64,000 nt of DNA, taken from the NCBI GenBank assembly GCA_016235425.1, contig JACRLC010000010.1:1-64000 (forward strand), read 5' to 3'. Position 1 is the stretch's first letter. The number at the start of each line of letters is the position of its first letter. The position numbers were made by a program, and so were the translations under genes. The notes below the pieces were generated by a model. That model searched no databases. It was given only the letters and a program-made list of their open reading frames with translations, and had not been told where the DNA came from. Positions 1 through 64,000 of the stretch are shown piece by piece. The stretch comes from Chloroflexota bacterium (GTDB taxonomy: Bacteria > Chloroflexota > Anaerolineae > Anaerolineales > Villigracilaceae).

Positions 1-205
1 AATTCTCAAGCAGTTGTTGTTCCGCTTTTCTAAAGAATGCGGGCAGGTTAGGTATTGTCCCAGTCCTGCGAATCGAGAGCCTTTTCAAGTTAAAATGGAC
101 TGTCTGGTGTATTGGTTTTTAAGGTGCAAAAGTCGAGTTAGAACCCTGCATCCTATTTCTCCTCAAAAATTACACAACTGAAATCTCACAAAAATCTGGC
201 CGTTG

Positions 206-211
206 TATAAT
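206..211 (+). promoter_or_regulatory. -10 box of the cyclase gene (leaderless)
   Basis: A perfect TATAAT ends six bases before the ATG at 218, so transcription should begin at or next to the start codon. There is no Shine-Dalgarno sequence and no clear -35 box. The same layout recurs across the window. Confidence 0.6.
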
Positions 212-217
212 GATTCC

Positions 218-3200
218 ATGCAATGCCCCTATTGCGGAACATATTGGCCGGACGAGCTTACACCCACGCTGAAATTTTGCGGCGCGTGTGGACGTCCGCT
301 TGGGGCAACCAGCGCCGCGCCTGAACCGCCAGCAGGGATGAGCGAACCGGGGGGCGAACTGCGTTACATGACTGTTGTCTTCGCGGATTTGGCGGGTTTT
401 ACATCGTTCGCGGAAGACCGATCGCCAGATGAAGTTGCAGAAATCGTAGGGGAACTGTTGCAGAGACTCGCGAAAGTTGTCGAAGAACACAATGGCGGCG
501 TGGACAAATACCTCGGTGACGCGGTTGTCGCCACGTTTGGCCTGCCCAAGCCCGATCCCAACGCGGCGCGCAATGCCGTCCGCGCCGGCCTTGCCATGCA
601 GGAGGAGGCCGCGCGCTTCAACCTCGAGCACGGATTCAACTTTGGCCTCCGTGTTGGCATCCACGCGGGACAGGCCATGTTCCGTTCCATCGGCGGCTCG
701 TGGACGGTGATGGGGGATACCGTCAACACGGCCTCGCGCATCCAGTCTAATGCCGCGCTTGGGAAAGTGTGGATTTCACAACCCGTTTACGAGGAAGTCC
801 GCCGCTTCTTTGACCTCAGTCTCAGGCCAGCCATTGAATTGAAGGGCAAGAAACATACCATCCAGCCGTTTGAAGTGCTGTCAGAGAGGGAAATTCCAAT
901 GGTGGATCTCCCGCCCTTCGTTGGGCGTGAAGCGGAATGGGGGTTGATCCAGTCCACTTTGAGGAAAGCTGTCCAAGAGAAAACGTTGAAGGCGTTGTTT
1001 GTCCGTGGCCCGGCGGGCGTTGGAAAAAGTCGTCTCGCGTGGGAATTGCGTGAATGGGCGCAACGTGCGCCGGAGCTTTATCGGCTCGATGTCATTCAAT
1101 ACGATCACAGCGAACACCTGCCCTCGCACGGACTGAATGCGGTCATCCGCAGCCGCTTTCGCCTGCCGCTTGAATTGGGTGAGGAAGCAATCTTGGAGCG
1201 CCTCTCAAAGAATATCGCCGCGGAGCATCCGTCGGCGCAGAATGGACGCGGCCCGTTGGCCGTCGAATTTTTCGCCTTTGTGCTCGGCATCATGCGCGCG
1301 GACTTTCAAATCCAAAGCATGGATGGCCTGGCGAAATGGCAGAATGCTTTTCTCGAGATCAAATCATGGATGGAATTCCATGCCGCGCAGGAGCCGTGGA
1401 TTCTCGTGCTGGAGGACGTTCAAAAAGGAGACGCCGATACCGCCGCCTTTTTGGATTGGGCCTTCAAGATGGACTGGCGTTCTCCCGTCTTTGTTCTCAT
1501 TACCGCGCGCGAGGAGGATTTCAGCCCCGATTGTTACTGGTTCGAGCCGCTCTCGCGCTGGACACAAAACGGGCAGGTGAAGGAACTGAGATTGCGCGAG
1601 ATCGAACCCGAAACACTTTCACGCGCGTTGCTGCATCTGGGCAACGGCATCATCAACGAGCCTCTTGCCTTGCGAATCGCCGAACATACCGAGGGCAATC
1701 CGCTCTTTGCCATCGAGCTTGTCTTGCTATTGAAGGAGCAGGGCATCGAAAACTCATCCGTTGAAAGCCTGCCCCTGCCTGGTTCCATCCGCGAAGTGAT
1801 GGAAGCGCGCATCGAAAGGCTTGGACTCGCTGGAAAGGAAGTCGCCAAGCGCGGCGCGTTGATGGGACGCCGCTTCACCCTCGAAGCCGTTGACCGCATC
1901 TGGGAGCGTCCCGACTCCGAAATGCAAAACGGACTGCGCGTCCTGCGCGAGACCGAGACCATTTACCAGGAAGCATCCAAACTATTCGTCGGCGAAATGG
2001 AGGAAGTGTTCCGTCACGGACGTTTGCAGGAGGCCGCGCTGGCGCGCATCCCGAAGGAGGAGCGGCAACGCTGGCTGGCTGGCCTGGAAAGCTGGGCAAA
2101 GGCAAAGCTGGAAAGTTTCGGCGAGTACTGGGAGGGCGCAGGCCTCATGCTCATCCCGCTCATCATCCGCGCCCGCAAGGAACATAGCGATACCACCGAG
2201 GCGAGTTTGTGGTATGAAACCCTCGGCTGGCTTCACCGAAAACATCACCGCAACCAGGAAGCCGCCGATTCATTCCGCGAGGCGCTCCTGTTTGCGGAAG
2301 GTGTGCGCCGACTCGTCTTGTATCGTCTTGCCGCCGACCTCGACATCATCAGTGGCGCGGTCGAACGGGCGCGCGAGATGATGCGAAACGCATTCGAAGA
2401 GAATTTGCAATCCACCGAACCTCCCCCAATGCCGGAGCGCATCCGAACACTGATAGATGACCCGCTCGCGCGATGGGATTGCATTACTCCGGCCGAAGCG
2501 AATCTTTCCCTGAAATTGATGTATGCCGATTCGCATTTGCGGCTTGGTCAGGCGCAGGACGCCCGCCAAATTTTTACGGAAGCAGAAAATGTCATCTCGA
2601 ATCTCAGTGGTTCCACGGCTGATATTTTACGCCTGCGCTGGGCAAATCATTGGGGCTATTTCCTCTCCGAGGTGATGGCAAATCCCCAAGCTGCGGAACA
2701 GGTTTATGCGCGCGTGCGAAACACCCTCGACCTCAACGCCGCGCACCTCCAGAGTGAACGTCCCGCCTTCCTCGATACTGAATTCAACATTGAAATGCGC
2801 CTTGGCCGCTACAACCGCGCCCTCGTCCTCGCCGAAGAAATGCTCCAGCTTGCCCGCCGCGATGGCAACATCCGCCAGGAAGCCCGCGCGCACAATTCGA
2901 TGGGCATCACCCTCAACGCCCTCGGCGATTGGGACGCAGCGGCCGATAGCTACGAGCGCTGTCTCTCCCTCGCGCGATCCATCGGCGAGCGCCGCTTCGA
3001 AGCCATCTCCCTGCATAACCTCGGCATTATCCGCATGGACCAGGCCCGCTACGATGAAGCGCGCGCCTGCCAGGAAAGCTATCTCGCCGTCAGCCGCGCC
3101 ACAGGCAACCGCATGGCCGAATCCTACGCGCCCGCCTACCTCGCTGTGACCGCCATCTGTGAGGGACAATTCGATCTTGCAGAATCTCTAATTCTTCAAT

Positions 3201-3613
3201 CTCTGACTCTCGCAGAATCAAATGGATGGACACGCCTCACTGGACTGAATCATGGCTTCACCGGCCTGCTCCACCTTAATCGCTGGCTCGCCTCCCGCGT
3301 GACCGATAGCCTGCCGCGCGTTATCGAATCATTTTCCGCCTCCGAGGATATCTGGAAAAACATTGACGAAGCCGGGGAGTTCTATGCCGCCCTCATCATC
3401 GCCCAATTTCACACGGACGACGAATCCGCCGCCCGCGCCACCCTTGAGCGTGCCCGCGCCAACGTGGACTCCTCCTGGACAGCCGCGCGCATCTTCCTCG
3501 AATTAAGCGAAGCAGTTATCGAGCGCAAGCCACTCGATCCATTCATCGAATGGTTCAAAGAACACGGATTTATCCGAGCGGTGGAATTTACAGAAAAGGC
3601 TGCGGCGATATGA
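218..3613 (+). CDS. Class III adenylate cyclase with zinc ribbon, AAA ATPase and TPR domains
   Basis: A 1131-residue soluble regulator. It opens with a zinc ribbon (CPYC at residue 3, CGAC near 27). A class III nucleotide cyclase domain follows at about 50-200, with metal-binding aspartates in FADLAGFT and DKYLGD and the NTASR transition-state motif; the lysine of DKYLGD is typical of ATP use. A signal-transduction ATPase follows, with Walker A GPAGVGKS near 263, and the C-terminal half is TPR-like helical repeats. The architecture resembles the cyclase/ATPase/TPR regulators common in Chloroflexota and Actinobacteria; cAMP synthesis is inferred from residues. The ATG at 218 was chosen over an upstream TTG at 203 because the -10 box overlaps that codon. 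It stands alone with no obvious operon partner. Confidence 0.9.
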   Translation: MQCPYCGTYWPDELTPTLKFCGACGRPLGATSAAPEPPAGMSEPGGELRYMTVVFADLAGFTSFAEDRSPDEVAEIVGELLQRLAKVVEEHNGGVDKYLGDAVVATFGLPKPDPNAARNAVRAGLAMQEEAARFNLEHGFNFGLRVGIHAGQAMFRSIGGSWTVMGDTVNTASRIQSNAALGKVWISQPVYEEVRRFFDLSLRPAIELKGKKHTIQPFEVLSEREIPMVDLPPFVGREAEWGLIQSTLRKAVQEKTLKALFVRGPAGVGKSRLAWELREWAQRAPELYRLDVIQYDHSEHLPSHGLNAVIRSRFRLPLELGEEAILERLSKNIAAEHPSAQNGRGPLAVEFFAFVLGIMRADFQIQSMDGLAKWQNAFLEIKSWMEFHAAQEPWILVLEDVQKGDADTAAFLDWAFKMDWRSPVFVLITAREEDFSPDCYWFEPLSRWTQNGQVKELRLREIEPETLSRALLHLGNGIINEPLALRIAEHTEGNPLFAIELVLLLKEQGIENSSVESLPLPGSIREVMEARIERLGLAGKEVAKRGALMGRRFTLEAVDRIWERPDSEMQNGLRVLRETETIYQEASKLFVGEMEEVFRHGRLQEAALARIPKEERQRWLAGLESWAKAKLESFGEYWEGAGLMLIPLIIRARKEHSDTTEASLWYETLGWLHRKHHRNQEAADSFREALLFAEGVRRLVLYRLAADLDIISGAVERAREMMRNAFEENLQSTEPPPMPERIRTLIDDPLARWDCITPAEANLSLKLMYADSHLRLGQAQDARQIFTEAENVISNLSGSTADILRLRWANHWGYFLSEVMANPQAAEQVYARVRNTLDLNAAHLQSERPAFLDTEFNIEMRLGRYNRALVLAEEMLQLARRDGNIRQEARAHNSMGITLNALGDWDAAADSYERCLSLARSIGERRFEAISLHNLGIIRMDQARYDEARACQESYLAVSRATGNRMAESYAPAYLAVTAICEGQFDLAESLILQSLTLAESNGWTRLTGLNHGFTGLLHLNRWLASRVTDSLPRVIESFSASEDIWKNIDEAGEFYAALIIAQFHTDDESAARATLERARANVDSSWTAARIFLELSEAVIERKPLDPFIEWFKEHGFIRAVEFTEKAAAI

Positions 3614-3778
3614 AAAGGAGGCGCGCGTGTGCCGCGCCTTCCCCGTAGACAAATCCCGCTAAACGGATAGAATCAGCGTAGGAGTCAGGTACACAGGTAT
3701 ACAGTTCAAAAATCGGGCTTTCATCCTTCACACTTGCCCAGAACGCAAGTGCTGGGTAATTCATCCTTCATCCTTTCC

Positions 3779-3939
3779 ATGAGAAAACTCCGCGTCTTCC
3801 CTTCGACAGGCTCAGGACGAGCCTCTGTCACTCCTCACGAGACAAACCCGCCGTGCGCGAGTTATACGCCCGACTGAAATCCGAGCCGTGGATTGATCCC
3901 TGGCTGGACGAAGAGAATCTCCTCCCCGGCCAGGATTGA
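3779..3939 (+). pseudogene. TIR-domain gene relic 1
   Basis: From the ATG the frame reads like the start of a bacterial TIR domain (MRKLRVF), is broken by about 24 bp of inserted sequence (TTCGACAGGCTCAGGA core), and resumes in another frame as DKPAVRELYARLKSEPW and then WLDEENLLPGQD before a stop. These are typical N-terminal TIR motifs. The rest of the domain is absent. A second, independently truncated copy lies at 4615-4728, so the MntA/HepT pair sits between two TIR fragments. The whole stretch 3614-3954 otherwise holds only this relic and a short GC-rich hairpin after the cyclase stop. Confidence 0.7.
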
Positions 3940-3941
3940 CG

Positions 3942-3947
3942 TATAAT
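3942..3947 (+). promoter_or_regulatory. -10 box of mntA (leaderless)
   Basis: TATAAT ends seven bases before the ATG at 3955. There is no Shine-Dalgarno sequence and no recognisable -35 hexamer at the usual distance. It starts just after the stop of TIR relic 1. Confidence 0.55.
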
Positions 3948-3954
3948 ATTCGAT

Positions 3955-4248
3955 ATGGAACAGGATGTTGTCCTCCAGATCTTGAAACAAAAAAATGCTG
4001 AACTGAAAAAGCAATTTGGCGTGAAGTCCTTGTTGTTGTTTGGCTCAGTAGCAAGGAACGAAGCAACCACGGCAAGCGATGTGGATTTACTGGTGGAGTT
4101 CAATCGCCCTGTTGGCTATTTTGGTTTGTTTGCTTTGCAGGAGTATCTTGAAAAATTGTTGGGCTGCCGCGTTGACATTGGGACTCCAAACAGCCTGAAA
4201 CCTTATGTTCGCGAGAGAGTAATGGGGGAACTGATCCGTGTCACCTAG
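3955..4248 (+). CDS. mntA: MntA-type nucleotidyltransferase antitoxin
   Basis: A 97-residue minimal nucleotidyltransferase. It has the polymerase-beta fold signature GSVARNEATTASDVDLLVEF at about residues 30-50, with the GS pair and the two metal-binding aspartates of SDVD, plus a third acidic residue in RVDIG. In MNT/HEPN pairs this enzyme AMPylates or otherwise blocks the partner HEPN toxin. The next gene begins inside this one (11-bp overlap), so the two are translationally coupled. Start chosen from the leaderless -10 box. Function is inferred from family and pairing. Confidence 0.85.
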   Translation: MEQDVVLQILKQKNAELKKQFGVKSLLLFGSVARNEATTASDVDLLVEFNRPVGYFGLFALQEYLEKLLGCRVDIGTPNSLKPYVRERVMGELIRVT

Positions 4249-4570
4249 AGACTGGCGAGACCGTATCCGCGACATTCTGGATGCTATTGCCGAAATCCAG
4301 AAATTTACGCGCGGCATGGATTACAAAGCCTTTCGGCAGGATGAAAAGGCCGTTCGCGCGGTGGAAATGAACTTTATCATTATCGGTGAAGCCGCCAGCC
4401 AGATTCCTGAAGAGATTGAAGAGGAATATTCAGCGATCCCATGGAACCTCATGCGCGCCATGCGGAATCGAATTGTGCATGCCTACTTCAACGTAGATGA
4501 AAAACTGATGTGGGATACGATTCAAAATGATCTCCCGCCATTAATCCCGATGCTCGAAAACTTGCTTTAA
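4238..4570 (+). CDS. hepT: HepT-like HEPN-domain ribonuclease toxin (DUF86)
   Basis: A 110-residue all-helical DUF86/HEPN protein. The catalytic RX4HXY-type motif is present as RNRIVHAYF near residue 85, so the RNase centre looks intact. It begins at a GTG preceded by GGGGGA inside the end of mntA, giving an 11-bp overlap. With the upstream nucleotidyltransferase it forms a complete type VII MNT/HEPN toxin-antitoxin module. Such modules occur both as stabilising elements and near defence genes; the TIR relics on both sides point to an old defence or accessory island. Confidence 0.85.
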   Translation: MSPRDWRDRIRDILDAIAEIQKFTRGMDYKAFRQDEKAVRAVEMNFIIIGEAASQIPEEIEEEYSAIPWNLMRAMRNRIVHAYFNVDEKLMWDTIQNDLPPLIPMLENLL

Positions 4571-4614
4571 TTCATCCCCTTGGGGCAGAATCCGTTTTTA
4601 TCCATGAATCCGCT

Positions 4615-4728
4615 ATGATGTCCGTTGACCGCAAACTCCGCGTCTTTCTCTGCCACGCCTCACAGGACAAACCCGCCGTCCGCGAGTTGTATGCCCGCCT
4701 GAAATCCGAGCCGTGGATTGATGCTTAG
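4615..4728 (+). pseudogene. TIR-domain gene relic 2
   Basis: An open frame of 37 codons starting with two ATGs encodes VDRKLRVFLCHASQDKPAV and then LYARLKSEPWID, the conserved first strand and helix of bacterial TIR proteins, and then meets TAG. The downstream DNA no longer codes for TIR sequence. It is about 80 percent alike in sequence to relic 1 over the shared part. I infer remnants of one family, left by duplication or by insertion of the mntA/hepT cassette. Confidence 0.7.
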
Positions 4729-4772
4729 CTGGTCAAGCAAATACCTCTTATGGCACGGTTGGGAAGTGGAAA

Positions 4773-4800
4773 AAAAGGAACTGTGATCACAGTTCCTTTT
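4773..4800. terminator. Bidirectional terminator
   Basis: A perfect palindrome with 12-bp arms (AAAAGGAACTGT and its complement) and a GATC loop, A-rich on one side and T-rich on the other. It separates the rightward toxin-antitoxin region from the leftward operon ending at 4819. Confidence 0.75.
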
Positions 4801-4818
4801 CGACTCACGATGCTTTAT

Positions 4819-5112
4819 TTATGGTGGTGGCTTGGCAAAGTACCCAACCAAAATCGGCGCAAGCCACTTTAAGACCGCAATGATGCTTCCTGTTGTAGTA
4901 ACAATACCGCTCAACCACGCTATGAACTTCCTTGTCGAAGTTCTGTAATTGAGTCGAAGTTCGATTACTTTCTTGCCAATTTTCAATGACAAGCCAGGCT
5001 CAACCTTTTCCCAGACTTCTACTTCAATAGCGTCTATATCTTTGATTACCTGTCTTGAGAGTTTTTCTGCCGCAATTTTCTCCAGTGCTACCTTTTGAGT
5101 TCGATTTGCCAT
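4819..5112 (-). CDS. Small membrane protein of unknown function (accessory operon, third gene)
   Basis: A 97-residue protein I do not recognise. The first 70 residues are charged and probably helical; residues from about 65 to 92 form one or two membrane segments (LSGIVTTTGSIIAVLKWLAP), ending in a Pro-rich tail. Start at the ATG at 5112 is set by an AAGGAG box; an in-frame upstream codon at 5151 is less likely. It is last of three genes read leftwards, 39 bp after the ribbon-helix-helix gene. Coding sequence is AT-richer than the neighbourhood, which suggests acquisition by transfer. Confidence 0.6.
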   Translation of the reverse strand: MANRTQKVALEKIAAEKLSRQVIKDIDAIEVEVWEKVEPGLSLKIGKKVIELRLNYRTSTRKFIAWLSGIVTTTGSIIAVLKWLAPILVGYFAKPPP

Positions 5113-5151
5113 GTTAGGGGCTCCTTTTTCTTGAAGGAGACCCGAGAGCAA

Positions 5152-5379
5152 TTAGAGCATCATGATTTGCCGTTCGGTATCGCCTTCTCTGATAATCAGA
5201 GCTGAGCCAGGCTTGTCTTGGGTCTCCAGAGCAAGGAGCCCGAGTTTGATGAATTTTCTGAGCGTTTCTACAACACTCATACCTCTTTCATCTGCTGCCT
5301 CTTTGAGTTCATCGAAGAGTTCCTTTGGTAGAGCCAGATTGTACCTATATACCTTCGAGTCTGAAGATTTAGCAGCCAT
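5152..5379 (-). CDS. Small ribbon-helix-helix-like protein (accessory operon, second gene)
   Basis: 75 residues. The core YNLALPKELFDELKEAADE followed by MSVVETLRKFIKLGL fits a short beta strand plus two helices, as in Arc/CopG/MetJ ribbon-helix-helix DNA-binding proteins. It overlaps the end of the upstream gene by 11 bp and has GGAG upstream of its ATG. A DNA-binding or antitoxin-like regulator of its own operon is a reasonable guess, but the family is not identified with certainty and the C-terminal 20 residues are unassigned. Confidence 0.65.
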   Translation of the reverse strand: MAAKSSDSKVYRYNLALPKELFDELKEAADERGMSVVETLRKFIKLGLLALETQDKPGSALIIREGDTERQIMML

Positions 5380-6025
5380 GAGATATCTCCATGTAATTAT
5401 TAGGATGGCTCAGCTTGTCGAGGAAAATAAAACTGTTGACAAGCTGAGAATTCGACGGGGGGCGCGGCCAAGTAGCAAATGGGATAAAACCTTCGATGTC
5501 TTTTCCAATGCCCTTTTTGGATTTACGTTTTTTGCCTAGAAACGCTAGTATTGTCAATAGCGCGCGATTCGCCCATTTTTTGAAAGACCTGAGGCGTTCA
5601 TGAATGGACTCGCTAACCTGTTCTACCAAGACACCAGCTTCTTTCCGAAGGCTGCTCGAGATCGTCTGGAAGAACTTGATCCAATAAACTACTTCATCAT
5701 GTTTGTCATAAATAGATTTCTGACCTGTAAATCGAAGCCCTTCGATTGAAAGAAAAACGGGTTCATTAGCAGTATCTTCAATGTGGTTAAGGTTAAATAC
5801 ACTCTGCCAATATTCGTTGATATACGCTAAGAAGGATTCGGTATTCACATTCTGTTTTCTGAACTCGAATCCGAAATGTCCATCTTTTCCAAAGCCAAAT
5901 TGGAAATATGTCCTTCGCCTTACTTTTGTGCATTCTGTGCGATTAGTTAGTTCGTCCTCTTGATGAACGTGATATCGCAGTGCTAAGGACGACAAAATAT
6001 CATCATGCTTGTTTTGTGAGACCAT
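5369..6025 (-). CDS. Unknown protein, first gene of accessory operon
   Basis: 218 residues, no family recognised. The N-terminal part is polar with aromatic-rich strands (YFQFGFGKDGHFGFEF near 45); residues about 85-125 contain LSIEGLRFTGQ and DEVVYWIKFFQT; a basic, hydrophobic stretch near 155-175 (RALLTILAFLGKKRKSKK) could be a membrane or amphipathic helix. The ATG at 6025 is preferred over the codon at 6040 because a full consensus promoter ends six bases before it. The gene is AT-rich relative to flanking housekeeping genes, consistent with a horizontally acquired cassette. Confidence 0.6.
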   Translation of the reverse strand: MVSQNKHDDILSSLALRYHVHQEDELTNRTECTKVRRRTYFQFGFGKDGHFGFEFRKQNVNTESFLAYINEYWQSVFNLNHIEDTANEPVFLSIEGLRFTGQKSIYDKHDEVVYWIKFFQTISSSLRKEAGVLVEQVSESIHERLRSFKKWANRALLTILAFLGKKRKSKKGIGKDIEGFIPFATWPRPPSNSQLVNSFIFLDKLSHPNNYMEISHGC

Positions 6026-6031
6026 GCACAC

Positions 6032-6059
6032 ATTATACACATAAAATATGTACTGTCAA
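6032..6059 (-). promoter_or_regulatory. Consensus sigma-70 promoter of the accessory operon
   Basis: Read on the minus strand: TTGACA (6059-6054), 16 bp, TATAAT (6037-6032), then six bases to the ATG at 6025. Both hexamers are perfect. The spacing predicts a leaderless mRNA. Confidence 0.75.
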
Positions 6060-6120
6060 GCCTTGATCAGATGATGCGGCATGGTTCCCCAAGGAAATGA
6101 CCTTTTAAGAAATGTTAGAA

Positions 6121-6154
6121 AAACCTCCTCGCTGAGAAATTGGCGAGGAGGTTT
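6121..6154 (-). terminator. Terminator after etfBA
   Basis: Twelve-base arms AAACCTCCTCGC/GCGAGGAGGTTT around a 10-nt loop, followed on the minus strand by a run of Ts. It lies 26 bp beyond the etfA stop. Confidence 0.7.
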
Positions 6155-6179
6155 CTCATCACTCGTTACTTACTACTTA

Positions 6180-7208
6180 CTACTTCCCCAACTTCTTCCT
6201 CATCGCCTCCGTCAACGCGGGGAGGATCTGGAACAAATCGCCCACCACGCCGTAACGCGCCTGCTTGAAGACGGGCGCGTCGCCGTCTTTGTTAATGGCT
6301 ACAATGAGTTTGGCGTTGCGCATTCCAACGAGATGCTGAATTGCGCCAGAGATACCGCAGGCGATGTACAAGTCAGGCGTGACAACTTTGCCCGTCTGCC
6401 CGACCTGGTGGGCGTAGGTGATGTAACCTGCATCCACGGCTGCGCGGCTCGCACCAACTGCGCCACCAAGCAACTTGGCGAGGTCAGTGACAAGCGCAAA
6501 GCCTTGCTGGGCGCGCCAGAGTTCTGCCTGCTTTTCGTCCATGCCGTTGGGAGGAGTCAGCGATGGGTTGTTGCTCACGCCGCGTCCACCAGAGACAATC
6601 ACACTCGCGTCGCCGAGGTTGACCGCGGCCTCTGTCGCTGAATAGCCTTCGACCTTTGTCAACGCGTCGGTCTTGGCTTCGACTTTGGTAATCGTGCCAG
6701 CGCGTCCCGCCTCGTACGCGGCTTTGGGGAAGTTGCGGGCGCGGATCGTCACGAATTGCGGCTTGGCATTGCAAACGGTCTTCTCCAACACCTTGCCTTC
6801 GTAAATCGGACGCGTCGCGATGACCCTGAGCGCAGTCGAAGGGTCGCCTTCAGATTCCAAACCCGTTATGTCCACCAGCACGCCGCTGTTCAAATCGACT
6901 GCGGACATGCCAGCCAACTCACGGGTACGTGTCGTTGTGGGGAACAGGATCAGGTCAGGGGTCGAGGAAGAAGCGAGCGCCGATAAAGTGGAAGCATACG
7001 TCTCGCCGCGATAATCCTCGAGGGCAGGGTCATCCGCCAGCAGGACTTCGTCGGCGCCATATTCCAACGCGGTCTTCGCAACGGCTTCCGCGTCCTTGCC
7101 GAACACCACTGCGATCGCGGTTCCCAAACTTTTCGCGAGGCCGAGCGCCTCCCATGAAGCAGGCTGGACTTCGCCTTTGAAGTGATCAATGTAGACGAGG
7201 GATTTCAT
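6180..7208 (-). CDS. etfA: Electron transfer flavoprotein alpha subunit
   Basis: 342 residues. It carries the N-terminal ETF fold and the C-terminal FAD domain signature: VSGGRGV near 215, then VGASRAAVDAGY, QVGQTGKVV and YIACGISGAIQH, which bind FAD. With EtfB it forms the heterodimer that passes electrons from acyl-CoA or other dehydrogenases to the quinone pool, or that bifurcates. No dehydrogenase gene is adjacent. The ATG overlaps the etfB stop as ATGA, so the pair is translationally coupled; a longer open frame upstream is only the end of etfB in another frame. Confidence 0.95.
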   Translation of the reverse strand: MKSLVYIDHFKGEVQPASWEALGLAKSLGTAIAVVFGKDAEAVAKTALEYGADEVLLADDPALEDYRGETYASTLSALASSSTPDLILFPTTTRTRELAGMSAVDLNSGVLVDITGLESEGDPSTALRVIATRPIYEGKVLEKTVCNAKPQFVTIRARNFPKAAYEAGRAGTITKVEAKTDALTKVEGYSATEAAVNLGDASVIVSGGRGVSNNPSLTPPNGMDEKQAELWRAQQGFALVTDLAKLLGGAVGASRAAVDAGYITYAHQVGQTGKVVTPDLYIACGISGAIQHLVGMRNAKLIVAINKDGDAPVFKQARYGVVGDLFQILPALTEAMRKKLGK

Positions 7209-7975
7209 AGCACTTTCTCCGCGAGAATTTTGTCGGCCAGGGTTTCGGCGATGGCTTCGGGGGTCTCGCCCGAGATGATTTCGCAAACAACTTCTTCGCT
7301 GGGCGGGTTCATCAACTCGGTGCGAGCGACGACGGACGCAGGCGCGTTCTCGCTGAGGTCAGCCAGCGACCAGACGGGGATAGTGGCCTTTGACGCTTTG
7401 CGGATGCCCATAAACGACGGGTAGCGCGGCTCGCCGATGCTTTGGACAACGCTCAAGATTGCGGGCAATTTTCCACTCACGGTTTGCCGTCCTTCTTCAA
7501 TGACTCGGTCAACCGTCACGCTTCCGTCCTGGACCTTGATGCTGGCAGCCAGACTGAGCAGCGGCCACCCGAGGACACGCGCCGTCTGCGCGCCCGTGAC
7601 GCCTGAGCCGTCGTCGAGGGTCTGGCGGCCAAAGATGACCATGTCCGCGTCGCCAATTTTCTTGATGGCTACGGCCAGGATGCGCGCCGCGCCGACGGAG
7701 TCGAGATTGGCAAGGGCGGGGTCGGAGACCAGTATCGCTTCATCCGCGCCCATGGCGAGGGCGTGTTTGAGCGCCTCCTTGGCGGACTCTGGTCCGATGC
7801 ACAGTGCCGTGACCGTGCCGCCGAGGGCTTCCTTCTGCTGAAGCGCGCCTTCGACCGCGTACTCGTCGAACGGGTTGATGACCAGCGGCGCGTCCCCCCA
7901 CGTGACTTGCCCACCCTCGGCTTTCACTTTCGCTTCCGAGTCGGGCACTTGCTTGATGCAGGCGATGATTTTCAA
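7205..7975 (-). CDS. etfB: Electron transfer flavoprotein beta subunit
   Basis: 256 residues, full length. It starts with the family signature MKIIACIKQVPDSEAKV and contains NPFDEYAVEGAL and the AMP/FAD-binding loop DDGSGVTGAQ near 125. A GGAGG box lies about 10 bases before the ATG. First gene of the etfBA operon, ending in the terminator at 6121-6154. Whether this ETF is of the bifurcating type cannot be settled from the sequence by eye. Confidence 0.95.
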   Translation of the reverse strand: MKIIACIKQVPDSEAKVKAEGGQVTWGDAPLVINPFDEYAVEGALQQKEALGGTVTALCIGPESAKEALKHALAMGADEAILVSDPALANLDSVGAARILAVAIKKIGDADMVIFGRQTLDDGSGVTGAQTARVLGWPLLSLAASIKVQDGSVTVDRVIEEGRQTVSGKLPAILSVVQSIGEPRYPSFMGIRKASKATIPVWSLADLSENAPASVVARTELMNPPSEEVVCEIISGETPEAIAETLADKILAEKVL

Positions 7976-8010
7976 AGGTTCCTCCGTGATTTACGATTTC
8001 AGGCTATTTC

Positions 8011-8108
8011 TGTCATTGCGAGGAGCGAACGATAGTGAGCGACGAAGCAATCTCGCTCGCGGTGTTGGGGATTGCTTCGTCGCAGCGAACGCTCCTCGCA
8101 ATGACGGG
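8011..8108. repeat. Nested palindromic repeat (GTCATTGCGAGG family)
   Basis: Outer arms GTCATTGCGAGGAGCG (8013-8028) and its exact complement (8091-8106) enclose inner arms GCGACGAAGCAATC (8040-8053) and its complement (8071-8084). A diverged copy lies at 46479-46590. It fills the gap between etfB and the next gene. Confidence 0.8.
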
Positions 8109-8393
8109 TTATCTTATGTATGCCGTCATCACCAGAATGTCCGCTCCGATGACGGCAACCAATCCCATCGCGCTAAAGACCTTTTGCCAGAGCACCCATC
8201 TCTCTTTGTTTTTCATTCGTTTGAGGAAGAATTCTTTGAATGGGTAAAGCGATGGTTGGCAGGTGAGGCTGTTGCGGATGTCTTCGTAATACTGATCTGT
8301 GCGAAACCAGAGACGATAGGTGTTGCCCAGGAAAAGCAGGCTGAATAGCAGGAAGACGAGCACGAAACCGAAGGAGGGGAATGTGAGATTCAT
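8109..8393 (-). CDS. Small membrane protein of unknown function
   Basis: 94 residues with two predicted membrane segments: one at about residues 6-24 (FGFVLVFLLFSLLFLGN) and one near 72-90 (VFSAMGLVAVIGADILVM). The central part is polar. Its ATG overlaps the stop of the preceding gene (ATGA), so the two are coupled. No family recognised. Confidence 0.6.
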   Translation of the reverse strand: MNLTFPSFGFVLVFLLFSLLFLGNTYRLWFRTDQYYEDIRNSLTCQPSLYPFKEFFLKRMKNKERWVLWQKVFSAMGLVAVIGADILVMTAYIR

Positions 8394-8680
8394 TTCAGTG
8401 TTGTAAAGCTAATGATCTTGCCTGTCCTCAAGTCTAGGTCACAAGCATGACCGCCTTGCGTATAAGCAGAGAATGTTTGACCATCCTGATTTAGCCCAAC
8501 GCGTGAGAAAAGGGTGTTTGGGTCTGGTTTTTCAGCTTTCCAGCCGATCTGTCCCTGCGAAGTGAGGAAATATATGTTTGATTCACCTCTTGGGAAGCCG
8601 TTTGGGTTCTCCAACACGATCAACCCATTTGTGAGCTGGATGATCTTGTCAATTTTAGTGTGAAGGGGTTCAGGTTCCAT
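8390..8680 (-). CDS. Small protein of unknown function, possible beta-propeller-like fragment
   Basis: 96 residues, soluble, no signal peptide. Short strand-turn patterns (GLIVLENPNG, IYFLTSQGQIGWKAE, FSAYTQGGHACDLDLRTGK) recall single blades of WD/PQQ-type propellers, but the protein is too short to form one. A TATAAT (8693-8688) ends seven bases before the ATG, so the mRNA is probably leaderless. Co-transcribed with the small membrane protein downstream. Confidence 0.55.
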   Translation of the reverse strand: MEPEPLHTKIDKIIQLTNGLIVLENPNGFPRGESNIYFLTSQGQIGWKAEKPDPNTLFSRVGLNQDGQTFSAYTQGGHACDLDLRTGKIISFTTLK

Positions 8681-8687
8681 TTTGTGT

Positions 8688-8693
8688 ATTATA
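8688..8693 (-). promoter_or_regulatory. -10 box of the 8680 gene (leaderless)
   Basis: TATAAT on the minus strand, seven bases before the ATG at 8680. No Shine-Dalgarno sequence is present. Confidence 0.55.
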
Positions 8694-8860
8694 TCTCAAA
8701 TTGGTAAATCTACCGACCGCTCGGTAGGTTCGCGTTGGAAACTTCTGTCAGCTTTGCCCGGTTGGCGGAGTTTTGATAAGACTTCTGAAGTTTCGCTCTT
8801 TTGCAACTTTTTTGACCGCTGTTCATCCAAAGAACGTAAATCTATTTTGGAGGTATCGAG

Positions 8861-9115
8861 ATGAATGAAAATAAACCCCAGCCGCGCGTGATTGTTTTCA
8901 GCACGCCCACCTGCTCTTTCTGCAATATGGCGAAGAAATATTTTCGCGAGAAAGGCGTCCAATTCAAGGATGTAGACGTGAGCCGCGATCCCGCCGCGGC
9001 GCGCGACATGATGTGCCGTTCTGGCCAGGGCGGGGTGCCTGTCATTGATATCGGCGGCAAAATTGTGGTCGGGTTTGACCGGCCCAAGATCAATCAACTG
9101 CTTGGAATCAAGTAA
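8861..9115 (+). CDS. Glutaredoxin-like thioredoxin-fold protein
   Basis: 84 residues, one complete glutaredoxin fold. The CSFC redox motif is at about 17-20, followed by the cis-proline loop GGVPVIDIGG near 58 and the C-terminal VGFDRPKINQLLGI typical of small NrdH/YruB-like glutaredoxins. It probably reduces protein disulfides; the electron donor is unknown. GGAGG lies seven bases before the ATG. It is 17 bp upstream of groES on the same strand. Confidence 0.9.
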   Translation: MNENKPQPRVIVFSTPTCSFCNMAKKYFREKGVQFKDVDVSRDPAAARDMMCRSGQGGVPVIDIGGKIVVGFDRPKINQLLGIK

Positions 9116-9132
9116 ATTTTTGGAGGTATGGA

Positions 9133-9405
9133 ATGAGCAAAACCAAAATCGAACCGATGGGAGGCCGGGTATTGATCCGCCCGCTGGAGCAGGAAAGCAA
9201 GACTGGTTCGGGTCTGTACCTGCCTGAAACTGCCAAAGAAAAGCCGCAGACTGGCGAAGTGGTCGCGGTTGGCACGGATGAAGATATCAAGTTGAAGGTC
9301 AAGGACAAGGTGCTGTTCGCAAAGTACAGCGGCGCCGAGTTCAAGATGGACGGTGTTAATTATCTTCTGCTCGAAGCCAATGACGTGCTGGCTCGTTTGA
9401 ATTGA
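9133..9405 (+). CDS. groS: Co-chaperonin GroES
   Basis: 90 residues, close to the usual 94-100. It has the GroES start MGGRVLIRPLEQESKTGSG, the mobile-loop region up to YLPETAKEKP, and the roof/beta segment VKDKVLFAKYSGAEFKMDG. It would cap GroEL and fold substrates in the cytosol. groEL is not next to it, which is common in Chloroflexota but means the partner is encoded elsewhere. GGAGG precedes the ATG by seven bases. Confidence 0.95.
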   Translation: MSKTKIEPMGGRVLIRPLEQESKTGSGLYLPETAKEKPQTGEVVAVGTDEDIKLKVKDKVLFAKYSGAEFKMDGVNYLLLEANDVLARLN

Positions 9406-9484
9406 TTTCCCGCCGAGCAAACAAAAAGCCCGATGCAGATCGAAAGCGCATCGAGCTAGGCGGGATTATGGGCGTTATCGTCTA

Positions 9485-9607
9485 TCATGATTCTCTCTTA
9501 ACACCCATATTGCTCAACTCGTCTGAATTGATGTTCGAGACGAGCAGGTCCGTGCCGGAGAGGGCGAGGAGCAGGAGCAAGCTGATGGAAACAACAAGTA
9601 CGAACAT
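9485..9607 (-). CDS. Possible 40-residue single-pass membrane protein
   Basis: A short frame below usual cut-offs. It encodes MFVLVVSISLLLLLALSG, a clear hydrophobic segment, then a polar tail (TDLLVSNINSDELSN). AAAGGAG lies about eight bases before the ATG, a good ribosome-binding site, and an AT-rich patch upstream could hold a promoter. No family recognised. The remaining non-coding sequence from 9608 to 9811 shows nothing further. This call could be wrong. Confidence 0.4.
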   Translation of the reverse strand: MFVLVVSISLLLLLALSGTDLLVSNINSDELSNMGVKRES

Positions 9608-9811
9608 AGGCGACTCCTTTCTTATAAATAATATAACGAGTTGGAAACAAAAAAGCTACATCCCCTAACAGTACTGTAATGGAAATGCCATACACTTACG
9701 CAAGGGATGATTATCTAACGTTTTCAAGCGATTTGGTTCCATGTTCGTCATTCTAAATACTTAGTGTTCAAAACGCGTGAAAAAGGTGTGCCGAAGTTGC
9801 GTTTTGCTTTC

Positions 9812-11160
9812 CTGGTGATTACCCACAAGTGAACTCCTGAAAAGGGAAGGGGTGCAACCCGACAAAAGACAAGGTCATGGCCGTCACGATAACCGCCGAG
9901 ATACCTTGCAGAAGCCAATACGGGCCATCGCGGTCGGTCGGGATACCCAATTGAACAACGGCAAACAAACGCCGCATACGGTCAACGGTTTGAACGCGCA
10001 TATCTTCGACATCCAGGCCTTGTTCCTGGTCGAAGCGATAGCCATGTTCAATGCGGGACCGCAAACGCCAATCGTTGTACACTTGTTGAACAGCGGCGAC
10101 GCAGGTCAGGGGAATGTGGGTAATCAAAACCAATTGTCGGTTCAAGGTTTCGTCATCGGCGACCAGAAGCCATAGCAGAGTTGGCGTGCCTGGGATGCGT
10201 ATCATGAACCAGCCAAAATGCACCGTGTCGAAGCGCGTTTCTCCGGCGTGCTTGAAGAGAACCTGGAAGGTGACTTGATGGGGAACACTGTCTACCAAGT
10301 CTTGCAAGGTTTCTGTTTCCCAGCGATCCAGGCGGTCATTGTAGACTTCCACAATGCGTTCCAGATGGCTGACGCGAAAGATGAATTCCTGCTCCAATTT
10401 CACGACTTGGGCGAACATTTTTTGGTCGTCCAGCCCAGAATCACCTACAAAACGTACATTTCTCCCTGGATACAGCCGACAAGTGGTCTCAAAGGCCTGC
10501 TCCACCTCTTTATTCTGGCTGATAAAGTCGGCCGTCTTGTACGAAAACCAATTGGCGTAGCTGGTCGCCGGCACTTGGGTGTTGACGACGGTGGCCGTGA
10601 TGGCCGGATAGCCGCGTGCCAGACGAGCATGACCGCTCAAATCCGGTGGCGTCGCTTTGTGAACTACACTCACCCCCTCCAAGGCTTCCGTGCAGGGTTT
10701 CTCAAAATTCACCGGATCCACTGCCACAACCAGATAGTTCGGGTCTTCCCTCTCCACTACCTGTTGTCCTACCTGATACAAACCTTGATACACCCCTTGC
10801 GTTTTCAGCCGCTCGTTCCCCAACCACCGATAGATGCTTTTGGCGACCGGCCACGTTTCTCCTTCCGCTTTCCCACTTTGACGCGCCATGCCAGTGATCA
10901 CAGGCGTTTGCCCTCCAAGAATTCCCAGCAACATGTTTTCCAGCACCCGTTTCATGCGGACATCCGGCAACATTTCGAACAGAGGCTGGCTGTGGCTTCG
11001 AATGGTTTCCTGAATTTCCGTGATCGGCAGCTTGGCAAGATGGCTTTCGGGTGCTATAGTCATGGCGGCTCTGCTCCTTGGGTTTGTGGCGTTCGCACAC
11101 CTACTTTACCACTTGGAGCAGAGCTTCCTCTCTGCCTTCAGACTTGTGGGTAATCACCAG
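9812..11160 (-). mobile_element. IS4-type insertion sequence, 1.35 kb
   Basis: Perfect 19-bp terminal inverted repeats CTGGTGATTACCCACAAGT at 9812-9830 and its complement at 11142-11160, around a single intact transposase gene. The length is normal for a one-gene IS of this family. I see no convincing target duplication. The same terminal sequence bounds the short elements at 11170, 32050 and 51604, implying this transposase moves them. Confidence 0.9.
9819..11063 (-). CDS. IS4-type DDE transposase
   Basis: 414 residues, full length. DDE residues fit VVAVDPVNFE near residue 112, FVGDSGLDDQ near 206 and the glutamate in SRIEHGYRFDQEQ near 339, which resembles the YREK-type motif of IS4 relatives. 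The last codons and the stop are encoded by the left inverted repeat itself. No frameshift is visible, so the element could be active. The large open frame on the opposite strand is a shadow. Confidence 0.9.
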   Translation of the reverse strand: MTIAPESHLAKLPITEIQETIRSHSQPLFEMLPDVRMKRVLENMLLGILGGQTPVITGMARQSGKAEGETWPVAKSIYRWLGNERLKTQGVYQGLYQVGQQVVEREDPNYLVVAVDPVNFEKPCTEALEGVSVVHKATPPDLSGHARLARGYPAITATVVNTQVPATSYANWFSYKTADFISQNKEVEQAFETTCRLYPGRNVRFVGDSGLDDQKMFAQVVKLEQEFIFRVSHLERIVEVYNDRLDRWETETLQDLVDSVPHQVTFQVLFKHAGETRFDTVHFGWFMIRIPGTPTLLWLLVADDETLNRQLVLITHIPLTCVAAVQQVYNDWRLRSRIEHGYRFDQEQGLDVEDMRVQTVDRMRRLFAVVQLGIPTDRDGPYWLLQGISAVIVTAMTLSFVGLHPFPFQEFTCG

Positions 11161-11169
11161 GTTGAATTT

Positions 11170-11313
11170 GGTGATTACCCACAAGTCCGTATCCGACATT
11201 CAAAGCCTCAAAGCCAGAGCATTCTGCCGCGAATTTCGCTAATTCACACGGATTTTTAAAACCAATTCGCGAAAATTCGTGAAATCCGCGGCTGAGGTTT
11301 TGCTTTTATCACC
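11170..11313 (+). mobile_element. Short non-autonomous element, copy 1 (MITE-like)
   Basis: It begins with GGTGATTACCCACAAGT, the end of the neighbouring IS, contains an AATTCGCG-rich palindromic core, and ends in ATCACC, a truncated complement of that end. It lies only 9 bp after the IS right inverted repeat, with the two ends facing each other, and 12 bp before the trp promoter. Copies at 32050-32250 and 51604-51741 share the first 110-130 bp. Confidence 0.75.
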
Positions 11314-11325
11314 AGGTTTTGTCTA

Positions 11326-11353
11326 TTGACATTTTTCCCCTCCGGCATATAAT
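11326..11353 (+). promoter_or_regulatory. Promoter of the trpB T-box operon
   Basis: TTGACA (11326-11331), 16 bp, TATAAT (11348-11353), both perfect. Transcription should start near 11360, at the beginning of the T-box stem I. Confidence 0.8.
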
Positions 11354-11359
11354 CACGTC

Positions 11360-11790
11360 AAATTGACAGGCTGTGACGAGGACGAGTACGCGCTCCCGAA
11401 GGATATCGGGACAATGTGAACGACGGCCCAGAGAGCAGGTGTTTTGGTGAAAGCCTGCCCGAGACGACAGCGCCGAATGGACCTCCGAGCCGCAAGGGCA
11501 AAAGCAGTTTGACAGTTGCGTAGTTACATAGTTTGGTGGTTACGCAGTCAAATGGTCGAGTAGTCTAAGCCGGGAACTGCACCCGTTATCACGCAGAGTT
11601 ACTTAGCCGGATAGCAGACTATCCAACTAGCTAACTACAAGAGTGAAGCTGGCAATCCCGTTGCATCACAACGGGATTTTTTTGTATAAAGCATGAATGC
11701 TTTGTACCTCAAACGATAACCAGCTTAAATCGGGTGGCACCACGGATGCAGACAGCGTTCGTCCCAGTTGGGATGAACGCTGTTTTTTGT
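11360..11790 (+). promoter_or_regulatory. Tryptophan-specific T-box riboswitch leader
   Basis: Stem I features are present in order: the GACGAGTA segment near 11377, AGAGAG near 11432, the GGTG distal loop near 11446, then GAATGGACCTCCGAG, which places codon TGG (Trp) at 11478-11480 in the specifier position. The antiterminator T-box GGGTGGCACCACGG is at 11732-11745 and the terminator follows directly. Uncharged tRNA-Trp should stabilise the antiterminator and allow expression of the small gene and trpB. Between stem I and the T-box lies an unusually long segment with its own hairpin (ATCCCGTTG/CAACGGGAT, 11655-11679) followed by seven Ts. Confidence 0.92.
11752..11788 (+). terminator. T-box terminator
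   Basis: Arms ACAGCGTTC/GAACGCTGT with a CCCA/TGGG extension, then six Ts. Its 5' arm directly follows the T-box and must compete with the antiterminator. Confidence 0.85.
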
Positions 11791-11799
11791 TAAGTCTGC

Positions 11800-11833
11800 C
11801 CCCTCACCCTGGCCCTCTCCCAAAGGGAGAGGG
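11800..11833. repeat. Short palindromic repeat (CCCTCTCCC family)
   Basis: CCCTCTCCC/GGGAGAGGG arms preceded by CCCTCACCCTGG. Relatives are at 25126-25204, 35767-35809 and 43075-43108. Confidence 0.65.
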
Positions 11834-11852
11834 AAACTAAGAAGGAGAAAAA

Positions 11853-12017
11853 ATGAACGTACAAACGAATTTGATTGAGATGCGCGATGCCGAATTGCAG
11901 GAGCGCGTGGCGGTTGTGATCGAGGACAATGCGCGGCCTGCAGAGCAGATCATCAATGAGCAAAACACGGAACGGGATGCGGACGAGAATTCGTCTGCGC
12001 CGCGCTTTATTCCGTGA
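11853..12017 (+). CDS. 54-residue protein between the T-box and trpB
   Basis: A short acidic protein (start MNVQTNLIEMRDAELQERVA, end SSAPRFIP) with GAAGGAG seven bases before the ATG. It contains no tryptophan, so it is not a classical trp leader peptide. It lies between the T-box terminator and trpB on the same transcript, 136 bp before trpB. The amphipathic first half could form a helix. No family recognised; role in Trp metabolism is only suggested by position. Confidence 0.6.
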   Translation: MNVQTNLIEMRDAELQERVAVVIEDNARPAEQIINEQNTERDADENSSAPRFIP

Positions 12018-12153
12018 GGCTCATTGTTTCGGAGGAATGATGTTTCTTGTTTTTGATTTTCATCCGCCGTGACTCGATTTGCGATTTACGATTTTCGATT
12101 GATGATTTGCTATTGACCAACTCGATAACTCAACCAGTAAAGGAGAAACCATC

Positions 12154-13527
12154 ATGTCTGACCAGACCCGCTTCATCTTGAATGAATCCGACCTGCCGAA
12201 GTTTTGGTACAACATCAATGCCGACAGCCCTGTAGCGCCGACTCCCGTTTTGCATCCGGGGACTTTGGAACCGGTCACACCGGACTTTTTGTCTGTTCTG
12301 TTTCCGATGGACTTGATCCTGCAGGAAATATCCACCGAGCGATACATCGAGATCCCGGAGGAAGTGCGCGAGATCTACAAGCTCTATCGCCCAACACCAC
12401 TCCTGCGCGCCCGTCGTTTGGAAAAGGCGCTTGGCACACCCGCGCATATCTATTACAAAAATGAGGGCGTTTCACCTGCAGGGAGTCACAAACCCAACAC
12501 CGCCATCCCGCAGGCCTTTTTCAACAAGAAGGCCGGGACGAAAGCCCTCACCACCGAGACCGGCGCGGGGCAGTGGGGTTCTGCGTTGTCACTGGCCTGT
12601 AACTTCTTCGGGCTGGACCTTGAAGTTTACATGGTCAAAGTTTCGTACAACCAGAAACCATATCGCCGCATCTTCATTGAATCTTTCGGGGCGCAGGTCT
12701 TTGCCAGCCCAACAGACCGGACCAATTATGGCCGTTCGGTTTTGGCGCAGGCCCCGAACAGCCCCGGCTCGCTGGGGATTGCGATTTCAGAAGCCGTGGA
12801 AGTGGCGGCCACATCCAACGGTGCGAAGAAGTACAGCCTCGGTTCGGTGTTGAATCACGTGCTGATGCACCAGTCAGTGATCGGTGAGGAGGCCCTGAAG
12901 CAGATGGACATGGCCGATGAATACCCGGACGTGGTCATCGGTTGTGCGGGCGGCGGATCGAATTTCGCGGGCATTGCCTACCCGTTCCTGCGCGAGAATT
13001 TGAAGAACGGAAAACGCACACGCCTGCTCGCGGTCGAGCCGACTGCCACGCCGTCGCTGACGAAGGGCGAGTACACGTTCGATTATGGCGATACGGCCAA
13101 GATGGCCCCGGTCGTGAAGATGCACACGCTCGGACACGATTTCGTCCCGCCGGGGATCCATGCAGGCGGACTGCGCTATCACGGCATGGCTCCCAGCATC
13201 AGTGCGTTATACGACGCGGGTTATCTCGAAGCGGTGGCTGTAAAGCAGAAAGCGACGTTCGAAGCCGCGCTCCAGTTTGCGCGTACGGAAGGAATTATCC
13301 CTGCGCCTGAATCCGCACACGCGATCCGCGCCGCGATTGACGAGGCGCTGGATGCCAGGGCCAAAGGCGAGAAGCGCGTGATCCTGTTCAACCTGTCGGG
13401 TCACGGCAACTTCGATATGTCGGCGTATGAGTCCTATCTGGGCGGGAAACTCGAAGATTTTGAGTATCCTGCTGAGGCGGTGAAAGAAGCGATGACGAGA
13501 CTGCCGAAGGTTGAGCTTCCTGTTTAA
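12154..13527 (+). CDS. trpB: Tryptophan synthase beta chain, TrpB2 type
   Basis: 457 residues, longer than the usual 390-410 of TrpB1 and matching the TrpB2 class. It joins indole and serine to make tryptophan using PLP; the PLP lysine is in AGSHKPNTA near residue 112, the phosphate loop is [11 protein letters not shown] near 269, and [10 protein letters not shown] lies near the end. TrpB2 enzymes often act without TrpA, and no trpA is present here. AAAGGAG precedes the ATG. It is controlled by the Trp T-box upstream. Confidence 0.95.
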
Positions 13528-13596
13528 CGGAAAAAATCTGACAGGCCGATCAGCCTGGTCAGATCTACATTGTCTTTCCTATATTAATATGAAGAG

Positions 13597-13630
13597 GCCC
13601 GGCTCAAACGAGCCGGGCTTCGAAATTTTT
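13597..13630. terminator. Terminator between trpB and the FIST gene
   Basis: Nine-base arms GCCCGGCTC/GAGCCGGGC with an AAAC loop, then a T-rich tract ending in TTTTT on the plus strand. A weaker hairpin (ATCTGACAGGC arms, 13536-13564) precedes it. The genes on both sides converge here. Confidence 0.7.
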
Positions 13631-13633
13631 ACC

Positions 13634-14791
13634 TTATTGCGCTTCGCCGAATGCGACGACGACGATGTGCTGGTTGAGGAAGTGTGGCGGGGACTTTTCA
13701 CCTCCGGGGACGATCTGGCCGAGGGTGTAGCCGCCGGCGATGGGAACTTTTGCGCCGAGGATTTCCTGGACGGCGGCGATCTCTGCACCCGGCTGGGCTT
13801 TGAGCAACATTTGCCAGGCGATGTCCACCAGCACGAGGGCGAAGGCAGGCTTGGCATTGCCAAGTTGGTGGAGGGCCTGTTGCGCGGCCTGGCGTGCGGC
13901 CTTTTCACAGGCCATGCGGCTTCCTACTAGCATGTAGGCGTCAATGCCGTCGCGAATGGTGGCGTTCATACGGAAACTTCCATCGGCTTCCACGCGGATG
14001 GGTGCGCGCACGATCAACTCGTCACCCTGTTCGACGCCGAGGGGATAGAGCCGCGCGAGATGGTTCAGCGGAGGAAAAGCCCAATCGCGGGCCGGATACC
14101 CGAATAACTGTGCATAGGTTTCAGATGCGGGACGGCCATTGAGCGTGCGCAGCCAGAAGCCGCGCGAACGCGTGACGCGGAATTGACTGCCGACCGGGTC
14201 CCAGCCGTGATCGTGGCCTATGCCCACGCGCAGGTTGCCGCGCAGGAAGGCCGCGGCCAGGCCGCCACTGCCTGTCTGGTTGCCTGCGATCTGGTAGGTG
14301 TTGCCGGTGTGCAGGTCGCCGCTGGAGAGTGCGCCCGCGAGCGGCATGGAAATGGTTTGGAGCGCGCTGCATAATTGTTCGGCGTCGCCGTTGAAGCCGT
14401 CTGCAAAGAAGATCAGGGATTGTCCCTCGGTGCGCCCGGATGCAAGCTGCATCAGCTTCGATGCCGTCTCGCGCCCGGATTGGGCGTATCCCGGAAGCCA
14501 GTGACTTTCAGCGACGAAGTCACCGCTGAGGAGGGCGACGATCACAGAGTGGGGATGCTGTCCTTCGCCGGTCAGGCCCGCTGGTGTGCTGAAACCGATG
14601 ACGGGGGTATCGCCAATCAGGCTGGTGACGCCGTTCACCACTTCGCGCGCCTGGTATTGGTGCGAGGCGATGACGATGCCGAGTCCAGGCGTTGCCGCGC
14701 CGACGCTGTTCAAAGCCTGGTGCATGGCCTGCAAACCGGCTTCGCGGCCATCCAATGCCTGCGCGACTCCAACGGATGAGAACAGGGTCAT
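13634..14791 (-). CDS. FIST-domain sensory protein
   Basis: 385 residues covering FIST N (about 30-220) and FIST C (about 230-370) domains, typical motifs being GVTSLIGDTPVIGFSTPAG and the C-terminal GGYTLGQIVPGGEKSP. FIST proteins are putative small-molecule (amino-acid) sensors that work with signalling proteins. No membrane segment. It starts nine bases after the histidine kinase stop, so both are one operon; the FIST protein may feed its signal to that kinase. Confidence 0.88.
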   Translation of the reverse strand: MTLFSSVGVAQALDGREAGLQAMHQALNSVGAATPGLGIVIASHQYQAREVVNGVTSLIGDTPVIGFSTPAGLTGEGQHPHSVIVALLSGDFVAESHWLPGYAQSGRETASKLMQLASGRTEGQSLIFFADGFNGDAEQLCSALQTISMPLAGALSSGDLHTGNTYQIAGNQTGSGGLAAAFLRGNLRVGIGHDHGWDPVGSQFRVTRSRGFWLRTLNGRPASETYAQLFGYPARDWAFPPLNHLARLYPLGVEQGDELIVRAPIRVEADGSFRMNATIRDGIDAYMLVGSRMACEKAARQAAQQALHQLGNAKPAFALVLVDIAWQMLLKAQPGAEIAAVQEILGAKVPIAGGYTLGQIVPGGEKSPPHFLNQHIVVVAFGEAQ

Positions 14792-14800
14792 ATCGCCTCG

Positions 14801-17800
14801 TTATCCTTCAGCCACCGGGATGGTGAAATGAAAAGTAGTTCCCTTGCGGAATTCACTTTCGAACCAAATCTTCCCGCCTTGCATTTCAACAAGGCTCTTG
14901 GTAATGTTCAAACCGAGACCCGTGCCGGGAGCTTCGCGGGCTTTGGAATCGTCGGAGCGGAAGAATTTCTGGAAGATCTTCTGCTGGTCTTCGTTGCCGA
15001 TGCCGATGCCGCTGTCTTTTACCCAGAGATGGACGACACTGGGCGCACCATCCGGGTCCCATTGATTGTGAGTGGCTTCCGCGCCGACTTCGATGTGACC
15101 GGTTTCAGGCGTGTATTTGTGGGCATTACTGACCAGGTTCGTTAGCACCTGCCCGACGCGTGTGCGGTCGGCCCAGATGGGCGGCAGGTCCGTTCTCACC
15201 TTTACGTCCAGGCCTTGTTTCTTATCTTCGATTTGCCGCCTGGTGGAGCGGATGACCTCGTCCACAAGGTCGGCGACGAAGGTTGCCTTGTATTCAAGTC
15301 TCAAGCGCCCTGCTTCGATCTTGGAATTGTCGTTGAGGTCCGAAACCAGCGTGGACATGCGTTCGACGTTCGAGCGGATGGTGTGGAGGAAATTGCTCTG
15401 CATGTCATTGATCTGACCGGCTGCGCCGCCTGCCAGCAGTTCGGTATACCCTTTAATGGAAGTCATTGGGTTCTTCAACTCGTGTGCCACAAAAGAGACG
15501 AATTCGCTCTTGGCGTTGTTGGCGCGTTCGACTTCGCCGTACAGTTGCGCGTTGGAAATGGCGATGGCGGCATGGTCGCTCAAGCGGTTGAGAAAGTCCA
15601 TGTCCACCTGGGTATCGGTTGTGCTTTCGAGGAGGATCAAGCCGATCACCTGCGACTCGCGGCGGATGGGGATGGACATCTGCGTGTGCGTGGATGCCAT
15701 CAATTTTTTATCCTGATCGTTGAGCGTCACGCGCTGAGGCTGCTGGGTCTCGATGGCGGCCAGCATGGCGGGCAGGTCAATGTTGATGACCGGCTGGGTT
15801 GAATTGTTGAAGTTGTCGTCGTAGCCCTGGTGCGACATGATCCGTAATTTCTGTTCTTCGATCATGCCGATAATTCCCGCTTCGGCCTTCGACTGGCGCA
15901 AGGCCCAATCGAGGGTGATCCGCATGGCGCGGTCCATTTCAAGGCTGGCGTTCAGCTCGCGGTCAATGCGCTGCATGACCGAGAGTTCCTCCACGCGCGC
16001 GGCGAGCTCCTGGTCGGTCAATGTGTAGAGACGGGCGTTTTCGATTGCCACCGCCGCCTGGCCTGCGAAGGCGGTGAGCAGGGTCTGGTCGTCTTCCACA
16101 AATGGGAGACCGTCGCGGCGGTTGATCACTTCGATGACGCCGATCACATCGTCCTTGACCTGGAGCGGAACGGCGAGAAGCGACCGGCTGACAAAGCCCG
16201 TTTGTTTGTCCGTGTTGAACCAGTTCGGGGAGCGTTGGACTTCATTCTCGATCACCGGGGCGCGGGCTTGCACTGCGCGTCCCACAATGCCGGTTCCCGA
16301 TGGCAGGCGCTGGCCGACGAGATTGGCCGCAACAGGTCCCACGGTCACTTTGAAGATCAGGTCGTCGGTCTGTTTGTCGAGCAGGAAGAGACTTCCTGCT
16401 TCGCAGTTCAAAATTCCCACCGCGTTTTCCAAAATGTTCTGAAGCAGGGGTTCGAGTTCGAGCGTGGATGTCAGTTGGCGCGTAATATCGTTAAGGGTGG
16501 TCAACTGGTGCGCGCGTTGCTGTGTCTCTTGAAGCAGGCGTGATTTGACGATGGCGCCGGCGGTCTGGTCGGCGATGGCTTGCAGGAGTTCGAGCTGCCC
16601 GCGTGTGTAAGCTGTTCCGCCGTCGCGGCTTCCAATGCTGAGCGAACCGATGGTCTCCGCGCCTGCGTTGAGCGGCACACCCATCCATGCAAAGACGTTT
16701 TCCAGGGCAGGGGAGAGGTTGCGCGCCTGGCATTCGCGGACGTAATCCTGCGTAATGATCGGGCGGCCTTTGCGGATCACTTCCGGGGCGAGACCGATCG
16801 AAAGCGGAAAAGGCAGGTTCTCCCGTTCGGGGAGGCGTTCGTTATTCTCCACGCAGAAGCCGTAATAGTAGTAATCGCTGTTTTTGCTGTAAAGCGTGAT
16901 GTGCAAATGGGAGGTGGGAATGATCTGCGCGGTCTGGGCGTAGATGAGTTCCAGCACATCGTCGAACGTGAGCGTGACGTTCACTCCCTGGGAGACGCGC
17001 GTCAAAGCGTTCATTTCCTGGATGCGGCGTTCGAGGTGCGCCACGGTTTGTACCCGTTCAATCGCGACCGAGGATTGGTCGCCGAGATTCTCGAGGAAGG
17101 TCAAATCCCGCGGAGTGTACGGCTGACCCGAGAGACGCGGCCCCAGTGCCAGCCAGCCGCTTGGACGTTCCTTTCCCGGCAACACGACGAAGAGTCGTGC
17201 GCCGAGCAATGCGAGCCGCGATTGTTCGGCGGAGAGCGAGGCGGGGAGTGAGGTGGCCCCGTCCAGATACAGCGGCAGTCTTTCATTGATGAAATAGCGC
17301 GCCAGCGGACTGTTGGCCGAGAAGCGAATGTCGCTGGTGGGGCGGCGGTCATCGCCGGGGAGGGCGGCGTATTGGTCGTTGAGTGTATCGTATGTGTAAA
17401 CGTGGACCCTATCTGGGGTCAGGGTGGAGGCGATTTGATCGCGCAGGACGATGCCGATCTTGTTGAGGTCCAGCACGTTGGTCAGTTCGTGAGAGAATGC
17501 CTGTAACCTTTCCGCATAAGCGCGTTGGCCGCGGAAGAAGGCGGTGTCCACGAATCCCTGCAACCTGGCGCGGACGGGTTCGAGCATGATCGCGACTGCC
17601 AGTGCAAATACACCGACCCAGATTGGGTTGTTGAAGGTCAGGGAGGTATTAAGGATCAGGCTTAGCCCGCTGACCAACGCGGCATACCCGGCAATGACGA
17701 AGATCGTAAGCAGGGCATAGGCGATGCCTCGGCGCAGGAAATCATCTGTGCGCAGGAAGCGGAAACGAAGGATGGTATAACCCGTGGTGAGCGGGAAAAT

Positions 17801-18820
17801 GAAAACGAGAACGAATAAAACCGGCGAGAAATTCAACGACGGTATCACCAGCTTGCTCAGGAGCCAAACGACGATTGGCCCAAAAGCCAGCAAAGCGCCC
17901 ACCAAAATGGTTCGAGCCTGGGTTTTCACAACCGGCGATTGCGCGTATATCCCGTAGAATAGATTCGTAAGGATGTAAACCAGCCCGGAAATACCGGTAA
18001 ACGCATAAATATATTGCCAGGCACCGATATAAGCGGTGGGATTCCTGAAATTGAACAACGTTCCGAAAGCAAAAAATGCCAGGATGAATGCGAAGGCAAA
18101 TCCCACCCAGCGCAGGTATGGGCGGCCATAAACAAAGCGCGGCTCCTGTGGAAAGGAGACTGCCAGGTTGAAGATTGCACCGCCGGTCATGGCCGTGCCT
18201 AACGTCCAGACATAGGTAAGATTGTGCGTGGTGAAGAGATCGAACAGCGCCCCTGTGACAATGGCGAGCGACGATGCGAACAGGGAGAAAGCCCGACCGG
18301 CGGGTTCATTACGCCGCAGGCCGAAGATCCACAAACTTACGGCGAGGAACAACAGGCTGAGAACGGATGGAACAACGAAGTAAACGATTTGATCCGAGGC
18401 GGGAAAAGAATGCAGGGTGACGTTCAGTGTGCGTTCCTGCCGCGCTTCATTTCTAATAGTGATGGGGATCGTGTCGCCGGGGACAAAACCCAAAGTGGTG
18501 GGCAGGGTGCCGGGAATCTTGCCGCTCAAAACGTCTCTCACGTTGGCCGAACTTTTTACCTCCACACCGTTGACTGCAATCAACTGATCGCCAAGCGTAA
18601 CCTGCCGGTAGAGTCCCCAGGCCTCCGTGGGTTCGGCAGGCCAACTGCCATTGAACACCATGGTGTGTTCATAAAGTGCGCCGATGAAAGGGACATTCAG
18701 CCAGTTGATACCCAAATAGATCCCAATTACAAATACTACAATAGCCATCGCCTGATATACCAGTACGATACTTTGTAATGTCCGGTCAAGATGTGCGGTT
18801 GAATGCTGGTTATTTTTCAT
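14801..18820 (-). CDS. Giant PDZ/membrane/multi-GAF sensor histidine kinase
   Basis: 1339 residues. Order: a membrane segment at about 18-40, an extracytoplasmic PDZ-like region (GDQLIAVNGVEV near 77), seven to eight membrane segments at about 145-400, three to four GAF domains from about 430 to 1095, then HisKA with FVAHELKNP (phosphorylated H1113) and HATPase_c with N1232 in VSNAHK and DSGIGIG near 1269. No receiver domain, so a separate response regulator is expected. A TATTAA ends seven bases before the ATG at 18820, suggesting another leaderless transcript. The FIST gene follows in the same operon. The ligand is unknown. Confidence 0.9.
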   Translation of the reverse strand: MKNNQHSTAHLDRTLQSIVLVYQAMAIVVFVIGIYLGINWLNVPFIGALYEHTMVFNGSWPAEPTEAWGLYRQVTLGDQLIAVNGVEVKSSANVRDVLSGKIPGTLPTTLGFVPGDTIPITIRNEARQERTLNVTLHSFPASDQIVYFVVPSVLSLLFLAVSLWIFGLRRNEPAGRAFSLFASSLAIVTGALFDLFTTHNLTYVWTLGTAMTGGAIFNLAVSFPQEPRFVYGRPYLRWVGFAFAFILAFFAFGTLFNFRNPTAYIGAWQYIYAFTGISGLVYILTNLFYGIYAQSPVVKTQARTILVGALLAFGPIVVWLLSKLVIPSLNFSPVLFVLVFIFPLTTGYTILRFRFLRTDDFLRRGIAYALLTIFVIAGYAALVSGLSLILNTSLTFNNPIWVGVFALAVAIMLEPVRARLQGFVDTAFFRGQRAYAERLQAFSHELTNVLDLNKIGIVLRDQIASTLTPDRVHVYTYDTLNDQYAALPGDDRRPTSDIRFSANSPLARYFINERLPLYLDGATSLPASLSAEQSRLALLGARLFVVLPGKERPSGWLALGPRLSGQPYTPRDLTFLENLGDQSSVAIERVQTVAHLERRIQEMNALTRVSQGVNVTLTFDDVLELIYAQTAQIIPTSHLHITLYSKNSDYYYYGFCVENNERLPERENLPFPLSIGLAPEVIRKGRPIITQDYVRECQARNLSPALENVFAWMGVPLNAGAETIGSLSIGSRDGGTAYTRGQLELLQAIADQTAGAIVKSRLLQETQQRAHQLTTLNDITRQLTSTLELEPLLQNILENAVGILNCEAGSLFLLDKQTDDLIFKVTVGPVAANLVGQRLPSGTGIVGRAVQARAPVIENEVQRSPNWFNTDKQTGFVSRSLLAVPLQVKDDVIGVIEVINRRDGLPFVEDDQTLLTAFAGQAAVAIENARLYTLTDQELAARVEELSVMQRIDRELNASLEMDRAMRITLDWALRQSKAEAGIIGMIEEQKLRIMSHQGYDDNFNNSTQPVINIDLPAMLAAIETQQPQRVTLNDQDKKLMASTHTQMSIPIRRESQVIGLILLESTTDTQVDMDFLNRLSDHAAIAISNAQLYGEVERANNAKSEFVSFVAHELKNPMTSIKGYTELLAGGAAGQINDMQSNFLHTIRSNVERMSTLVSDLNDNSKIEAGRLRLEYKATFVADLVDEVIRSTRRQIEDKKQGLDVKVRTDLPPIWADRTRVGQVLTNLVSNAHKYTPETGHIEVGAEATHNQWDPDGAPSVVHLWVKDSGIGIGNEDQQKIFQKFFRSDDSKAREAPGTGLGLNITKSLVEMQGGKIWFESEFRKGTTFHFTIPVAEG

Positions 18821-18912
18821 TCTTCAATTAATACGGTATTTGCATTTTACACTACAACCACCGGCGCGTAGTATGGTACTTTCATGACAAAGAAGAAAGG
18901 TAATTTCAGCCC

Positions 18913-18941
18913 TTGCATTTTTCCTTTTAAGGTAATATTAT
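18913..18941 (+). promoter_or_regulatory. Promoter of the wall-enzyme cluster
   Basis: TTGCAT (18913-18918), 17 bp, TATTAT (18936-18941). The -10 box ends 12 bases before the amidase ATG, leaving a very short leader and no Shine-Dalgarno sequence. Confidence 0.5.
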
Positions 18942-18953
18942 ACGAAATAGAAC

Positions 18954-19757
18954 ATGGAATCTACGAATCGCCAGCCGGCACCTCATCCTGCGAAAAGACC
19001 GCGGCAACGGACGGTCAATGCCTTTATGACCACACTGGGCGTAGCCGTTTTGCTTGCGACCCTCTTCACCGCGTGGACTCCCACGAGTCTCTTCGCGAGC
19101 AATTTGCAGGAGCAGTTGCGATTGATCCTCACGCCTCAAGCCGGACCGATCACTGCTTCCACGCCCCAGCCTCAACTACGCCTTGGCATTGTCGCGGGAC
19201 ACAACGGCAACGACGCGGGCGCGGTCTGTTATGACGGGGAGGGGGATGTGACCCTGACGGAGGCGGATGTCAACCTGGAGATCGCCAGCCTCGTGCAAAA
19301 ACGCCTGGTGGAACTTGGCTTTCAAGTGGATCTGCTCAACGAGTTCGACACACGTTTGAACGGTTATCGCGCCGTCGCACTGGTATCCATTCACAACGAC
19401 TCGTGCGAATACATCAACGACCAGGCAACCGGATTTAAAGTCGCTTCTTCGATGGACACGCGTGATGTCAATCGCGCGCAGCGTCTCACCGCCTGCCTGG
19501 TTGACCGCTACGAGCGCACCACCAGCATGACCTACCACGCCGGGAGCATCACAGCCGACATGCGCGAGTATCACGCCTTCTCCGAAATCGATCCCGATAC
19601 CATCACGGCCATCATCGAGACCGGCTTCCTCAACCTGGATCGCGAAATCTTGACGAAGCAAACCGACCGCGTGGCCGAAGGAATTGTGCAAGGAATTTTG
19701 TGTTTTGTAAATAACGAAAACGTCGAACCGACCCCAGCCCCAACCTTTGCGCCATGA
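18954..19757 (+). CDS. N-acetylmuramoyl-L-alanine amidase (Amidase_3)
   Basis: 267 residues. One membrane anchor or signal at about 23-48, a Thr/Pro linker, then the zinc amidase domain from about residue 75. Zinc ligands fit H in VAGHNGNDAG, E in LTEADVNLEIA and H in VSIHNDSC; the catalytic E is in IIETGFLN. It would cut the bond between muramic acid and the stem peptide outside the cell. Its TGA overlaps the next ATG (ATGA). First gene of a cluster with four L,D-transpeptidases. Confidence 0.88.
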   Translation: MESTNRQPAPHPAKRPRQRTVNAFMTTLGVAVLLATLFTAWTPTSLFASNLQEQLRLILTPQAGPITASTPQPQLRLGIVAGHNGNDAGAVCYDGEGDVTLTEADVNLEIASLVQKRLVELGFQVDLLNEFDTRLNGYRAVALVSIHNDSCEYINDQATGFKVASSMDTRDVNRAQRLTACLVDRYERTTSMTYHAGSITADMREYHAFSEIDPDTITAIIETGFLNLDREILTKQTDRVAEGIVQGILCFVNNENVEPTPAPTFAP

Positions 19758-20518
19758 GCAAACCGCCAACAAGCCCGCAGCGAAGTCGTTTTTATCCTGT
19801 TTTGCTGATCCTGCTTGCCTGCGCGGTGATTGGCTTTGCGGCCTGGTCGGCGGGTTCGTCCCCGGCGTTTGCATCCATTCTAAGCCTGAGCAGTTCGCCG
19901 GTTCCCACGCATCCGCAGTTTTACGCGCAGGTGCAGATTTCCAAACCGACTTACACACCATCACCGACTCCTCCCGCCGCCTCAACTCCAATTGCCCCAA
20001 CTGTTTCAAGCGAAACGACAGAGTCTGTTTCCACGCCCGGCATGATCTATGCCGAAATCGTGCCGGATACGCCCACGCCGGAATATGGCGGAAACACTTC
20101 CACAACTTCTTTGGATGCGCCCGCCGTGTCGAATTATGGCGGGAACAAATATATTTTGGTGGACATCTCAGAACAGCATTTGTATGCTTACGAAGGGGAT
20201 TTGCTCGTATATAGCTTCGTCGCATCCACAGGCATGAACAATGCCACGCGTACCGGCACGTTCAGCGTACTGGAGAAAATTCCCAACGCCTACGGTTCGA
20301 CGTGGGATATCTGGATGCCGAACTGGCTGGGAATCTACTGGTCTGGCGGATTACAAAATGGAATCCATGCCCTGCCCATTTTGCCGAACGGCGCACAGTT
20401 GTGGGAAGGCTACCTGGGTACGCCCATTTCGTATGGATGCGTTGTGCTGGGCGCGTACGAATCGCAGTTGTTGTACGAGTGGGCGGATGTCGGCACGCCC
20501 GTGGAGATTAGATGGTAG
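19754..20518 (+). CDS. L,D-transpeptidase-like protein (YkuD), atypical active site
   Basis: 254 residues: a membrane anchor at about 14-40, a Thr/Pro/Ser-rich linker to about 125, then a YkuD domain. The conserved histidine GIHALP is kept, but the active-site motif reads SYGCVVL instead of SHGC(V/I)NL. The nucleophile cysteine is present, while the usual His is Tyr and the usual Asn is absent, so catalysis may be altered. It overlaps the amidase stop. Its anchor and linker closely match those of the next protein, so the two arose by duplication. Confidence 0.82.
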   Translation: MSKPPTSPQRSRFYPVLLILLACAVIGFAAWSAGSSPAFASILSLSSSPVPTHPQFYAQVQISKPTYTPSPTPPAASTPIAPTVSSETTESVSTPGMIYAEIVPDTPTPEYGGNTSTTSLDAPAVSNYGGNKYILVDISEQHLYAYEGDLLVYSFVASTGMNNATRTGTFSVLEKIPNAYGSTWDIWMPNWLGIYWSGGLQNGIHALPILPNGAQLWEGYLGTPISYGCVVLGAYESQLLYEWADVGTPVEIRW

Positions 20519-20595
20519 ACCCAAACTTCGGATTTGCAGGCTTTTTCCTTCGTGTCCGTTGTGTTTGAAAACGTTTGAAACATTACAGGTGACCC

Positions 20596-21741
20596 ATGAA
20601 CGAACGATTCATCGAATCCCGTGAAGCCGTGATGAATGCCCGCGAGGCCCTGCGCCGCGGCGATATGACCGACGCGCGTCAGTGGGCTGAGCGTGCCGCG
20701 CAACTCGCGCCGCAGAGCGAGGATCCATGGTTGCTGTTGGCGGCGGTTGCCAGCCCGCGCGAGAGTGTGGACTACATCCGCAAGGCGTTGCAGGCGAATC
20801 CGAAAAGTCCGCGTGCGCAGAAGGGCATGGAATGGGCGCTGGCGCGGTTACAGGGAACGCCTGAAGGGAAGATCGATTCGATTAAGCGGAATCAGGTCAA
20901 CGGTCCCGCGGGAAGCGAGAGGGAGAAGAAGCCGAAGAAACGCGGCCTGCTGTTGCCCATCCTGCTGGTGATGATGGGTTGCGCCGTCGTTGGTTTCGCG
21001 GCCTGGTCCGCTGTCACTTCGCCCGCGCTGGCGTCCATCCTGAGTATGTCCAGCGCGCCTGTGGTTCAGCCGACTCACGCACAGTCGTTCGCACAGGCGG
21101 AAATCCCCAAGCCAACTTACACGGCAGTGACTGATGAGTTTGTGTTTGTCGAGCCAAGCGCGACCCCGACGGAATCTTTGGCGTTCGTGCCGGAGCCGGT
21201 CCAAATCGATCCTCCGACCGCTGAATCTTTGCCAACCGCGACGTTCGCTCCAGAAGCCACTTCGACCCTCGAAATTACCAGCACTCCCGGCACGTTGTAT
21301 GCGGAGATCGTGCCAGATACACCCACGGCTGAATACGTCCAGCCGACGGATGCGCCTTACGTGCCTCCGCAAATGGCGGGCAGCGGCGGCGAGCATTGGA
21401 TCGACGTTGACCTTTCGCAACAGCGCGTGTATGCCTATGAGGGCGATACGGCTGTCAATTCGTTTATCGTTTCGACCGGCACGTGGCAAACGCCAACAGT
21501 GACGGGCAAGTATAAGGTGTGGATCAAACTGTTTTCCACCGATATGGCCGGGCCGGGTTATTACCTGCCCGATGTGCCTTATGTGATGTATTTTTACAAA
21601 GGTTATGGTTTGCACGGCACTTACTGGCACAACAACTTTGGTACGCCGATGAGTCACGGCTGTGTGAATCTGAGCATCCCCGATGCGGCCTGGCTGTATG
21701 ACTTTTCGTACGTTGGTACGGTGGTGAATGTGCATTATTAG
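20596..21741 (+). CDS. TPR-anchored L,D-transpeptidase (YkuD)
   Basis: 381 residues. Cytoplasmic TPR-like helices at about 5-85 (ALRRGDMTDARQWAERAAQ), a lysine-rich stop-transfer, a membrane segment at about 116-140, a long acidic Thr/Pro linker, and a YkuD domain with GLHGTYWHNNFG and SHGCVNL, both catalytic motifs intact. It should make 3-3 peptidoglycan cross-links or attach proteins to the wall. A cytoplasmic TPR fused to an outside transpeptidase suggests an inside partner couples to wall synthesis. It is 77 bp after the previous gene. Confidence 0.88.
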   Translation: MNERFIESREAVMNAREALRRGDMTDARQWAERAAQLAPQSEDPWLLLAAVASPRESVDYIRKALQANPKSPRAQKGMEWALARLQGTPEGKIDSIKRNQVNGPAGSEREKKPKKRGLLLPILLVMMGCAVVGFAAWSAVTSPALASILSMSSAPVVQPTHAQSFAQAEIPKPTYTAVTDEFVFVEPSATPTESLAFVPEPVQIDPPTAESLPTATFAPEATSTLEITSTPGTLYAEIVPDTPTAEYVQPTDAPYVPPQMAGSGGEHWIDVDLSQQRVYAYEGDTAVNSFIVSTGTWQTPTVTGKYKVWIKLFSTDMAGPGYYLPDVPYVMYFYKGYGLHGTYWHNNFGTPMSHGCVNLSIPDAAWLYDFSYVGTVVNVHY

Positions 21742-21744
21742 AGT

Positions 21745-21796
21745 AAGTAGACAAGTAGACAGGTAAACAAGTAGATAAGTAAACAGGTAGACACGG
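21745..21796 (+). repeat. AAGTAGACA-type imperfect tandem repeat
   Basis: About six imperfect copies of an 8-9 bp unit (AGTAGACA, GGTAAACA and variants) fill most of the space between two transpeptidase genes. Similar GTAACAAG-rich strings occur near 25040, 28270 and 35300. Confidence 0.6.
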
Positions 21797-21809
21797 TTTG
21801 TGTTTGAAA

Positions 21810-22847
21810 ATGAAATTGAACGGTTTATCGCGGCGTGACTTTTTGAAATTGAGCGGGCTTGGATTGGCGGGTTTGTTTGCGCCTTCTCTCCCGCTCGATT
21901 TTCTATTTGATGATCCGTATGACGCGCAACAGGGGCGGGTCACTTCGCGATTGGCCTGGTCGTATGAAAGCCCGTCCTATACCGCGCCGCGTGTGAAAAT
22001 GTTCTGGCGTGATCTGGTCATGCCCATCGTCAACGCGACGACCGGCGAAGACGAGACCGCGCATAACCGCGTGTGGTACGATACCGGCACGGACGGTTAC
22101 GTTTATTCCGGTAATATCCAACCTGTCCGCACCATCTTGAACGCGCCGCGGCTTGACATTCCCGAAACGGGATTGCTCTCCGAGGTCAGTGTGCCATACA
22201 GCGACGCGCACGAATTTCCCAATGCGGATTCAAAGGTTGGGTACCGCGTGTACTACGAGACGGTTCATTGGATAAAATCCATCGTGGTCGGTGAAACGGA
22301 TGGAAAGCCCTGGTACCAGATCTGGGACGACAAATGGGACAAGCTGTATTATGTCCCCGCCGAACATCTTCGCATCTTATCGGACGAGGAACTGGCTCCG
22401 TTATCTCCAGAGATTCCAAACGAACAGAAACGCATCGAAGTGCGGCTGAACGACCAGCTTGTCATCGCCTACGAAAACGACAGCCCGGTCTTCGTCACAC
22501 GCGCCGCGACCGGGGCCATCTATCGTGTGGGCACGTACACCACCCCCACCGGACATTTCATGACGTTCCATAAACGTCCCACCCGTCACATGGCCGCAGG
22601 CGACCTGACCGCGAGCGGTTATGACCTGCCCGGTGTGCCGTGGGTGCTGTACATAACCGATGGCGGGATTTCCTTCCACGGAACCTACTGGCATAATGAC
22701 TTTGGCCGTCCGCGCTCGCATGGCTGCATCAATCTCACCGTCCAGGCCGCCAAATGGCTGTACTTGTGGACGACGCCGGTTGTGAATCCGGGAGATCAAT
22801 TTGCCTTCAAAAGTTTGGACAGTACGAAAGTGGAGATAGTTGTGTAG
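21810..22847 (+). CDS. Tat-exported L,D-transpeptidase with SH3-like repeats, copy 1
   Basis: 345 residues starting at an internal ATG that opens a Tat signal (SRRDFLKLSGLGLAGLF). Two SH3-like beta segments follow (about 45-130 and 135-195), then a YkuD domain with ISFHGTYWHNDFG and SHGCINL, intact. Export in folded form by Tat is unusual for this enzyme class but fits the twin-arginine motif. Cell-wall cross-linking is inferred from the family. The next gene is a clear paralogue with the same layout. Confidence 0.88.
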   Translation: MKLNGLSRRDFLKLSGLGLAGLFAPSLPLDFLFDDPYDAQQGRVTSRLAWSYESPSYTAPRVKMFWRDLVMPIVNATTGEDETAHNRVWYDTGTDGYVYSGNIQPVRTILNAPRLDIPETGLLSEVSVPYSDAHEFPNADSKVGYRVYYETVHWIKSIVVGETDGKPWYQIWDDKWDKLYYVPAEHLRILSDEELAPLSPEIPNEQKRIEVRLNDQLVIAYENDSPVFVTRAATGAIYRVGTYTTPTGHFMTFHKRPTRHMAAGDLTASGYDLPGVPWVLYITDGGISFHGTYWHNDFGRPRSHGCINLTVQAAKWLYLWTTPVVNPGDQFAFKSLDSTKVEIVV

Positions 22848-22872
22848 CTTTTAGTTTGGTAGTTCTAGGTGA

Positions 22873-22927
22873 ACGTCCCGCAGGTTTCCTGGCAAAACAT
22901 GGTTGATTCATTCCAACCTGCGGGACG
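22873..22927. repeat. CGTCCCGCAGGTT inverted repeat
   Basis: Thirteen-base perfect arms (22873-22885 and 22915-22927) around a 29-nt loop, just before a transpeptidase start. The CCCGCAGGTTT arm resembles the inverted repeat at 54412-54471. Confidence 0.65.
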
Positions 22928-22952
22928 ATGTGCAAATCAGTTTCAAGGTCAA

Positions 22953-23987
22953 ATGAAATCATTTAATCAACTTTCCCGCCGTGATTTTCTAAAACTTTCT
23001 GCCGCTGGCGCGCTGGGGCTTGCGCTGGCCGAATTGCGGTTTGACCGCGTCTTTGCCGCGCCGCCGTCCACGCAGGGACGCATCACGTGGAGCGGCATCC
23101 CTCTGTATGATGCGCCGTCGTTCAATGCGAAGAAGGTCCGCGTCTTTGGCCGTGACCAGGTGATCGATCTCGCGGGCGAAGTGGAAGGCGACGAAGGCAA
23201 CCCGTACAACAAGGCCTGGTACAAGGTGGATAACGGCTACACCTATTCGGGTTGGATTCAGCCCGTTGAGACCAAATATCAAAAGACAAATTTTGAACTT
23301 TCCGCAGTCTGGCAATTGGGCGAGATCACTGTGCCCGTCAGCGAAACGCGCATCTCGCCGTACGTGTATGCCAAAAACGGATACCGCCTGTATTACGGCA
23401 GTACACATTGGGTGAAAGCGGTGGTCGTGACGCGCGAGGAAAAAAGCATCTGGTACGAAATCTACGACACTCACCTGAGAGTATCATTTTACGTGCCGAC
23501 GTACAACATGCGCCTCATCCCGGATGATGAACTGGCCCTGCTTTCCCCGGATGTTCCCGACGCTGAAAAAAACATCCATGTAGATTTGACCGAACAACTG
23601 GTCACTGCTTTTGAAGGCGAGACAATGGTCTTCTCCTCGCGTTGTTCCAGCGGCGCGAAAGGGACAAGGACTCCGGCGGGCGATTTTTCAACTTATCACA
23701 AAGGCCCGTCCATCCACATGACCAACCAGGGCGACGCGGTGAACAACATCTATGACCTGCCGGGTGTGCCGTGGTGCTCATTCTTTAGCGGGGACGGCGC
23801 GGCATTCCACGGCACATACTGGCACAATGACTATGGCCGTCCGCGCAGTCATGGGTGCGTCAACCTTCCTTCAGAGGCCGCGAAATTCATTTATTGCTGG
23901 ACCAGGCCCAAGGTCCCGGTGGATACGGATTATCTGCATTTGCCAGGGCAGGGGACGCGCGTGCAGATCGTTTCGTCCAACTCGTAA
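22953..23987 (+). CDS. Tat-exported L,D-transpeptidase with SH3-like repeats, copy 2
   Basis: 344 residues from the ATG at 22953; upstream in-frame codons cross an inverted repeat and are unlikely. Tat signal LSRRDFLKLSAAGALGLAL, an AxA-like cleavage site before residue 30, SH3-like segments to about 195, and a YkuD domain with AAFHGTYWHNDYG and SHGCVNL. It ends the cluster of four transpeptidases. Paralogous to the preceding gene along its whole length. Role: 3-3 cross-linking or related wall modification outside the membrane. Confidence 0.88.
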   Translation: MKSFNQLSRRDFLKLSAAGALGLALAELRFDRVFAAPPSTQGRITWSGIPLYDAPSFNAKKVRVFGRDQVIDLAGEVEGDEGNPYNKAWYKVDNGYTYSGWIQPVETKYQKTNFELSAVWQLGEITVPVSETRISPYVYAKNGYRLYYGSTHWVKAVVVTREEKSIWYEIYDTHLRVSFYVPTYNMRLIPDDELALLSPDVPDAEKNIHVDLTEQLVTAFEGETMVFSSRCSSGAKGTRTPAGDFSTYHKGPSIHMTNQGDAVNNIYDLPGVPWCSFFSGDGAAFHGTYWHNDYGRPRSHGCVNLPSEAAKFIYCWTRPKVPVDTDYLHLPGQGTRVQIVSSNS

Positions 23988-24030
23988 GGCGGTATACTTT
24001 CCCGCCTTACACACAAAACAGGAGAGAGAA

Positions 24031-24609
24031 ATGAATCCAATCTTTGAACATACCAACTATCTTCTCAAACGCCAGGTCTTCGCACTGGCAGGCAAGTTCC
24101 GTTACTACGACTCTATGGGCAATCTGGTGATGTTCAGCGAGCAGAAGATGTTCCGCCTGCGCGAGGACATCCGCATCTATTCCGATGAAAGCAAGACGCA
24201 GGAAGTACTGATGATCAAGGCGCGGCAGATCGTGGACTTCTCCGCCGCGTACGATGTGGTGGACAGCGCCACCGGCCAGAAGGTGGGCGCGTTGCGCCGC
24301 AAGGGACTCAAGTCCATTTTGCGGGATGAATGGGAAGTGCTCGATGTGGGTGACAATGTGATTGGCCTGTTGTTTGAAGACAGCATGGGGCTGGCGTTGT
24401 TGCGCCGCCTGATCGCCGGAACGCTTCTGCCGCAGAATTACGACATTACCCTCGGCGCAGACCGCGTGGCTGACCTCAAACAGCGATTCAATTTGTTTGC
24501 CTACCAGCTCGACGTTGATTTCAGCATGGACATTTCACGCAGGCTGGATCGCCGCATTGGCCTCGCCGCGGGCATCCTGCTGGCCGCGATTGAAGGAAGA
24601 CAGAGTTAA
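24031..24609 (+). CDS. LURP-one/scramblase-related protein
   Basis: 192 residues. The repeated strand pattern (VFALAGKFRYYDSMGNLV near 14, then VLMIKARQIVDFSAAYDVVD) and the long C-terminal helix fit the LURP-one-related/YxjI family, which shares the Tubby-like barrel with phospholipid scramblases. Bacterial members have no settled function. AGGAGAG precedes the ATG. Its stop overlaps the next start by one base (TAATG). Confidence 0.7.
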   Translation: MNPIFEHTNYLLKRQVFALAGKFRYYDSMGNLVMFSEQKMFRLREDIRIYSDESKTQEVLMIKARQIVDFSAAYDVVDSATGQKVGALRRKGLKSILRDEWEVLDVGDNVIGLLFEDSMGLALLRRLIAGTLLPQNYDITLGADRVADLKQRFNLFAYQLDVDFSMDISRRLDRRIGLAAGILLAAIEGRQS

Positions 24610-25037
24610 TGCCAAGACAACCATTATTCGCCGGATTGGTTATTGACGAGGAAGGCCGCGTTGCAGAGACCGCGTTCATCGGCGATGAACCCTGCTACGT
24701 TGTGGATGACGCCGGGTTCCGCCGTCACATTCCTGCCGAACAAATTGACCGTGCTGTGCTGACTCAAATGCAGGAAATGATGAAGGGCAGTGAAGACCTG
24801 ATCTCGGACCAGACGGCCAAGATGCTCGGGCAGGAAGATATTTTCAGCAAGGCGATGATCGAACAGCAATTGAAAAACATCGACAAGCAATTCGAGGCAT
24901 TGATGCAGGCGGGCATTCCCGAAGAAGGCCGCGCCTATCTTGGAATGCTTGGCTTCAAAATTGTGATCAATGTCCACGGTGAGGTGGTGAAAGTGGAACA
25001 GCCTGGGGCAATTGGAGGGGATGGAGACGATGAGTAA
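24609..25037 (+). CDS. Conserved hypothetical protein coupled to the LURP-one gene
   Basis: 142 residues, no family recognised. The first 50 residues are strand-rich (AGLVIDEEGRVAETAFIGDE), the middle is helical, and the tail is acidic. No signal peptide or membrane segment. It begins on the last base of the upstream gene's stop, so the pair is almost certainly coupled and probably functions together. Confidence 0.6.
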   Translation: MPRQPLFAGLVIDEEGRVAETAFIGDEPCYVVDDAGFRRHIPAEQIDRAVLTQMQEMMKGSEDLISDQTAKMLGQEDIFSKAMIEQQLKNIDKQFEALMQAGIPEEGRAYLGMLGFKIVINVHGEVVKVEQPGAIGGDGDDE

Positions 25038-25125
25038 CGAGCGATGAGTGATGAGTAGCGAGTAACAAGAAACGAGTGATGTGCTGAGTATCACTCGTTT
25101 TTTGCTGCTCACTCACCTTACATAG

Positions 25126-25204
25126 TTTCTCTCCCTCATCCCCAACCCTTCCCCCAAAGGGGGAAGGGAGTCCCCTCTCCCTTCGGGAGAGGGCTAGGGT
25201 GAGG
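25126..25204. repeat. Double palindromic repeat (CCCTCTCCC family)
   Basis: Two adjacent hairpins, CTTCCCCC/GGGGGAAG and CCCCTCTCCC/GGGAGAGG, flanked by CTCATCCCCAACCC and GCTAGGGTGAGGG. It lies between convergent genes and may work as a terminator for both. Confidence 0.7.
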
Positions 25205-25232
25205 GTGCGTAACATCTGTCACTCGCAACCTG

Positions 25233-25928
25233 TTACTTGCTCTCTTCTTTTTCCTTCGCTTCGCGCCTCTCGCGTATCTTTCCATATAAGCTGTATTTCA
25301 CCACACGTTCCTGGCCTGCGAGTAATTTTTGAATGTTTGGCCGCAAAGCCCAGATGAGCAGGATTTCCGCAAAAACGCCGTACAGCACATAAATCCAGGG
25401 CATGAGTCCCTGTGCGGCGCGGATTGCGAAGATGATGATCGCGAACAAAGCGACGGCCATCGTCGTGACCGAAGCAATGCCGAGCGAGAAGAACGTCAAC
25501 GCGCCGAGGGTGAAGATGATCAAAAATGACGGCGGCCAGATCCCCAGCGCGCCGCCCACCGCAGGAGCGCCGCCCGCGCCGCCGCGCAAGCGCACGAACT
25601 TCCCGTTTTCATCGCGCTCTGGCAGGAAGATGGAATAGTTATGGCCGATGATCGCGGCAATGGGAGCGATCACGTGCAGCCAGTCATCGCCTGGGCTGAC
25701 GGCCCGCGCCACCCACACTGAAACTGCGCCTTTCAAAATATCCATCAATGCGGTAAACAAGCCTGCCCAAAATCCCGCGGCGCGCATGGCGTTTGTTCCG
25801 CCGGTGCGTCCGCTTTCAATTTCGCGAATGTCCTTGCCGGTTTTTAACTTTACGATCAACAACCCAAATGGGATCGAGCCGAACACATACGCCAGCAAAA
25901 CGATCCCGATATCCATCAAAATTTGCAT
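25233..25928 (-). CDS. plsY: Glycerol-3-phosphate acyltransferase PlsY
   Basis: 231 residues with five to six membrane segments. Family motifs are present: GSIPFGLLIVKLKTGKDIR near 18, SGRTGGTNAMR near 40 (in place of the usual SGNPGATN), and the loop RLRGGAGGAPAVGGALG near 113. It transfers acyl groups from acyl-phosphate to glycerol-3-phosphate, the first step of phospholipid synthesis. The charged C-terminal tail is longer than usual. GGAGG lies ten bases before the ATG. plsX is not nearby; the FakA/DegV pair elsewhere in the window could supply acyl-phosphate. Confidence 0.9.
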   Translation of the reverse strand: MQILMDIGIVLLAYVFGSIPFGLLIVKLKTGKDIREIESGRTGGTNAMRAAGFWAGLFTALMDILKGAVSVWVARAVSPGDDWLHVIAPIAAIIGHNYSIFLPERDENGKFVRLRGGAGGAPAVGGALGIWPPSFLIIFTLGALTFFSLGIASVTTMAVALFAIIIFAIRAAQGLMPWIYVLYGVFAEILLIWALRPNIQKLLAGQERVVKYSLYGKIRERREAKEKEESK

Positions 25929-25986
25929 TTGTCGAAATCCTCCAGGATGAGTCTATGACTGAAAACACGGGAATCCTGAGAAGGTT

Positions 25987-26391
25987 TCAGGCTTCAACGA
26001 CGCGCAGGGTCACATCACTGACCTGCCCATCTTCGATCCAAAAGCCGCGCGCGCCCCACGTCCCATCCATGCAGGACCAGATGATGTTCACAACCGGATA
26101 GGCGGCCTCTGCCATGTCGGTAACGGAGGCAGTTTCAGGTCCCGCGGGATGCGAATGATAGATGGCGAGCAAATCCATTTCATGCGACTCGATCCATTCG
26201 AACGCGTCCAACTGTTCTTTTGGATCCATCACGAATCGCACCGGACTTTGTAACTGATTCCGTATCTGGTGCAGTGATTCCACCTGTGAGTTTTTCCCGC
26301 CTAAAAGACCGCACGCTTCGAGAGGCGACTCGGAAGCGACGTGACGCTGCATGGCCTGCCAGTGTTCGGTTGTGATGGTGAGGGTGCGCAT
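25987..26391 (-). CDS. JAMM/Mov34-family metallopeptidase (M67)
   Basis: 134 residues, a stand-alone JAB1/MPN domain. The zinc motif HSHPAGPETASVTD is near residue 78, the catalytic Glu fits PLEACGLLGG near 24. Bacterial members remove C-terminal extensions from ubiquitin-like sulfur carriers or cleave Cys-conjugates; no ThiS/MoaD gene is adjacent. Its ATG shares one base with the stop of the upstream membrane protein (TGATG). Confidence 0.88.
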   Translation of the reverse strand: MRTLTITTEHWQAMQRHVASESPLEACGLLGGKNSQVESLHQIRNQLQSPVRFVMDPKEQLDAFEWIESHEMDLLAIYHSHPAGPETASVTDMAEAAYPVVNIIWSCMDGTWGARGFWIEDGQVSDVTLRVVEA

Positions 26392-27206
26392 CAACGCAGG
26401 AAGACCGCCGCGCCCCAGGTCAGCCCGATGACGATGCCGGGGCCGAGAATGGCGCGCTTGAAGGGAATGTTTTCTGCGACGCTGGTGGATAACATGGAAA
26501 GCGCATAAAGCGGCCCGGTGAGGGCCAGCCCGAATTGGATGGGTGTGAGCGGCCAGTAATGCAGTCCCGCGCTCACCTGCGCGCAGACGAGGCCAATGCC
26601 GATTGCCCAGGGAAAGTCCCAGCGGTCTGTGCCGTCGAGGTGCAGGATTCGCAGGCTGATGAGTCCCGTGACAATGAAGATGGCGGGGATGAGCAGGAAC
26701 ATGCGTATGCCCGAAATCCGTAATGCGGTGACGAGGATGAGAAAGAGTGCATAGGAGAGCGCGGTGAGGCCGGCGCGTGCGATGGCATAGTAAGGCGCTG
26801 AGGGTTCAACAACAACATACTCAGCGAGGAAGACTGCCACGATCAACATCGCGCCGACCCCGAAGCCGACCCACCATGAGGTGTCATTCGGGAGCAAAGC
26901 CAGGGGTGCGCCGATGATAAACGTTGTGAGCGTGGGGAGCAGTAAATTCTCGATTGTGGATTTTGCACCGAGCGAGGAATGGCCACGGATGAGCCAGTCC
27001 ATGCCGGTGGCGGTGAGACCGGCGGCGAGCAGGGTCATGCCGGTGCTGAAGGTGAGGGGAAAGGCAAAATAGAAGCCGGGCAGGATGAGGCTGAGGGTGA
27101 AGCGGGGCGATTGGACCAGGCGCGTGAGGGCATAGGTCAATAACACCGATGCCACCAGCACGCCGAGCCGGTCAACATCTGGAAGATAGGAATGCTTCTC
27201 TTGCAT
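26391..27206 (-). CDS. Polytopic membrane protein of unknown function
   Basis: 271 residues with about eight membrane segments and short loops; it resembles the DUF5656-type membrane proteins seen in Chloroflexota, but I cannot confirm this. The ATG at 27206 is chosen because a TACAAT ends six bases before it; the longer frame to 27245 would include that -10 box. Translationally coupled to the JAMM peptidase downstream, so the two may work together. Confidence 0.65.
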   Translation of the reverse strand: MQEKHSYLPDVDRLGVLVASVLLTYALTRLVQSPRFTLSLILPGFYFAFPLTFSTGMTLLAAGLTATGMDWLIRGHSSLGAKSTIENLLLPTLTTFIIGAPLALLPNDTSWWVGFGVGAMLIVAVFLAEYVVVEPSAPYYAIARAGLTALSYALFLILVTALRISGIRMFLLIPAIFIVTGLISLRILHLDGTDRWDFPWAIGIGLVCAQVSAGLHYWPLTPIQFGLALTGPLYALSMLSTSVAENIPFKRAILGPGIVIGLTWGAAVFLR

Positions 27207-27212
27207 GAAAAG

Positions 27213-27218
27213 ATTGTA
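27213..27218 (-). promoter_or_regulatory. -10 box of the 27206 gene (leaderless)
   Basis: TACAAT on the minus strand, six bases before the ATG. The divergent gene at 27268 has its own TAGAAT at 27253-27258, nine bases before its ATG, so both promoters share a 60-bp gap. Confidence 0.5.
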
Positions 27219-27267
27219 CCTGTGGGCGTGCGGGAGCGCAAGCACGGTATGGTAGAATCAAACGGTT

Positions 27268-28263
27268 ATGGATAACGCTAGAACCGAATCTCTGCCTCCG
27301 CCTCCCGGCGTGATCAGCTCGATCAGGGCGGGTTTTGACGCCATCGCCGCGCACGCGGCGGCAATCCTTCTGCCGCTCACGCTCGATCTGTTCTTGTGGC
27401 TGGGGCCGCGCTTGAGCATGGAAAAGTTGTTCCTCTCGATTCAGACGGATGTGATTTCCATCTGGCGCGCCGGCGGCGTTTCTGGGGCGGATATCCAGCG
27501 GGTTTCAGAGTGGTATTCGGCAATGCTTCCGAAGGTAAATCTTTTTTGGCTGGTCCGCACCATTCCCATCGGCATTACCAGCCTGTTATTTTCACGTGAT
27601 GTGACGCAGACCCCGCTGGGCGCGCCCTCGATCCTGTCGGTGAAATCGGATGCCGACCTGCTTGGTTGGATGTTTTCCCTGACTTTAATCGGCTGGATAG
27701 GCGGCGGATTGTATTTTCGCCTGATTTCACGGCTTGTCGCCGCCAACGATCAAGAGAAACCTGTGGGATTGGTCCGCGCCATCGGGCAGACGATCCTGCT
27801 TTCGATTTTCTGGGCGGGAATCGTGATGGTGCTTGGCCTGCCGCTGGTCGTGATATTGTCGCTGTTGGTGCAGGTCAGTTCCGTGGTTGCCCAAATTGCG
27901 ATCCTGTTCTTCAGCTTTTTATCCATGTGGATCGTTGTCCCGTTGTTCTTTTGGCCGCATGGAGTTTTTGCCAAAAAGCAGAATGCGCTGATGTCCATTT
28001 TCAGCAGTGTGCGACTGGCGCGTTTGTCGCTTCCCACCAGCAGTATCTTTGTGCTGACCATTTTCCTGCTCAGCGTGGGTTTGAATTTCCTGTGGAGCAT
28101 CCCGCCCGCGGATTCGTGGATGACGCTCGTGGGCATCCTTGGTCATGCCTTTGTAACGACCGCATTGCTGGCCGCAAGTTTTATCTACTATCGCGACATG
28201 AATTCGTGGCTGCAGGTGGTGATGGAACGGATGAAGAGCAGTGCGGGGATGAAGAGGGTGTGA
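27268..28263 (+). CDS. Six-helix membrane protein of unknown function
   Basis: 331 residues with about six membrane segments (for example SIFWAGIVMVLGLPLVVIL near 175 and SSIFVLTIFLLSVGLNF near 262) and a soluble loop at about 50-85. No family recognised. TAGAAT lies nine bases before the ATG, with no Shine-Dalgarno sequence. It is 69 bp upstream of gyrB on the same strand and may be co-transcribed. Confidence 0.65.
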   Translation: MDNARTESLPPPPGVISSIRAGFDAIAAHAAAILLPLTLDLFLWLGPRLSMEKLFLSIQTDVISIWRAGGVSGADIQRVSEWYSAMLPKVNLFWLVRTIPIGITSLLFSRDVTQTPLGAPSILSVKSDADLLGWMFSLTLIGWIGGGLYFRLISRLVAANDQEKPVGLVRAIGQTILLSIFWAGIVMVLGLPLVVILSLLVQVSSVVAQIAILFFSFLSMWIVVPLFFWPHGVFAKKQNALMSIFSSVRLARLSLPTSSIFVLTIFLLSVGLNFLWSIPPADSWMTLVGILGHAFVTTALLAASFIYYRDMNSWLQVVMERMKSSAGMKRV

Positions 28264-28293
28264 GTTGCGAGATTGGCAAGTGATAATTGGTAA

Positions 28294-30261
<1,968 letters not shown>

Positions 30262-30304
30262 TTGGTGTGAGTGAAAATAGAGGGGATACCCTCCACATTC
30301 AAGA

Positions 30305-30340
30305 TAATTGGGATGGATCGAATGATCCATCCCAATTTTT
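30305..30340 (+). terminator. gyrB terminator
   Basis: Arms AATTGGGATGGATC/GATCCATCCCAATT with a GAAT loop, followed by Ts, 44 bp after the gyrB stop. Confidence 0.85.
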
Positions 30341-30416
30341 ACTTTAACGGCCATGCCTTGCTCCAGATGAAATTCCTCGTAGGTACTTCGTAGGGAATTT
30401 GTTTATGGTCGTGAGA

Positions 30417-30445
30417 TTGAAATTGAACAGCGGTCATGCTACGAT
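30417..30445 (+). promoter_or_regulatory. Promoter of the GH17-like gene
   Basis: TTGAAA (30417-30422), 17 bp, TACGAT (30440-30445), 11 bases before the ATG at 30457. Confidence 0.5.
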
Positions 30446-30456
30446 ACATTCACATC

Positions 30457-31992
30457 ATGAATCTCCAAAGACCAAGGAAGCTGTCATCGGCTGTCTGGCT
30501 GATCTTATCCTGCGTATGTCTGCTTGCTGTGCCATCATCATCGAGTGTATTGCTTGCGCTCGATGACGCCGATCAAGCCCGCGAGAGTGCGGTCTGGAAC
30601 ACCCCTCCGTCAGATTGCAGTGTGCCTTTGGATGAAGAATGGGTTGCCGAGGCCAGCCAAATCAGGTGGGTTGCATATAGCTCGCCCAATCCCAACCCTG
30701 GCAGGGGTTTTTATCGCCCAACTGCGGAAATTATTTACAAAGATTTGCTGGCTTTGAAAAAAGCCAAATTCACAGGACTTGTTACTTATGGCTCTCCCGG
30801 CATTATGGGAAAGGAGTTCCTGACCATCGCCCAATCCCTGGGTTATCGGGGTGTGATCATGGGAATTTGGGATCCCAATAATGCGGCAGAACTTAAGAAC
30901 GCGAAGAATGCATCCAGCCTGCCGATCGTGATGGGTTACAGCATTGGAAATGAAGGTTTCGAGAGGGAACGGAGCAGATACACGATTTCAAATCTCTGCT
31001 CGGCAATTAATGATCTTCGTTCCAACACCGGCAAGCCGGTTACCACATCGGAGGATATAGATGACTACTACATCCACCCGGAACTTTTATCCATAGGCGA
31101 TTGGGTTTTCCCGATTGTGCATCCTTACTGGCATTTCACGAAATATCCGGTTGCGGCCGTGCAATGGGAGCAGGATCAGTATCGGAACCTGGTTGAACAA
31201 ACGGATCGTTTTGTATTGTTCAAGGAAGTCGGTTTGCCAACGGCTGGCGCTTACGGCTTATCGGAGACGAGTCATGACCGGTACTATCGCGGACTTGCAA
31301 GGACGAATGTCCGCTTTGTTTATTTCGAAGGATTCGACCAGCCATCGAAGACCACTTCATCTGTCGAACCCTATTGGGGGATTTTTCGCTCTACTCGTAA
31401 GCCAAAGTTGCTGGGCTGGAATCTGATGGGATATCGGTTATTCACTTCAAGCGGCGCATACGATGGCTGGGTGCTGGAATGCTCGGAAAAAAGTGGGAAG
31501 GGTTGTTCTGTTGACGCCGCCGGGGCTACGCTCCTGGTTGGCGATGATGCAGAGAACCAGCAATATCGCGCCTTCCTTTCTTTCAACACCGCGGGTCTGC
31601 CGGACAATGCGGTTATTACGTCTGTAAAATTAAAAGTCAGGCCCGCTGGGGTTGTTGGGGGAAATCCACTCGATAAGCGCCGCAAATTGAAAGTGGATCT
31701 CTGCCTGCCGTTCTTCGGTAATTCTCTGGAACTGCAAACAACAGACTTTCAGTCAGGAACAAACTGTAATGGCGCAGGCATATTCGAGAATAAGCCTGGC
31801 AATGGCTGGTACATAGCGGAACTTACCCCGACCATCTTTTCACACATCAACTTGAAAGGAATAACTCAATTCCGGTTGAGGTTTAATGTGGATGATAACA
31901 ACGATTTGGGAGCAGATTACATTAAATTCTATAGCGGGAATGCCAGCGACTCATACAAGCCAATCTTGCTGGTGAGGTACTCGATACCCTGA
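30457..31992 (+). CDS. Secreted GH17-like glycoside hydrolase with C-terminal DNRLRE-like domain
   Basis: 511 residues: a signal peptide at 1-36, a TIM-barrel-like domain at about 60-320, and a beta-sandwich resembling DNRLRE domains from about 335. The barrel has the GH17-type pair: the putative acid E166 in YSIGNEG and the putative nucleophile E257 in LFKEVGLP. It also keeps the family start PGRGFYRP. Beta-1,3-glucan cleavage or transfer is the best guess. The start at 30457 is taken from the promoter spacing. The gene is slightly AT-richer than its neighbours and is followed by a mobile element. Confidence 0.75.
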   Translation: MNLQRPRKLSSAVWLILSCVCLLAVPSSSSVLLALDDADQARESAVWNTPPSDCSVPLDEEWVAEASQIRWVAYSSPNPNPGRGFYRPTAEIIYKDLLALKKAKFTGLVTYGSPGIMGKEFLTIAQSLGYRGVIMGIWDPNNAAELKNAKNASSLPIVMGYSIGNEGFERERSRYTISNLCSAINDLRSNTGKPVTTSEDIDDYYIHPELLSIGDWVFPIVHPYWHFTKYPVAAVQWEQDQYRNLVEQTDRFVLFKEVGLPTAGAYGLSETSHDRYYRGLARTNVRFVYFEGFDQPSKTTSSVEPYWGIFRSTRKPKLLGWNLMGYRLFTSSGAYDGWVLECSEKSGKGCSVDAAGATLLVGDDAENQQYRAFLSFNTAGLPDNAVITSVKLKVRPAGVVGGNPLDKRRKLKVDLCLPFFGNSLELQTTDFQSGTNCNGAGIFENKPGNGWYIAELTPTIFSHINLKGITQFRLRFNVDDNNDLGADYIKFYSGNASDSYKPILLVRYSIP

Positions 31993-32049
31993 TTTCTCAT
32001 ACAGATTACTACCCCGCGTTTTCGTGCAATCATTCCCCCAAATTTCTCT

Positions 32050-32250
32050 GGTGATTACCCACATCTTTTGCGCCCGCCAATTCAGGGAAGAAAGCAAAAC
32101 CTCAACCGCGAATTTCACCCTGGCCTGGAGTCAGTGCAGGCGAATTTTCGCGAATTGGTTTTAAAAATCCGCGTGAATTAGCGAAATTCGCGGCAAAATG
32201 CTCTGGCTTTGAGGTTTTGAATGACGGATACGGACTTGTGGGTAATCACC
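32050..32250 (-). mobile_element. Short non-autonomous element, copy 2 (complete MITE)
   Basis: A 201-bp element with both ends intact: GGTGATTACCCACA at 32050 and its complement at 32237-32250, matching the IS ends at 9812 and 11160. The core is AATTCGCG-rich and palindromic. Twelve-base flanks CCAAATTTCTCT and CCAAATTTCCGT match at 10 positions and may be an aged target duplication. It is oriented opposite to the copies at 11170 and 51604. Confidence 0.8.
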
Positions 32251-32263
32251 CCAAATTTCCGTC

Positions 32264-32292
32264 TTGACTCTCCCCTCCCGCCCAAGTATCAT
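32264..32292 (+). promoter_or_regulatory. Promoter of the flavin reductase gene
   Basis: TTGACT (32264-32269), 17 bp, TATCAT (32287-32292), ten bases before the ATG at 32303. The -35 box lies 13 bp outside the MITE. Confidence 0.6.
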
Positions 32293-32302
32293 TCCCTCCG
32301 CA

Positions 32303-32803
32303 ATGGAGACCCCCATCATTATGACTCTCGACCCCGAACAAATGCGCGCCGCCATGCGCGCGTGGACGACCGGCGTGACCATTGTCACTGCCGCGTACAA
32401 TGGCGAACGGCATGGCATGACCGTCAGTTCGTTCCAGTCTATTTCACTGGCTCCCGCGCTGATCACGATTTCCCTGCAGACCGCCAGCCGGACTCACGAC
32501 ATCGTTGGGAAGGCGGGCGCGTTTGGCCTCACCATTCTCTCAGCAGATGAGCAGGAACTTTCCGAACGATTCGCAGGCCGCAAGCAGGAATCGGATGACC
32601 GCTTTGCCGGATTGCAAATCGAGACGCTGGTCACGGGCGCGCCGCTCATCAAAGGGGGACTGGCCTATTTGGATTGCCGCGTGGTGCATACCTATGACGC
32701 CGGGATGAATACCCTTTACGTTGCTGAAGTCGTTGCGGCGCGCGGGACAGACGAAGGCGCGCCGCTGGTGTATCACAATCGAAAGTACTGGAAACTTTCG
32801 TAA
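32303..32803 (+). CDS. Flavin reductase-like FMN-binding protein
   Basis: 166 residues, one flavin_reductase domain: WTTGVTIVTA near 19, VSSFQSISLAPALITISLQ near 40, and FAGRKQESDDRF near 93. Such proteins reduce free FMN with NAD(P)H, often for a monooxygenase, or act as pigment-binding relatives. No partner oxygenase is adjacent. The ATG at 32303 follows the promoter closely; a second ATG at 32321 is possible. A frame running back into the mobile element is not used. Confidence 0.85.
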   Translation: METPIIMTLDPEQMRAAMRAWTTGVTIVTAAYNGERHGMTVSSFQSISLAPALITISLQTASRTHDIVGKAGAFGLTILSADEQELSERFAGRKQESDDRFAGLQIETLVTGAPLIKGGLAYLDCRVVHTYDAGMNTLYVAEVVAARGTDEGAPLVYHNRKYWKLS

Positions 32804-32818
32804 CCAGGGCTGTGGAAT

Positions 32819-32866
32819 GGAGTCCAAAGTCTCCGACTTTGGAACCAACGTCGGGAGACGTTGGAC
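32819..32866. repeat. Twin-hairpin repeat (GGAGTCC family), copy 1
   Basis: Hairpin 1 CCAAAGTC-TCC-GACTTTGG is followed by hairpin 2 CCAACGTC-GGGA-GACGTTGG. The outer GGAGTCC and TTGGAC ends are also partly complementary. Other copies are at 40330, 40813, 47183 and 48031. Confidence 0.85.
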
Positions 32867-32891
32867 ATGAAATCTGGCCGGGAGGGCAACG

Positions 32892-33464
32892 ATGGAAAGC
32901 GATAGTCTCACGCAGGAGGAAAAGCAAATCCTTTTGCGGCTGGCGCGGGAAGCATTGGAAAGCGCTGTTAAAGAGGGAAAACTGCCCCCGTTTGAAAATT
33001 CTTTTCTGACGCCTCATCTGTGCGAACATGGCGCGTCGTTCGTCACGCTCACTGTCAACGGGGATTTGCGCGGCTGCATCGGTTCACTCGAAGCCTACCA
33101 GCCCCTTGCCGACGACGTGCGCGAACATGCCATGGCCGCCGCTCTCCAGGATCCGCGCTTTCCTCCCGTGCAGCCAGGTGAATTAAACGGAATCAGGATC
33201 GAGGTCTCGCGGTTGACCGAGCCCGTTGAACTGGAATATTCAACAGCGGAGGAACTGCTCGTTAAGCTGCGTCCGCACGTGGATGGCGTCATCCTGCGCG
33301 ATGGACTTCGCCGCGCCACGTTCCTGCCGCAGGTTTGGGAGAAAATCCCCGATCCGGCGGACTTCCTCGATAACCTTTGCTATAAAATGGGGGCCGAGGC
33401 GGGGGTGTGGCGCCGCAAACATCTCACCATACAAATTTATCAAGTGGAAGAGTTCCACGAATAA
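32892..33464 (+). CDS. amrA: AmmeMemoRadiSam system protein A (AMMECR1 family)
   Basis: 190 residues, full AMMECR1 domain with the hallmark LRGCIGSLEAYQPLADDV near 57 and the C-terminal FLPQVWEKIPDPADFL. The family is widespread and usually found with a Memo-like dioxygenase (AmrB) and a radical SAM protein (AmrS), neither of which is here. Biochemical role unresolved; radical chemistry or nucleic-acid modification has been suggested. GGGAGG precedes the ATG. Confidence 0.9.
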   Translation: MESDSLTQEEKQILLRLAREALESAVKEGKLPPFENSFLTPHLCEHGASFVTLTVNGDLRGCIGSLEAYQPLADDVREHAMAAALQDPRFPPVQPGELNGIRIEVSRLTEPVELEYSTAEELLVKLRPHVDGVILRDGLRRATFLPQVWEKIPDPADFLDNLCYKMGAEAGVWRRKHLTIQIYQVEEFHE

Positions 33465-33466
33465 AG

Positions 33467-33472
33467 TAAAAT
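33467..33472 (+). promoter_or_regulatory. -10 box of the TPR gene (leaderless)
   Basis: TAAAAT ends six bases before the ATG at 33479, directly after the amrA stop. Confidence 0.5.
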
Positions 33473-33478
33473 AGTGCC

Positions 33479-35299
33479 ATGCCCGAAGACATCATGTTTC
33501 AGGAAGCCGTCGATGCCCTGCGACGCGGCGACAAAGTCCGCGCCAAGGAGCAGTTGACTCTCCTGCTTAAAGCGGAGCAGACGAATCCCACTTATTGGGT
33601 TTGGATGAGCGCCGCGGTGGACTCCGCCAAAGAGCGCATTTACTGCCTGCAAACAGCGCTCAAACTGGACCCTGAAAATGCCACCGCCAAACGAGGTTTG
33701 ATCCTGCTCGGGGCATTGCCGCCTGATGAAAACGTCCAGCCGTTTTCGCTGAACCGGCCGCGCGCCTGGGAGGAAAGACTTTTACTCGCGCACGAGCTTC
33801 CCAAGCCGAAGGGCATAAGGGCGATCACGTCGAACCCCGCCGCGCGTTTGGCGGGTGTGGTCATGCTGGGCGTGGCGGTGTGCGCCGCGGCTGTGTTTGG
33901 CTTGATGTCGCAACGCAATATCATAGGGCCTCTTGCAGATACGATCACACCGGGGCCGTCGCCCACGTTTACCGGAACGCCCACCTTCATCAACGCCACT
34001 GCTCCCGCCACGTCAACATTTATCGGCCCGACACCCTTGTGGATGCTGCTGCCTGCCACTTACACGCCCACACCGTTTTACGTCAACACGCCGCGCGGAC
34101 CGCAATCCGCTGATTACAACCGCGCCGCGAGGGATGCCTTCAATAAGGGTGACTGGGACACGTACATCTTCAACATGGAGTTGATTGCCGAACAGGAACC
34201 CACAGCCGCCGACGTGTATTATTACATCGGTGAGGCCTATCGTTTCAAAAAAGAAGCCGGGAACGCGCTCGAAGCCTGCAACCACGCCCTCGAAATTGAC
34301 CCGGAATTTGGCCCGGCGTATCTCTGCCTCGCGCGTGCGCGCCTTTTGCAAGACCCGAATGCCGAGATCGAGCAACTCTTCCAATTTGCCATTGACCGTG
34401 ACCCGAACTATGGTGAAGTCTATCTGGAACGCGCCCGCTATCTCCTTTACCACAAAGATCCCGAAGCCGCCCTCGTTGATTTGGATCGTGCCAATGACCG
34501 AATGCCCGATTCGCCGGAAGTCTATCTCGCGTATGCAAACGCCTATCTTGCGATAGACGACCCTGAACAGGCATTGGAAGCCGCCGAAAAAGCCAATGAG
34601 CTGGATAAAACTTCACTGCCTTCCTATCTTCTGATCGGCAAATTGTACGCGGCCAATGAACAATACGAGAAGGCGATTGAAGCGCTCGAAACTTATACGA
34701 CCTACGAAACCGAAGACAGCCTCGCCTTTGCCTTGATCGGACAGTCCTATTTTGAACTCGAAGATTATGAATCAGCCATCGAATACCTGGATAAGGCATT
34801 CGATCTAAATCCAAGCGGTCTGCGAAAATTCAGCTTCTATCGCGGCATGGCGCATCTCGAACTTGGCAATGCCGATGAAGCCGCGACCGACCTTGAACGC
34901 GCTTACAACGCAGACGAGGAAAACTTCGATATCAACCTGGGGCTGGCGCGCGCGTATTATTTGCAGGAAAAATTCGGAAGCGCCTTCCTGAAAATCGAGG
35001 AGACCAGGGTTCGCGCTGAGACCGATGAGCAGGAAGCGCTTGTCCATTACTGGCGCGCGCTGGTTCAGGAAAAGCGCGACGAGCAGAAGGATGCTGTCAA
35101 GGAATGGAATGCCCTGCTCGACATGGACGAAGACGTGATGACCGAAGAAATGCGCGCCGATGCCGAGAAACACCTTAAAGCCATGGTCACGGCTACGAAC
35201 ACATCCAAGCCCATCATCAAAACGGTCACGCCTACGCGTCCCGTTGGCACAAAGACGCCGACACGCACACCTACTCCCAAGCGGACACCGACGCCGTGA
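33479..35299 (+). CDS. TPR-repeat membrane protein
   Basis: 606 residues. The N-terminal 80 residues are TPR-like (EAVDALRRGDKVRAKEQL), followed by a membrane segment at about 121-142, a Thr/Pro linker to about 210, and about nine TPRs outside the membrane to residue 560. The tail is a TPTR-rich stretch. The N-terminal cytoplasmic module resembles that of the TPR-fused transpeptidase at 20596. TPR arrays mediate protein-protein contacts; an envelope scaffold is likely, the partner unknown. Confidence 0.85.
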   Translation: MPEDIMFQEAVDALRRGDKVRAKEQLTLLLKAEQTNPTYWVWMSAAVDSAKERIYCLQTALKLDPENATAKRGLILLGALPPDENVQPFSLNRPRAWEERLLLAHELPKPKGIRAITSNPAARLAGVVMLGVAVCAAAVFGLMSQRNIIGPLADTITPGPSPTFTGTPTFINATAPATSTFIGPTPLWMLLPATYTPTPFYVNTPRGPQSADYNRAARDAFNKGDWDTYIFNMELIAEQEPTAADVYYYIGEAYRFKKEAGNALEACNHALEIDPEFGPAYLCLARARLLQDPNAEIEQLFQFAIDRDPNYGEVYLERARYLLYHKDPEAALVDLDRANDRMPDSPEVYLAYANAYLAIDDPEQALEAAEKANELDKTSLPSYLLIGKLYAANEQYEKAIEALETYTTYETEDSLAFALIGQSYFELEDYESAIEYLDKAFDLNPSGLRKFSFYRGMAHLELGNADEAATDLERAYNADEENFDINLGLARAYYLQEKFGSAFLKIEETRVRAETDEQEALVHYWRALVQEKRDEQKDAVKEWNALLDMDEDVMTEEMRADAEKHLKAMVTATNTSKPIIKTVTPTRPVGTKTPTRTPTPKRTPTP

Positions 35300-35353
35300 G
35301 GGCAGGTAACAAGTACACAAGGAAACAGGTAGAATAGTATCGAGATGGCAAAT

Positions 35354-35393
35354 AAAAAGACGAAGGCGCAGAACTGCGACCTCCGTCTTTTTT
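35354..35393. terminator. Terminator after the TPR gene
   Basis: AAAGACGAAGG and CCTCCGTCTTT arms (one mismatch) extended by GCGCAG/CTGCG around an AA loop, followed by six Ts. It sits between convergent genes. Confidence 0.75.
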
Positions 35394-35412
35394 GTGTACT
35401 TGTGTATTCTGT

Positions 35413-35760
35413 CTACTTTGTGTACGTTCTCCGACACTCCTCACACGGACACAGCGCGCGCAGGTAATGCCAGTTGTAAATGCCGTAATCGTGACCATCC
35501 TCCCACACAATGGACAACGCGTATGACCCGACGGCCACTACGTTGCTGAGACGTGTGGAGGGGGAGTCCTCCATCTGCTTTGAGAACACCTCCGCATCCG
35601 GTTCGGACTTCATGTTTTCGTGCCCGCCCCGGCATGAGGCGCAGGGACAGGCCGCGCGCAATAACCCGAAGGGATAGACGCTTACATGCCCATCCTCCCA
35701 CGTGACGGTGAATTCTCGCTTGCTTTTGTTGGCGGTAACGCCAGTTGGTTTTTCGTTCAT
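35413..35760 (-). CDS. DUF971 protein (GBBH-like N-terminal domain)
   Basis: 115 residues. A zinc- or metal-binding small fold with CPCASCRG near 38 and CPCEECR near 104, and the family pair TWEDGHVSVYPFGLLRAACP and VWEDGHDYGIYNWHYLRALCP. Relatives occur as the N-terminal domain of gamma-butyrobetaine hydroxylase and as lone proteins near apbC/mrp Fe-S carriers. No such gene is adjacent; function unknown. Confidence 0.85.
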   Translation of the reverse strand: MNEKPTGVTANKSKREFTVTWEDGHVSVYPFGLLRAACPCASCRGGHENMKSEPDAEVFSKQMEDSPSTRLSNVVAVGSYALSIVWEDGHDYGIYNWHYLRALCPCEECRRTYTK

Positions 35761-35766
35761 ATTCTT

Positions 35767-35809
35767 CTCTTCCCCTCTCTCGAATAGGGAGAGGGCTGGG
35801 GTGAGGGTC
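35767..35809. repeat. Palindromic repeat (CCCTCTCCC family)
   Basis: CCCCTCTCTCG and GGGAGAGGGCTGGGGTGAGGG, a diverged copy of the family also at 11800, 25126 and 43075. Confidence 0.6.
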
Positions 35810-35903
35810 GAAGTAGCTAACTGTGAAAAAAGAAATAACCTTTGCGCTCTTCCCTGGCACCGCCCGCCAGGGCAGGTGCGCGGGCTTCGCGGTTCAAAAG
35901 GAT

Positions 35904-36380
35904 TTACGGCGGAGGCACCACCGCCAAAAAGTCTGCCGCGGCCCAGCCTGCGCGGGTCTCATCATATGGTGCGACGAGATACCACCAAACGTACCCATCT
36001 GCTTCCTGCGGGCCATCGCGCACGACGAACACTTCGGCCTCTTCGCCGCGAAAGACCGTGTCGCTGTTCAGCCCGGCGGCGGAGCGGATGCGTAATCCTT
36101 CCCCCTCAGTGCCAGTGATCTGCACGTAGCCGCCGATGCCGATTGTATCCGGGGGAAGGGTCGGCGTGCCGAGGGCTGGGTCGGTAGTTGGGGTGGGCAT
36201 GACGAGCGGGGTATGTGTCGGGGCAGGGATCATGGTCAAATCAGCGGGAGCAAACCCAACGTCCGGTGAGACGCGGGGCGTCGTCCAGCCGATGATGGTG
36301 AGGGTGGTGATGGTCAGAAACGCGGCGAATCCCAAAGCGCCGAGAATGACCCATCGGTTAAGATACGGACGGAAATCCAT
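35904..36380 (-). CDS. Membrane-anchored SH3-domain protein
   Basis: 158 residues: an N-terminal membrane anchor at about 11-32, a Pro/Thr linker (PTHTPLVMPTPTTDPALG), and a bacterial SH3 domain (GLRIRSAAGLNSDTVFRGEE, ending GWAAADFLAVV). Such domains bind cell-wall peptides. It lies three bases after the cax stop, in one leftward operon with the lipid kinase and exchanger. Confidence 0.85.
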   Translation of the reverse strand: MDFRPYLNRWVILGALGFAAFLTITTLTIIGWTTPRVSPDVGFAPADLTMIPAPTHTPLVMPTPTTDPALGTPTLPPDTIGIGGYVQITGTEGEGLRIRSAAGLNSDTVFRGEEAEVFVVRDGPQEADGYVWWYLVAPYDETRAGWAAADFLAVVPPP

Positions 36381-36383
36381 TGA

Positions 36384-37454
36384 TTACATCAGGAAGAAGG
36401 CCAGCGCGAGGATGATGTAGATCGCAAGCAGGGCCGTACCTTCGAGCCACGTGGATTCGCCATCGGCGGAGACGAGCGCAGAGACGAGCACACCGGCCAT
36501 CAACGCGATCAACTCGAACTGGTTGAACACGATTTGCAGAGGGTTGCCCATTGCCAGGCTGATGAAGACGAGCAGGGGCGCGACGAAGAGGGCAATTTGC
36601 AGGCTGGATGAAACCGCGATCTCGACGCTTAAATCCATTTTATTTTTTACCGCGACCTGCACGGCTACGAGATGCTCCGCCACGTTGCCGATGATCGGAA
36701 CAAGGATGATGCCGAGAAAGAATTCGGACATGCCGAGTCCCGCCATCACATCCTCAGCCACGTGGACAAGCGCTTCACTCAGCCAGACGATGCCTCCCGT
36801 TGCAAGCGCAAGGATGATGAATGCCTGTGTCTTTGACCAGTGCTGGCGTGCGGCTTCGGGCAATGTGTGTGAGAGCGGGCCGTCGTTGGAGCGTGATGCG
36901 TCGAAGAGTCCCAGGCCGTACAGCGCCATCATGACGATAGCCACGCCGATGCTCAAAGCCTCCACCTTCGGACTGCCCTCCGGGCCGATGGCATGACTCA
37001 ACAGCGACGGGATGACCAGCGTGACAACCGCCAGCACCAATAAAATGGCATTGCGGCTGGCGTTCTTGCGGTTGAAGGTTTGTTCGCCGTGCTTTATTCC
37101 GCCCAAAATCATGGAAAAACCGAGCACCAGCAGAAGGTTGCCGAGGATGGAACCCGTGATGGAAGCCTTGACCAGTTCGAGCAAACCGGCGCGCACCGCG
37201 ACGATGGTGATGATCAATTCTGCCGCATTGCCAAGCGTGGCGTTGAGCAACGCGCCGACGCGCGGTCCGGTATAGACGGCCAGCGCTTCCGTGGCTTCAC
37301 CGATGTAAGCCGCGAACGGGATGATGCCGATACAAGCCAGGGCGAAGGTCAGGATCGGGGACCAGTGAAGCAACTGCGCCGCCAGCACAAAAGGCAGGAC
37401 GGCCAGCAAAAAGGTCATTGGGTTGCGAGAGAGAAAATTGCGAAGTTTATTCAT
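36384..37454 (-). CDS. cax: Calcium/proton exchanger (CaCA, CAX family)
   Basis: 356 residues with about eleven membrane segments. The two alpha repeats are clear: GNAAELIITIVAV near 70 and GNVAEHLVAVQVAV near 255, each with the conserved acidic residue. It exports Ca2+ in exchange for protons. Its ATG overlaps the stop of the lipid kinase gene (ATGA), so the two are coupled; the SH3 protein follows. Confidence 0.92.
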   Translation of the reverse strand: MNKLRNFLSRNPMTFLLAVLPFVLAAQLLHWSPILTFALACIGIIPFAAYIGEATEALAVYTGPRVGALLNATLGNAAELIITIVAVRAGLLELVKASITGSILGNLLLVLGFSMILGGIKHGEQTFNRKNASRNAILLVLAVVTLVIPSLLSHAIGPEGSPKVEALSIGVAIVMMALYGLGLFDASRSNDGPLSHTLPEAARQHWSKTQAFIILALATGGIVWLSEALVHVAEDVMAGLGMSEFFLGIILVPIIGNVAEHLVAVQVAVKNKMDLSVEIAVSSSLQIALFVAPLLVFISLAMGNPLQIVFNQFELIALMAGVLVSALVSADGESTWLEGTALLAIYIILALAFFLM

Positions 37455-38410
37455 GATTGATCATTGCCCTTGGTTGGAGTTTTCAATAAATGATGCGCGC
37501 TTTCCGGCATCAACACTTTCAATGCGCGGTGTTTGATTGTGATTTCGGCGTTTTGTCCGCCGAGTACCGGCTCGCCATCCACTTGAATGGAAAAATCTTC
37601 ATCCGATTCTACACGGGCAGTGTGAAAACGCAAACGACGCGCCTGCTCGGATGTGAGGTGACGGCCTGCGATCATATCGAAGAAATGGCGGAGCGCGTCG
37701 GCGAGGGATTTGCCGCTCAACAGCCACATATCCATTTCGCCGTCATCGAGGTAGGCATCGGGCGAAAGCAGGGACATGCCGCCCGCGTAATGCCGGATGT
37801 TCGTTGCAACCGCCAGCAAAAAGTGACCGTCCACGCGTTTTTCGTCGGCCCATACGCGTAAGTCCATGCCATGCCAGAAGGTCGCTTCCCAAACGGTTGT
37901 GGCGAAATAATGCGGCACAGATAAATACTTAGCCAGCCGCGGACGCGGTTCCAGCCGGTGAATGGTCTGCGCGTCGAGGCCAATCCCGGCCCATAACAAA
38001 AACGGACGTTCGTTGCAAAGCCCAATGTCCACGCGTTGTGCCGTAACCTCCGACAATAGCCGCGCATTCTCTTTCAATGACCACCAGTGAAACCAACTGA
38101 AGGGTCTTTGTCCCTGTTCGATGGCCCACACGTTTGTCGTGCCTGCGGGGATGACGGCCAGCGCGGTTTCGGTTTCCATCAATCCGCTGGAAACGTGACC
38201 GACCGTCCCATCACCGCCGATTGCAAAGACCGCATCGTAACCTTCCGCCGCAGCCTGTTGCGCCGCCAATCGGCCATGTGTACCGCTGAGAGTCTCGGCG
38301 ATGTCCATTTGCCAGCCTGCCGCTTTGAGTGGACGAATGATGCCTTTGACAAAATGAGCGACAGGATAACGTCCTGCCGCGGGGTTATAAAGTAAAAGTC
38401 CCTTACGCAT
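37451..38410 (-). CDS. Diacylglycerol kinase-family lipid kinase (YegS/DgkB-like)
   Basis: 319 residues. The N-terminal DAGK catalytic domain starts RKGLLLYNPAAGR and has the nucleotide loop AIGGDGTVGHVSSGL near 67 and VIPAGTTNVWA near 92; the C-terminal half is the beta-sandwich of the family. It phosphorylates a lipid such as diacylglycerol. The ATG at 38410 is chosen because TATAAT ends seven bases before it; the much longer frame to 39049 runs antisense through the divergent kinase gene and is rejected. Confidence 0.9.
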   Translation of the reverse strand: MRKGLLLYNPAAGRYPVAHFVKGIIRPLKAAGWQMDIAETLSGTHGRLAAQQAAAEGYDAVFAIGGDGTVGHVSSGLMETETALAVIPAGTTNVWAIEQGQRPFSWFHWWSLKENARLLSEVTAQRVDIGLCNERPFLLWAGIGLDAQTIHRLEPRPRLAKYLSVPHYFATTVWEATFWHGMDLRVWADEKRVDGHFLLAVATNIRHYAGGMSLLSPDAYLDDGEMDMWLLSGKSLADALRHFFDMIAGRHLTSEQARRLRFHTARVESDEDFSIQVDGEPVLGGQNAEITIKHRALKVLMPESAHHLLKTPTKGNDQS

Positions 38411-38417
38411 GGGTGGG

Positions 38418-38423
38418 ATTATA
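38418..38423 (-). promoter_or_regulatory. -10 box of the lipid kinase operon (leaderless)
   Basis: TATAAT on the minus strand, seven bases before the ATG at 38410. The divergent Ser/Thr kinase has its own TATAAT at 38496-38501. Confidence 0.6.
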
Positions 38424-38521
38424 CCTGACCCCCTCCGCCATTCAGACATCTTTCCAGGTTGGGGAGATGCCGGGCGAGGGCTGAAAGTCGCATGATATAA
38501 TTTCCGCGGGTATTCGATGCA

Positions 38522-39622
38522 ATGAAAGAAGGCGCCCTTCTCAACAACCGCTACCAACTGCTTGAAAAACTCGGCTCCGGGGGAATGGCCGACGTTTTCC
38601 GGGCACGCGACCTCATGCTCGCGCGTGACGTAGCCATCAAAGTCCTTCGCAAGGATTACTCGAATAATCCCGATTTTCAGGAAAGATTCAAACAGGAAGC
38701 GCGCGCCGCCGCGAACCTTTCCCATCCCAACATTGTCACTGTCCATGATTTCGGTCTCACAGACGATTTGCTTTTCATCGTCATGGAGCACGTCCCCGGC
38801 AAAGACATGAAAAGTCTCCTGCGCCAGCGCGGCCGCTTCACGGTGGAAGAAACGATTCCCCTGATCGTGCAGGTATGCGCCGGCATCGGTTATGCCCACC
38901 GCGCCGGCCTCGTCCATTGCGACGTGAAGCCGCACAACATGATCGTCACACCCGACGCGCGCGTCAAAGTCACAGACTTCGGCATCGCGCGCGCCCTTGC
39001 CACCATCATGCCCGGCGAGCGCAGCGATGTTGTTTGGGGGTCCCCGCAATACTTCTCACCCGAACAAGCCGCAGGCGAAGCGCCATCCCCCGCCTCCGAT
39101 GTGTATTCGCTCGGCGTCGTCCTTTACGAAATGCTCAGCGGCACACCGCCCTTTACCGCATCCACTGCCGAAGAACTGTCGCGCCTCCACATCAGCGCCA
39201 ATCCGATCCCCATCAACGAGTACGTTCCCGATGTTCCCACAGCGCTGGAAGAGATCGTGATGAAGGTCCTGTCAAAGGAACCCTCCGCCCGTTATCGCAC
39301 CGCCGACCAGCTTGGCCGCGTCCTGCTCACTTTTGGGGCAAAGCGCGGCGAAGACGAAGAATCCCCGGCGCCCTCATTAAATCCACCCATCGCGACTCGA
39401 CTTCCAACTCGCGAGATTCCCTCACGCCCGCGGCCGACTCCTCCGCCTGCAAGCATTTCCCGGCCAATAGCAACGCCTCAAGCGGACCCCGAACCTGATT
39501 CCGCCTCGACGGACATTGACTGGGCCTTGGTGGGACTTGGCCTGCTCGCCCTCATTGCAGTGGGCGGCCTGATCCCATTTTGGATGGCCGTCTATTTTGC
39601 CTACAATCCCCCGATTCGATAA
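38522..39622 (+). CDS. PknB-type serine/threonine protein kinase
   Basis: 366 residues. Kinase motifs: the glycine loop GSGGMADVFRARDL near 20, VAIKVL with the ATP lysine near 40, HCDVKPHN near 132, DFGIARA near 153 and YFSPEQAAGE near 180. A Pro-rich linker and one membrane segment at about 338-362 follow; there are no PASTA repeats outside, unlike Firmicutes PrkC. TATAAT lies 20 bases before the ATG, giving a short leader. In Bacillus the equivalent gene also precedes rpe and rpmB, as here. Confidence 0.92.
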   Translation: MKEGALLNNRYQLLEKLGSGGMADVFRARDLMLARDVAIKVLRKDYSNNPDFQERFKQEARAAANLSHPNIVTVHDFGLTDDLLFIVMEHVPGKDMKSLLRQRGRFTVEETIPLIVQVCAGIGYAHRAGLVHCDVKPHNMIVTPDARVKVTDFGIARALATIMPGERSDVVWGSPQYFSPEQAAGEAPSPASDVYSLGVVLYEMLSGTPPFTASTAEELSRLHISANPIPINEYVPDVPTALEEIVMKVLSKEPSARYRTADQLGRVLLTFGAKRGEDEESPAPSLNPPIATRLPTREIPSRPRPTPPPASISRPIATPQADPEPDSASTDIDWALVGLGLLALIAVGGLIPFWMAVYFAYNPPIR

Positions 39623-39625
39623 GGA

Positions 39626-39658
39626 CTGCAAAGTCTCCGGACTTTGCAGAATTTTTTT
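39626..39658 (+). terminator. Terminator between the kinase and rpe
   Basis: Ten-base arms CTGCAAAGTC/GACTTTGCAG with a TCCG loop and seven Ts. Its sequence resembles hairpin 1 of the GGAGTCC repeats, so it may derive from one. Confidence 0.75.
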
Positions 39659-39664
39659 CATTTG

Positions 39665-40327
39665 ATGAATTACATTATCGCCCCCTCCATTCTTTCCGCT
39701 GACTTCACTCAACTTGGCGCACAACTCTCCGCCTGCGAATCCGCTGGCGCTGACTGGATTCACGTGGATGTGATGGATGGCCACTTTGTCCCTAACATTA
39801 CGATAGGGCCGATGATCGTCGAAGCCTGCAAGCGCGTTACCAAACTTCCGCTTGATGTGCATTTGATGATTGAAAAGCCCGAGCGCTATTTGGAGGCATT
39901 TGCCAAAGCCGGCGCAAGCGGGATTACCGTCCACGTTGAGACCTGTCCGCATATTCACCGCACGTTGGAGCAAATCAAATCGCTGGGCTGTCAGGCTGGT
40001 GTGACGCTAAATCCCGGTACGCCCGTCTCCATGATTGAACCAATCCTTCACCTTGCAGATTTGGTGCTCGTGTTGAGCGTCAACCCTGGATTTGGGGGAC
40101 AGGCCTTTTTGCCCGAGACGATTGGCAAAGTCGGCGAAATCCGCAAGAAACTGGATGCAATCGGCTCGAAAGCCAGCGTTGAAGTGGATGGCGGAATCAC
40201 CGCGAATACGCTGCCCCTCATGAAAAACGCAGGTGCAAATGTGTTCGTGGCCGGGAGCGCCGTGTTCAAATACCCCAGGGGAATCGCAGAGGGGATCAAG
40301 GCTCTGCGCGAGTGCGTTGTGTCATAA
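39665..40327 (+). CDS. rpe: Ribulose-phosphate 3-epimerase
   Basis: 220 residues, full length. It starts with the family motif IAPSILSADFTQLG, carries HVDVMDGHFVPNITIGP (metal-binding His and Asp) near 32, MIEKPERY, LVLSVNPGFGGQAFLP near 135 and VEVDGGI near 175 with the catalytic Asp. It interconverts ribulose- and xylulose-5-phosphate in the pentose phosphate pathway. The ATG at 39665 lies after the terminator hairpin; the ATG-less extension upstream is not used. Confidence 0.95.
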   Translation: MNYIIAPSILSADFTQLGAQLSACESAGADWIHVDVMDGHFVPNITIGPMIVEACKRVTKLPLDVHLMIEKPERYLEAFAKAGASGITVHVETCPHIHRTLEQIKSLGCQAGVTLNPGTPVSMIEPILHLADLVLVLSVNPGFGGQAFLPETIGKVGEIRKKLDAIGSKASVEVDGGITANTLPLMKNAGANVFVAGSAVFKYPRGIAEGIKALRECVVS

Positions 40328-40329
40328 CT

Positions 40330-40401
40330 CGGAGTCCAAAGTCTCCAGACTTTGGAAATCCATACCCACACCTTTTCCAGCGTCAGGCGATGTTGGACTC
40401 C
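40330..40401. repeat. Twin-hairpin repeat (GGAGTCC family), copy 2, eroded
   Basis: Hairpin 1 CCAAAGTC-TCCA-GACTTTGG is intact; the second half keeps only the terminal TGTTGGACTCC. It directly follows the rpe stop. Confidence 0.7.
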
Positions 40402-40465
40402 AGGGAAAGCAACTTAAACAAAAACCGCGGCTTGCGCCGCGATTTTCGTAGCAAAAAGTCAGACC

Positions 40466-40651
40466 TTAAGCCGCAGATTTGCCGAGCGTCTTGATGCACT
40501 TGGCGCACAGCGTCTTCTGGACGAGGCGGCCCTTTTCCATGATGCTCACCTTTTGCAGGTTCGGTTTGAACTTGCGGTTGGTGGCGCGCTGGGAAAAGGA
40601 GCGGTTGTGTCCGAATGTGGTTGTCTTGCCGCAGTGGTTGCACTTAGCCAT
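40466..40651 (-). CDS. rpmB: 50S ribosomal protein L28
   Basis: 61 residues, the normal short bacterial length. It starts MAKCNHCGKTTTFGHNRSFS with the two N-terminal zinc-ribbon cysteines (CNHC), paired with CAKCIKTLGK at the C-terminus, so this is the C+ zinc-binding form. The ATG at 40651 has AAGGAAAGG upstream; an earlier in-frame start is less likely. It is transcribed against its neighbours rpe and the Asp23-family gene, although the local gene order matches Bacillus. Confidence 0.93.
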   Translation of the reverse strand: MAKCNHCGKTTTFGHNRSFSQRATNRKFKPNLQKVSIMEKGRLVQKTLCAKCIKTLGKSAA

Positions 40652-40812
40652 CTTGAAAATCCTTTCCTTGTGCCGCAGCTTCCTTTTGGCTGAGCGGAGG
40701 TTGCGGTACTTACAATGATTCCGAGGGCGATTGCCAATTTCCAAAAGCACGGCATTTTACCATACAACGCAACCTTATTCAAGATAAGATGTTAAAATAG
40801 ATGGTTGTAAAC

Positions 40813-40882
40813 GGAGTCCAAAGTCTCCCGACTTTGGGCTTTTTATCCAAAACGGATTCCAATGTCGGGAGAAGTTGGACTC
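40813..40882. repeat. Twin-hairpin repeat (GGAGTCC family), copy 3
   Basis: Hairpin 1 CCAAAGTC-TCCC-GACTTTGG; hairpin 2 CCAATGTC-GGGA-GAAGTTGG with two mispairs. The loops TCCC and GGGA are exact complements. Confidence 0.8.
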
Positions 40883-40938
40883 GCAGAAAAAATCTGACCT
40901 GAGCGGTACGATGCTCGGGCGTATCAATGAGGAAACCA

Positions 40939-41295
40939 ATGGGCGAAGAAACTACAACCCTGGGCGGGATTCACATCTCGCCGAACGCGGTGGCGGCGAT
41001 TGCGTATCACGCCACCATGCAATCCTACGGCGTGGTGGGACTTGCGCCGAAAAATCTCGCAGACGGACTTGTCCACACCATCACCCGCGAACCAACGCGC
41101 GGTGTGTCTGTCCATTACAACGGCGAGGACATTGACATTGACATTCATGTCATCATCGAATATGGCACGCGCATCAACTCGGTGGCCAGCAGTGTGGCGA
41201 ATACCGTCCGTTTTCATGTGGAGAAGGCGCTGGGACTCAAAGTGAACCACGTCAACGTCCATGTGGCTGGACTACGCGTAAGCGATACCGACTAG
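40939..41295 (+). CDS. Asp23/Gls24-family protein (YloU-like)
   Basis: 118 residues, one Asp23 domain: GGIHISPNAVAAIAYHAT near 10, then GVSVHYNGEDIDIDIHVIIEYG and the closing VNVHVAGLRV. The ATG at 40939 is preferred over 40927 because of GAGGAAA upstream. The family is small and alkaline- or envelope-stress associated; in Firmicutes YloU is encoded with YloV/FakA, exactly as here. Molecular function unknown. Confidence 0.9.
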   Translation: MGEETTTLGGIHISPNAVAAIAYHATMQSYGVVGLAPKNLADGLVHTITREPTRGVSVHYNGEDIDIDIHVIIEYGTRINSVASSVANTVRFHVEKALGLKVNHVNVHVAGLRVSDTD

Positions 41296-41400
41296 CACCG
41301 CAACCGCATCAAACAATAGGATTACGATGAAACATATTCCTTGCAATATACAAAATGCAGTCCATAACGCAGTGAGTTGCGGCACGAGGAGCAGAGGCTG

Positions 41401-43071
41401 ATGATGGCAGTGGATACCGCGCGCGTAGAGAAATTCCGCAAAATGCCGATAGACGGCCAGTCAATGAAACGGCTGGTGGAAGCAAGCTTGATGTGGCTCC
41501 GAACGAACCAGCAGATTGTCAATGCGATGAATGTGTTTCCCGTCCCCGATGGTGACACAGGCACGAACATGGTGCTCACGCTGCAATCGGCTTGGAACGA
41601 AATCAAGGACATGGGCACGCGTAACTTGAGCGAAATGGCCGCCGCGGTTTCAAAGGGCGCGTTGATGGGCGCGCGCGGAAATTCGGGCGTGATCATGTCG
41701 CAGTTGTGGCGCGGGTTTTCGCGCGGCGTCCACGAGAAGGAAACACTCGACGCGGCGACTCTTGTCAAGGCGTTTGCGGATGCGCGCGATACCGCGTACA
41801 AAGGAGTCGTGCGTCCCGTGGAGGGGACGATATTAACCGTCGCCAAGGAAATTGCTCTGGCAACGGAAGCCGCTTTAGGGTCCGCGAAAGATGCGATTGA
41901 GATTCTCGAAGTGGCGGTGAAGGCCGCGGATGAAGCAGTCCAAAAGACGCCCGAGTTGCTTCCCGTCCTCAAGCAGGCGGGTGTGGTTGATTCAGGCGGC
42001 AAGGGCCTGTTCTTTATTCTCGAAGGAATGTTGCGTCATGTGTATGGCGAGTCGCTTGAAACACCGACCATGAGCGTGCAGGCGCTTTCGGCAATGGAAA
42101 TGCAGAACGCGATGGAAGAGGTGGAAGAGGGACAGGATTACGAAGTGGTGGTGGATTTCTTCCCGAACGGAGAACTTGAATTGCCAAAGTTTTATGGGCG
42201 GCTGGAGGGGATGGGCACGTCGATCCAGGTGGGTGAGGGCGAGGGAATGTACCGCATGCACATCCACGTGCCGACCGAGAAACGCTACGAGCCGATTGAT
42301 TACATCATGGGGCTTGGCACAATCACGAAAGTTGCGATGGAAAACCTGCTGGCGCAGATGGACGACATTCAAAAGAGCAAGGCTTCGCAGATTCAATTTA
42401 GCGCGGTGGAGCCTGGGCAGATTGCGGTGGTGGTCGTTTCACCAGGCGCGGGCTTGAGCCGAATTTTTGCGAGCCTGGGCGTCGCGGCGGTAGTCGCGGG
42501 CGGGCAGACGATGAACCCATCCACGCAGGATATTTTGAGTTCATTCGAAAACATGCCGACGGATAAGGTAATTATCCTGCCGAACAACAAGAACATCATC
42601 ATGGCGGCAAACCAGGCGAAGGAAGTGACGGTGAAACAGGTCGCGGTGGTGCCGAGCCGCACTGTTCCGCAGGGACTCTCTGCCATGCTGTCGCTCCAGC
42701 CCGACGGGGAACTTGATTCCGTTGCCGAGAAAATGACCAAAGCGATGAGCGCGGTCAAGACGGGCGAGATTACGGTTGCGACGCGTTCGGTTGAGATTGA
42801 CGGCGTGACTGTGAAAGAGGGGCAGGTGATTGCCCTGCTCGACGGCAGGCTGGTCGCGTCGTCTGATTCTGTCGAGCATGGCGTGATGGAACTGCTCGAG
42901 AAGGCGGACGCGGGTGAATGTGAGTTGGTTACGCTGTTCTTCGGCGAGAATATGACCACCGCGGAAGCAAACCGAATCAAGGATGTGATTGGCGGGAAAT
43001 ATTCCTCACTCGAAATCGAAGTGCAGGAAGGCGGCCAGCCGCATTATCAGTTTATTATTTCGATTGAGTAG
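41401..43071 (+). CDS. fakA: Fatty acid kinase catalytic subunit (DAK2/FakA, YloV)
   Basis: 556 residues. The DAK2/Dha kinase L-type domain has FPVPDGDTGTNMVLTL near 48 with metal-binding aspartates, then GARGNSGVIMSQLWRG near 100 and DSGGKGLFFILEGML near 205; the C-terminal FakA domain follows. It phosphorylates fatty acids presented by DegV/FakB proteins to give acyl-phosphate. GAGGAGCAGAGG precedes the ATG at 41401. It is followed directly by degV, supporting the FakAB assignment. Confidence 0.93.
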   Translation: MMAVDTARVEKFRKMPIDGQSMKRLVEASLMWLRTNQQIVNAMNVFPVPDGDTGTNMVLTLQSAWNEIKDMGTRNLSEMAAAVSKGALMGARGNSGVIMSQLWRGFSRGVHEKETLDAATLVKAFADARDTAYKGVVRPVEGTILTVAKEIALATEAALGSAKDAIEILEVAVKAADEAVQKTPELLPVLKQAGVVDSGGKGLFFILEGMLRHVYGESLETPTMSVQALSAMEMQNAMEEVEEGQDYEVVVDFFPNGELELPKFYGRLEGMGTSIQVGEGEGMYRMHIHVPTEKRYEPIDYIMGLGTITKVAMENLLAQMDDIQKSKASQIQFSAVEPGQIAVVVVSPGAGLSRIFASLGVAAVVAGGQTMNPSTQDILSSFENMPTDKVIILPNNKNIIMAANQAKEVTVKQVAVVPSRTVPQGLSAMLSLQPDGELDSVAEKMTKAMSAVKTGEITVATRSVEIDGVTVKEGQVIALLDGRLVASSDSVEHGVMELLEKADAGECELVTLFFGENMTTAEANRIKDVIGGKYSSLEIEVQEGGQPHYQFIISIE

Positions 43072-43074
43072 CCT

Positions 43075-43108
43075 CTCACCCCTTGCCCCTCTCCCAAAAG
43101 GAGAGGGG
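43075..43108 (+). repeat. Palindromic repeat carrying the degV ribosome-binding site
   Basis: CCCCTCTCC-CAAAA-GGAGAGGGG hairpin of the CCCTCTCCC family. The right arm AAGGAGAGGGG is the only Shine-Dalgarno sequence before the degV ATG at 43118, so the hairpin would hide it. Confidence 0.75.
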
Positions 43109-43117
43109 AATCTTTTT

Positions 43118-43954
43118 ATGAAACTTGGCATTGTCACCGACTCAACATCAGATATTCCAGCCTTTTTGATCGAACAGCACGGAATCGAAGTTGTCCCTTC
43201 GATTTTGATTTTGGAGGGAAAAGAATACGCGGACGGGATTGGCATTTCGCGCGAAGAATTCTATAGCCGCCTGCCCTCGCTTCGCACTCCGCCGACAACT
43301 GCCGCGCCTTCGATTGGGGAATTTTCAACCCGTTACCAAAAACTCTTCGACAACGGCTGTGACCATATCCTATCCATTCACCCCGCGGTACAACTGACGA
43401 CCATCATCAACACGGCGCGCCAGGCCGCGCAGGGATACGCGGACCGCGTCACATGCGTGGACAGCGGATCGCTCTCGCTCGGTCTCGGCTTTCAAGTGTT
43501 GGCCGCGGCTGAAATGGCGGAAGCAGGCTTGAGGTCCGCGCTGGAGGCGATTGAGTCGACGCGGAAGCGATTACACGTCTCAGCCGCGCTGGATACGATG
43601 GAATATCTGCGGCGCAGTGGGCGAGTCCCCGGTGCGGTGGCCGCGTTGGGCGGGTTGCTGTCCATCAAGCCGATGATTGAATTGACCGATGGGGTGGTGA
43701 AAGCGATTGGCGCGGTCCGCACGACGAAGCAGGCCAATGAGCGCATGTTGAACTTCCTGCTCGCGGGTGGAAAATTCGAACGTCTTGCCATCCTGCATAC
43801 GAACGCTGAAAGCCGCGCCCGCGAACTTTTGAATGGACTCATGCAGCGTGACAGCCAGTCTGTGTCGAGGGATATTTTGATGGTCAATGTGACGGCAGTG
43901 ATTGGCACACATCTTGGGCCGAATGGAGTCGGATTTGCGGCGGTGAAGATTTAG
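43118..43954 (+). CDS. DegV-family fatty-acid-binding protein (FakB)
   Basis: 278 residues, full-length DegV fold: LGIVTDSTSDIP at the start, YADGIGISREEFY near 35, TTAAPSIGEFSTRYQ near 62 and VDSGSLSLGLGFQV near 110, the residues that bind the fatty-acid carboxylate. It carries a fatty acid to FakA. The ATG at 43118 is preferred; the frame extends upstream into fakA in another frame. Its stop is 16 bp before the recG -10 box. Confidence 0.92.
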   Translation: MKLGIVTDSTSDIPAFLIEQHGIEVVPSILILEGKEYADGIGISREEFYSRLPSLRTPPTTAAPSIGEFSTRYQKLFDNGCDHILSIHPAVQLTTIINTARQAAQGYADRVTCVDSGSLSLGLGFQVLAAAEMAEAGLRSALEAIESTRKRLHVSAALDTMEYLRRSGRVPGAVAALGGLLSIKPMIELTDGVVKAIGAVRTTKQANERMLNFLLAGGKFERLAILHTNAESRARELLNGLMQRDSQSVSRDILMVNVTAVIGTHLGPNGVGFAAVKI

Positions 43955-43969
43955 CTCCTCTCCCCATGA

Positions 43970-43975
43970 TAAAAT
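43970..43975 (+). promoter_or_regulatory. -10 box of recG (leaderless)
   Basis: TAAAAT ends seven bases before the ATG at 43983. No Shine-Dalgarno sequence. Confidence 0.5.
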
Positions 43976-43982
43976 AACTCCC

Positions 43983-46469
43983 ATGTTGCCATCATTAGAG
44001 AAACTCCGTAAATTTTTCCGCCTCGAGCACGAGAACGGATACGCCAACAGTGCCATTATCGGTGGTCTTGCCAAAATGCTGGATTTTTGGGAAGGCGAGG
44101 CCCGCGCCGATGGCATCAAAGAGGAAGTTATCCAGGCCGTCATACAAAGACTCCGCTCCTATGACGGACTCAGCCCAACGTCCCGCGCAGATGCGTTGAA
44201 GGGATTGTGGAAGCGCATCGGGGAGACGTACCCCGAAGCGACACAAAAGCCATCCCGCCCAACCCAGTCTCAAACACAAACTCAACCGAGGCCAAGGCCT
44301 GTTCAAACGCCTCCTCCAAAAGAAGGGGAGAGGCCGCATCGCCCCTCACCTCAGCCGCGCTCCGAATCCGTGCCGGGTGCGAAGACCAGCCAGACGCCTG
44401 CCGCGCTCAGCGCTTCACTGACCGTCTTGCAGGGTGTCGGCCCTGCTCATTCGAAAACGCTCGAAAAGCTTGGCCTGCAAACACTCGGCGACATGCTGTA
44501 TTATTTCCCGCGCCGTTACGAAGATTACAGCCAGCTCAAGCCCATCAAGTCGCTTTGGTATGGCGAAACCGTCACAGTGATTGGCACAATCCAAAGCGTG
44601 GCGACGCGTCCGATTCGCGGCGGCAAGCAAACCATCATCGAAGTCATCATCAGCGATGGCACGGCCTCCCTGCGATTGAGTTATTTCAACCAGCCCTGGC
44701 TTGCAAACCGTTTCAAAAAAGGGGACGCCATCTCGGTCTCCGGCAAGGTCGAGCAGTATCTTGGCCGGCTCATCATGAACAGCCCCGATTGGGAACCTGT
44801 TGAAGTTGAGAACCTGCACACCAACCGCATCGTGCCGATTTATTCGCTCACCGAACGCGTCACGCAAAAATGGCTGCGCGGCCTGATGAACCAGGTCATC
44901 AAATATTGGGCGCCCGCCGTTGCAGATGCGCTTCCTGAAAGCGTGCGTTCCTCCGCAAAGTTGATGCCGCTTGGCGAAGCGATTCAGCAGGCGCATTTTC
45001 CAGATTCGCAGGATAAGCTCAAAGCCGCGCGTGAACGACTCGCCTTCGACGAAATTTTCTACCTGCAAATGGGAGTCCTGCGGCAGAAACGGGATTGGAA
45101 ACAAGCCGACGCACGCCGCTTCTCTTCCTCAGACGAGTGGCTGGGCGCGCGTTTAAAGGGCCTTCCCTACACCCTGACATCTGCCCAGCAACGCGCCATC
45201 TCAGACATTCGCGCCGACCTCGACTCCGGCAAGCCGATGAATCGACTCATCCAGGGCGATGTGGGTTCGGGTAAAACTGTCGTTGCCGCGCTCGGTGCCG
45301 GCATCGTGACGAGTGCGGGTTCGCAAACTGCGATCCTCGCGCCCACATCTATTTTGGCGGAACAACATTATCGCAACTTCACAAGCCTGCTCGCAGGTGA
45401 AAACGGAATCCTGCAAGAAGGGCAGATTCATTTGTTAACCGGAGACACGCCCGAGGTAGAGAAAGAAGCGGTGCGCGTCGGTCTCGCAGATAGAAGCATT
45501 AAACTTGTCATCGGCACACACGCCCTGCTCGAAGACCCCGTTGTGTTCCAGGATTTGCAATTTGTGGTCATTGACGAACAACACCGCTTCGGTGTTGACC
45601 AGCGTGCCGCGTTGCGCGCCAAAGGCAGCACACCACATTTGCTTGTGATGACGGCCACGCCCATCCCGCGCTCGCTCGCGTTGACGTTGTACGGCGACCT
45701 GGATTTGTCTGTGATGGACGAGATGCCCGCAGGCCGGCAGCCGATCAATACCTACGTGCTTCGTCCGCAGGAACGCGAGCGCGCCTACACCATGCTCCGC
45801 GGACAGATCAACGATGGCGGGCAGGTCTTTATCATTTATCCACTGATCGAGGAGAGTGAGAAAATCGAAGCGCGCGCCGCGGTGGATGATTATGAGACTC
45901 TCTCGAAAGAGGTCTTTCCCGATTTGAAGCTCGGTCTCTTGCATGGCCGCATGAAGCCCGACGAAAAAGACGCGGTGATGCTCAAATTCCGCGACCGCGA
46001 ATATAACATCCTGGTTTCGACCACGGTTGTCGAAGTTGGCGTGGACATTCCCAATGCGACGGTGATGTTGGTCGAAGGCGCGGACAGATTCGGTCTGGCG
46101 CAGCTGCACCAACTCCGCGGCCGCGTGGGACGCGGTTCGGCGCAGTCGTACTGCCTGCTCATCCCCACGCACGAAGACGCGGCGGAGAACGAACGCTTGC
46201 AGGCCATGGCCGAATCCAATGATGGCTTTGTGCTGGCCGAGCGCGACCTGCAACAACGCGGCCCGGGCGAATTTTTGGGTACGCGCCAGTCAGGTTACGC
46301 CAGCGGTTTGCGAATGGCAAGTCTCACCGATGTGAAGTTAATTGAAAAAGCGCGCGCCCAGGCTCAGTCACTGTTTGAGCAGGACGCGGAATTATCCCAA
46401 CCCGAACATGCCTTGCTCGCGGAAGCCTTTGGAAGATTCTGGGGCGAGGGCAAAGGGGACGTTAGTTAG
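43983..46469 (+). CDS. recG: ATP-dependent DNA helicase RecG
   Basis: 828 residues, longer than the usual 680-700 because of an N-terminal helical extension (1-85) and a Pro/Gln/Thr-rich linker to about 140. The OB-fold wedge (LQGVGPAHSKTLEKLG) begins near 142; the motor has Walker A GDVGSGKTVVAALG near 424, DEQHRFG near 532, TATPIPR and LRGRVGRG near 710. It remodels stalled forks and Holliday junctions. The extension occurs in other Chloroflexota and Actinobacteria-like RecGs; its role is unknown. Confidence 0.95.
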   Translation: MLPSLEKLRKFFRLEHENGYANSAIIGGLAKMLDFWEGEARADGIKEEVIQAVIQRLRSYDGLSPTSRADALKGLWKRIGETYPEATQKPSRPTQSQTQTQPRPRPVQTPPPKEGERPHRPSPQPRSESVPGAKTSQTPAALSASLTVLQGVGPAHSKTLEKLGLQTLGDMLYYFPRRYEDYSQLKPIKSLWYGETVTVIGTIQSVATRPIRGGKQTIIEVIISDGTASLRLSYFNQPWLANRFKKGDAISVSGKVEQYLGRLIMNSPDWEPVEVENLHTNRIVPIYSLTERVTQKWLRGLMNQVIKYWAPAVADALPESVRSSAKLMPLGEAIQQAHFPDSQDKLKAARERLAFDEIFYLQMGVLRQKRDWKQADARRFSSSDEWLGARLKGLPYTLTSAQQRAISDIRADLDSGKPMNRLIQGDVGSGKTVVAALGAGIVTSAGSQTAILAPTSILAEQHYRNFTSLLAGENGILQEGQIHLLTGDTPEVEKEAVRVGLADRSIKLVIGTHALLEDPVVFQDLQFVVIDEQHRFGVDQRAALRAKGSTPHLLVMTATPIPRSLALTLYGDLDLSVMDEMPAGRQPINTYVLRPQERERAYTMLRGQINDGGQVFIIYPLIEESEKIEARAAVDDYETLSKEVFPDLKLGLLHGRMKPDEKDAVMLKFRDREYNILVSTTVVEVGVDIPNATVMLVEGADRFGLAQLHQLRGRVGRGSAQSYCLLIPTHEDAAENERLQAMAESNDGFVLAERDLQQRGPGEFLGTRQSGYASGLRMASLTDVKLIEKARAQAQSLFEQDAELSQPEHALLAEAFGRFWGEGKGDVS

Positions 46470-46478
46470 ATTTCAAAT

Positions 46479-46590
46479 GTCATTGCGAGGCGCATCTTGC
46501 CGAAGCAATCTCAGACTAACCAGGTAAATCTCATCTGGTAGCTATCTGCCTAATAGGAGATTGCTTCGACGAACGAACACCGTCTCGCAA
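46479..46590. repeat. Nested palindromic repeat (GTCATTGCGAGG family), diverged copy
   Basis: Inner arms GAAGCAATCTC (46502-46512) and GAGATTGCTTC (46557-46567) are exact; outer arms TTGCGAGG and the partial CTCGCAA are eroded. A further CTTGCAC/GTGCAAG hairpin follows. Compare 8011-8108. Confidence 0.65.
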
Positions 46591-46635
46591 CACTTGCACC
46601 TGCGTGCAAGTGCAGGTGTGACATAAGAGGAGATT

Positions 46636-47154
46636 ATGGTCAGAGCATTATTCCCAGGAACGTTCGATCCCATCCACTACGGCCACATGGACATTGCTGA
46701 GCGTGCCACGCGTCTCTTCGATGAGGTGGTGATGGCGGTGTACGACAAGCCGCTGAAATCGTTGATATTTTCCCCTGAAGAACGTATGGAACTGGTGAGG
46801 GAGGCGTTCAGGAACAACCCCAAAATCAAAGTCACCGGCTACAGCGGCCTGACGGTTGACTTTGCCCGCCAGGTGGACGCGCAAGTTATCGTCCGCGGCC
46901 TGCGTGTGTTCTCCGATTTCGAGTTTGAATTCCGCATGGCATTGGCGAATCAACGGCTTTCAAAGGACATTGAAACTGTGGCGTTGATCACCGCCGAGCA
47001 GCACACGTTTTTGTCCTCGAGCACTGTGAAGGAGATTGCCATGCTGAACGGCGACGTCTCCAGCATGGTTCCGTCACACGTGGAGCAGGCATTGAAGGTC
47101 AAAGTGGATGGGTTGGATGGTCAACAAGCCCCGCCCAATGCGCTCAGGGATTAA
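46636..47154 (+). CDS. coaD: Pantetheine-phosphate adenylyltransferase
   Basis: 172 residues. Nucleotidyltransferase motifs: LFPGTFDPIHYGHMDIAERA at the start (TxGH-type His), VRGLRVFSDFEFEFRMA near 88 and the ISSSxVKE-like LSSSTVKEIA near 131. It adenylylates 4-phosphopantetheine, the penultimate step of CoA synthesis. GAGGAG precedes the ATG. Position after recG is conserved in several Gram-positive lineages. Confidence 0.95.
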   Translation: MVRALFPGTFDPIHYGHMDIAERATRLFDEVVMAVYDKPLKSLIFSPEERMELVREAFRNNPKIKVTGYSGLTVDFARQVDAQVIVRGLRVFSDFEFEFRMALANQRLSKDIETVALITAEQHTFLSSSTVKEIAMLNGDVSSMVPSHVEQALKVKVDGLDGQQAPPNALRD

Positions 47155-47182
47155 TTTGTGCTAGAATTGTCTTGTGTCATTC

Positions 47183-47255
47183 GGAGTCCGAAGTCTCCCG
47201 ACTTCGGTCATTGTAAGAGCAGGACTACATCCAACGTCAGGAGACGTTGGACTCC
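47183..47255. repeat. Twin-hairpin repeat (GGAGTCC family), copy 4
   Basis: Hairpin 1 CCGAAGTC-TCCC-GACTTCGG, a 27-nt spacer, hairpin 2 CCAACGTC-AGGA-GACGTTGG, then ACTCC. Compared with copies 1-3, the A-T pair in hairpin 1 is changed to G-C on both sides. Confidence 0.85.
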
Positions 47256-47266
47256 AGTAAACCCAA

Positions 47267-47465
47267 ATGAAAAGAAGGCTTGATTCTTCAAAAGGTGAGC
47301 AAGGCAAGTTTTATCGTCCCGATGTCGTTTTGAAACTTCCAATTTACCTTGACGACGATTTAGTGGATTTCATTGAAGTATGCAAAAGAGAAAAAAGCCG
47401 ATTTGCAGACTGCGGTAAATGACATCTTGCGCCACAACAAAGAAATGCTTCAGGCCCTTCGATAG
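47267..47465 (+). pseudogene. Frameshifted BrnA/CopG-like antitoxin gene
   Basis: From the ATG the frame gives MKRRLDSSKGEQGKFYRPDV and then KLPIYLDDDLVDFIE, and after one extra base near 47380 it continues as YAKEKKADLQTAVNDILRHN and KEMLQALR before TAG. Together they make a ~65-residue ribbon-helix-helix antitoxin-like protein. The single-base shift may be a true mutation, a recoding site or a sequence error. No toxin gene is adjacent. The next gene starts 20 bp later. Confidence 0.6.
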
Positions 47466-47485
47466 CCTGCCTGAAGGAGTATCTT

Positions 47486-47992
47486 ATGGACATCCTGCAA
47501 CTAATTGACCGACTCGAAGAACTCTTCAACGACGCCAAAGCCGTTCCCTTCACCCACAACGTTATCGTGGATGAAGACCGCATGTTGGAACTGATTGACC
47601 AGATGCGGATTGCCATCCCTGAGGAAGTGAAGAAGGCGCAACAGGTCGTGGCGCAACGCGACCGCGTGATGGCGCAGGCCCAGGAAGAAGCCAACCGCAC
47701 GCTGTCCATTGCCCGTGAAAAAGCAGACCAGCTTGCTCAAAAGGACATGGTTGTGCAGGAAGCCCAGCGCCGCGCGGAACAAATCGTTGCGCAAGCGCGC
47801 GCAGAAGCCGAAGCAACCCGCGCCGATGCCGATAATTACGTGGTTGATACGCTCATGCAGTTGCAGGATCAAATTGCGAAATTGAGCAACCAGGTTAGCA
47901 ACGGGATTCGCACCGTGCAGGAAGACCAGATGAGGAAGATGGGGAATTCGCCGTCGCTCTCATCGAGTGTATCGGAAAAAATCGAGAAGTAG
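47486..47992 (+). CDS. Coiled-coil DivIVA/SepIVA-like protein
   Basis: 168 residues. A short N-terminal motif (DILQLIDRLEELFNDAKAVP) precedes a long coiled coil at about 50-140 rich in Ala, Gln and Glu (AQAQEEANRTLSIAREKADQ), then a Ser-rich tail. It is often auto-annotated as ATP synthase b subunit because of the coil, but there is no membrane anchor. In Actinobacteria a DivIVA-like division protein is encoded beside coaD, which supports a cell-division or polar-scaffold role here. AAGGAG precedes the ATG. Confidence 0.75.
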   Translation: MDILQLIDRLEELFNDAKAVPFTHNVIVDEDRMLELIDQMRIAIPEEVKKAQQVVAQRDRVMAQAQEEANRTLSIAREKADQLAQKDMVVQEAQRRAEQIVAQARAEAEATRADADNYVVDTLMQLQDQIAKLSNQVSNGIRTVQEDQMRKMGNSPSLSSSVSEKIEK

Positions 47993-48000
47993 AATCAAAA

Positions 48001-48027
48001 GTCCCCGCGAAATGCGGGGACCTTGTT
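48001..48027 (+). terminator. Terminator after the coiled-coil gene
   Basis: GTCCCCGC-GAAAT-GCGGGGAC hairpin followed by a short T-rich stretch. Confidence 0.65.
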
Positions 48028-48030
48028 TGT

Positions 48031-48084
48031 GGAGTCCGAAGTCTCCCGACTTCGGAAGTTCAACGTCAGGAGACGTTGGACTCC
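48031..48084. repeat. Twin-hairpin repeat (GGAGTCC family), copy 5
   Basis: GGAGTCCGAAGTC-TCCC-GACTTCGG and CCAACGTC-AGGA-GACGTTGGACTCC (first C of arm 2 replaced by T-A context). This is the most compact complete copy; the outer GGAGTCC/GGACTCC ends are complementary. Confidence 0.85.
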
Positions 48085-48089
48085 GGGGA

Positions 48090-48956
48090 TTAGATAAACT
48101 CAAACGTCGGCATTCCCACTATTTTTGTTTCAATTTTGAATAACCCGCCCGAAAGCGGATATTTGACCAAATCCGCTTCGCTCATGCCCACGCGCGCGGA
48201 CGTGACGTACAGTTCGTTCATGTCCCTGCCGCCGAAGGCGCAGGAGGATGTGTGCAATGCGGGCACCGGGATTTGTGCGAGTAATTGCCCCGTGCTTGGC
48301 TTCCATCTCGTCACTTGCGCGCCGCCCCAGATGGCGATCCATAAGTTTCCTTCGGTGTCGGAGGTCATGCCGTCAGGCCAGCCAAGGGATTCGGGGACTT
48401 GTACCGCGACGCGTGGGTTTGCAATCTGGCCTGTTGATAAATCGTAGTCAAATGCTTTGACTTCTCGGGTAGGAGTGTCAATGTAATAAAAAGTCCTGGT
48501 ATCGGGACTCCACGCGAGTCCGTTTGAGATGCGGATGCCATTGAGCAGGGGAGTGGGTTGCTTTCCATCGAATGAGTAAAGCGCGCCACTGGCCTCTTTC
48601 TCGTTCATGTCCATGGTACCTGCCAGGAAGCGGCCAGCGGGGTCACATTTGCCATCGTTGATACGGTTGTTGACGGGTTCGGCCAGAGTAGCGAGAACCG
48701 TTAATTTCCCCTTCGGGGATGATATGGCGGAATCAGGATCGAGGTCCGCGAAGCTGAGGCGTTTTCCCAGGATGAGATGGCCGTTTTTGCATGGAGCCAG
48801 GCATCCGACGAGATCATCCAGTTCGGCGAGGATTTCAGTCCCGCGATAAACGCGTTTGCCGAGAATATCAACCCAATATAGCGACTCGGTTTTCGCATCC
48901 CACGCGGGCCCTTCGCCGAGTGCGGCTTTGGCAGCGAGGATGAGTTCGGCCCGCAT
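48090..48956 (-). CDS. SMP-30/gluconolactonase-family protein
   Basis: 288 residues, a six-bladed propeller: EGPAWDAKTESLYWVDILGK near 16 (metal-binding Glu), NRINDGKCDPAGRFLAGTMD near 100, and SNGLAWSPDTRTFYYIDT near 145 with the metal-binding Asn and Asp. It probably hydrolyses a sugar lactone or similar ester. The ATG at 48956 lies one base beyond the corA stop, so they are co-transcribed; the functional link is not obvious. A longer frame crosses into corA and is rejected. Confidence 0.88.
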   Translation of the reverse strand: MRAELILAAKAALGEGPAWDAKTESLYWVDILGKRVYRGTEILAELDDLVGCLAPCKNGHLILGKRLSFADLDPDSAISSPKGKLTVLATLAEPVNNRINDGKCDPAGRFLAGTMDMNEKEASGALYSFDGKQPTPLLNGIRISNGLAWSPDTRTFYYIDTPTREVKAFDYDLSTGQIANPRVAVQVPESLGWPDGMTSDTEGNLWIAIWGGAQVTRWKPSTGQLLAQIPVPALHTSSCAFGGRDMNELYVTSARVGMSEADLVKYPLSGGLFKIETKIVGMPTFEFI

Positions 48957-48957
48957 T

Positions 48958-49884
48958 TTAGAACCAATCTCGCTTGTAGAAAATGTAGGTTGCAATCGCC
49001 GTAAGCCCAAACGCAATGCCAAGCACGTTGAGAAACGCGAAAGGATGACTCTCGCCGGGCAGCACAACATTCATGCCGTAAAACGACGCGACGATGGCCG
49101 GCATGTTCAGGATGATCGTCAGCGCGGCGAGGGCCTTCATGACGCCGTTGAGGTTGTTGGAGATAATGCTGGCGAAGGCGTCCATCATGCCCGAAAGGAT
49201 CTCTGTGGCGATGCTGGTCATTTGGATGGCCTGCTGGTTTTCGGTGAGCACATCTTCGAGCAGGTCCTGGTCTTCCTCGTAGTAGTTGAAGAGCTGTGTT
49301 TTCTGGACGCGTTCCATCATCACTTCGTTGGAGCGGAGCGCGGTGGCGAAGTAGGTGAGGCATTTCTGGTATTTCAGCAGTTCGAGCACTTCGCGGTTGC
49401 GCGTGGACTTTTGCAGTTGGTCTTCAACCGCTTCGGTGGCGCGGTTGATCTCGCGCAGAAGGTTCAAATAGCGCGCGGCAGTTTCGAGGAAGATGTAAAG
49501 CGCAAGACGATAACGCTTGCCGGTTTTGAGCAGGCGGTATTTTCCGTTGGCAAGCACTTTAAAAATGTCGCTGTCATAACGGCATATCGTGACAATCACG
49601 TTCCCCAAAATCATGATGCCGAGAGGCACGGTGGAATAAGGGATGTCGCTTTCGGGCTGGTGAATGGGAATGCGAAGCAGGATGAAGGTGTAATCATCAT
49701 CCCGTTCCATGCGAGCCATTTCATCCTGGTCGAGGGAATAGTTGATGTAATCCGCTTCCACTCCCCAATTCATCAACTTTTCGATTTCTTCGGGCGTCGG
49801 GTCAACTGCATTGACCCAGGCGCCATTGACCATTGTTTCGAGTTTTTCGAGCCCCGCCTCGGTGGTCTTGTAGATGTGGAGCAT
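48958..49884 (-). CDS. corA: CorA-family magnesium/divalent cation transporter
   Basis: 308 residues. A cytosolic funnel domain, a long helix, then two C-terminal membrane segments at about 250-270 and 285-303, with the selectivity motif YGMNV near 274. It lets Mg2+ (or Co2+/Ni2+) into the cell as a pentamer. AAGGAGG precedes the ATG. A 160-nt structured leader with competing hairpins lies upstream. The SMP-30 gene follows directly. Confidence 0.93.
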   Translation of the reverse strand: MLHIYKTTEAGLEKLETMVNGAWVNAVDPTPEEIEKLMNWGVEADYINYSLDQDEMARMERDDDYTFILLRIPIHQPESDIPYSTVPLGIMILGNVIVTICRYDSDIFKVLANGKYRLLKTGKRYRLALYIFLETAARYLNLLREINRATEAVEDQLQKSTRNREVLELLKYQKCLTYFATALRSNEVMMERVQKTQLFNYYEEDQDLLEDVLTENQQAIQMTSIATEILSGMMDAFASIISNNLNGVMKALAALTIILNMPAIVASFYGMNVVLPGESHPFAFLNVLGIAFGLTAIATYIFYKRDWF

Positions 49885-50046
49885 GGCTGCCTCCTTGCGT
49901 GAAAGTTCATCACGCAGAGGGCCGCTCCACGTGATGGTTTATAACAAACTTAATGCGTGCCATCCGCCCATACTGGGCGGCTGTTTATCAGAAGAACCTA
50001 GGTCGCTCTCGTCCGTGTGATACATGGTTTCCTTACCGTTCATGAT
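49885..50046 (-). promoter_or_regulatory. Structured corA leader, candidate riboswitch
   Basis: The leader holds a CCGCCCA-GTA-TGGGCGG hairpin (49980-49964). Nearer the gene, hairpin A pairs CATCACG (49936-49930) with CGTGATG (49914-49908), while hairpin B pairs GCGTGA (49915-49910) with TCACGC (49902-49897), which touches the AAGGAGG ribosome-binding site. A and B share the same bases and exclude each other. I do not recognise the M-box or another named class. Confidence 0.55.
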
Positions 50047-50052
50047 GTGACT

Positions 50053-50081
50053 ATTTTACGCCGGATATTTGAATCGGACAA
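50053..50081 (-). promoter_or_regulatory. Promoter of corA
   Basis: TTGTCC (50081-50076), 17 bp, TAAAAT (50058-50053) on the minus strand, about 170 bases before the ATG. Confidence 0.5.
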
Positions 50082-50095
50082 CCTACAAAAACATT

Positions 50096-50895
50096 TCATT
50101 TCGACTTGCGCGCGTGGACGATAAAAACGCGATGCGGAATTTGAAACAGCGGATGACCATCCGCATCGCGCGTGACCTGGGCCTGCTCCCGTTTTTCAAG
50201 CAGTGACTTTAACTCCGAGTCGAATCTCCCCACCTCCTCGTCCGAAAGACTCGCCCCAACCCCCGAACTCGCGCGGACGCATCCGCGCCATGCTTCGGCA
50301 GTGTAGGGGACATCCATATCGAATGAAAAGGTTTTGATTTCAATGAAATCTGCTTCGCCGAGGTCGCGAAGCCACTGCGGGTAAACTCCCGTTTTGTTTC
50401 CAAAGCGGCCGTACCAGGCGGGGTTGTATTTTTGAATCGGTTTTTCCGTCACGTCAACAACGTTATCTGTGAGCGGAAGCCAGTCGAAATGCGCGATGAG
50501 GACGCGTCCGTCAGGCTTGAGAATCCTCCTCGCCTCCCCTGCCGCGCGTGGACGGTCGAACCAATGCCAGCATTGCCCCGCGGACACAACATCGAAAGAC
50601 GAATCGGGCAAGCCGGTCTCTTCGGCGGGGCCGCGCGGAACTCTGCGTCGAGTCCAGCCTGCCTGCTGAGCTCGCGTGCCTGCTCCAGCATCTGCGCGGA
50701 GACATCGAGACCGGTCACTTTGCAGCCTCGCGCCGCGAATCCGCGGGCGAGTGTGCCGGTTCCGGTTCCCAAATCCACGAGTGAGTTGCCCGCCTTCACG
50801 ATTCCCTCGTCGAAGACGCGCTCGAAGAATGCACGCGGGAATCCGGCGCGGTGTTTGGCGTAGTCGTTGGCCGTCAGGCCGAAGTCAATGGTCAT
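50096..50895 (-). pseudogene. Frameshifted SAM-dependent methyltransferase
   Basis: The first frame (from the ATG at 50895) gives the SAM-binding core LVDLGTGTGTLARGFAARG near 39 and GLDVSAQML; after a shift in the GC run at 50623-50638 the protein continues in another frame as SSFDVVSAGQCWHWFDRPRA to the stop at 50096. Together they make a complete class I methyltransferase of about 265 residues. A one-base loss in the GGGG run would explain it; a sequence error is possible. Confidence 0.75.
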
Positions 50896-50906
50896 GGGGG
50901 AAATTT

Positions 50907-50977
50907 AAAGGTGACGGCCACTTTTGCGAAGCACCCCGCAGCGAAGCGGAGTGAGCGCCAAGTGACCGTCACCTTTT
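50907..50977. repeat. Long inverted repeat between the methyltransferase and a membrane protein
   Basis: Seventeen-base arms starting AAAGGTGACGGCCACTT (50907-50923) with one mismatch to 50960-50976, and a 36-nt centre. It could end transcription of the gene on its right. Confidence 0.7.
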
Positions 50978-50989
50978 AGCAAAAAAGAG

Positions 50990-51532
50990 TTATGGCGCGC
51001 CGATGTTCTGCGGAAAATCGGAGACAGTCTGCGCGGGAGGCGCGAGTTTTTGCAGTTGTGCGAGCGCCTGCAAGCCGTTCCACAATCCCCACAGGAAGTA
51101 AAGGTGGAATAGGAAACCGATCCAATCCTGAAAGAGGAGCAGGAGCAGGGCATCGAGCGCGTAGAAGATCATGCCTGTGATAAAGGCCCAGCGGTGCATT
51201 TTTCCGGCAAAGAACCCAAACAGAGCAAATACCGCCGAGATTAGCACGCTCAAGACAATGCCTATGCCTTTGAAAATCAACGCGCCATCAGGCGCCTCCA
51301 CGGCGAAGGCATTCGCCAGGGCATCCACAATCTGCGTGGCGCCGAGTCCCACAACGAAGCTTACACTGCCGTTGGAAGCTGAAATCACAGAATTGATCAC
51401 GGACAGCGCCGCGATCCAGTAGAAGTTGTTCGCGCCAACTTTGGCGCGGCGGGCAAGATTGGCAACGGCAAGAAGCAAGTTGGCTTGCTGTTGGTCGAGA
51501 GGTGCAGCTTGTGGTTGTCCTGATTGTTCCAT
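50990..51532 (-). CDS. Four-helix membrane protein of unknown function
   Basis: 180 residues. A Gln/Pro-rich start (SGQPQAAPLDQQQANLLL), then about four membrane segments between 35 and 160, ending in a short soluble tail. No family recognised. The ATG at 51532 has GATTCCTCCC upstream, a weak site, with TATAGT about 25 bases upstream. A MITE lies 72 bp upstream of the start. Confidence 0.6.
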   Translation of the reverse strand: MEQSGQPQAAPLDQQQANLLLAVANLARRAKVGANNFYWIAALSVINSVISASNGSVSFVVGLGATQIVDALANAFAVEAPDGALIFKGIGIVLSVLISAVFALFGFFAGKMHRWAFITGMIFYALDALLLLLFQDWIGFLFHLYFLWGLWNGLQALAQLQKLAPPAQTVSDFPQNIGAP

Positions 51533-51603
51533 GGGAGGAATCCCCTTTCTTGGATTTTTGCTACTATAGACGAAAACGCCCCGTAAGTCAACAGGGCGTT
51601 TTT

Positions 51604-51741
51604 GGTGATTACCCACAAGTCCGTATCCGACATTCAAAGCCTCAAAGCCAGAGCATTCTGCCGCGAATTTCGCTAATTCACACGGATTTTTAAAACCAAT
51701 TCGCGAAAATTCGTGAAATCCGCGGCTGAGGTTTTACTTTT
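51604..51741 (+). mobile_element. Short non-autonomous element, copy 3 (right end lost)
   Basis: Begins GGTGATTACCCACAAGT and is nearly identical to copy 1 (11170) for about 138 bp, including the AATTCGCG core. The second terminal repeat is missing. It lies in the gap between the membrane protein promoter and the tup operon. Confidence 0.75.
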
Positions 51742-51779
51742 ATTATTTGTGCTCCAACCATGTTGCGATGGTACATATC

Positions 51780-52505
51780 TCAAATGGAAGCATGTGCGAA
51801 AAATTCCGCAACCTCCGCGCTCGCCGGAGCCGACCGGATATGCCCGGGCAGTCCCACTTGTTGAATACTGGAATTCAAAAAAATTGCCATGCGAGTCGCC
51901 AGTTTTTCAGCCTCCATAATATTGTGCGTGACGAACAGTGTCGTTGCGCCTGTTTCGGGCAGGAGAACACGCAGGTCATCCAGAAGCCTTGAACGGGTGG
52001 GGGGATCGAGCGCGGAAAAAGGTTCATCGAGCAGGAGCAGTTGCGGTTCCAACACCAAAGCGCGCGCCAGGCTCACGCGTTGCGCCTCGCCTCCCGAAAG
52101 CTCGTTCGCGCGGCGCGCCTTCAAATGCGCGATGCCCAGCCGTTCCAGCCACTTTTGCACGCGCGGCCCAATCTCATCTTTGCAGACGCCCCGAAACCGA
52201 AGACCGATGGCGACATTTTCATAAACCGACGTATCGAACAACAGCGGGTCCTGCATCACAAGCGCCAGCCGCCGACGATAAACCGCGTCCGACTCCGCCC
52301 GGGCCTGCTCACCGTTAAACAGAATTTGTCCATGCTCAAAGCGGACCAGCCGCGCCAGCGCCAGCAGGAGCGTACTCTTGCCCGCGCCATTCGGTCCAAC
52401 CACGGCCAGCACGTCCCCGCGCTCGATATCCAGCGACTCGACCTGTAACGCGATTTTTTCGCCGCGCTTTACCACCAGGCTGCGGATTTGAACCAGCGTG
52501 TTCAT
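51780..52505 (-). CDS. tupC: Tungstate ABC transporter ATP-binding protein
   Basis: 241 residues. Walker A GPNGAGKSTLLLALA near 36, Q-loop VMQDPL near 82, signature NELSGGEAQRVSLARAL near 137, Walker B LLLLDEPFSALDPP near 157 and the H-loop FVTHNI. It powers the TupB channel. Its ATG overlaps the tupB stop (ATGA). The operon order tupABC with a TupA-type binding protein supports tungstate as substrate; molybdate cannot be excluded. Confidence 0.88.
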   Translation of the reverse strand: MNTLVQIRSLVVKRGEKIALQVESLDIERGDVLAVVGPNGAGKSTLLLALARLVRFEHGQILFNGEQARAESDAVYRRRLALVMQDPLLFDTSVYENVAIGLRFRGVCKDEIGPRVQKWLERLGIAHLKARRANELSGGEAQRVSLARALVLEPQLLLLDEPFSALDPPTRSRLLDDLRVLLPETGATTLFVTHNIMEAEKLATRMAIFLNSSIQQVGLPGHIRSAPASAEVAEFFAHASI

Positions 52506-53155
52506 CGTTTCGCTCCGCGTTGCTGAATCAATGTCAATGCCCAGTTGACGAGGAACGTGATCACTAAAAGCAGAATGGCGAGTGCGATGGCGAGGTCGAA
52601 ATTGCCCTTGCCGGTTTCAAGCACGATGGCTGTGGTCAATACGCGCGTTTGAAAGCGAATGTTTCCACCCACCATCATGGACGCGCCGACTTCTGAAATG
52701 ACAGCGCCGAACCCTGCCATCAATGCGGCCAACAGGGGCAGGCGGGCTTCATGCCATAGTTTCAAGATCATTTGCACTCTGGATGCGCCGAGCCCGAGCA
52801 GTTGCAGTTGAAAACGCGGATCGAGGGCCTGCAATGCCGCGGTGGTGAGTCCGGTCACGACCGGAAACGCGATCACAACCTGGGCGATGATGATGGCTGA
52901 AGGAGTGTAGATCAACTTCAAACCGCCAAGCGGCCCCGAACGCCAAAGCATGAGCGCCACAAACAGACCGACAACCACGGGCGGCAATCCCATGCCGGTA
53001 TTGACGATGCTCAACAAAAAGGAGCGCCCCGGAAACTTGCCCAACGCCAATACAGTACCCAGAGGCAATCCGATCACCAGGCTGATGAAGGTGGCAAGCG
53101 CCGAGATTTGAAGAGATAGAAATGTGATTTGCCAGGTTTCAGGGTCTAGGAACAT
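52502..53155 (-). CDS. tupB: Tungstate ABC transporter permease
   Basis: 217 residues with five to six membrane segments and the BPD_transp_1 EAA loop around GLGASRVQMILKLWHEARLP near 122. It pairs with TupC and TupA. The start follows a strong hairpin located between tupA and this gene; GAAACTTAAAC before the ATG gives no clear ribosome-binding site, which suggests lower translation than tupA. Confidence 0.9.
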   Translation of the reverse strand: MFLDPETWQITFLSLQISALATFISLVIGLPLGTVLALGKFPGRSFLLSIVNTGMGLPPVVVGLFVALMLWRSGPLGGLKLIYTPSAIIIAQVVIAFPVVTGLTTAALQALDPRFQLQLLGLGASRVQMILKLWHEARLPLLAALMAGFGAVISEVGASMMVGGNIRFQTRVLTTAIVLETGKGNFDLAIALAILLLVITFLVNWALTLIQQRGAKR

Positions 53156-53163
53156 GTTTAAGT

Positions 53164-53193
53164 TTCAGGGGCAGTCATAACGACTGCCCCTGA
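53164..53193 (-). terminator. Intercistronic hairpin between tupA and tupB
   Basis: CAGGGGCAGTC-GTTAT-GACTGCCCCTG on the minus strand, 11-bp perfect arms with no T-run after it. It more likely protects the tupA message or partly attenuates than ends transcription. Confidence 0.65.
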
Positions 53194-53208
53194 GTAAAGG
53201 CTATTTTA

Positions 53209-54150
53209 TTACAAACCTAAATCTGCATCGGTCTTATCGGCATCGGGATGGAAGAGCGGCTGGCCGAATTCTTCAACGCCAAACTGCCCAATGAGCTCCT
53301 GCGTGGCTGGATCAATGATGAAGTTGGCGAAGGCAAGCGCGCCTTCATAATTAACCTTGGGCCATTTGTCGGGATTCACGGTGATGACGTGATAGACATT
53401 CAGCAAGGTATTGTTGCCTTCGAGCAGGATTTCAAGCTGAACATTGCCCTTGTTGGCAAGGTAGGTGGCGCGGTCGGTGAGAATGTAAGCGCCCTTCTCG
53501 GAAGCAACAGTGAGCGAAGCACCCATGCCCTGTCCCGTTTCAATGTACCAGGCCTGTCCCTTGGGATCAAGCTCGGCCTTCGTCCAGAAGCTCAATTCCT
53601 TTTTGTGCGTGCCGGAGTCATCGCCGCGTGAGACGAACGGCGCGGCGGCATTATAAATGGCAATGAAAGCATCTTTGGGGCCGAGTTCTTTGATGCCCGC
53701 AGGATCATCCGCCGGGCCGACGATGATGAAGTCATTGTGCATGACGAGCATACGATCCTTGCCAAAGCCGCCGTCCATGAAGGTGACTTCGGAGGAGGGG
53801 GCATGGACGAGCAGGACATCGGCGTTGCCTTCTTCGCCCATCTTGAGCGCTTCGCCGGTTCCGACGGCGATGGTTTGGACGGTGTAGCCAGTCTGTTCCT
53901 GGAACATGGGCACAAGCACATCGAGCAAACCGGAATCCTGAGTGGAGGTGGTGGTGGCGAGGATCAGGGTCGGGTTGGCGGGCGCTTCGGTTGGCGCTTC
54001 CGTAGTCGGGGCCTCGGTGGTAACAGGGGCTTCGGTCCCCTGCGGGGATGATATAACGGGAGCAGCCGTCGGCGCGGCCGATCCGCAAGCTGACAACACG
54101 AGGGTAAGGGCCAGGCTGAAAGTGAGGAACAATTTGGTCATGCGGGGCAT
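53209..54150 (-). CDS. tupA: Tungstate-binding lipoprotein
   Basis: 313 residues. Lipoprotein signal with lipobox LSAC (C22), a Thr/Glu/Pro linker, then the PBP-like domain opening LATTTSTQDSGLLDVL, the hallmark of TupA proteins, and GGFGKDRMLVMHNDFIIVGP near 130. It binds tungstate outside the membrane for TupBC. Tungsten uptake fits aldehyde or formate-type tungstoenzymes of anaerobes, none of which is in the window. AAGGAG lies about 12 bases before the ATG at 54150. Confidence 0.9.
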   Translation of the reverse strand: MPRMTKLFLTFSLALTLVLSACGSAAPTAAPVISSPQGTEAPVTTEAPTTEAPTEAPANPTLILATTTSTQDSGLLDVLVPMFQEQTGYTVQTIAVGTGEALKMGEEGNADVLLVHAPSSEVTFMDGGFGKDRMLVMHNDFIIVGPADDPAGIKELGPKDAFIAIYNAAAPFVSRGDDSGTHKKELSFWTKAELDPKGQAWYIETGQGMGASLTVASEKGAYILTDRATYLANKGNVQLEILLEGNNTLLNVYHVITVNPDKWPKVNYEGALAFANFIIDPATQELIGQFGVEEFGQPLFHPDADKTDADLGL

Positions 54151-54323
54151 TCTCACTCGTTCTCCTTGTGTAAGATTTTCAATTAAGGGAAAACTTAATT
54201 GTAAGCAAGTATAAATCAAATACTCCCAGAGTGGAATATCCTTAAGTTCGGTTGTTTTTATTAGCCAGGGGGAGATTGCCTGTACCTTCGACCAGGTTCA
54301 CGCCGAAGGGGAGATCCTGTAAG

Positions 54324-54360
54324 TTTGACGGCGGCAGGATGAGGGTCCGATTTTGAGGCG
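54324..54360 (+). repeat. 37-bp direct repeat, left copy
   Basis: TTTGACGGCGGCAGGATGAG and 17 further bases; the copy at 59605-59641 differs at one position. The two copies bracket the SLH protein gene. The 54151-54599 gap otherwise holds the inverted repeat and terminator listed next; a 65-codon frame on the minus strand is not convincing. Confidence 0.85.
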
Positions 54361-54411
54361 AGTTATCAGGCTGTTGATTCCTTATGAAATTTGAAAACCC
54401 AAAACGGTAAC

Positions 54412-54471
54412 TACCATCCCGCAGGTTTTGGTGATTCAACCGTGTTTTGCCGAGAAGTCTGCGGGATGGTA
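54412..54471. repeat. TACCATCCCGCAG inverted repeat
   Basis: Thirteen-base perfect arms (54412-54424, 54459-54471) around a 34-nt loop. It is related to the CGTCCCGCAGGTT repeat at 22873. Confidence 0.65.
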
Positions 54472-54526
54472 TATCGGATTTGAATCTAAAAAATCTTCAG
54501 GAACATTCATATCGCCAAAGCCATTC

Positions 54527-54562
54527 AAAAGTGCCTTTGGCGACCCTGCCAAAGGCACTTTT
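54527..54562. terminator. Terminator after the SLH protein gene
   Basis: Fourteen-base perfect arms AAAAGTGCCTTTGG/CCAAAGGCACTTTT with an 8-nt loop, T-rich on both strands, 38 bp beyond the stop. Confidence 0.85.
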
Positions 54563-54599
54563 TTGTACTTTTACTTGAAGAACTTGCTAAGGCAGTCTA

Positions 54600-57500
54600 T
54601 TATGGTAGGGCAAACATCTTGTCGATGAAGACAGCCATTTCGGCGCGGGTGACGTTGTTATCGGGGCAGTAGAGATTGGCGCCACAGCCGCTGGTGATGC
54701 CTTCCGCCGCCAGTTGCTTGATCCAGGCCGCCGCCCAGTAGGTGGTAGGCACATCGGTGAAGCCGGTGCTGCTTCCAACCGCCGGGGGCGCGTAAGACGA
54801 GCCGTGTTCGGCTTTCAGCAGGAAGACTGCCATTTGAGCGCGGGTGACCGGGCTATCTGGGCAGTAGGCCAGCGGGGAAGTGGTGCAACCGCTTGTTACG
54901 CCAGCCGCATACAGATGCTCGATCCAAGTCCAGGCCCAGTAAGTGTTTGGCACATCCACAAACGTGACGGGTGCCGCCATCAGGGTCAAGTCGACCGGGA
55001 TAATCATGTCGCCGTACGGCGTGTCGCTCACAACGCGTAGGTAGCCTTCATAGGGTCCATCGGCCATGCCGGTCGCATCCACGTTGACTGTGATGTTTGT
55101 GGCAATTCCGGAAGCAAGTGTGCTGGTACTGGGAGTGGCGCTTAGCCAAGTGGCTTGCCAGCCGCAAGCGCCGGTTTCGCCGGAGTTAGCCTTGTAGACC
55201 AGCTTGTTGCCCTGGTTGACGGCCCACAGGTTGCCGTTGCAATCCATCTCGAGGCCGGCCTGTTTATAGTCGGCAAAGGCATGCACGCCAGCGTTCATCA
55301 AGTTAAAGGCGCCGACGATGCTGTAGGAGTCGTTGACGTCCAGAACGTACACATCGTACAAGCCAAACGAGGTGTCGGAGGCGGAGTTGGTCATCGCGAA
55401 GAGATGGCCGCTGACTGGGTTGAAGGCCAGACCGGAGATATCCAAGTTGGCGTTCACTGAATCCAGGATGGTGCCATCCGGGGCGAAGTGATTGATGATC
55501 CCGTCAGTCCATGAACCGGTATAGTACGTGTTCGTGGCTGGGTCAAAGGCTAGGCCACGCTCGCTTGTGCCAAAGTCTGGGCAGATGGCGTTGCCGGTAT
55601 CCAACATGGTGACAGGGTCCATCTCGTAGATGCAGTTGTCGCCGCCTACATTCACCTGCCAGAGCATACCGGTGAGGGAGTTGTAGGCCATATCTCCACC
55701 GAACGAGCCCACCCATGGAGTAGTATCAATGGTGTCGCCGGTGTTGGTGCCATCGGCCAGGAAGCGGTAATTCAAATCATCGCCGCCCGCAGCGCCAAGG
55801 TTGCCAATCCACATATCGTTGGCGTCGGTGTTGAAGCCGATGCCCCACGGGTAGACCAAGCCGGTAGACCAGGCGGTCGTCACATCGCCAGCCGCCAGAG
55901 GCGTTACTTCAGTTGGCTGCCCGGTGAAGCGGGTCTTGCTGGCATCCATATCGTTCAAGTTCTTGGGACCAACATGGCGGGTGTTGTCAGCAAACGGTCC
56001 GGTGGGGGTCAGGGAAGGAACCGGCCCATCAACCGGGAAGATCTTGAATTCGGTCGGCAGGCCGCCGGGGTTGCCGAATTCAATTGGGGCTGAACGGGTT
56101 CGGGCTTCATTATCGTAAATGATGAAGGAACGGCTACCAGGATCGGCAGACAGGTCGCCGGCTGGCAGGATGAAGTCGAAGCCCACGGTTCCGCCGGCCA
56201 TTACAGTCACGGTCTCATCATCCACCCCATAGTAGGGCGAGAAGGGCGCACTGGCCGATAGCGCTTGCGCACCGGATGGTTGCCCGATGACATATAACTG
56301 CGCAGGCTGGGCCGAGTCGGCGGAGGAGTCAATCAGAGTGGCAAGGTTGCTAATCCCATCCTCCACTTGGGCATCCATGACGAGCATGCCGTTGTTTGCA
56401 TCCAGAACCGAGCCGATGACCAGGCCGCCGGAAGCGAGGGGATCGCAACTGCCGATGCTTACTTCGTCAATTTGGGCGTACCAATCATAGTTGGAGACCA
56501 AGTCGTAGTAATGCCAGCGCAACTGGAAGTTTGTGCTGCCAGTGATGGTTGGAGCCAGATCGAGTCCAACTCCCACGCCGGGCGTGCTATAAAGCGCGCC
56601 GTGATTTTCGCTCCAACTAATCAGGTTCGTCCAGGCACCGCCATCCACTTTGATGTCCAGATCAAGCGCCTCAAAGCTGTATTGCTGGTAATTTGCCAGG
56701 TAGGTCAGCAAAGTCCCAGATGTCAGGCTGGCGGTGGTGATGACCGGCGAGATCAATTCGGTGTCGTAATCCACCGTGCCAACCGCGTCGCTGTTAACAT
56801 CTGCCGCTGTGCCGCTACCGCCGGTATAGTTGCCATCGCCCCAATTGGAACTCAAATCCCAAGTTACGCCGAAACCGGCATTATCCACCACTGTCCAGGT
56901 TCCAGGCATGGTGGCACCGTCAAATCCTTCGTAGAAATCGGAGGATTGGACATAGCCGGGTGCCTGGCAGGAAATCAGGTCGGCACTCAGGGTGAAATTC
57001 TGGGTGGCATCAGCGGCCACAGTCACCAGGGTATTATTTGGGTCATACCCATCGCTCATGGCGTTGACCGTGAAGGTGTAGGGCGCGTCCACCAATGCAA
57101 CGCTGAAGGCACCAGTCACCGGATCGGTGAAGATCGGGCTGTATGGGTAGTCTGTAATGTCAATGGCCGCATACAGAGGCCAGCCGGTGGTTGCGTTTGT
57201 CACCACGCCGGAGATAGTGTGTGTGGCTGCTACAGTGAGGGCAAAGTTCTGGGTGGTAGTTCCGCCGTTAGTTACGCTCAGGCCGGTTACGGTCTGGGAG
57301 ACATAGCCGTATTTCGAAGCAGTCACATCATAGGAGCCGGCCGGGACATCAATGGTGTAATGACCGGTGGCGTCGGTAATCGTGCTATAGCCGCCGGTAA
57401 GTTCTATGGCCGCATCCATGAGCGGGCTGGACGACGCATCAGTCACAAGGCCGGTCAGGGTTCCGGTGGGCAGGCTGGTGCAGGACGGGAACTTAAAGGA

Positions 57501-59180
57501 GCCAACCCGTGTTTTCCAGGGGGCCGAACCGGTGTATGCCATGTATTCCTGGGTATACCAGAAAGTGCAGCCATCGGTGGGGTCCACTGCCATCATGCTG
57601 TAATCGCCCCACCGGCTGGCCGAGTGGGTTTGCGAGCCGCCGCCGGTGATGAGGGTGGCTTCACCTTGCGGCAGGGTATTAAGTGGGTCGCCGGGCAAAC
57701 GTCCGGTATAACGGATGGATGGGTAGGTGGAACTGCTGGAAACGGAATAGCCGAGGGCAATATCGCCGGCATCATCCATGGCGACGGACCCCATCCAGCG
57801 GTTTTCAGTGGTGGGGGCATACACGCCTTCCTGGTACATAGCCAGACCGCTGCCCGTGTCGCGCAGTTCGAACCAGTGGACACCGGCCTGGTCGGTGGCC
57901 GCATCCACTGTGTGGTTGCCAACGATGGTTTGGTAGGAACCGAAGTCGCGGTATTGCAGGCGGTACATCAGGCGGTCATTAATCGCATCCAGTTTTTCGG
58001 TGGTGCCGGGTTGCGGGATGCAGTCGCGCCCGCTGCCGCCGCAGGAGATGGTCGGATCTACATCGGCGGTAGCGATTGTCAGGTTGGGATCGAAGGCGGC
58101 GTTCAAGCCGAAGGTGGTGTTGGCTGGGGTGACCCAGTCGGTGTGGAATTCCCACACGCGCAGGGTGTCTGCTGGGTCGCCGAGCCAGGTGCTGTCGTCC
58201 CATTCCATGAAGTAGTTGGGGGTGCCAGCCACGGGGGTGGGGCCGTCCAAGTCGGAGGGCAACATGCCGCCGAAATTGAGCGTGGAAGCGCCCACATCAA
58301 TGTAGATCATGCGGGCGGTCAGGCCGGCGAGCATGGCATCGCGTTCAAAGACGGCCACACCGGCACCTTCCCAGGGATTGGGGAACACGCCGTTAAATTG
58401 GTTAACGCTCATGTAGTAGCCATCCGGCCAAACGCCGAATTTCGGGTAGTCATTCATCAGGGTCGTGCTGGTTTGGAAGTCGTACAGGTACCAAACGCCT
58501 AGTGGGTCCGCAGTGGCGGAGATGGCGATACATTGGTGGAAATCGTTCGGAAAGCTCAAAGCGAACTGGCTCATCATCCAGCGGTTGGCAAGATGGTCAA
58601 ACTGGGTGATGGGGTCGCCGTCGTTGTTGGTATCGCAGATCGTGCCGGTACCAGACCACAGGGTATTGCCTGCAGCAGGGCCGTACAGCGAGGTAACGGC
58701 GGTCGGGTTGGTCACATCCCAGATTTGGAAGGACAAGTTGACCCACTGGATGTAATATTTTGTGCCAGTGGCGGGGTCGTAGCCGATGTCACCCTGTGTG
58801 TCAGGAGGCAGTACACCGTTGACATTACTGACTCCTTCAAAGTTGGCAGTGGTAGCGGGCATACTATTGCCAATGATATCGGTTTGCACCGCGGCATCAG
58901 AGCCTCCAGATGCTCCATTCTCGGTCTTGGGGAGCGTCAGGCGTTCCCGAAGATCTTTGATGGGCATTTCCCTGGAATCTTTGGGGGCGGCGGGGATGGA
59001 GGTCAATGAGCCGAGGGGCTTACTGGCGCCGACAAAAGAAGCATCAATCACTTGCATGCCAGTTTTTGGGGTAGCCTGTGGGGTATCAATTGGTGCGGCA
59101 TGGGCCGGGCCAATAGGGCTGATGAACATTGCCAGCAGGGTTACAAGGCTGGCAAGTCGCCATAAATGTTTAGTACGCAT
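54600..59180 (-). CDS. Giant secreted surface protein with SLH domains
   Basis: 1526 residues. A Sec signal at 1-28 (AHA cleavage), a propeller-like N-terminal region to about 560 (WVNLSFQIWDVTNPTAV, YSVSSSSTYPSIRYTG), two carboxypeptidase-regulatory-like beta domains at about 568-650 and 655-735, a jelly-roll at about 740-913, a second propeller-like region to about 1330, and two SLH repeats at 1403-1526 (FVDVPNTYWAWTWIEHLYAAG, TDVPTTYWAAAWIKQLAAEG). SLH domains bind pyruvylated wall polymers, so it is probably cell-surface bound. The Cys-Xn-Cys pairs may form disulfides. AAAGGGAG precedes the ATG. Confidence 0.88.
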   Translation of the reverse strand: MRTKHLWRLASLVTLLAMFISPIGPAHAAPIDTPQATPKTGMQVIDASFVGASKPLGSLTSIPAAPKDSREMPIKDLRERLTLPKTENGASGGSDAAVQTDIIGNSMPATTANFEGVSNVNGVLPPDTQGDIGYDPATGTKYYIQWVNLSFQIWDVTNPTAVTSLYGPAAGNTLWSGTGTICDTNNDGDPITQFDHLANRWMMSQFALSFPNDFHQCIAISATADPLGVWYLYDFQTSTTLMNDYPKFGVWPDGYYMSVNQFNGVFPNPWEGAGVAVFERDAMLAGLTARMIYIDVGASTLNFGGMLPSDLDGPTPVAGTPNYFMEWDDSTWLGDPADTLRVWEFHTDWVTPANTTFGLNAAFDPNLTIATADVDPTISCGGSGRDCIPQPGTTEKLDAINDRLMYRLQYRDFGSYQTIVGNHTVDAATDQAGVHWFELRDTGSGLAMYQEGVYAPTTENRWMGSVAMDDAGDIALGYSVSSSSTYPSIRYTGRLPGDPLNTLPQGEATLITGGGSQTHSASRWGDYSMMAVDPTDGCTFWYTQEYMAYTGSAPWKTRVGSFKFPSCTSLPTGTLTGLVTDASSSPLMDAAIELTGGYSTITDATGHYTIDVPAGSYDVTASKYGYVSQTVTGLSVTNGGTTTQNFALTVAATHTISGVVTNATTGWPLYAAIDITDYPYSPIFTDPVTGAFSVALVDAPYTFTVNAMSDGYDPNNTLVTVAADATQNFTLSADLISCQAPGYVQSSDFYEGFDGATMPGTWTVVDNAGFGVTWDLSSNWGDGNYTGGSGTAADVNSDAVGTVDYDTELISPVITTASLTSGTLLTYLANYQQYSFEALDLDIKVDGGAWTNLISWSENHGALYSTPGVGVGLDLAPTITGSTNFQLRWHYYDLVSNYDWYAQIDEVSIGSCDPLASGGLVIGSVLDANNGMLVMDAQVEDGISNLATLIDSSADSAQPAQLYVIGQPSGAQALSASAPFSPYYGVDDETVTVMAGGTVGFDFILPAGDLSADPGSRSFIIYDNEARTRSAPIEFGNPGGLPTEFKIFPVDGPVPSLTPTGPFADNTRHVGPKNLNDMDASKTRFTGQPTEVTPLAAGDVTTAWSTGLVYPWGIGFNTDANDMWIGNLGAAGGDDLNYRFLADGTNTGDTIDTTPWVGSFGGDMAYNSLTGMLWQVNVGGDNCIYEMDPVTMLDTGNAICPDFGTSERGLAFDPATNTYYTGSWTDGIINHFAPDGTILDSVNANLDISGLAFNPVSGHLFAMTNSASDTSFGLYDVYVLDVNDSYSIVGAFNLMNAGVHAFADYKQAGLEMDCNGNLWAVNQGNKLVYKANSGETGACGWQATWLSATPSTSTLASGIATNITVNVDATGMADGPYEGYLRVVSDTPYGDMIIPVDLTLMAAPVTFVDVPNTYWAWTWIEHLYAAGVTSGCTTSPLAYCPDSPVTRAQMAVFLLKAEHGSSYAPPAVGSSTGFTDVPTTYWAAAWIKQLAAEGITSGCGANLYCPDNNVTRAEMAVFIDKMFALP

Positions 59181-59604
59181 GTTTTTGTGAACTCCCTTTC
59201 AAGATGTTTTGAAATTTTGCTCAAACTACTGCACCGAGAACAACATTGTTCATGCTATATCGCCTGCCTCACCTCCTCTTTTCTCTTTGAGTTGTTTGAA
59301 ATATGCCCACATAACACTAATCATCCTTTAATGTAAGGATATTTGTTGGATTTGTCAAGTGTTTTCAACAATTCTCAAAACAGGCAATGATTTAGCTGTC
59401 GCGGGAAGATAAGTGCATTTCAGCGTGTTACGCCCGTATAGTGGAATACCTGAAAAAATCGTTTCTCATAATGGGAATGTTGTACTTTTTACCCATCAAG
59501 CTGTTTCATAGATTGATCGTCCCAACGATGGTGACGGGGATGATGCGCGCACTGATGTGGTAGTTCTAAATTGACGATGGAATGTGCAAGTGAGATTTGC
59601 AAAA
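59181..59604. other. Non-coding AT-rich region upstream of the SLH gene
   Basis: No convincing gene. The 160 bases before the SLH gene on the minus strand include a GAGGAGGTGAGG stretch near 59270 followed by very short frames of 20 and 10 codons, possibly a leader. The rest is unremarkable. Confidence 0.5.
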
Positions 59605-59641
59605 TTTGACGGCGGCAGGATCAGGGTCCGATTTTGAGGCG
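59605..59641 (+). repeat. 37-bp direct repeat, right copy
   Basis: Same orientation and sequence as 54324-54360 except for one base (GATCAG for GATGAG). It ends 10 bp after the stop of the HD-GYP gene. Confidence 0.85.
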
Positions 59642-59650
59642 GGGCGTTCA

Positions 59651-62401
59651 TCAGTCCGCAGATTTGCCGGACTGTTTCATCATCTCAATGAAAGCGTCCA
59701 CCACGTGCGGGTCAAAGTGCTGGCCGCTTTGTTCGCGAATGTGCTCGATGACATCTTTTTCGGGCCAGGCCGGGCGGTAAGGACGGTCGGAGAGGAGGGC
59801 GTCGTAAACATCCACAATGGCAAAGATGCGGGCGGAGAGGGGAATTTGTTCGCCTTTGAGGCCGCGCGGGTAGCCGCTTCCGTCCCATTTTTCATGGTGG
59901 CAGTAGGGGATGTCTATGGCTTGTTTGAGGTATGCGATTGGGGCGAGCATTTCATAGGCATAGGCGGGATGCTGGCGCATGACCTCCCACTCGTCTGCGG
60001 TGAGATTGCCGGACTTGAGCAGGATGGCATCGGGAATACCCATTTTGCCGATGTCGTGCAGGAGCGCACCGCGGCGGAGGTTTAATTTTTCCATGTCGCT
60101 CATGCCCATGGTTTCGGCGAGACGCACAGCCATTTCCGTGACGCGTTGGGTGTGGCCTTCGGTTTCCTTGTCGCGCAAATCGAGGGCGCGTGACCAGCCT
60201 TCAATGGTGGCGTCATAGGCCAGCCGCAGTTCGGTGTTCGAGCGTTGGAGGTTGTTGAAGAGGGCGGCGCTGTCAATGGCGATGGCGGCCTGGGTTGCGA
60301 GTGTTTCAAAAAAATCGAGCCATTCCTGCGATGGGTTGAGAGGCTTGCGGGTGAAAACTTCGAGCACGCCCTTGACCTGTCCTTTGGCGATGAGGGGCGC
60401 GACGTAATGGGATACGAATTTTTCCTCCTTCAATAGCGCGGTGCGGGTGAAGGTTTCGTCAGCCCGCTCCATGTCTGATAAAGAGACGATGCGCCGTTGA
60501 AGGGCTGAAATACCGGCCTGTCCTTCTCCCAGCCGGACGCGCGTTTGTTCAATTTTGCGCGTCCTGAACCCGATGCCTGCGCTGTATTCGAGTGTTTGGG
60601 TGTGGGGCGTGAGCAGTAAAATGCTGGCGGCATCCACGTCGAGTTGTGTGAGAACGTTGTTGAGCAGGACGTTGAGGGTGATGTTCAAATCGAGGCTGGT
60701 GCTGATGGTGATATCGATCTGGTGCAATGCGATCAGGCGGTGGAGGTGCTGTTCAGTCTGTTCATGGAGGGTGACACGGTGAATGGCGTTCGCGGCAATG
60801 TCGGCTATGGCGTTGAGCAGGCGCACTTCGTTTTCTTTGATCTCTTTCTTTCGGGCGATCCATACAGCCCCGATAACCTGTTCCTGCGCGACAAGAGGCA
60901 CGGATGCAACGGCATGAGAATCGCCCAGCAGATCGGGATGGTAGAAGGCAGGATCGGTATTTGCATTGTCGTTCAGATAAGCTTTTCTGTTTTCGATCAC
61001 CCAATTGCTAATTCCCCTGCCTCGCGGGATTCGCATATTGGTGAATTTCTCTCCGACGATGCCGCGTCCCATTTCGATAACTATATCCTCGCTGGGAATG
61101 TCGCGGATTGCCAGTGCGGCGCCATCGGCGTCGAACAGAGCGTTTAGTTCATCGAGGATAAGGGTGAGGATCTCAGACCGTGTGGTGGCGGTACGCAAAA
61201 CATTTGCAACCGTGATGATCGCTTCGCGTTCGAGTTCGTGGCGCTTGCGTTCGCTGATATTGCGCACAATGCCCGTGAAGAACACTCCTTCGCGCGTCTC
61301 CCAGCTTCCGATTGAAAGCTCGATTGGAAATTCACTGCCATCTTTCCGAAGCCCGAATACTTCCAGGCTTTTGTTGACCTGATGGCGATCCTGGCTGCTC
61401 AGCCGTTGTCTCAACCCGTGGTGGAATTTCTCCTTGTACCTTTCAGGCATCAACTTGGTCAGTGATTGACCCAGAATTTCCTCGTCTGTGTAGCCAAACA
61501 TTGCGCGCGCGGCTTTGTTCCAGTAGAAAACTGTCTCCAGGCCGTCAATGGAAATAATGCCATCATTCGCGGCCTCGGCGAGGGAGTGGAAACGCTCCTC
61601 GCTCTCATGCTGTGCGATGATCGCCTTTTCGCGCTCGGTGACATTTACCAGGCTGAAGACCAGACCGCTCACGCCGCCGTCCGCTTCCTTTACGGGCTGG
61701 AGCGTCCAATTCCAATAGGTTGTTCCGCGCTCCGGGTGTTCGGTGTATTCGAAAGGTTTGGCGTAAGCGACATAGGGTTTTCCGGTTTTTACCACTTCCC
61801 GGAAAATCGCTTCATTTTCTTTGTTTGGATACAACGCGAAGTGATTCTTTCCTACAAAATATTCGGGGTCGTGTTCATCTGCCTCGGCATAGGCGCGATT
61901 TACCCGGATAAAGTTAAGATCCGCATCCAGATAGGCAATCATGAATTCGGTGGATGCGAATATTTTCTCGAGCAGTTTGTGTGTCCTTCTCAGCTCATTT
62001 TCCGCCCGGCTGCGTTCCGCTTTGTTTTGGGCGTCGCTGATTGCCCGTTTGACCGCCGGGGCAAGGCGTGACAGCTTTTGTTTTAGAACGTAATCCGTTG
62101 CCCCTTCGGTGAGGGCCTGGATGGCGGCATCCTCTCCCATGGTCCCGGAGATGAAGATAAAAGGTATATCGGGAGCTTCCCTTCGGGCAAAGTGCAGGGC
62201 AGACATGCCGTCGTATCCCGGCAATTTGTAATCTGCCAGGATCAGGTCAAATCCGCCTTTAGGCAGGGTCTTCTTATACTCCCCGGCAGTTTGGGTCAGC
62301 GTGATCGCGCAGGGAACTCCCGCAGATTCCAGGGTCGCTTGAACCAGTTCCGCGTCCAACAGGTTATCTTCGAGATGCAGGATATTTATTGGAGTTTCCA
62401 T
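59651..62401 (-). CDS. Response regulator with PAS, GAF and HD-GYP domains
   Basis: 916 residues. A receiver domain at 1-125 (ILHLEDNLLDAELV, phospho-Asp in LILADYKLPGYDG near 57), two PAS domains at about 140-275 and 280-405, two GAF domains at about 415-565 and 575-735, and an HD-GYP domain at about 740-905 with LLHDIGKMGIPD near 783 and HHEKWDGSGYPRGLKG near 838. HD-GYP enzymes degrade cyclic di-GMP. The motif set is complete. It is co-oriented and 49 bp downstream of a GGDEF gene. Confidence 0.92.
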   Translation of the reverse strand: METPINILHLEDNLLDAELVQATLESAGVPCAITLTQTAGEYKKTLPKGGFDLILADYKLPGYDGMSALHFARREAPDIPFIFISGTMGEDAAIQALTEGATDYVLKQKLSRLAPAVKRAISDAQNKAERSRAENELRRTHKLLEKIFASTEFMIAYLDADLNFIRVNRAYAEADEHDPEYFVGKNHFALYPNKENEAIFREVVKTGKPYVAYAKPFEYTEHPERGTTYWNWTLQPVKEADGGVSGLVFSLVNVTEREKAIIAQHESEERFHSLAEAANDGIISIDGLETVFYWNKAARAMFGYTDEEILGQSLTKLMPERYKEKFHHGLRQRLSSQDRHQVNKSLEVFGLRKDGSEFPIELSIGSWETREGVFFTGIVRNISERKRHELEREAIITVANVLRTATTRSEILTLILDELNALFDADGAALAIRDIPSEDIVIEMGRGIVGEKFTNMRIPRGRGISNWVIENRKAYLNDNANTDPAFYHPDLLGDSHAVASVPLVAQEQVIGAVWIARKKEIKENEVRLLNAIADIAANAIHRVTLHEQTEQHLHRLIALHQIDITISTSLDLNITLNVLLNNVLTQLDVDAASILLLTPHTQTLEYSAGIGFRTRKIEQTRVRLGEGQAGISALQRRIVSLSDMERADETFTRTALLKEEKFVSHYVAPLIAKGQVKGVLEVFTRKPLNPSQEWLDFFETLATQAAIAIDSAALFNNLQRSNTELRLAYDATIEGWSRALDLRDKETEGHTQRVTEMAVRLAETMGMSDMEKLNLRRGALLHDIGKMGIPDAILLKSGNLTADEWEVMRQHPAYAYEMLAPIAYLKQAIDIPYCHHEKWDGSGYPRGLKGEQIPLSARIFAIVDVYDALLSDRPYRPAWPEKDVIEHIREQSGQHFDPHVVDAFIEMMKQSGKSAD

Positions 62402-62450
62402 GATTTTTATTTGCCATTTCGGCCATCAGAGGGCATCTTACTCCTGTTGC

Positions 62451-64000
62451 TCACTCTCTTTTTTTGCCTTGTTTTTCGCGATACATGCGGTCATCGGCTT
62501 CCTTGAGGGCCTGGGTCAGCGAGTCGCCCAGGTTTGCAGTTGAAACGCCGATGGAGAGACTCAGCGGATATCCCTCGCTGTCATCGTTGTGAGAAGCCAG
62601 TGTTTTACGAACGCGTGCCAGGATGCGGTCTGCAACGGCGGTCTGTGTTCCAGGCAGCAGGACGGAAAACTCATCGCCGCCGACCCTGGCCGCCGTATCC
62701 TCGGCGCGGAAGGCCGCGGACAACACACGCGCGGTGCGCTGTAGCTGCGCGTCGCCGGCCGCGTGGCCGTAATTGTCGTTGATGACCTTCATTTCATCCA
62801 CGTCAACGATCACAACGCTTATCGGGAATTGCCTGCTTCGTTCGAGCCTTGCCAGTTCTTCGTTGAAATAGGCGCGGTTGTAAAGGCCGGTGAGCGCGTC
62901 GTGCGTACTGGCATATTCGAGTTTCTCCTCGGCTCGTTTGCGCTCAGTAATGTCGGTCACGGAGACGATGACCTTTGCGAGGGTATCTTCATATCCCGGC
63001 ATCGCATACCAGCGCAGGCTGATGGTCAGTTCATCGCCGCCCAGTGTGCGGTTTGTCCCTTCCCACTCAAATTCAGTTTTTCCCTCCGCGATGTTGACCA
63101 ATTCGGCCCGAAAGCTTTCGAAGGAATCATCGCTCAGTATCAGGCGCAGGTTTTTTAGAAGGGCCGCTTTGTTTTCGGCTCTATATAGTTTCAGGGTCGC
63201 GTTGTTCACGTCAACGATCCTGATCTCTTCCGCGCACGCAACCACCACGTCCGGGTGTTTTTCGAGATAGGCTTGGAAGTCGGTGACGCCCTGTCTTTGT
63301 AGGTTCTCAAGCCGCCTTTTGACCGCTGAAAAGTCCTCCTCCCAAAGTGAGACAGGCGAATCTTCGAACAGGCCTCGATAACGTTCCCTGCTCTCGTGCA
63401 GCGCATCCTCGATCTGTTTGCGCTCGGTGATGTCGCGGTAGTTGATGACGATTGCCTCCACGTTTGGCTCATCGAGCAAATTGGCGGCAGTGCCTTCCAT
63501 CCAGTGCCAGGAGTTATCCCTGTGCCGGTAGCGCAGGCTGGCGGCCACGCTCGAGGCGGGAATGCGAAGGAGTTGATTCAACATACCCGCCGCCAGGTGG
63601 ACATCGTCCGGATGGATCCAGTCAATCAGGTTACGCCCAACGTTCTCTCCGTTTGTATAGCCCGTAATTCGATCTGTGCTGGGACCGGTGTAGGTGATCG
63701 TTCCCCCGGCGTCGAGCAGAAGGATTGCATCTGAAGCGTTCTCAATCAGGGCGCGAAAACGTTTTTCACTGCTGGATAGATCCTGGGATTGCCGTTCGAT
63801 TTGTTCCAAATCCTGTTCATTAACCCTGGCGGCCGCCAGCGCCAACCCGCCTACAAGCAGGACGAGACGAAAGACATCAAAAACATGTCCCTTGTCCAGG
63901 TCTGGCAGGAAAATCGGGAACAGGGCAACCCCGGCCAGGGTAATAACCAACACCAGAATTGTTGCGCGAAAGGAGAGCAACAGACTGCTTAGCACTACCC
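62451..64000 (-). CDS. PAS/GGDEF diguanylate cyclase (5' end cut by the window)
   Basis: At least 514 residues, partial at the N-terminus: a GTG at 63995 could start it, but the frame stays open to the window edge. Two membrane segments (ATILVLVITLAGVALFP, VFRLVLLVGGLALAAARV), PAS domains at about 80-195 and 205-355, and a GGDEF domain with DEMKVINDNYGHAAGD near 400 and VGGDEF near 438, the intact active site for cyclic di-GMP synthesis. It precedes the HD-GYP gene in the same direction, so making and breaking enzymes form one unit. Confidence 0.9.
   Translation of the reverse strand, partial: VVLSSLLLSFRATILVLVITLAGVALFPIFLPDLDKGHVFDVFRLVLLVGGLALAAARVNEQDLEQIERQSQDLSSSEKRFRALIENASDAILLLDAGGTITYTGPSTDRITGYTNGENVGRNLIDWIHPDDVHLAAGMLNQLLRIPASSVAASLRYRHRDNSWHWMEGTAANLLDEPNVEAIVINYRDITERKQIEDALHESRERYRGLFEDSPVSLWEEDFSAVKRRLENLQRQGVTDFQAYLEKHPDVVVACAEEIRIVDVNNATLKLYRAENKAALLKNLRLILSDDSFESFRAELVNIAEGKTEFEWEGTNRTLGGDELTISLRWYAMPGYEDTLAKVIVSVTDITERKRAEEKLEYASTHDALTGLYNRAYFNEELARLERSRQFPISVVIVDVDEMKVINDNYGHAAGDAQLQRTARVLSAAFRAEDTAARVGGDEFSVLLPGTQTAVADRILARVRKTLASHNDDSEGYPLSLSIGVSTANLGDSLTQALKEADDRMYREKQGKKRE

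Follow-up and report, generated by a model that had tools for sequence, protein, structure and literature searches.

A conserved upstream reading frame and two competing hairpins suggest a ribosome-operated, probably Mg2+-responsive attenuator in the corA leader of Anaerolineales

Background

How Mg2+ is sensed by way of ribosome stability during translation has been worked out, in the studies cited here, for the enterobacterial leaders mgtL and mgtQ and, less clearly, for corL. Acidic residues that are closely spaced near the N-terminus stall or dissociate ribosomes of E. coli, MgtL being one of the peptides concerned (PMC11282234), and ribosome drop-off on acidic peptides is suppressed by high Mg2+ (PMC9718836). 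The mgtL-mgtA leader of E. coli and Salmonella (PMC11282234, PMC11552253) contains an upstream open reading frame (uORF) with early acidic and proline codons, the translation of which is sensitive to low Mg2+; its output is Rho termination. In the corL-corA leader of Salmonella and E. coli (PMC11552253), a uORF, which has a UUG start in E. coli, is combined with two mutually exclusive structures and Rho-dependent termination. In Salmonella mgtQ, acidic codons and mutually exclusive alternative stems release the ribosome-binding site of mgtB, and the conserved proline works via base pairing, not as a residue (PMC8092293). The M-box (ykoK leader, RF00380) provides Mg2+-linked control of Mg2+ transport genes by means of a 169-position aptamer, and the corA RNA motif, a conserved structured leader proposed as a riboswitch candidate, is reported solely in Gammaproteobacteria (PMC6429828).

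The corA gene described here lies in a 64,000-nucleotide stretch of DNA from a member of the Anaerolineales (Chloroflexota), referred to as the window. Its leader is probably a ribosome-operated translational attenuator, for which low cytosolic Mg2+ is the likely signal; all support for the switch is comparative and computed. The closest mechanism would, by analogy, be the Salmonella mgtQ-mgtB attenuator: in both cases a short acidic uORF is combined with alternative stems, which hide or expose the Shine-Dalgarno (SD) sequence of a Mg2+ transporter gene, control is at the translational level, and completion of the uORF is expected to repress. However, mgtQ has 8 codons, is located inside the mgtCBRU operon and uses a 1:2 stem, whereas the corA uORF has 28 codons, is situated in a 5' leader, comprises a Pro-Pro-Ser hairpin and has its stop codon within or beside the switch stem; moreover, the peptides are unlike and the phyla differ. 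The Chloroflexota leader shares with corL-corA the uORF in the corA leader, the two exclusive structures and the expectation that corA expression is inverse to uORF translation, but its conserved platform hides the SD sequence. With mgtL-mgtA it shares the early acidic and proline codons, which read DESD...PPS and not EPDP as in MgtL, and with the gammaproteobacterial motif the presence of a conserved structured leader before corA. A sequence relation of the Anaerolineales uORF peptide to MgtL, CorL or MgtQ appears undetectable, and the leader is most likely a convergent variant among the uORF-controlled leaders of Mg2+ transporter genes. A conserved, apparently unrelated case in Chloroflexota would suggest that ribosome-based reading of Mg2+ arose more than once, and it offers a natural series of about 80 variants of a single short peptide for asking which residues cause ribosome drop-off at low Mg2+. 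Our literature search did not find an earlier report of such a leader in Chloroflexota, which is not proof that none exists.

Results and discussion

The corA locus and its relatives

48958-49884, minus strand: corA, coding for a 308-aa CorA-family transporter (Pfam CorA, 1.7e-53)
49890-49896, minus strand: corA SD sequence AAGGAGG, the GGAGG of which is invariant in 63 leaders

The CorA protein of the window does not reach the TIGR00383 equivalog cut-off; its nearest solved structures are 4cy4 and 4ev6. Upstream of the corA leader, a SAM-methyltransferase-like gene (50096-50895, minus strand) is split into two overlapping frames (50449-50895 and 50096-50611), which suggests a frameshift near 50600 or an assembly error. 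Genes for a substrate-binding protein, a permease and an ATPase at 51780-54219 (minus strand) look like those of a tungstate/molybdate-type ABC importer. Two relatives possess a second, distant CorA paralogue near corA (G026:C22:10493-13147 and G034:C70:12076-14692).

The upstream regions of CorA orthologues, obtained by whole-genome search and from genome contigs, comprised 92 different sequences; the majority carry Anaerolineales or Chloroflexi in their titles, and most have CGTGA...TCACGCAAGGAGGC in common near the start codon. The alignment comprised 63 representative, diverse Anaerolineales (Chloroflexota) leaders carrying a two-hairpin element; many leaders are closely related, and counts of leaders are thus counts of non-independent events. 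In a minority class (L015, L016, L018, L019, L023, L105 and similar leaders), the peptide is kept and a clear hairpin pair is absent.

An upstream reading frame and its promoter

49939-50025, minus strand: uORF of 28 codons, MYHTDESDLGSSDKQPPSMGGWHALSLL, with coding selection; stop codon TAA at 49941-49939
50030-50034, minus strand: SD sequence AAGGA of the uORF
50053-50081, minus strand: sigma70-type promoter predicted from sequence, -35 TTGTCC at about 50081-50076 and -10 TAAAAT at 50058-50053
49964-49980, minus strand: hairpin of the Pro-Pro-Ser codons, CCGCCCA-GTA-TGGGCGG, with conserved pairing

To judge from its substitution pattern, the uORF is under coding selection and of the translated type. 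The pN/pS ratio is 0.39 in frame, compared to 1.22 and 1.41 in the other frames; codons 2-15 alone, i.e. the part of the uORF outside the Pro hairpin, give 0.49 (bootstrap 0.39-0.62) versus 1.08 and 1.25 out of frame. A uORF with a P-P-S-type motif is present in 78 of the 92 leaders, and six more leaders have an acidic uORF without P-P-S. An SD-like motif is present before the uORF in 55 of 78 leaders, and 64 of 76 leaders have the -10-like sequence TA[AC]AAT upstream of it (3.7 expected from shuffles). Because the latter sequence is located just upstream of the uORF, the mRNA probably starts there, and in the window transcription would be expected to begin near 50046. When the genomes were searched with a profile of the peptide, strong E-values were obtained solely before corA; borderline matches elsewhere (L182 and L184) were, by eye, devoid of a transporter context.

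A close acidic pair, [DE]x0-1[DE], occurs within residues 2-12 in 77 of 84 uORFs, as compared to 10% of 341 ordinary N-termini, while the remaining seven uORFs lack such a pair. The uORFs thus have close acidic residues within the first ~30 residues, a property associated with intrinsic ribosome destabilisation (PMC11282234); with about four D/E, their acidic stretch is less extreme than those on which most drop-off assays were done. Since acidic N-terminal stretches destabilise ribosomes more at low Mg2+, low cytosolic Mg2+ is the likely signal.

Pro-Pro is nearly invariant in the 78 uORFs, and Pro-Pro-Ser occupies codons 16-18. A first-pass annotation of the window had listed a stable CCGCCCA hairpin upstream of the competing stems; this hairpin is present (49980-49964), and it arises where the mRNA encodes Pro-Pro-Ser, within a uORF which that annotation had missed. 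In 72 of 76 leaders, at least four of the nine PPS bases are paired; at the wobble position of the first Pro codon, the pair is G-C in 43 leaders and T-A in 16. CCTCC, which occurs in some Pro codons, was considered as an anti-SD sequence and rejected, as it is not conserved in the window. Near-invariance of Pro-Pro, with its codons within a conserved hairpin, would also be consistent with a proline or EF-P sensor, in which a shortage of EF-P activity or of charged tRNA-Pro makes ribosomes pause at Pro-Pro-Ser, as in Salmonella mgtP, with Mg2+ as an indirect signal. We regard such a sensor as unlikely: the six leaders without Pro-Pro keep early acidic residues, the use of AGT for Ser, together with the pairing, suggests that conservation is partly due to RNA structure, and the conserved Pro of mgtQ likewise acts via pairing (PMC8092293).

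Two competing hairpins

49908-49936, minus strand: hairpin 1 (anti-sequestering, ON), 49936-49925 pairing with 49919-49908
49890-49920, minus strand: hairpin 2 (SD-sequestering, OFF), 49915-49910 pairing with 49902-49897, extension 49920-49916 with 49894-49890

Hairpin 1 of the window has the sequence CATCACGTGGAG-CGGCC-CTCTGCGTGATG (49936-49908, minus strand), and the core of hairpin 2 reads GCGTGA-TGAACTT-TCACGC (49915-49897, minus strand). The strand CGTGA is common to both, as the first-pass annotation had recognised, and at least six paired bases are reused by both hairpins in all 63 leaders. That annotation also correctly had the first hairpin leave the SD sequence free, whereas its second hairpin, described as merely ending beside the ribosome-binding site, in fact pairs with it: the extension CCTCT:GGAGG involves the GGAGG of the corA SD sequence, and at least two of the five SD bases are paired in 63 of 63 leaders. 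Sequestration of the SD sequence in one of two exclusive stems, as in mgtQ-type leaders, is therefore predicted throughout the alignment. An extra helix in the window pairs GTGGAGC with GCTCCAC at the corA start. A T run after hairpin 1 is absent from the window.

Folding far exceeds chance, and both hairpins are under selection. When the segments were folded alone, mean z over the 63 leaders was -4.0 for hairpin 1 and -3.9 for hairpin 2 (-4.2 and -3.4 in the window alone), compared to +0.3 for the region just upstream of hairpin 1, and the mean energies of the two hairpins were nearly equal (-18.4 and -18.6 kcal/mol). Separate folding was the decisive test, after pairing of the SD sequence in its full context had exceeded that with shuffled upstream sequence only modestly (0.80 versus 0.68). 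In hairpin 1, both-side changes affect 8 of 10 pairs, 89% of the cells are paired, and 34 cells show both-side changes versus 10.4 in shuffles. Covariation of hairpin 2 in the 63-leader alignment is weak because the SD sequence is fixed, and the RNAalifold consensus contained hairpin 1 only, as expected for two exclusive folds. A covariance model (R1) applied across 298 class members gave nine strong matches, all of them before corA; weaker matches did not have corA nearby and look like chance. The alternative stems are thus conserved across related corA leaders, supporting the assumption of the first-pass annotation that the leader is a conserved regulatory switch on corA.

That the switch is a riboswitch, the folded leader binding Mg2+ (or Co2+, Ni2+, Mn2+) directly and shifting the hairpins without a ribosome, had also been proposed. 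Mutual exclusivity and near-equal energy of the hairpins would be compatible with this, as would a downstream gene whose product moves divalent metal. However, the loops of hairpins 1 and 2 vary in length and sequence, so that no aptamer is visible, and since an aptamer-like, conserved unpaired core is absent, the proposal is not supported; besides, the stretch before hairpin 1 is unstructured and freely variable, and the conserved 5' part consists of codons. A cmscan search of the window with 4227 Rfam families gave zero matches at gathering scores, and a chance-level single match at E up to 10. In agreement with the earlier opinion that the element is neither an M-box nor of the mgtA type, no match to the mgtA/mgtL leader family was obtained, and the M-box (RF00380) was absent from the window as well as from the whole genome (G000); it was found in two control genomes and six relatives. 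We consequently give direct metal binding little credence. Control of corA by metal, most likely Mg2+, is nevertheless likely, exerted via the translating ribosome.

Coupling of ribosome position to SD access

Of the 63 leaders, 42 have the uORF stop codon inside the 5' arm of hairpin 1 (typically ATC ACG TAG), and a further 15, including the window, have it at most 12 nt before this arm, giving 57 of 63 in which it lies in or just before the arm. In the other six it is in the 3' arm, where the direction of control is ambiguous. In leaders L086, L093, L110, L120, L102 and L020, the uORF crosses hairpin 1 to end in the 3' arm, and the C-termini of such uORFs often consist of Pro-Pro plus one residue. 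In L086, L093 and L110, no more than about 9 nt separate the -10 box from the uORF start codon; these uORFs may be leaderless.

With hairpin 1 formed, the mean cost of opening the SD sequence is 3.8 kcal/mol, compared to 10.0 kcal/mol with its 5' arm hidden, the hidden arm being a stand-in for a ribosome at the uORF stop codon; the cost is higher by more than 1.5 kcal in the latter state in 62 of 63 leaders. The contrast for the window, 6.1 versus 8.1 kcal/mol, is the smallest among the listed examples, because the SD region of the window also pairs with the corA start. Accessibility of the SD sequence in equilibrium folding did not differ between states, the mean free fraction being 0.17 with the ribosome at Pro-Pro and 0.15 with the ribosome at the stop (i.e. 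mostly paired), and was replaced by the state-specific opening cost. Failure of equilibrium folding to separate the states implies that the model needs ordered, co-transcriptional folding, with hairpin 1 formed first.

The components of the proposed attenuator, namely the ORF, both hairpins and their common bases, the pairing of the SD sequence, the placement of the stop codon and the promoter, are shown by comparing the sequences. A conserved uORF of the translated type is found upstream of a Mg2+ transporter gene (CorA by Pfam), together with alternative structures that are, as computed, coupled to ribosome position. The mRNA would begin just upstream of the uORF, the peptide of which opens with the closely spaced acidic residues DESD, followed by Pro-Pro-Ser. 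A ribosome that completes the uORF would come to rest at its stop codon, which overlaps or closely precedes the 5' arm of hairpin 1; hairpin 2 could then form and pair with the corA SD sequence (OFF). Drop-off or stalling within the acidic/proline stretch would instead let hairpin 1 fold first and take up the anti-SD strand, leaving the SD sequence open and corA ON. Drop-off, its Mg2+ dependence and the direction of control are what we infer for the corA leader. Alternatively, translation of the uORF might merely hold the leader open, without any signal, as might be suggested by those members of the minority class (L016, L018 and L023) in which the uORF stop is 12-15 nt from corA and a clear hairpin pair is absent. 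Such simple translational coupling is very improbable, as it would not require two isoenergetic exclusive hairpins with such placement of the stop codon.

M-boxes and distant forms of the uORF

In one relative (G007), a 124-bit M-box is present directly upstream of the corA uORF, and this tandem arrangement provides independent support for Mg2+ as the signal. The order of elements (L024:1116-1281; G007:C20:85568-85733) is M-box, terminator-like hairpin and corA uORF, i.e. two Mg2+-linked devices in series. Conservation of the peptide exceeds its acidic content, e.g. in the S-S-D spacing, which would fit a dedicated arrest peptide in which D-E-S-D...S-S-D...P-P-S stalls the ribosome on a signal other than Mg2+, either a ligand or a state. 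This seems improbable, given that matches with strong E-values occur solely before corA and that M-boxes of the same families serve genes for Mg2+ transport, one of them standing in tandem with the uORF. Returning to the Mg2+-responsive attenuator, we consider it an even chance that a nascent-peptide Mg2+ sensor arose independently in Anaerolineales, in which D-E-S-D...S-S-D...P-P-S would abort translation at low Mg2+ and flip an isoenergetic switch at the corA SD sequence, in one lineage behind an M-box.

Other M-boxes in relatives precede genes which, judged by eye, resemble those of MgtE-type and P-type ATPase transporters. Short uORFs with Glu-Pro-Pro-stop or Leu-Pro-Pro-stop ends occur before corA in L158 and L031, which represent other families of the order; their peptides, MNEDHIQTESDPLQSSSEPP and MRRKKKPGNEDPGSSSRLPP, are encoded behind terminator-like hairpins and are possibly a distant form of the corA uORF peptide.
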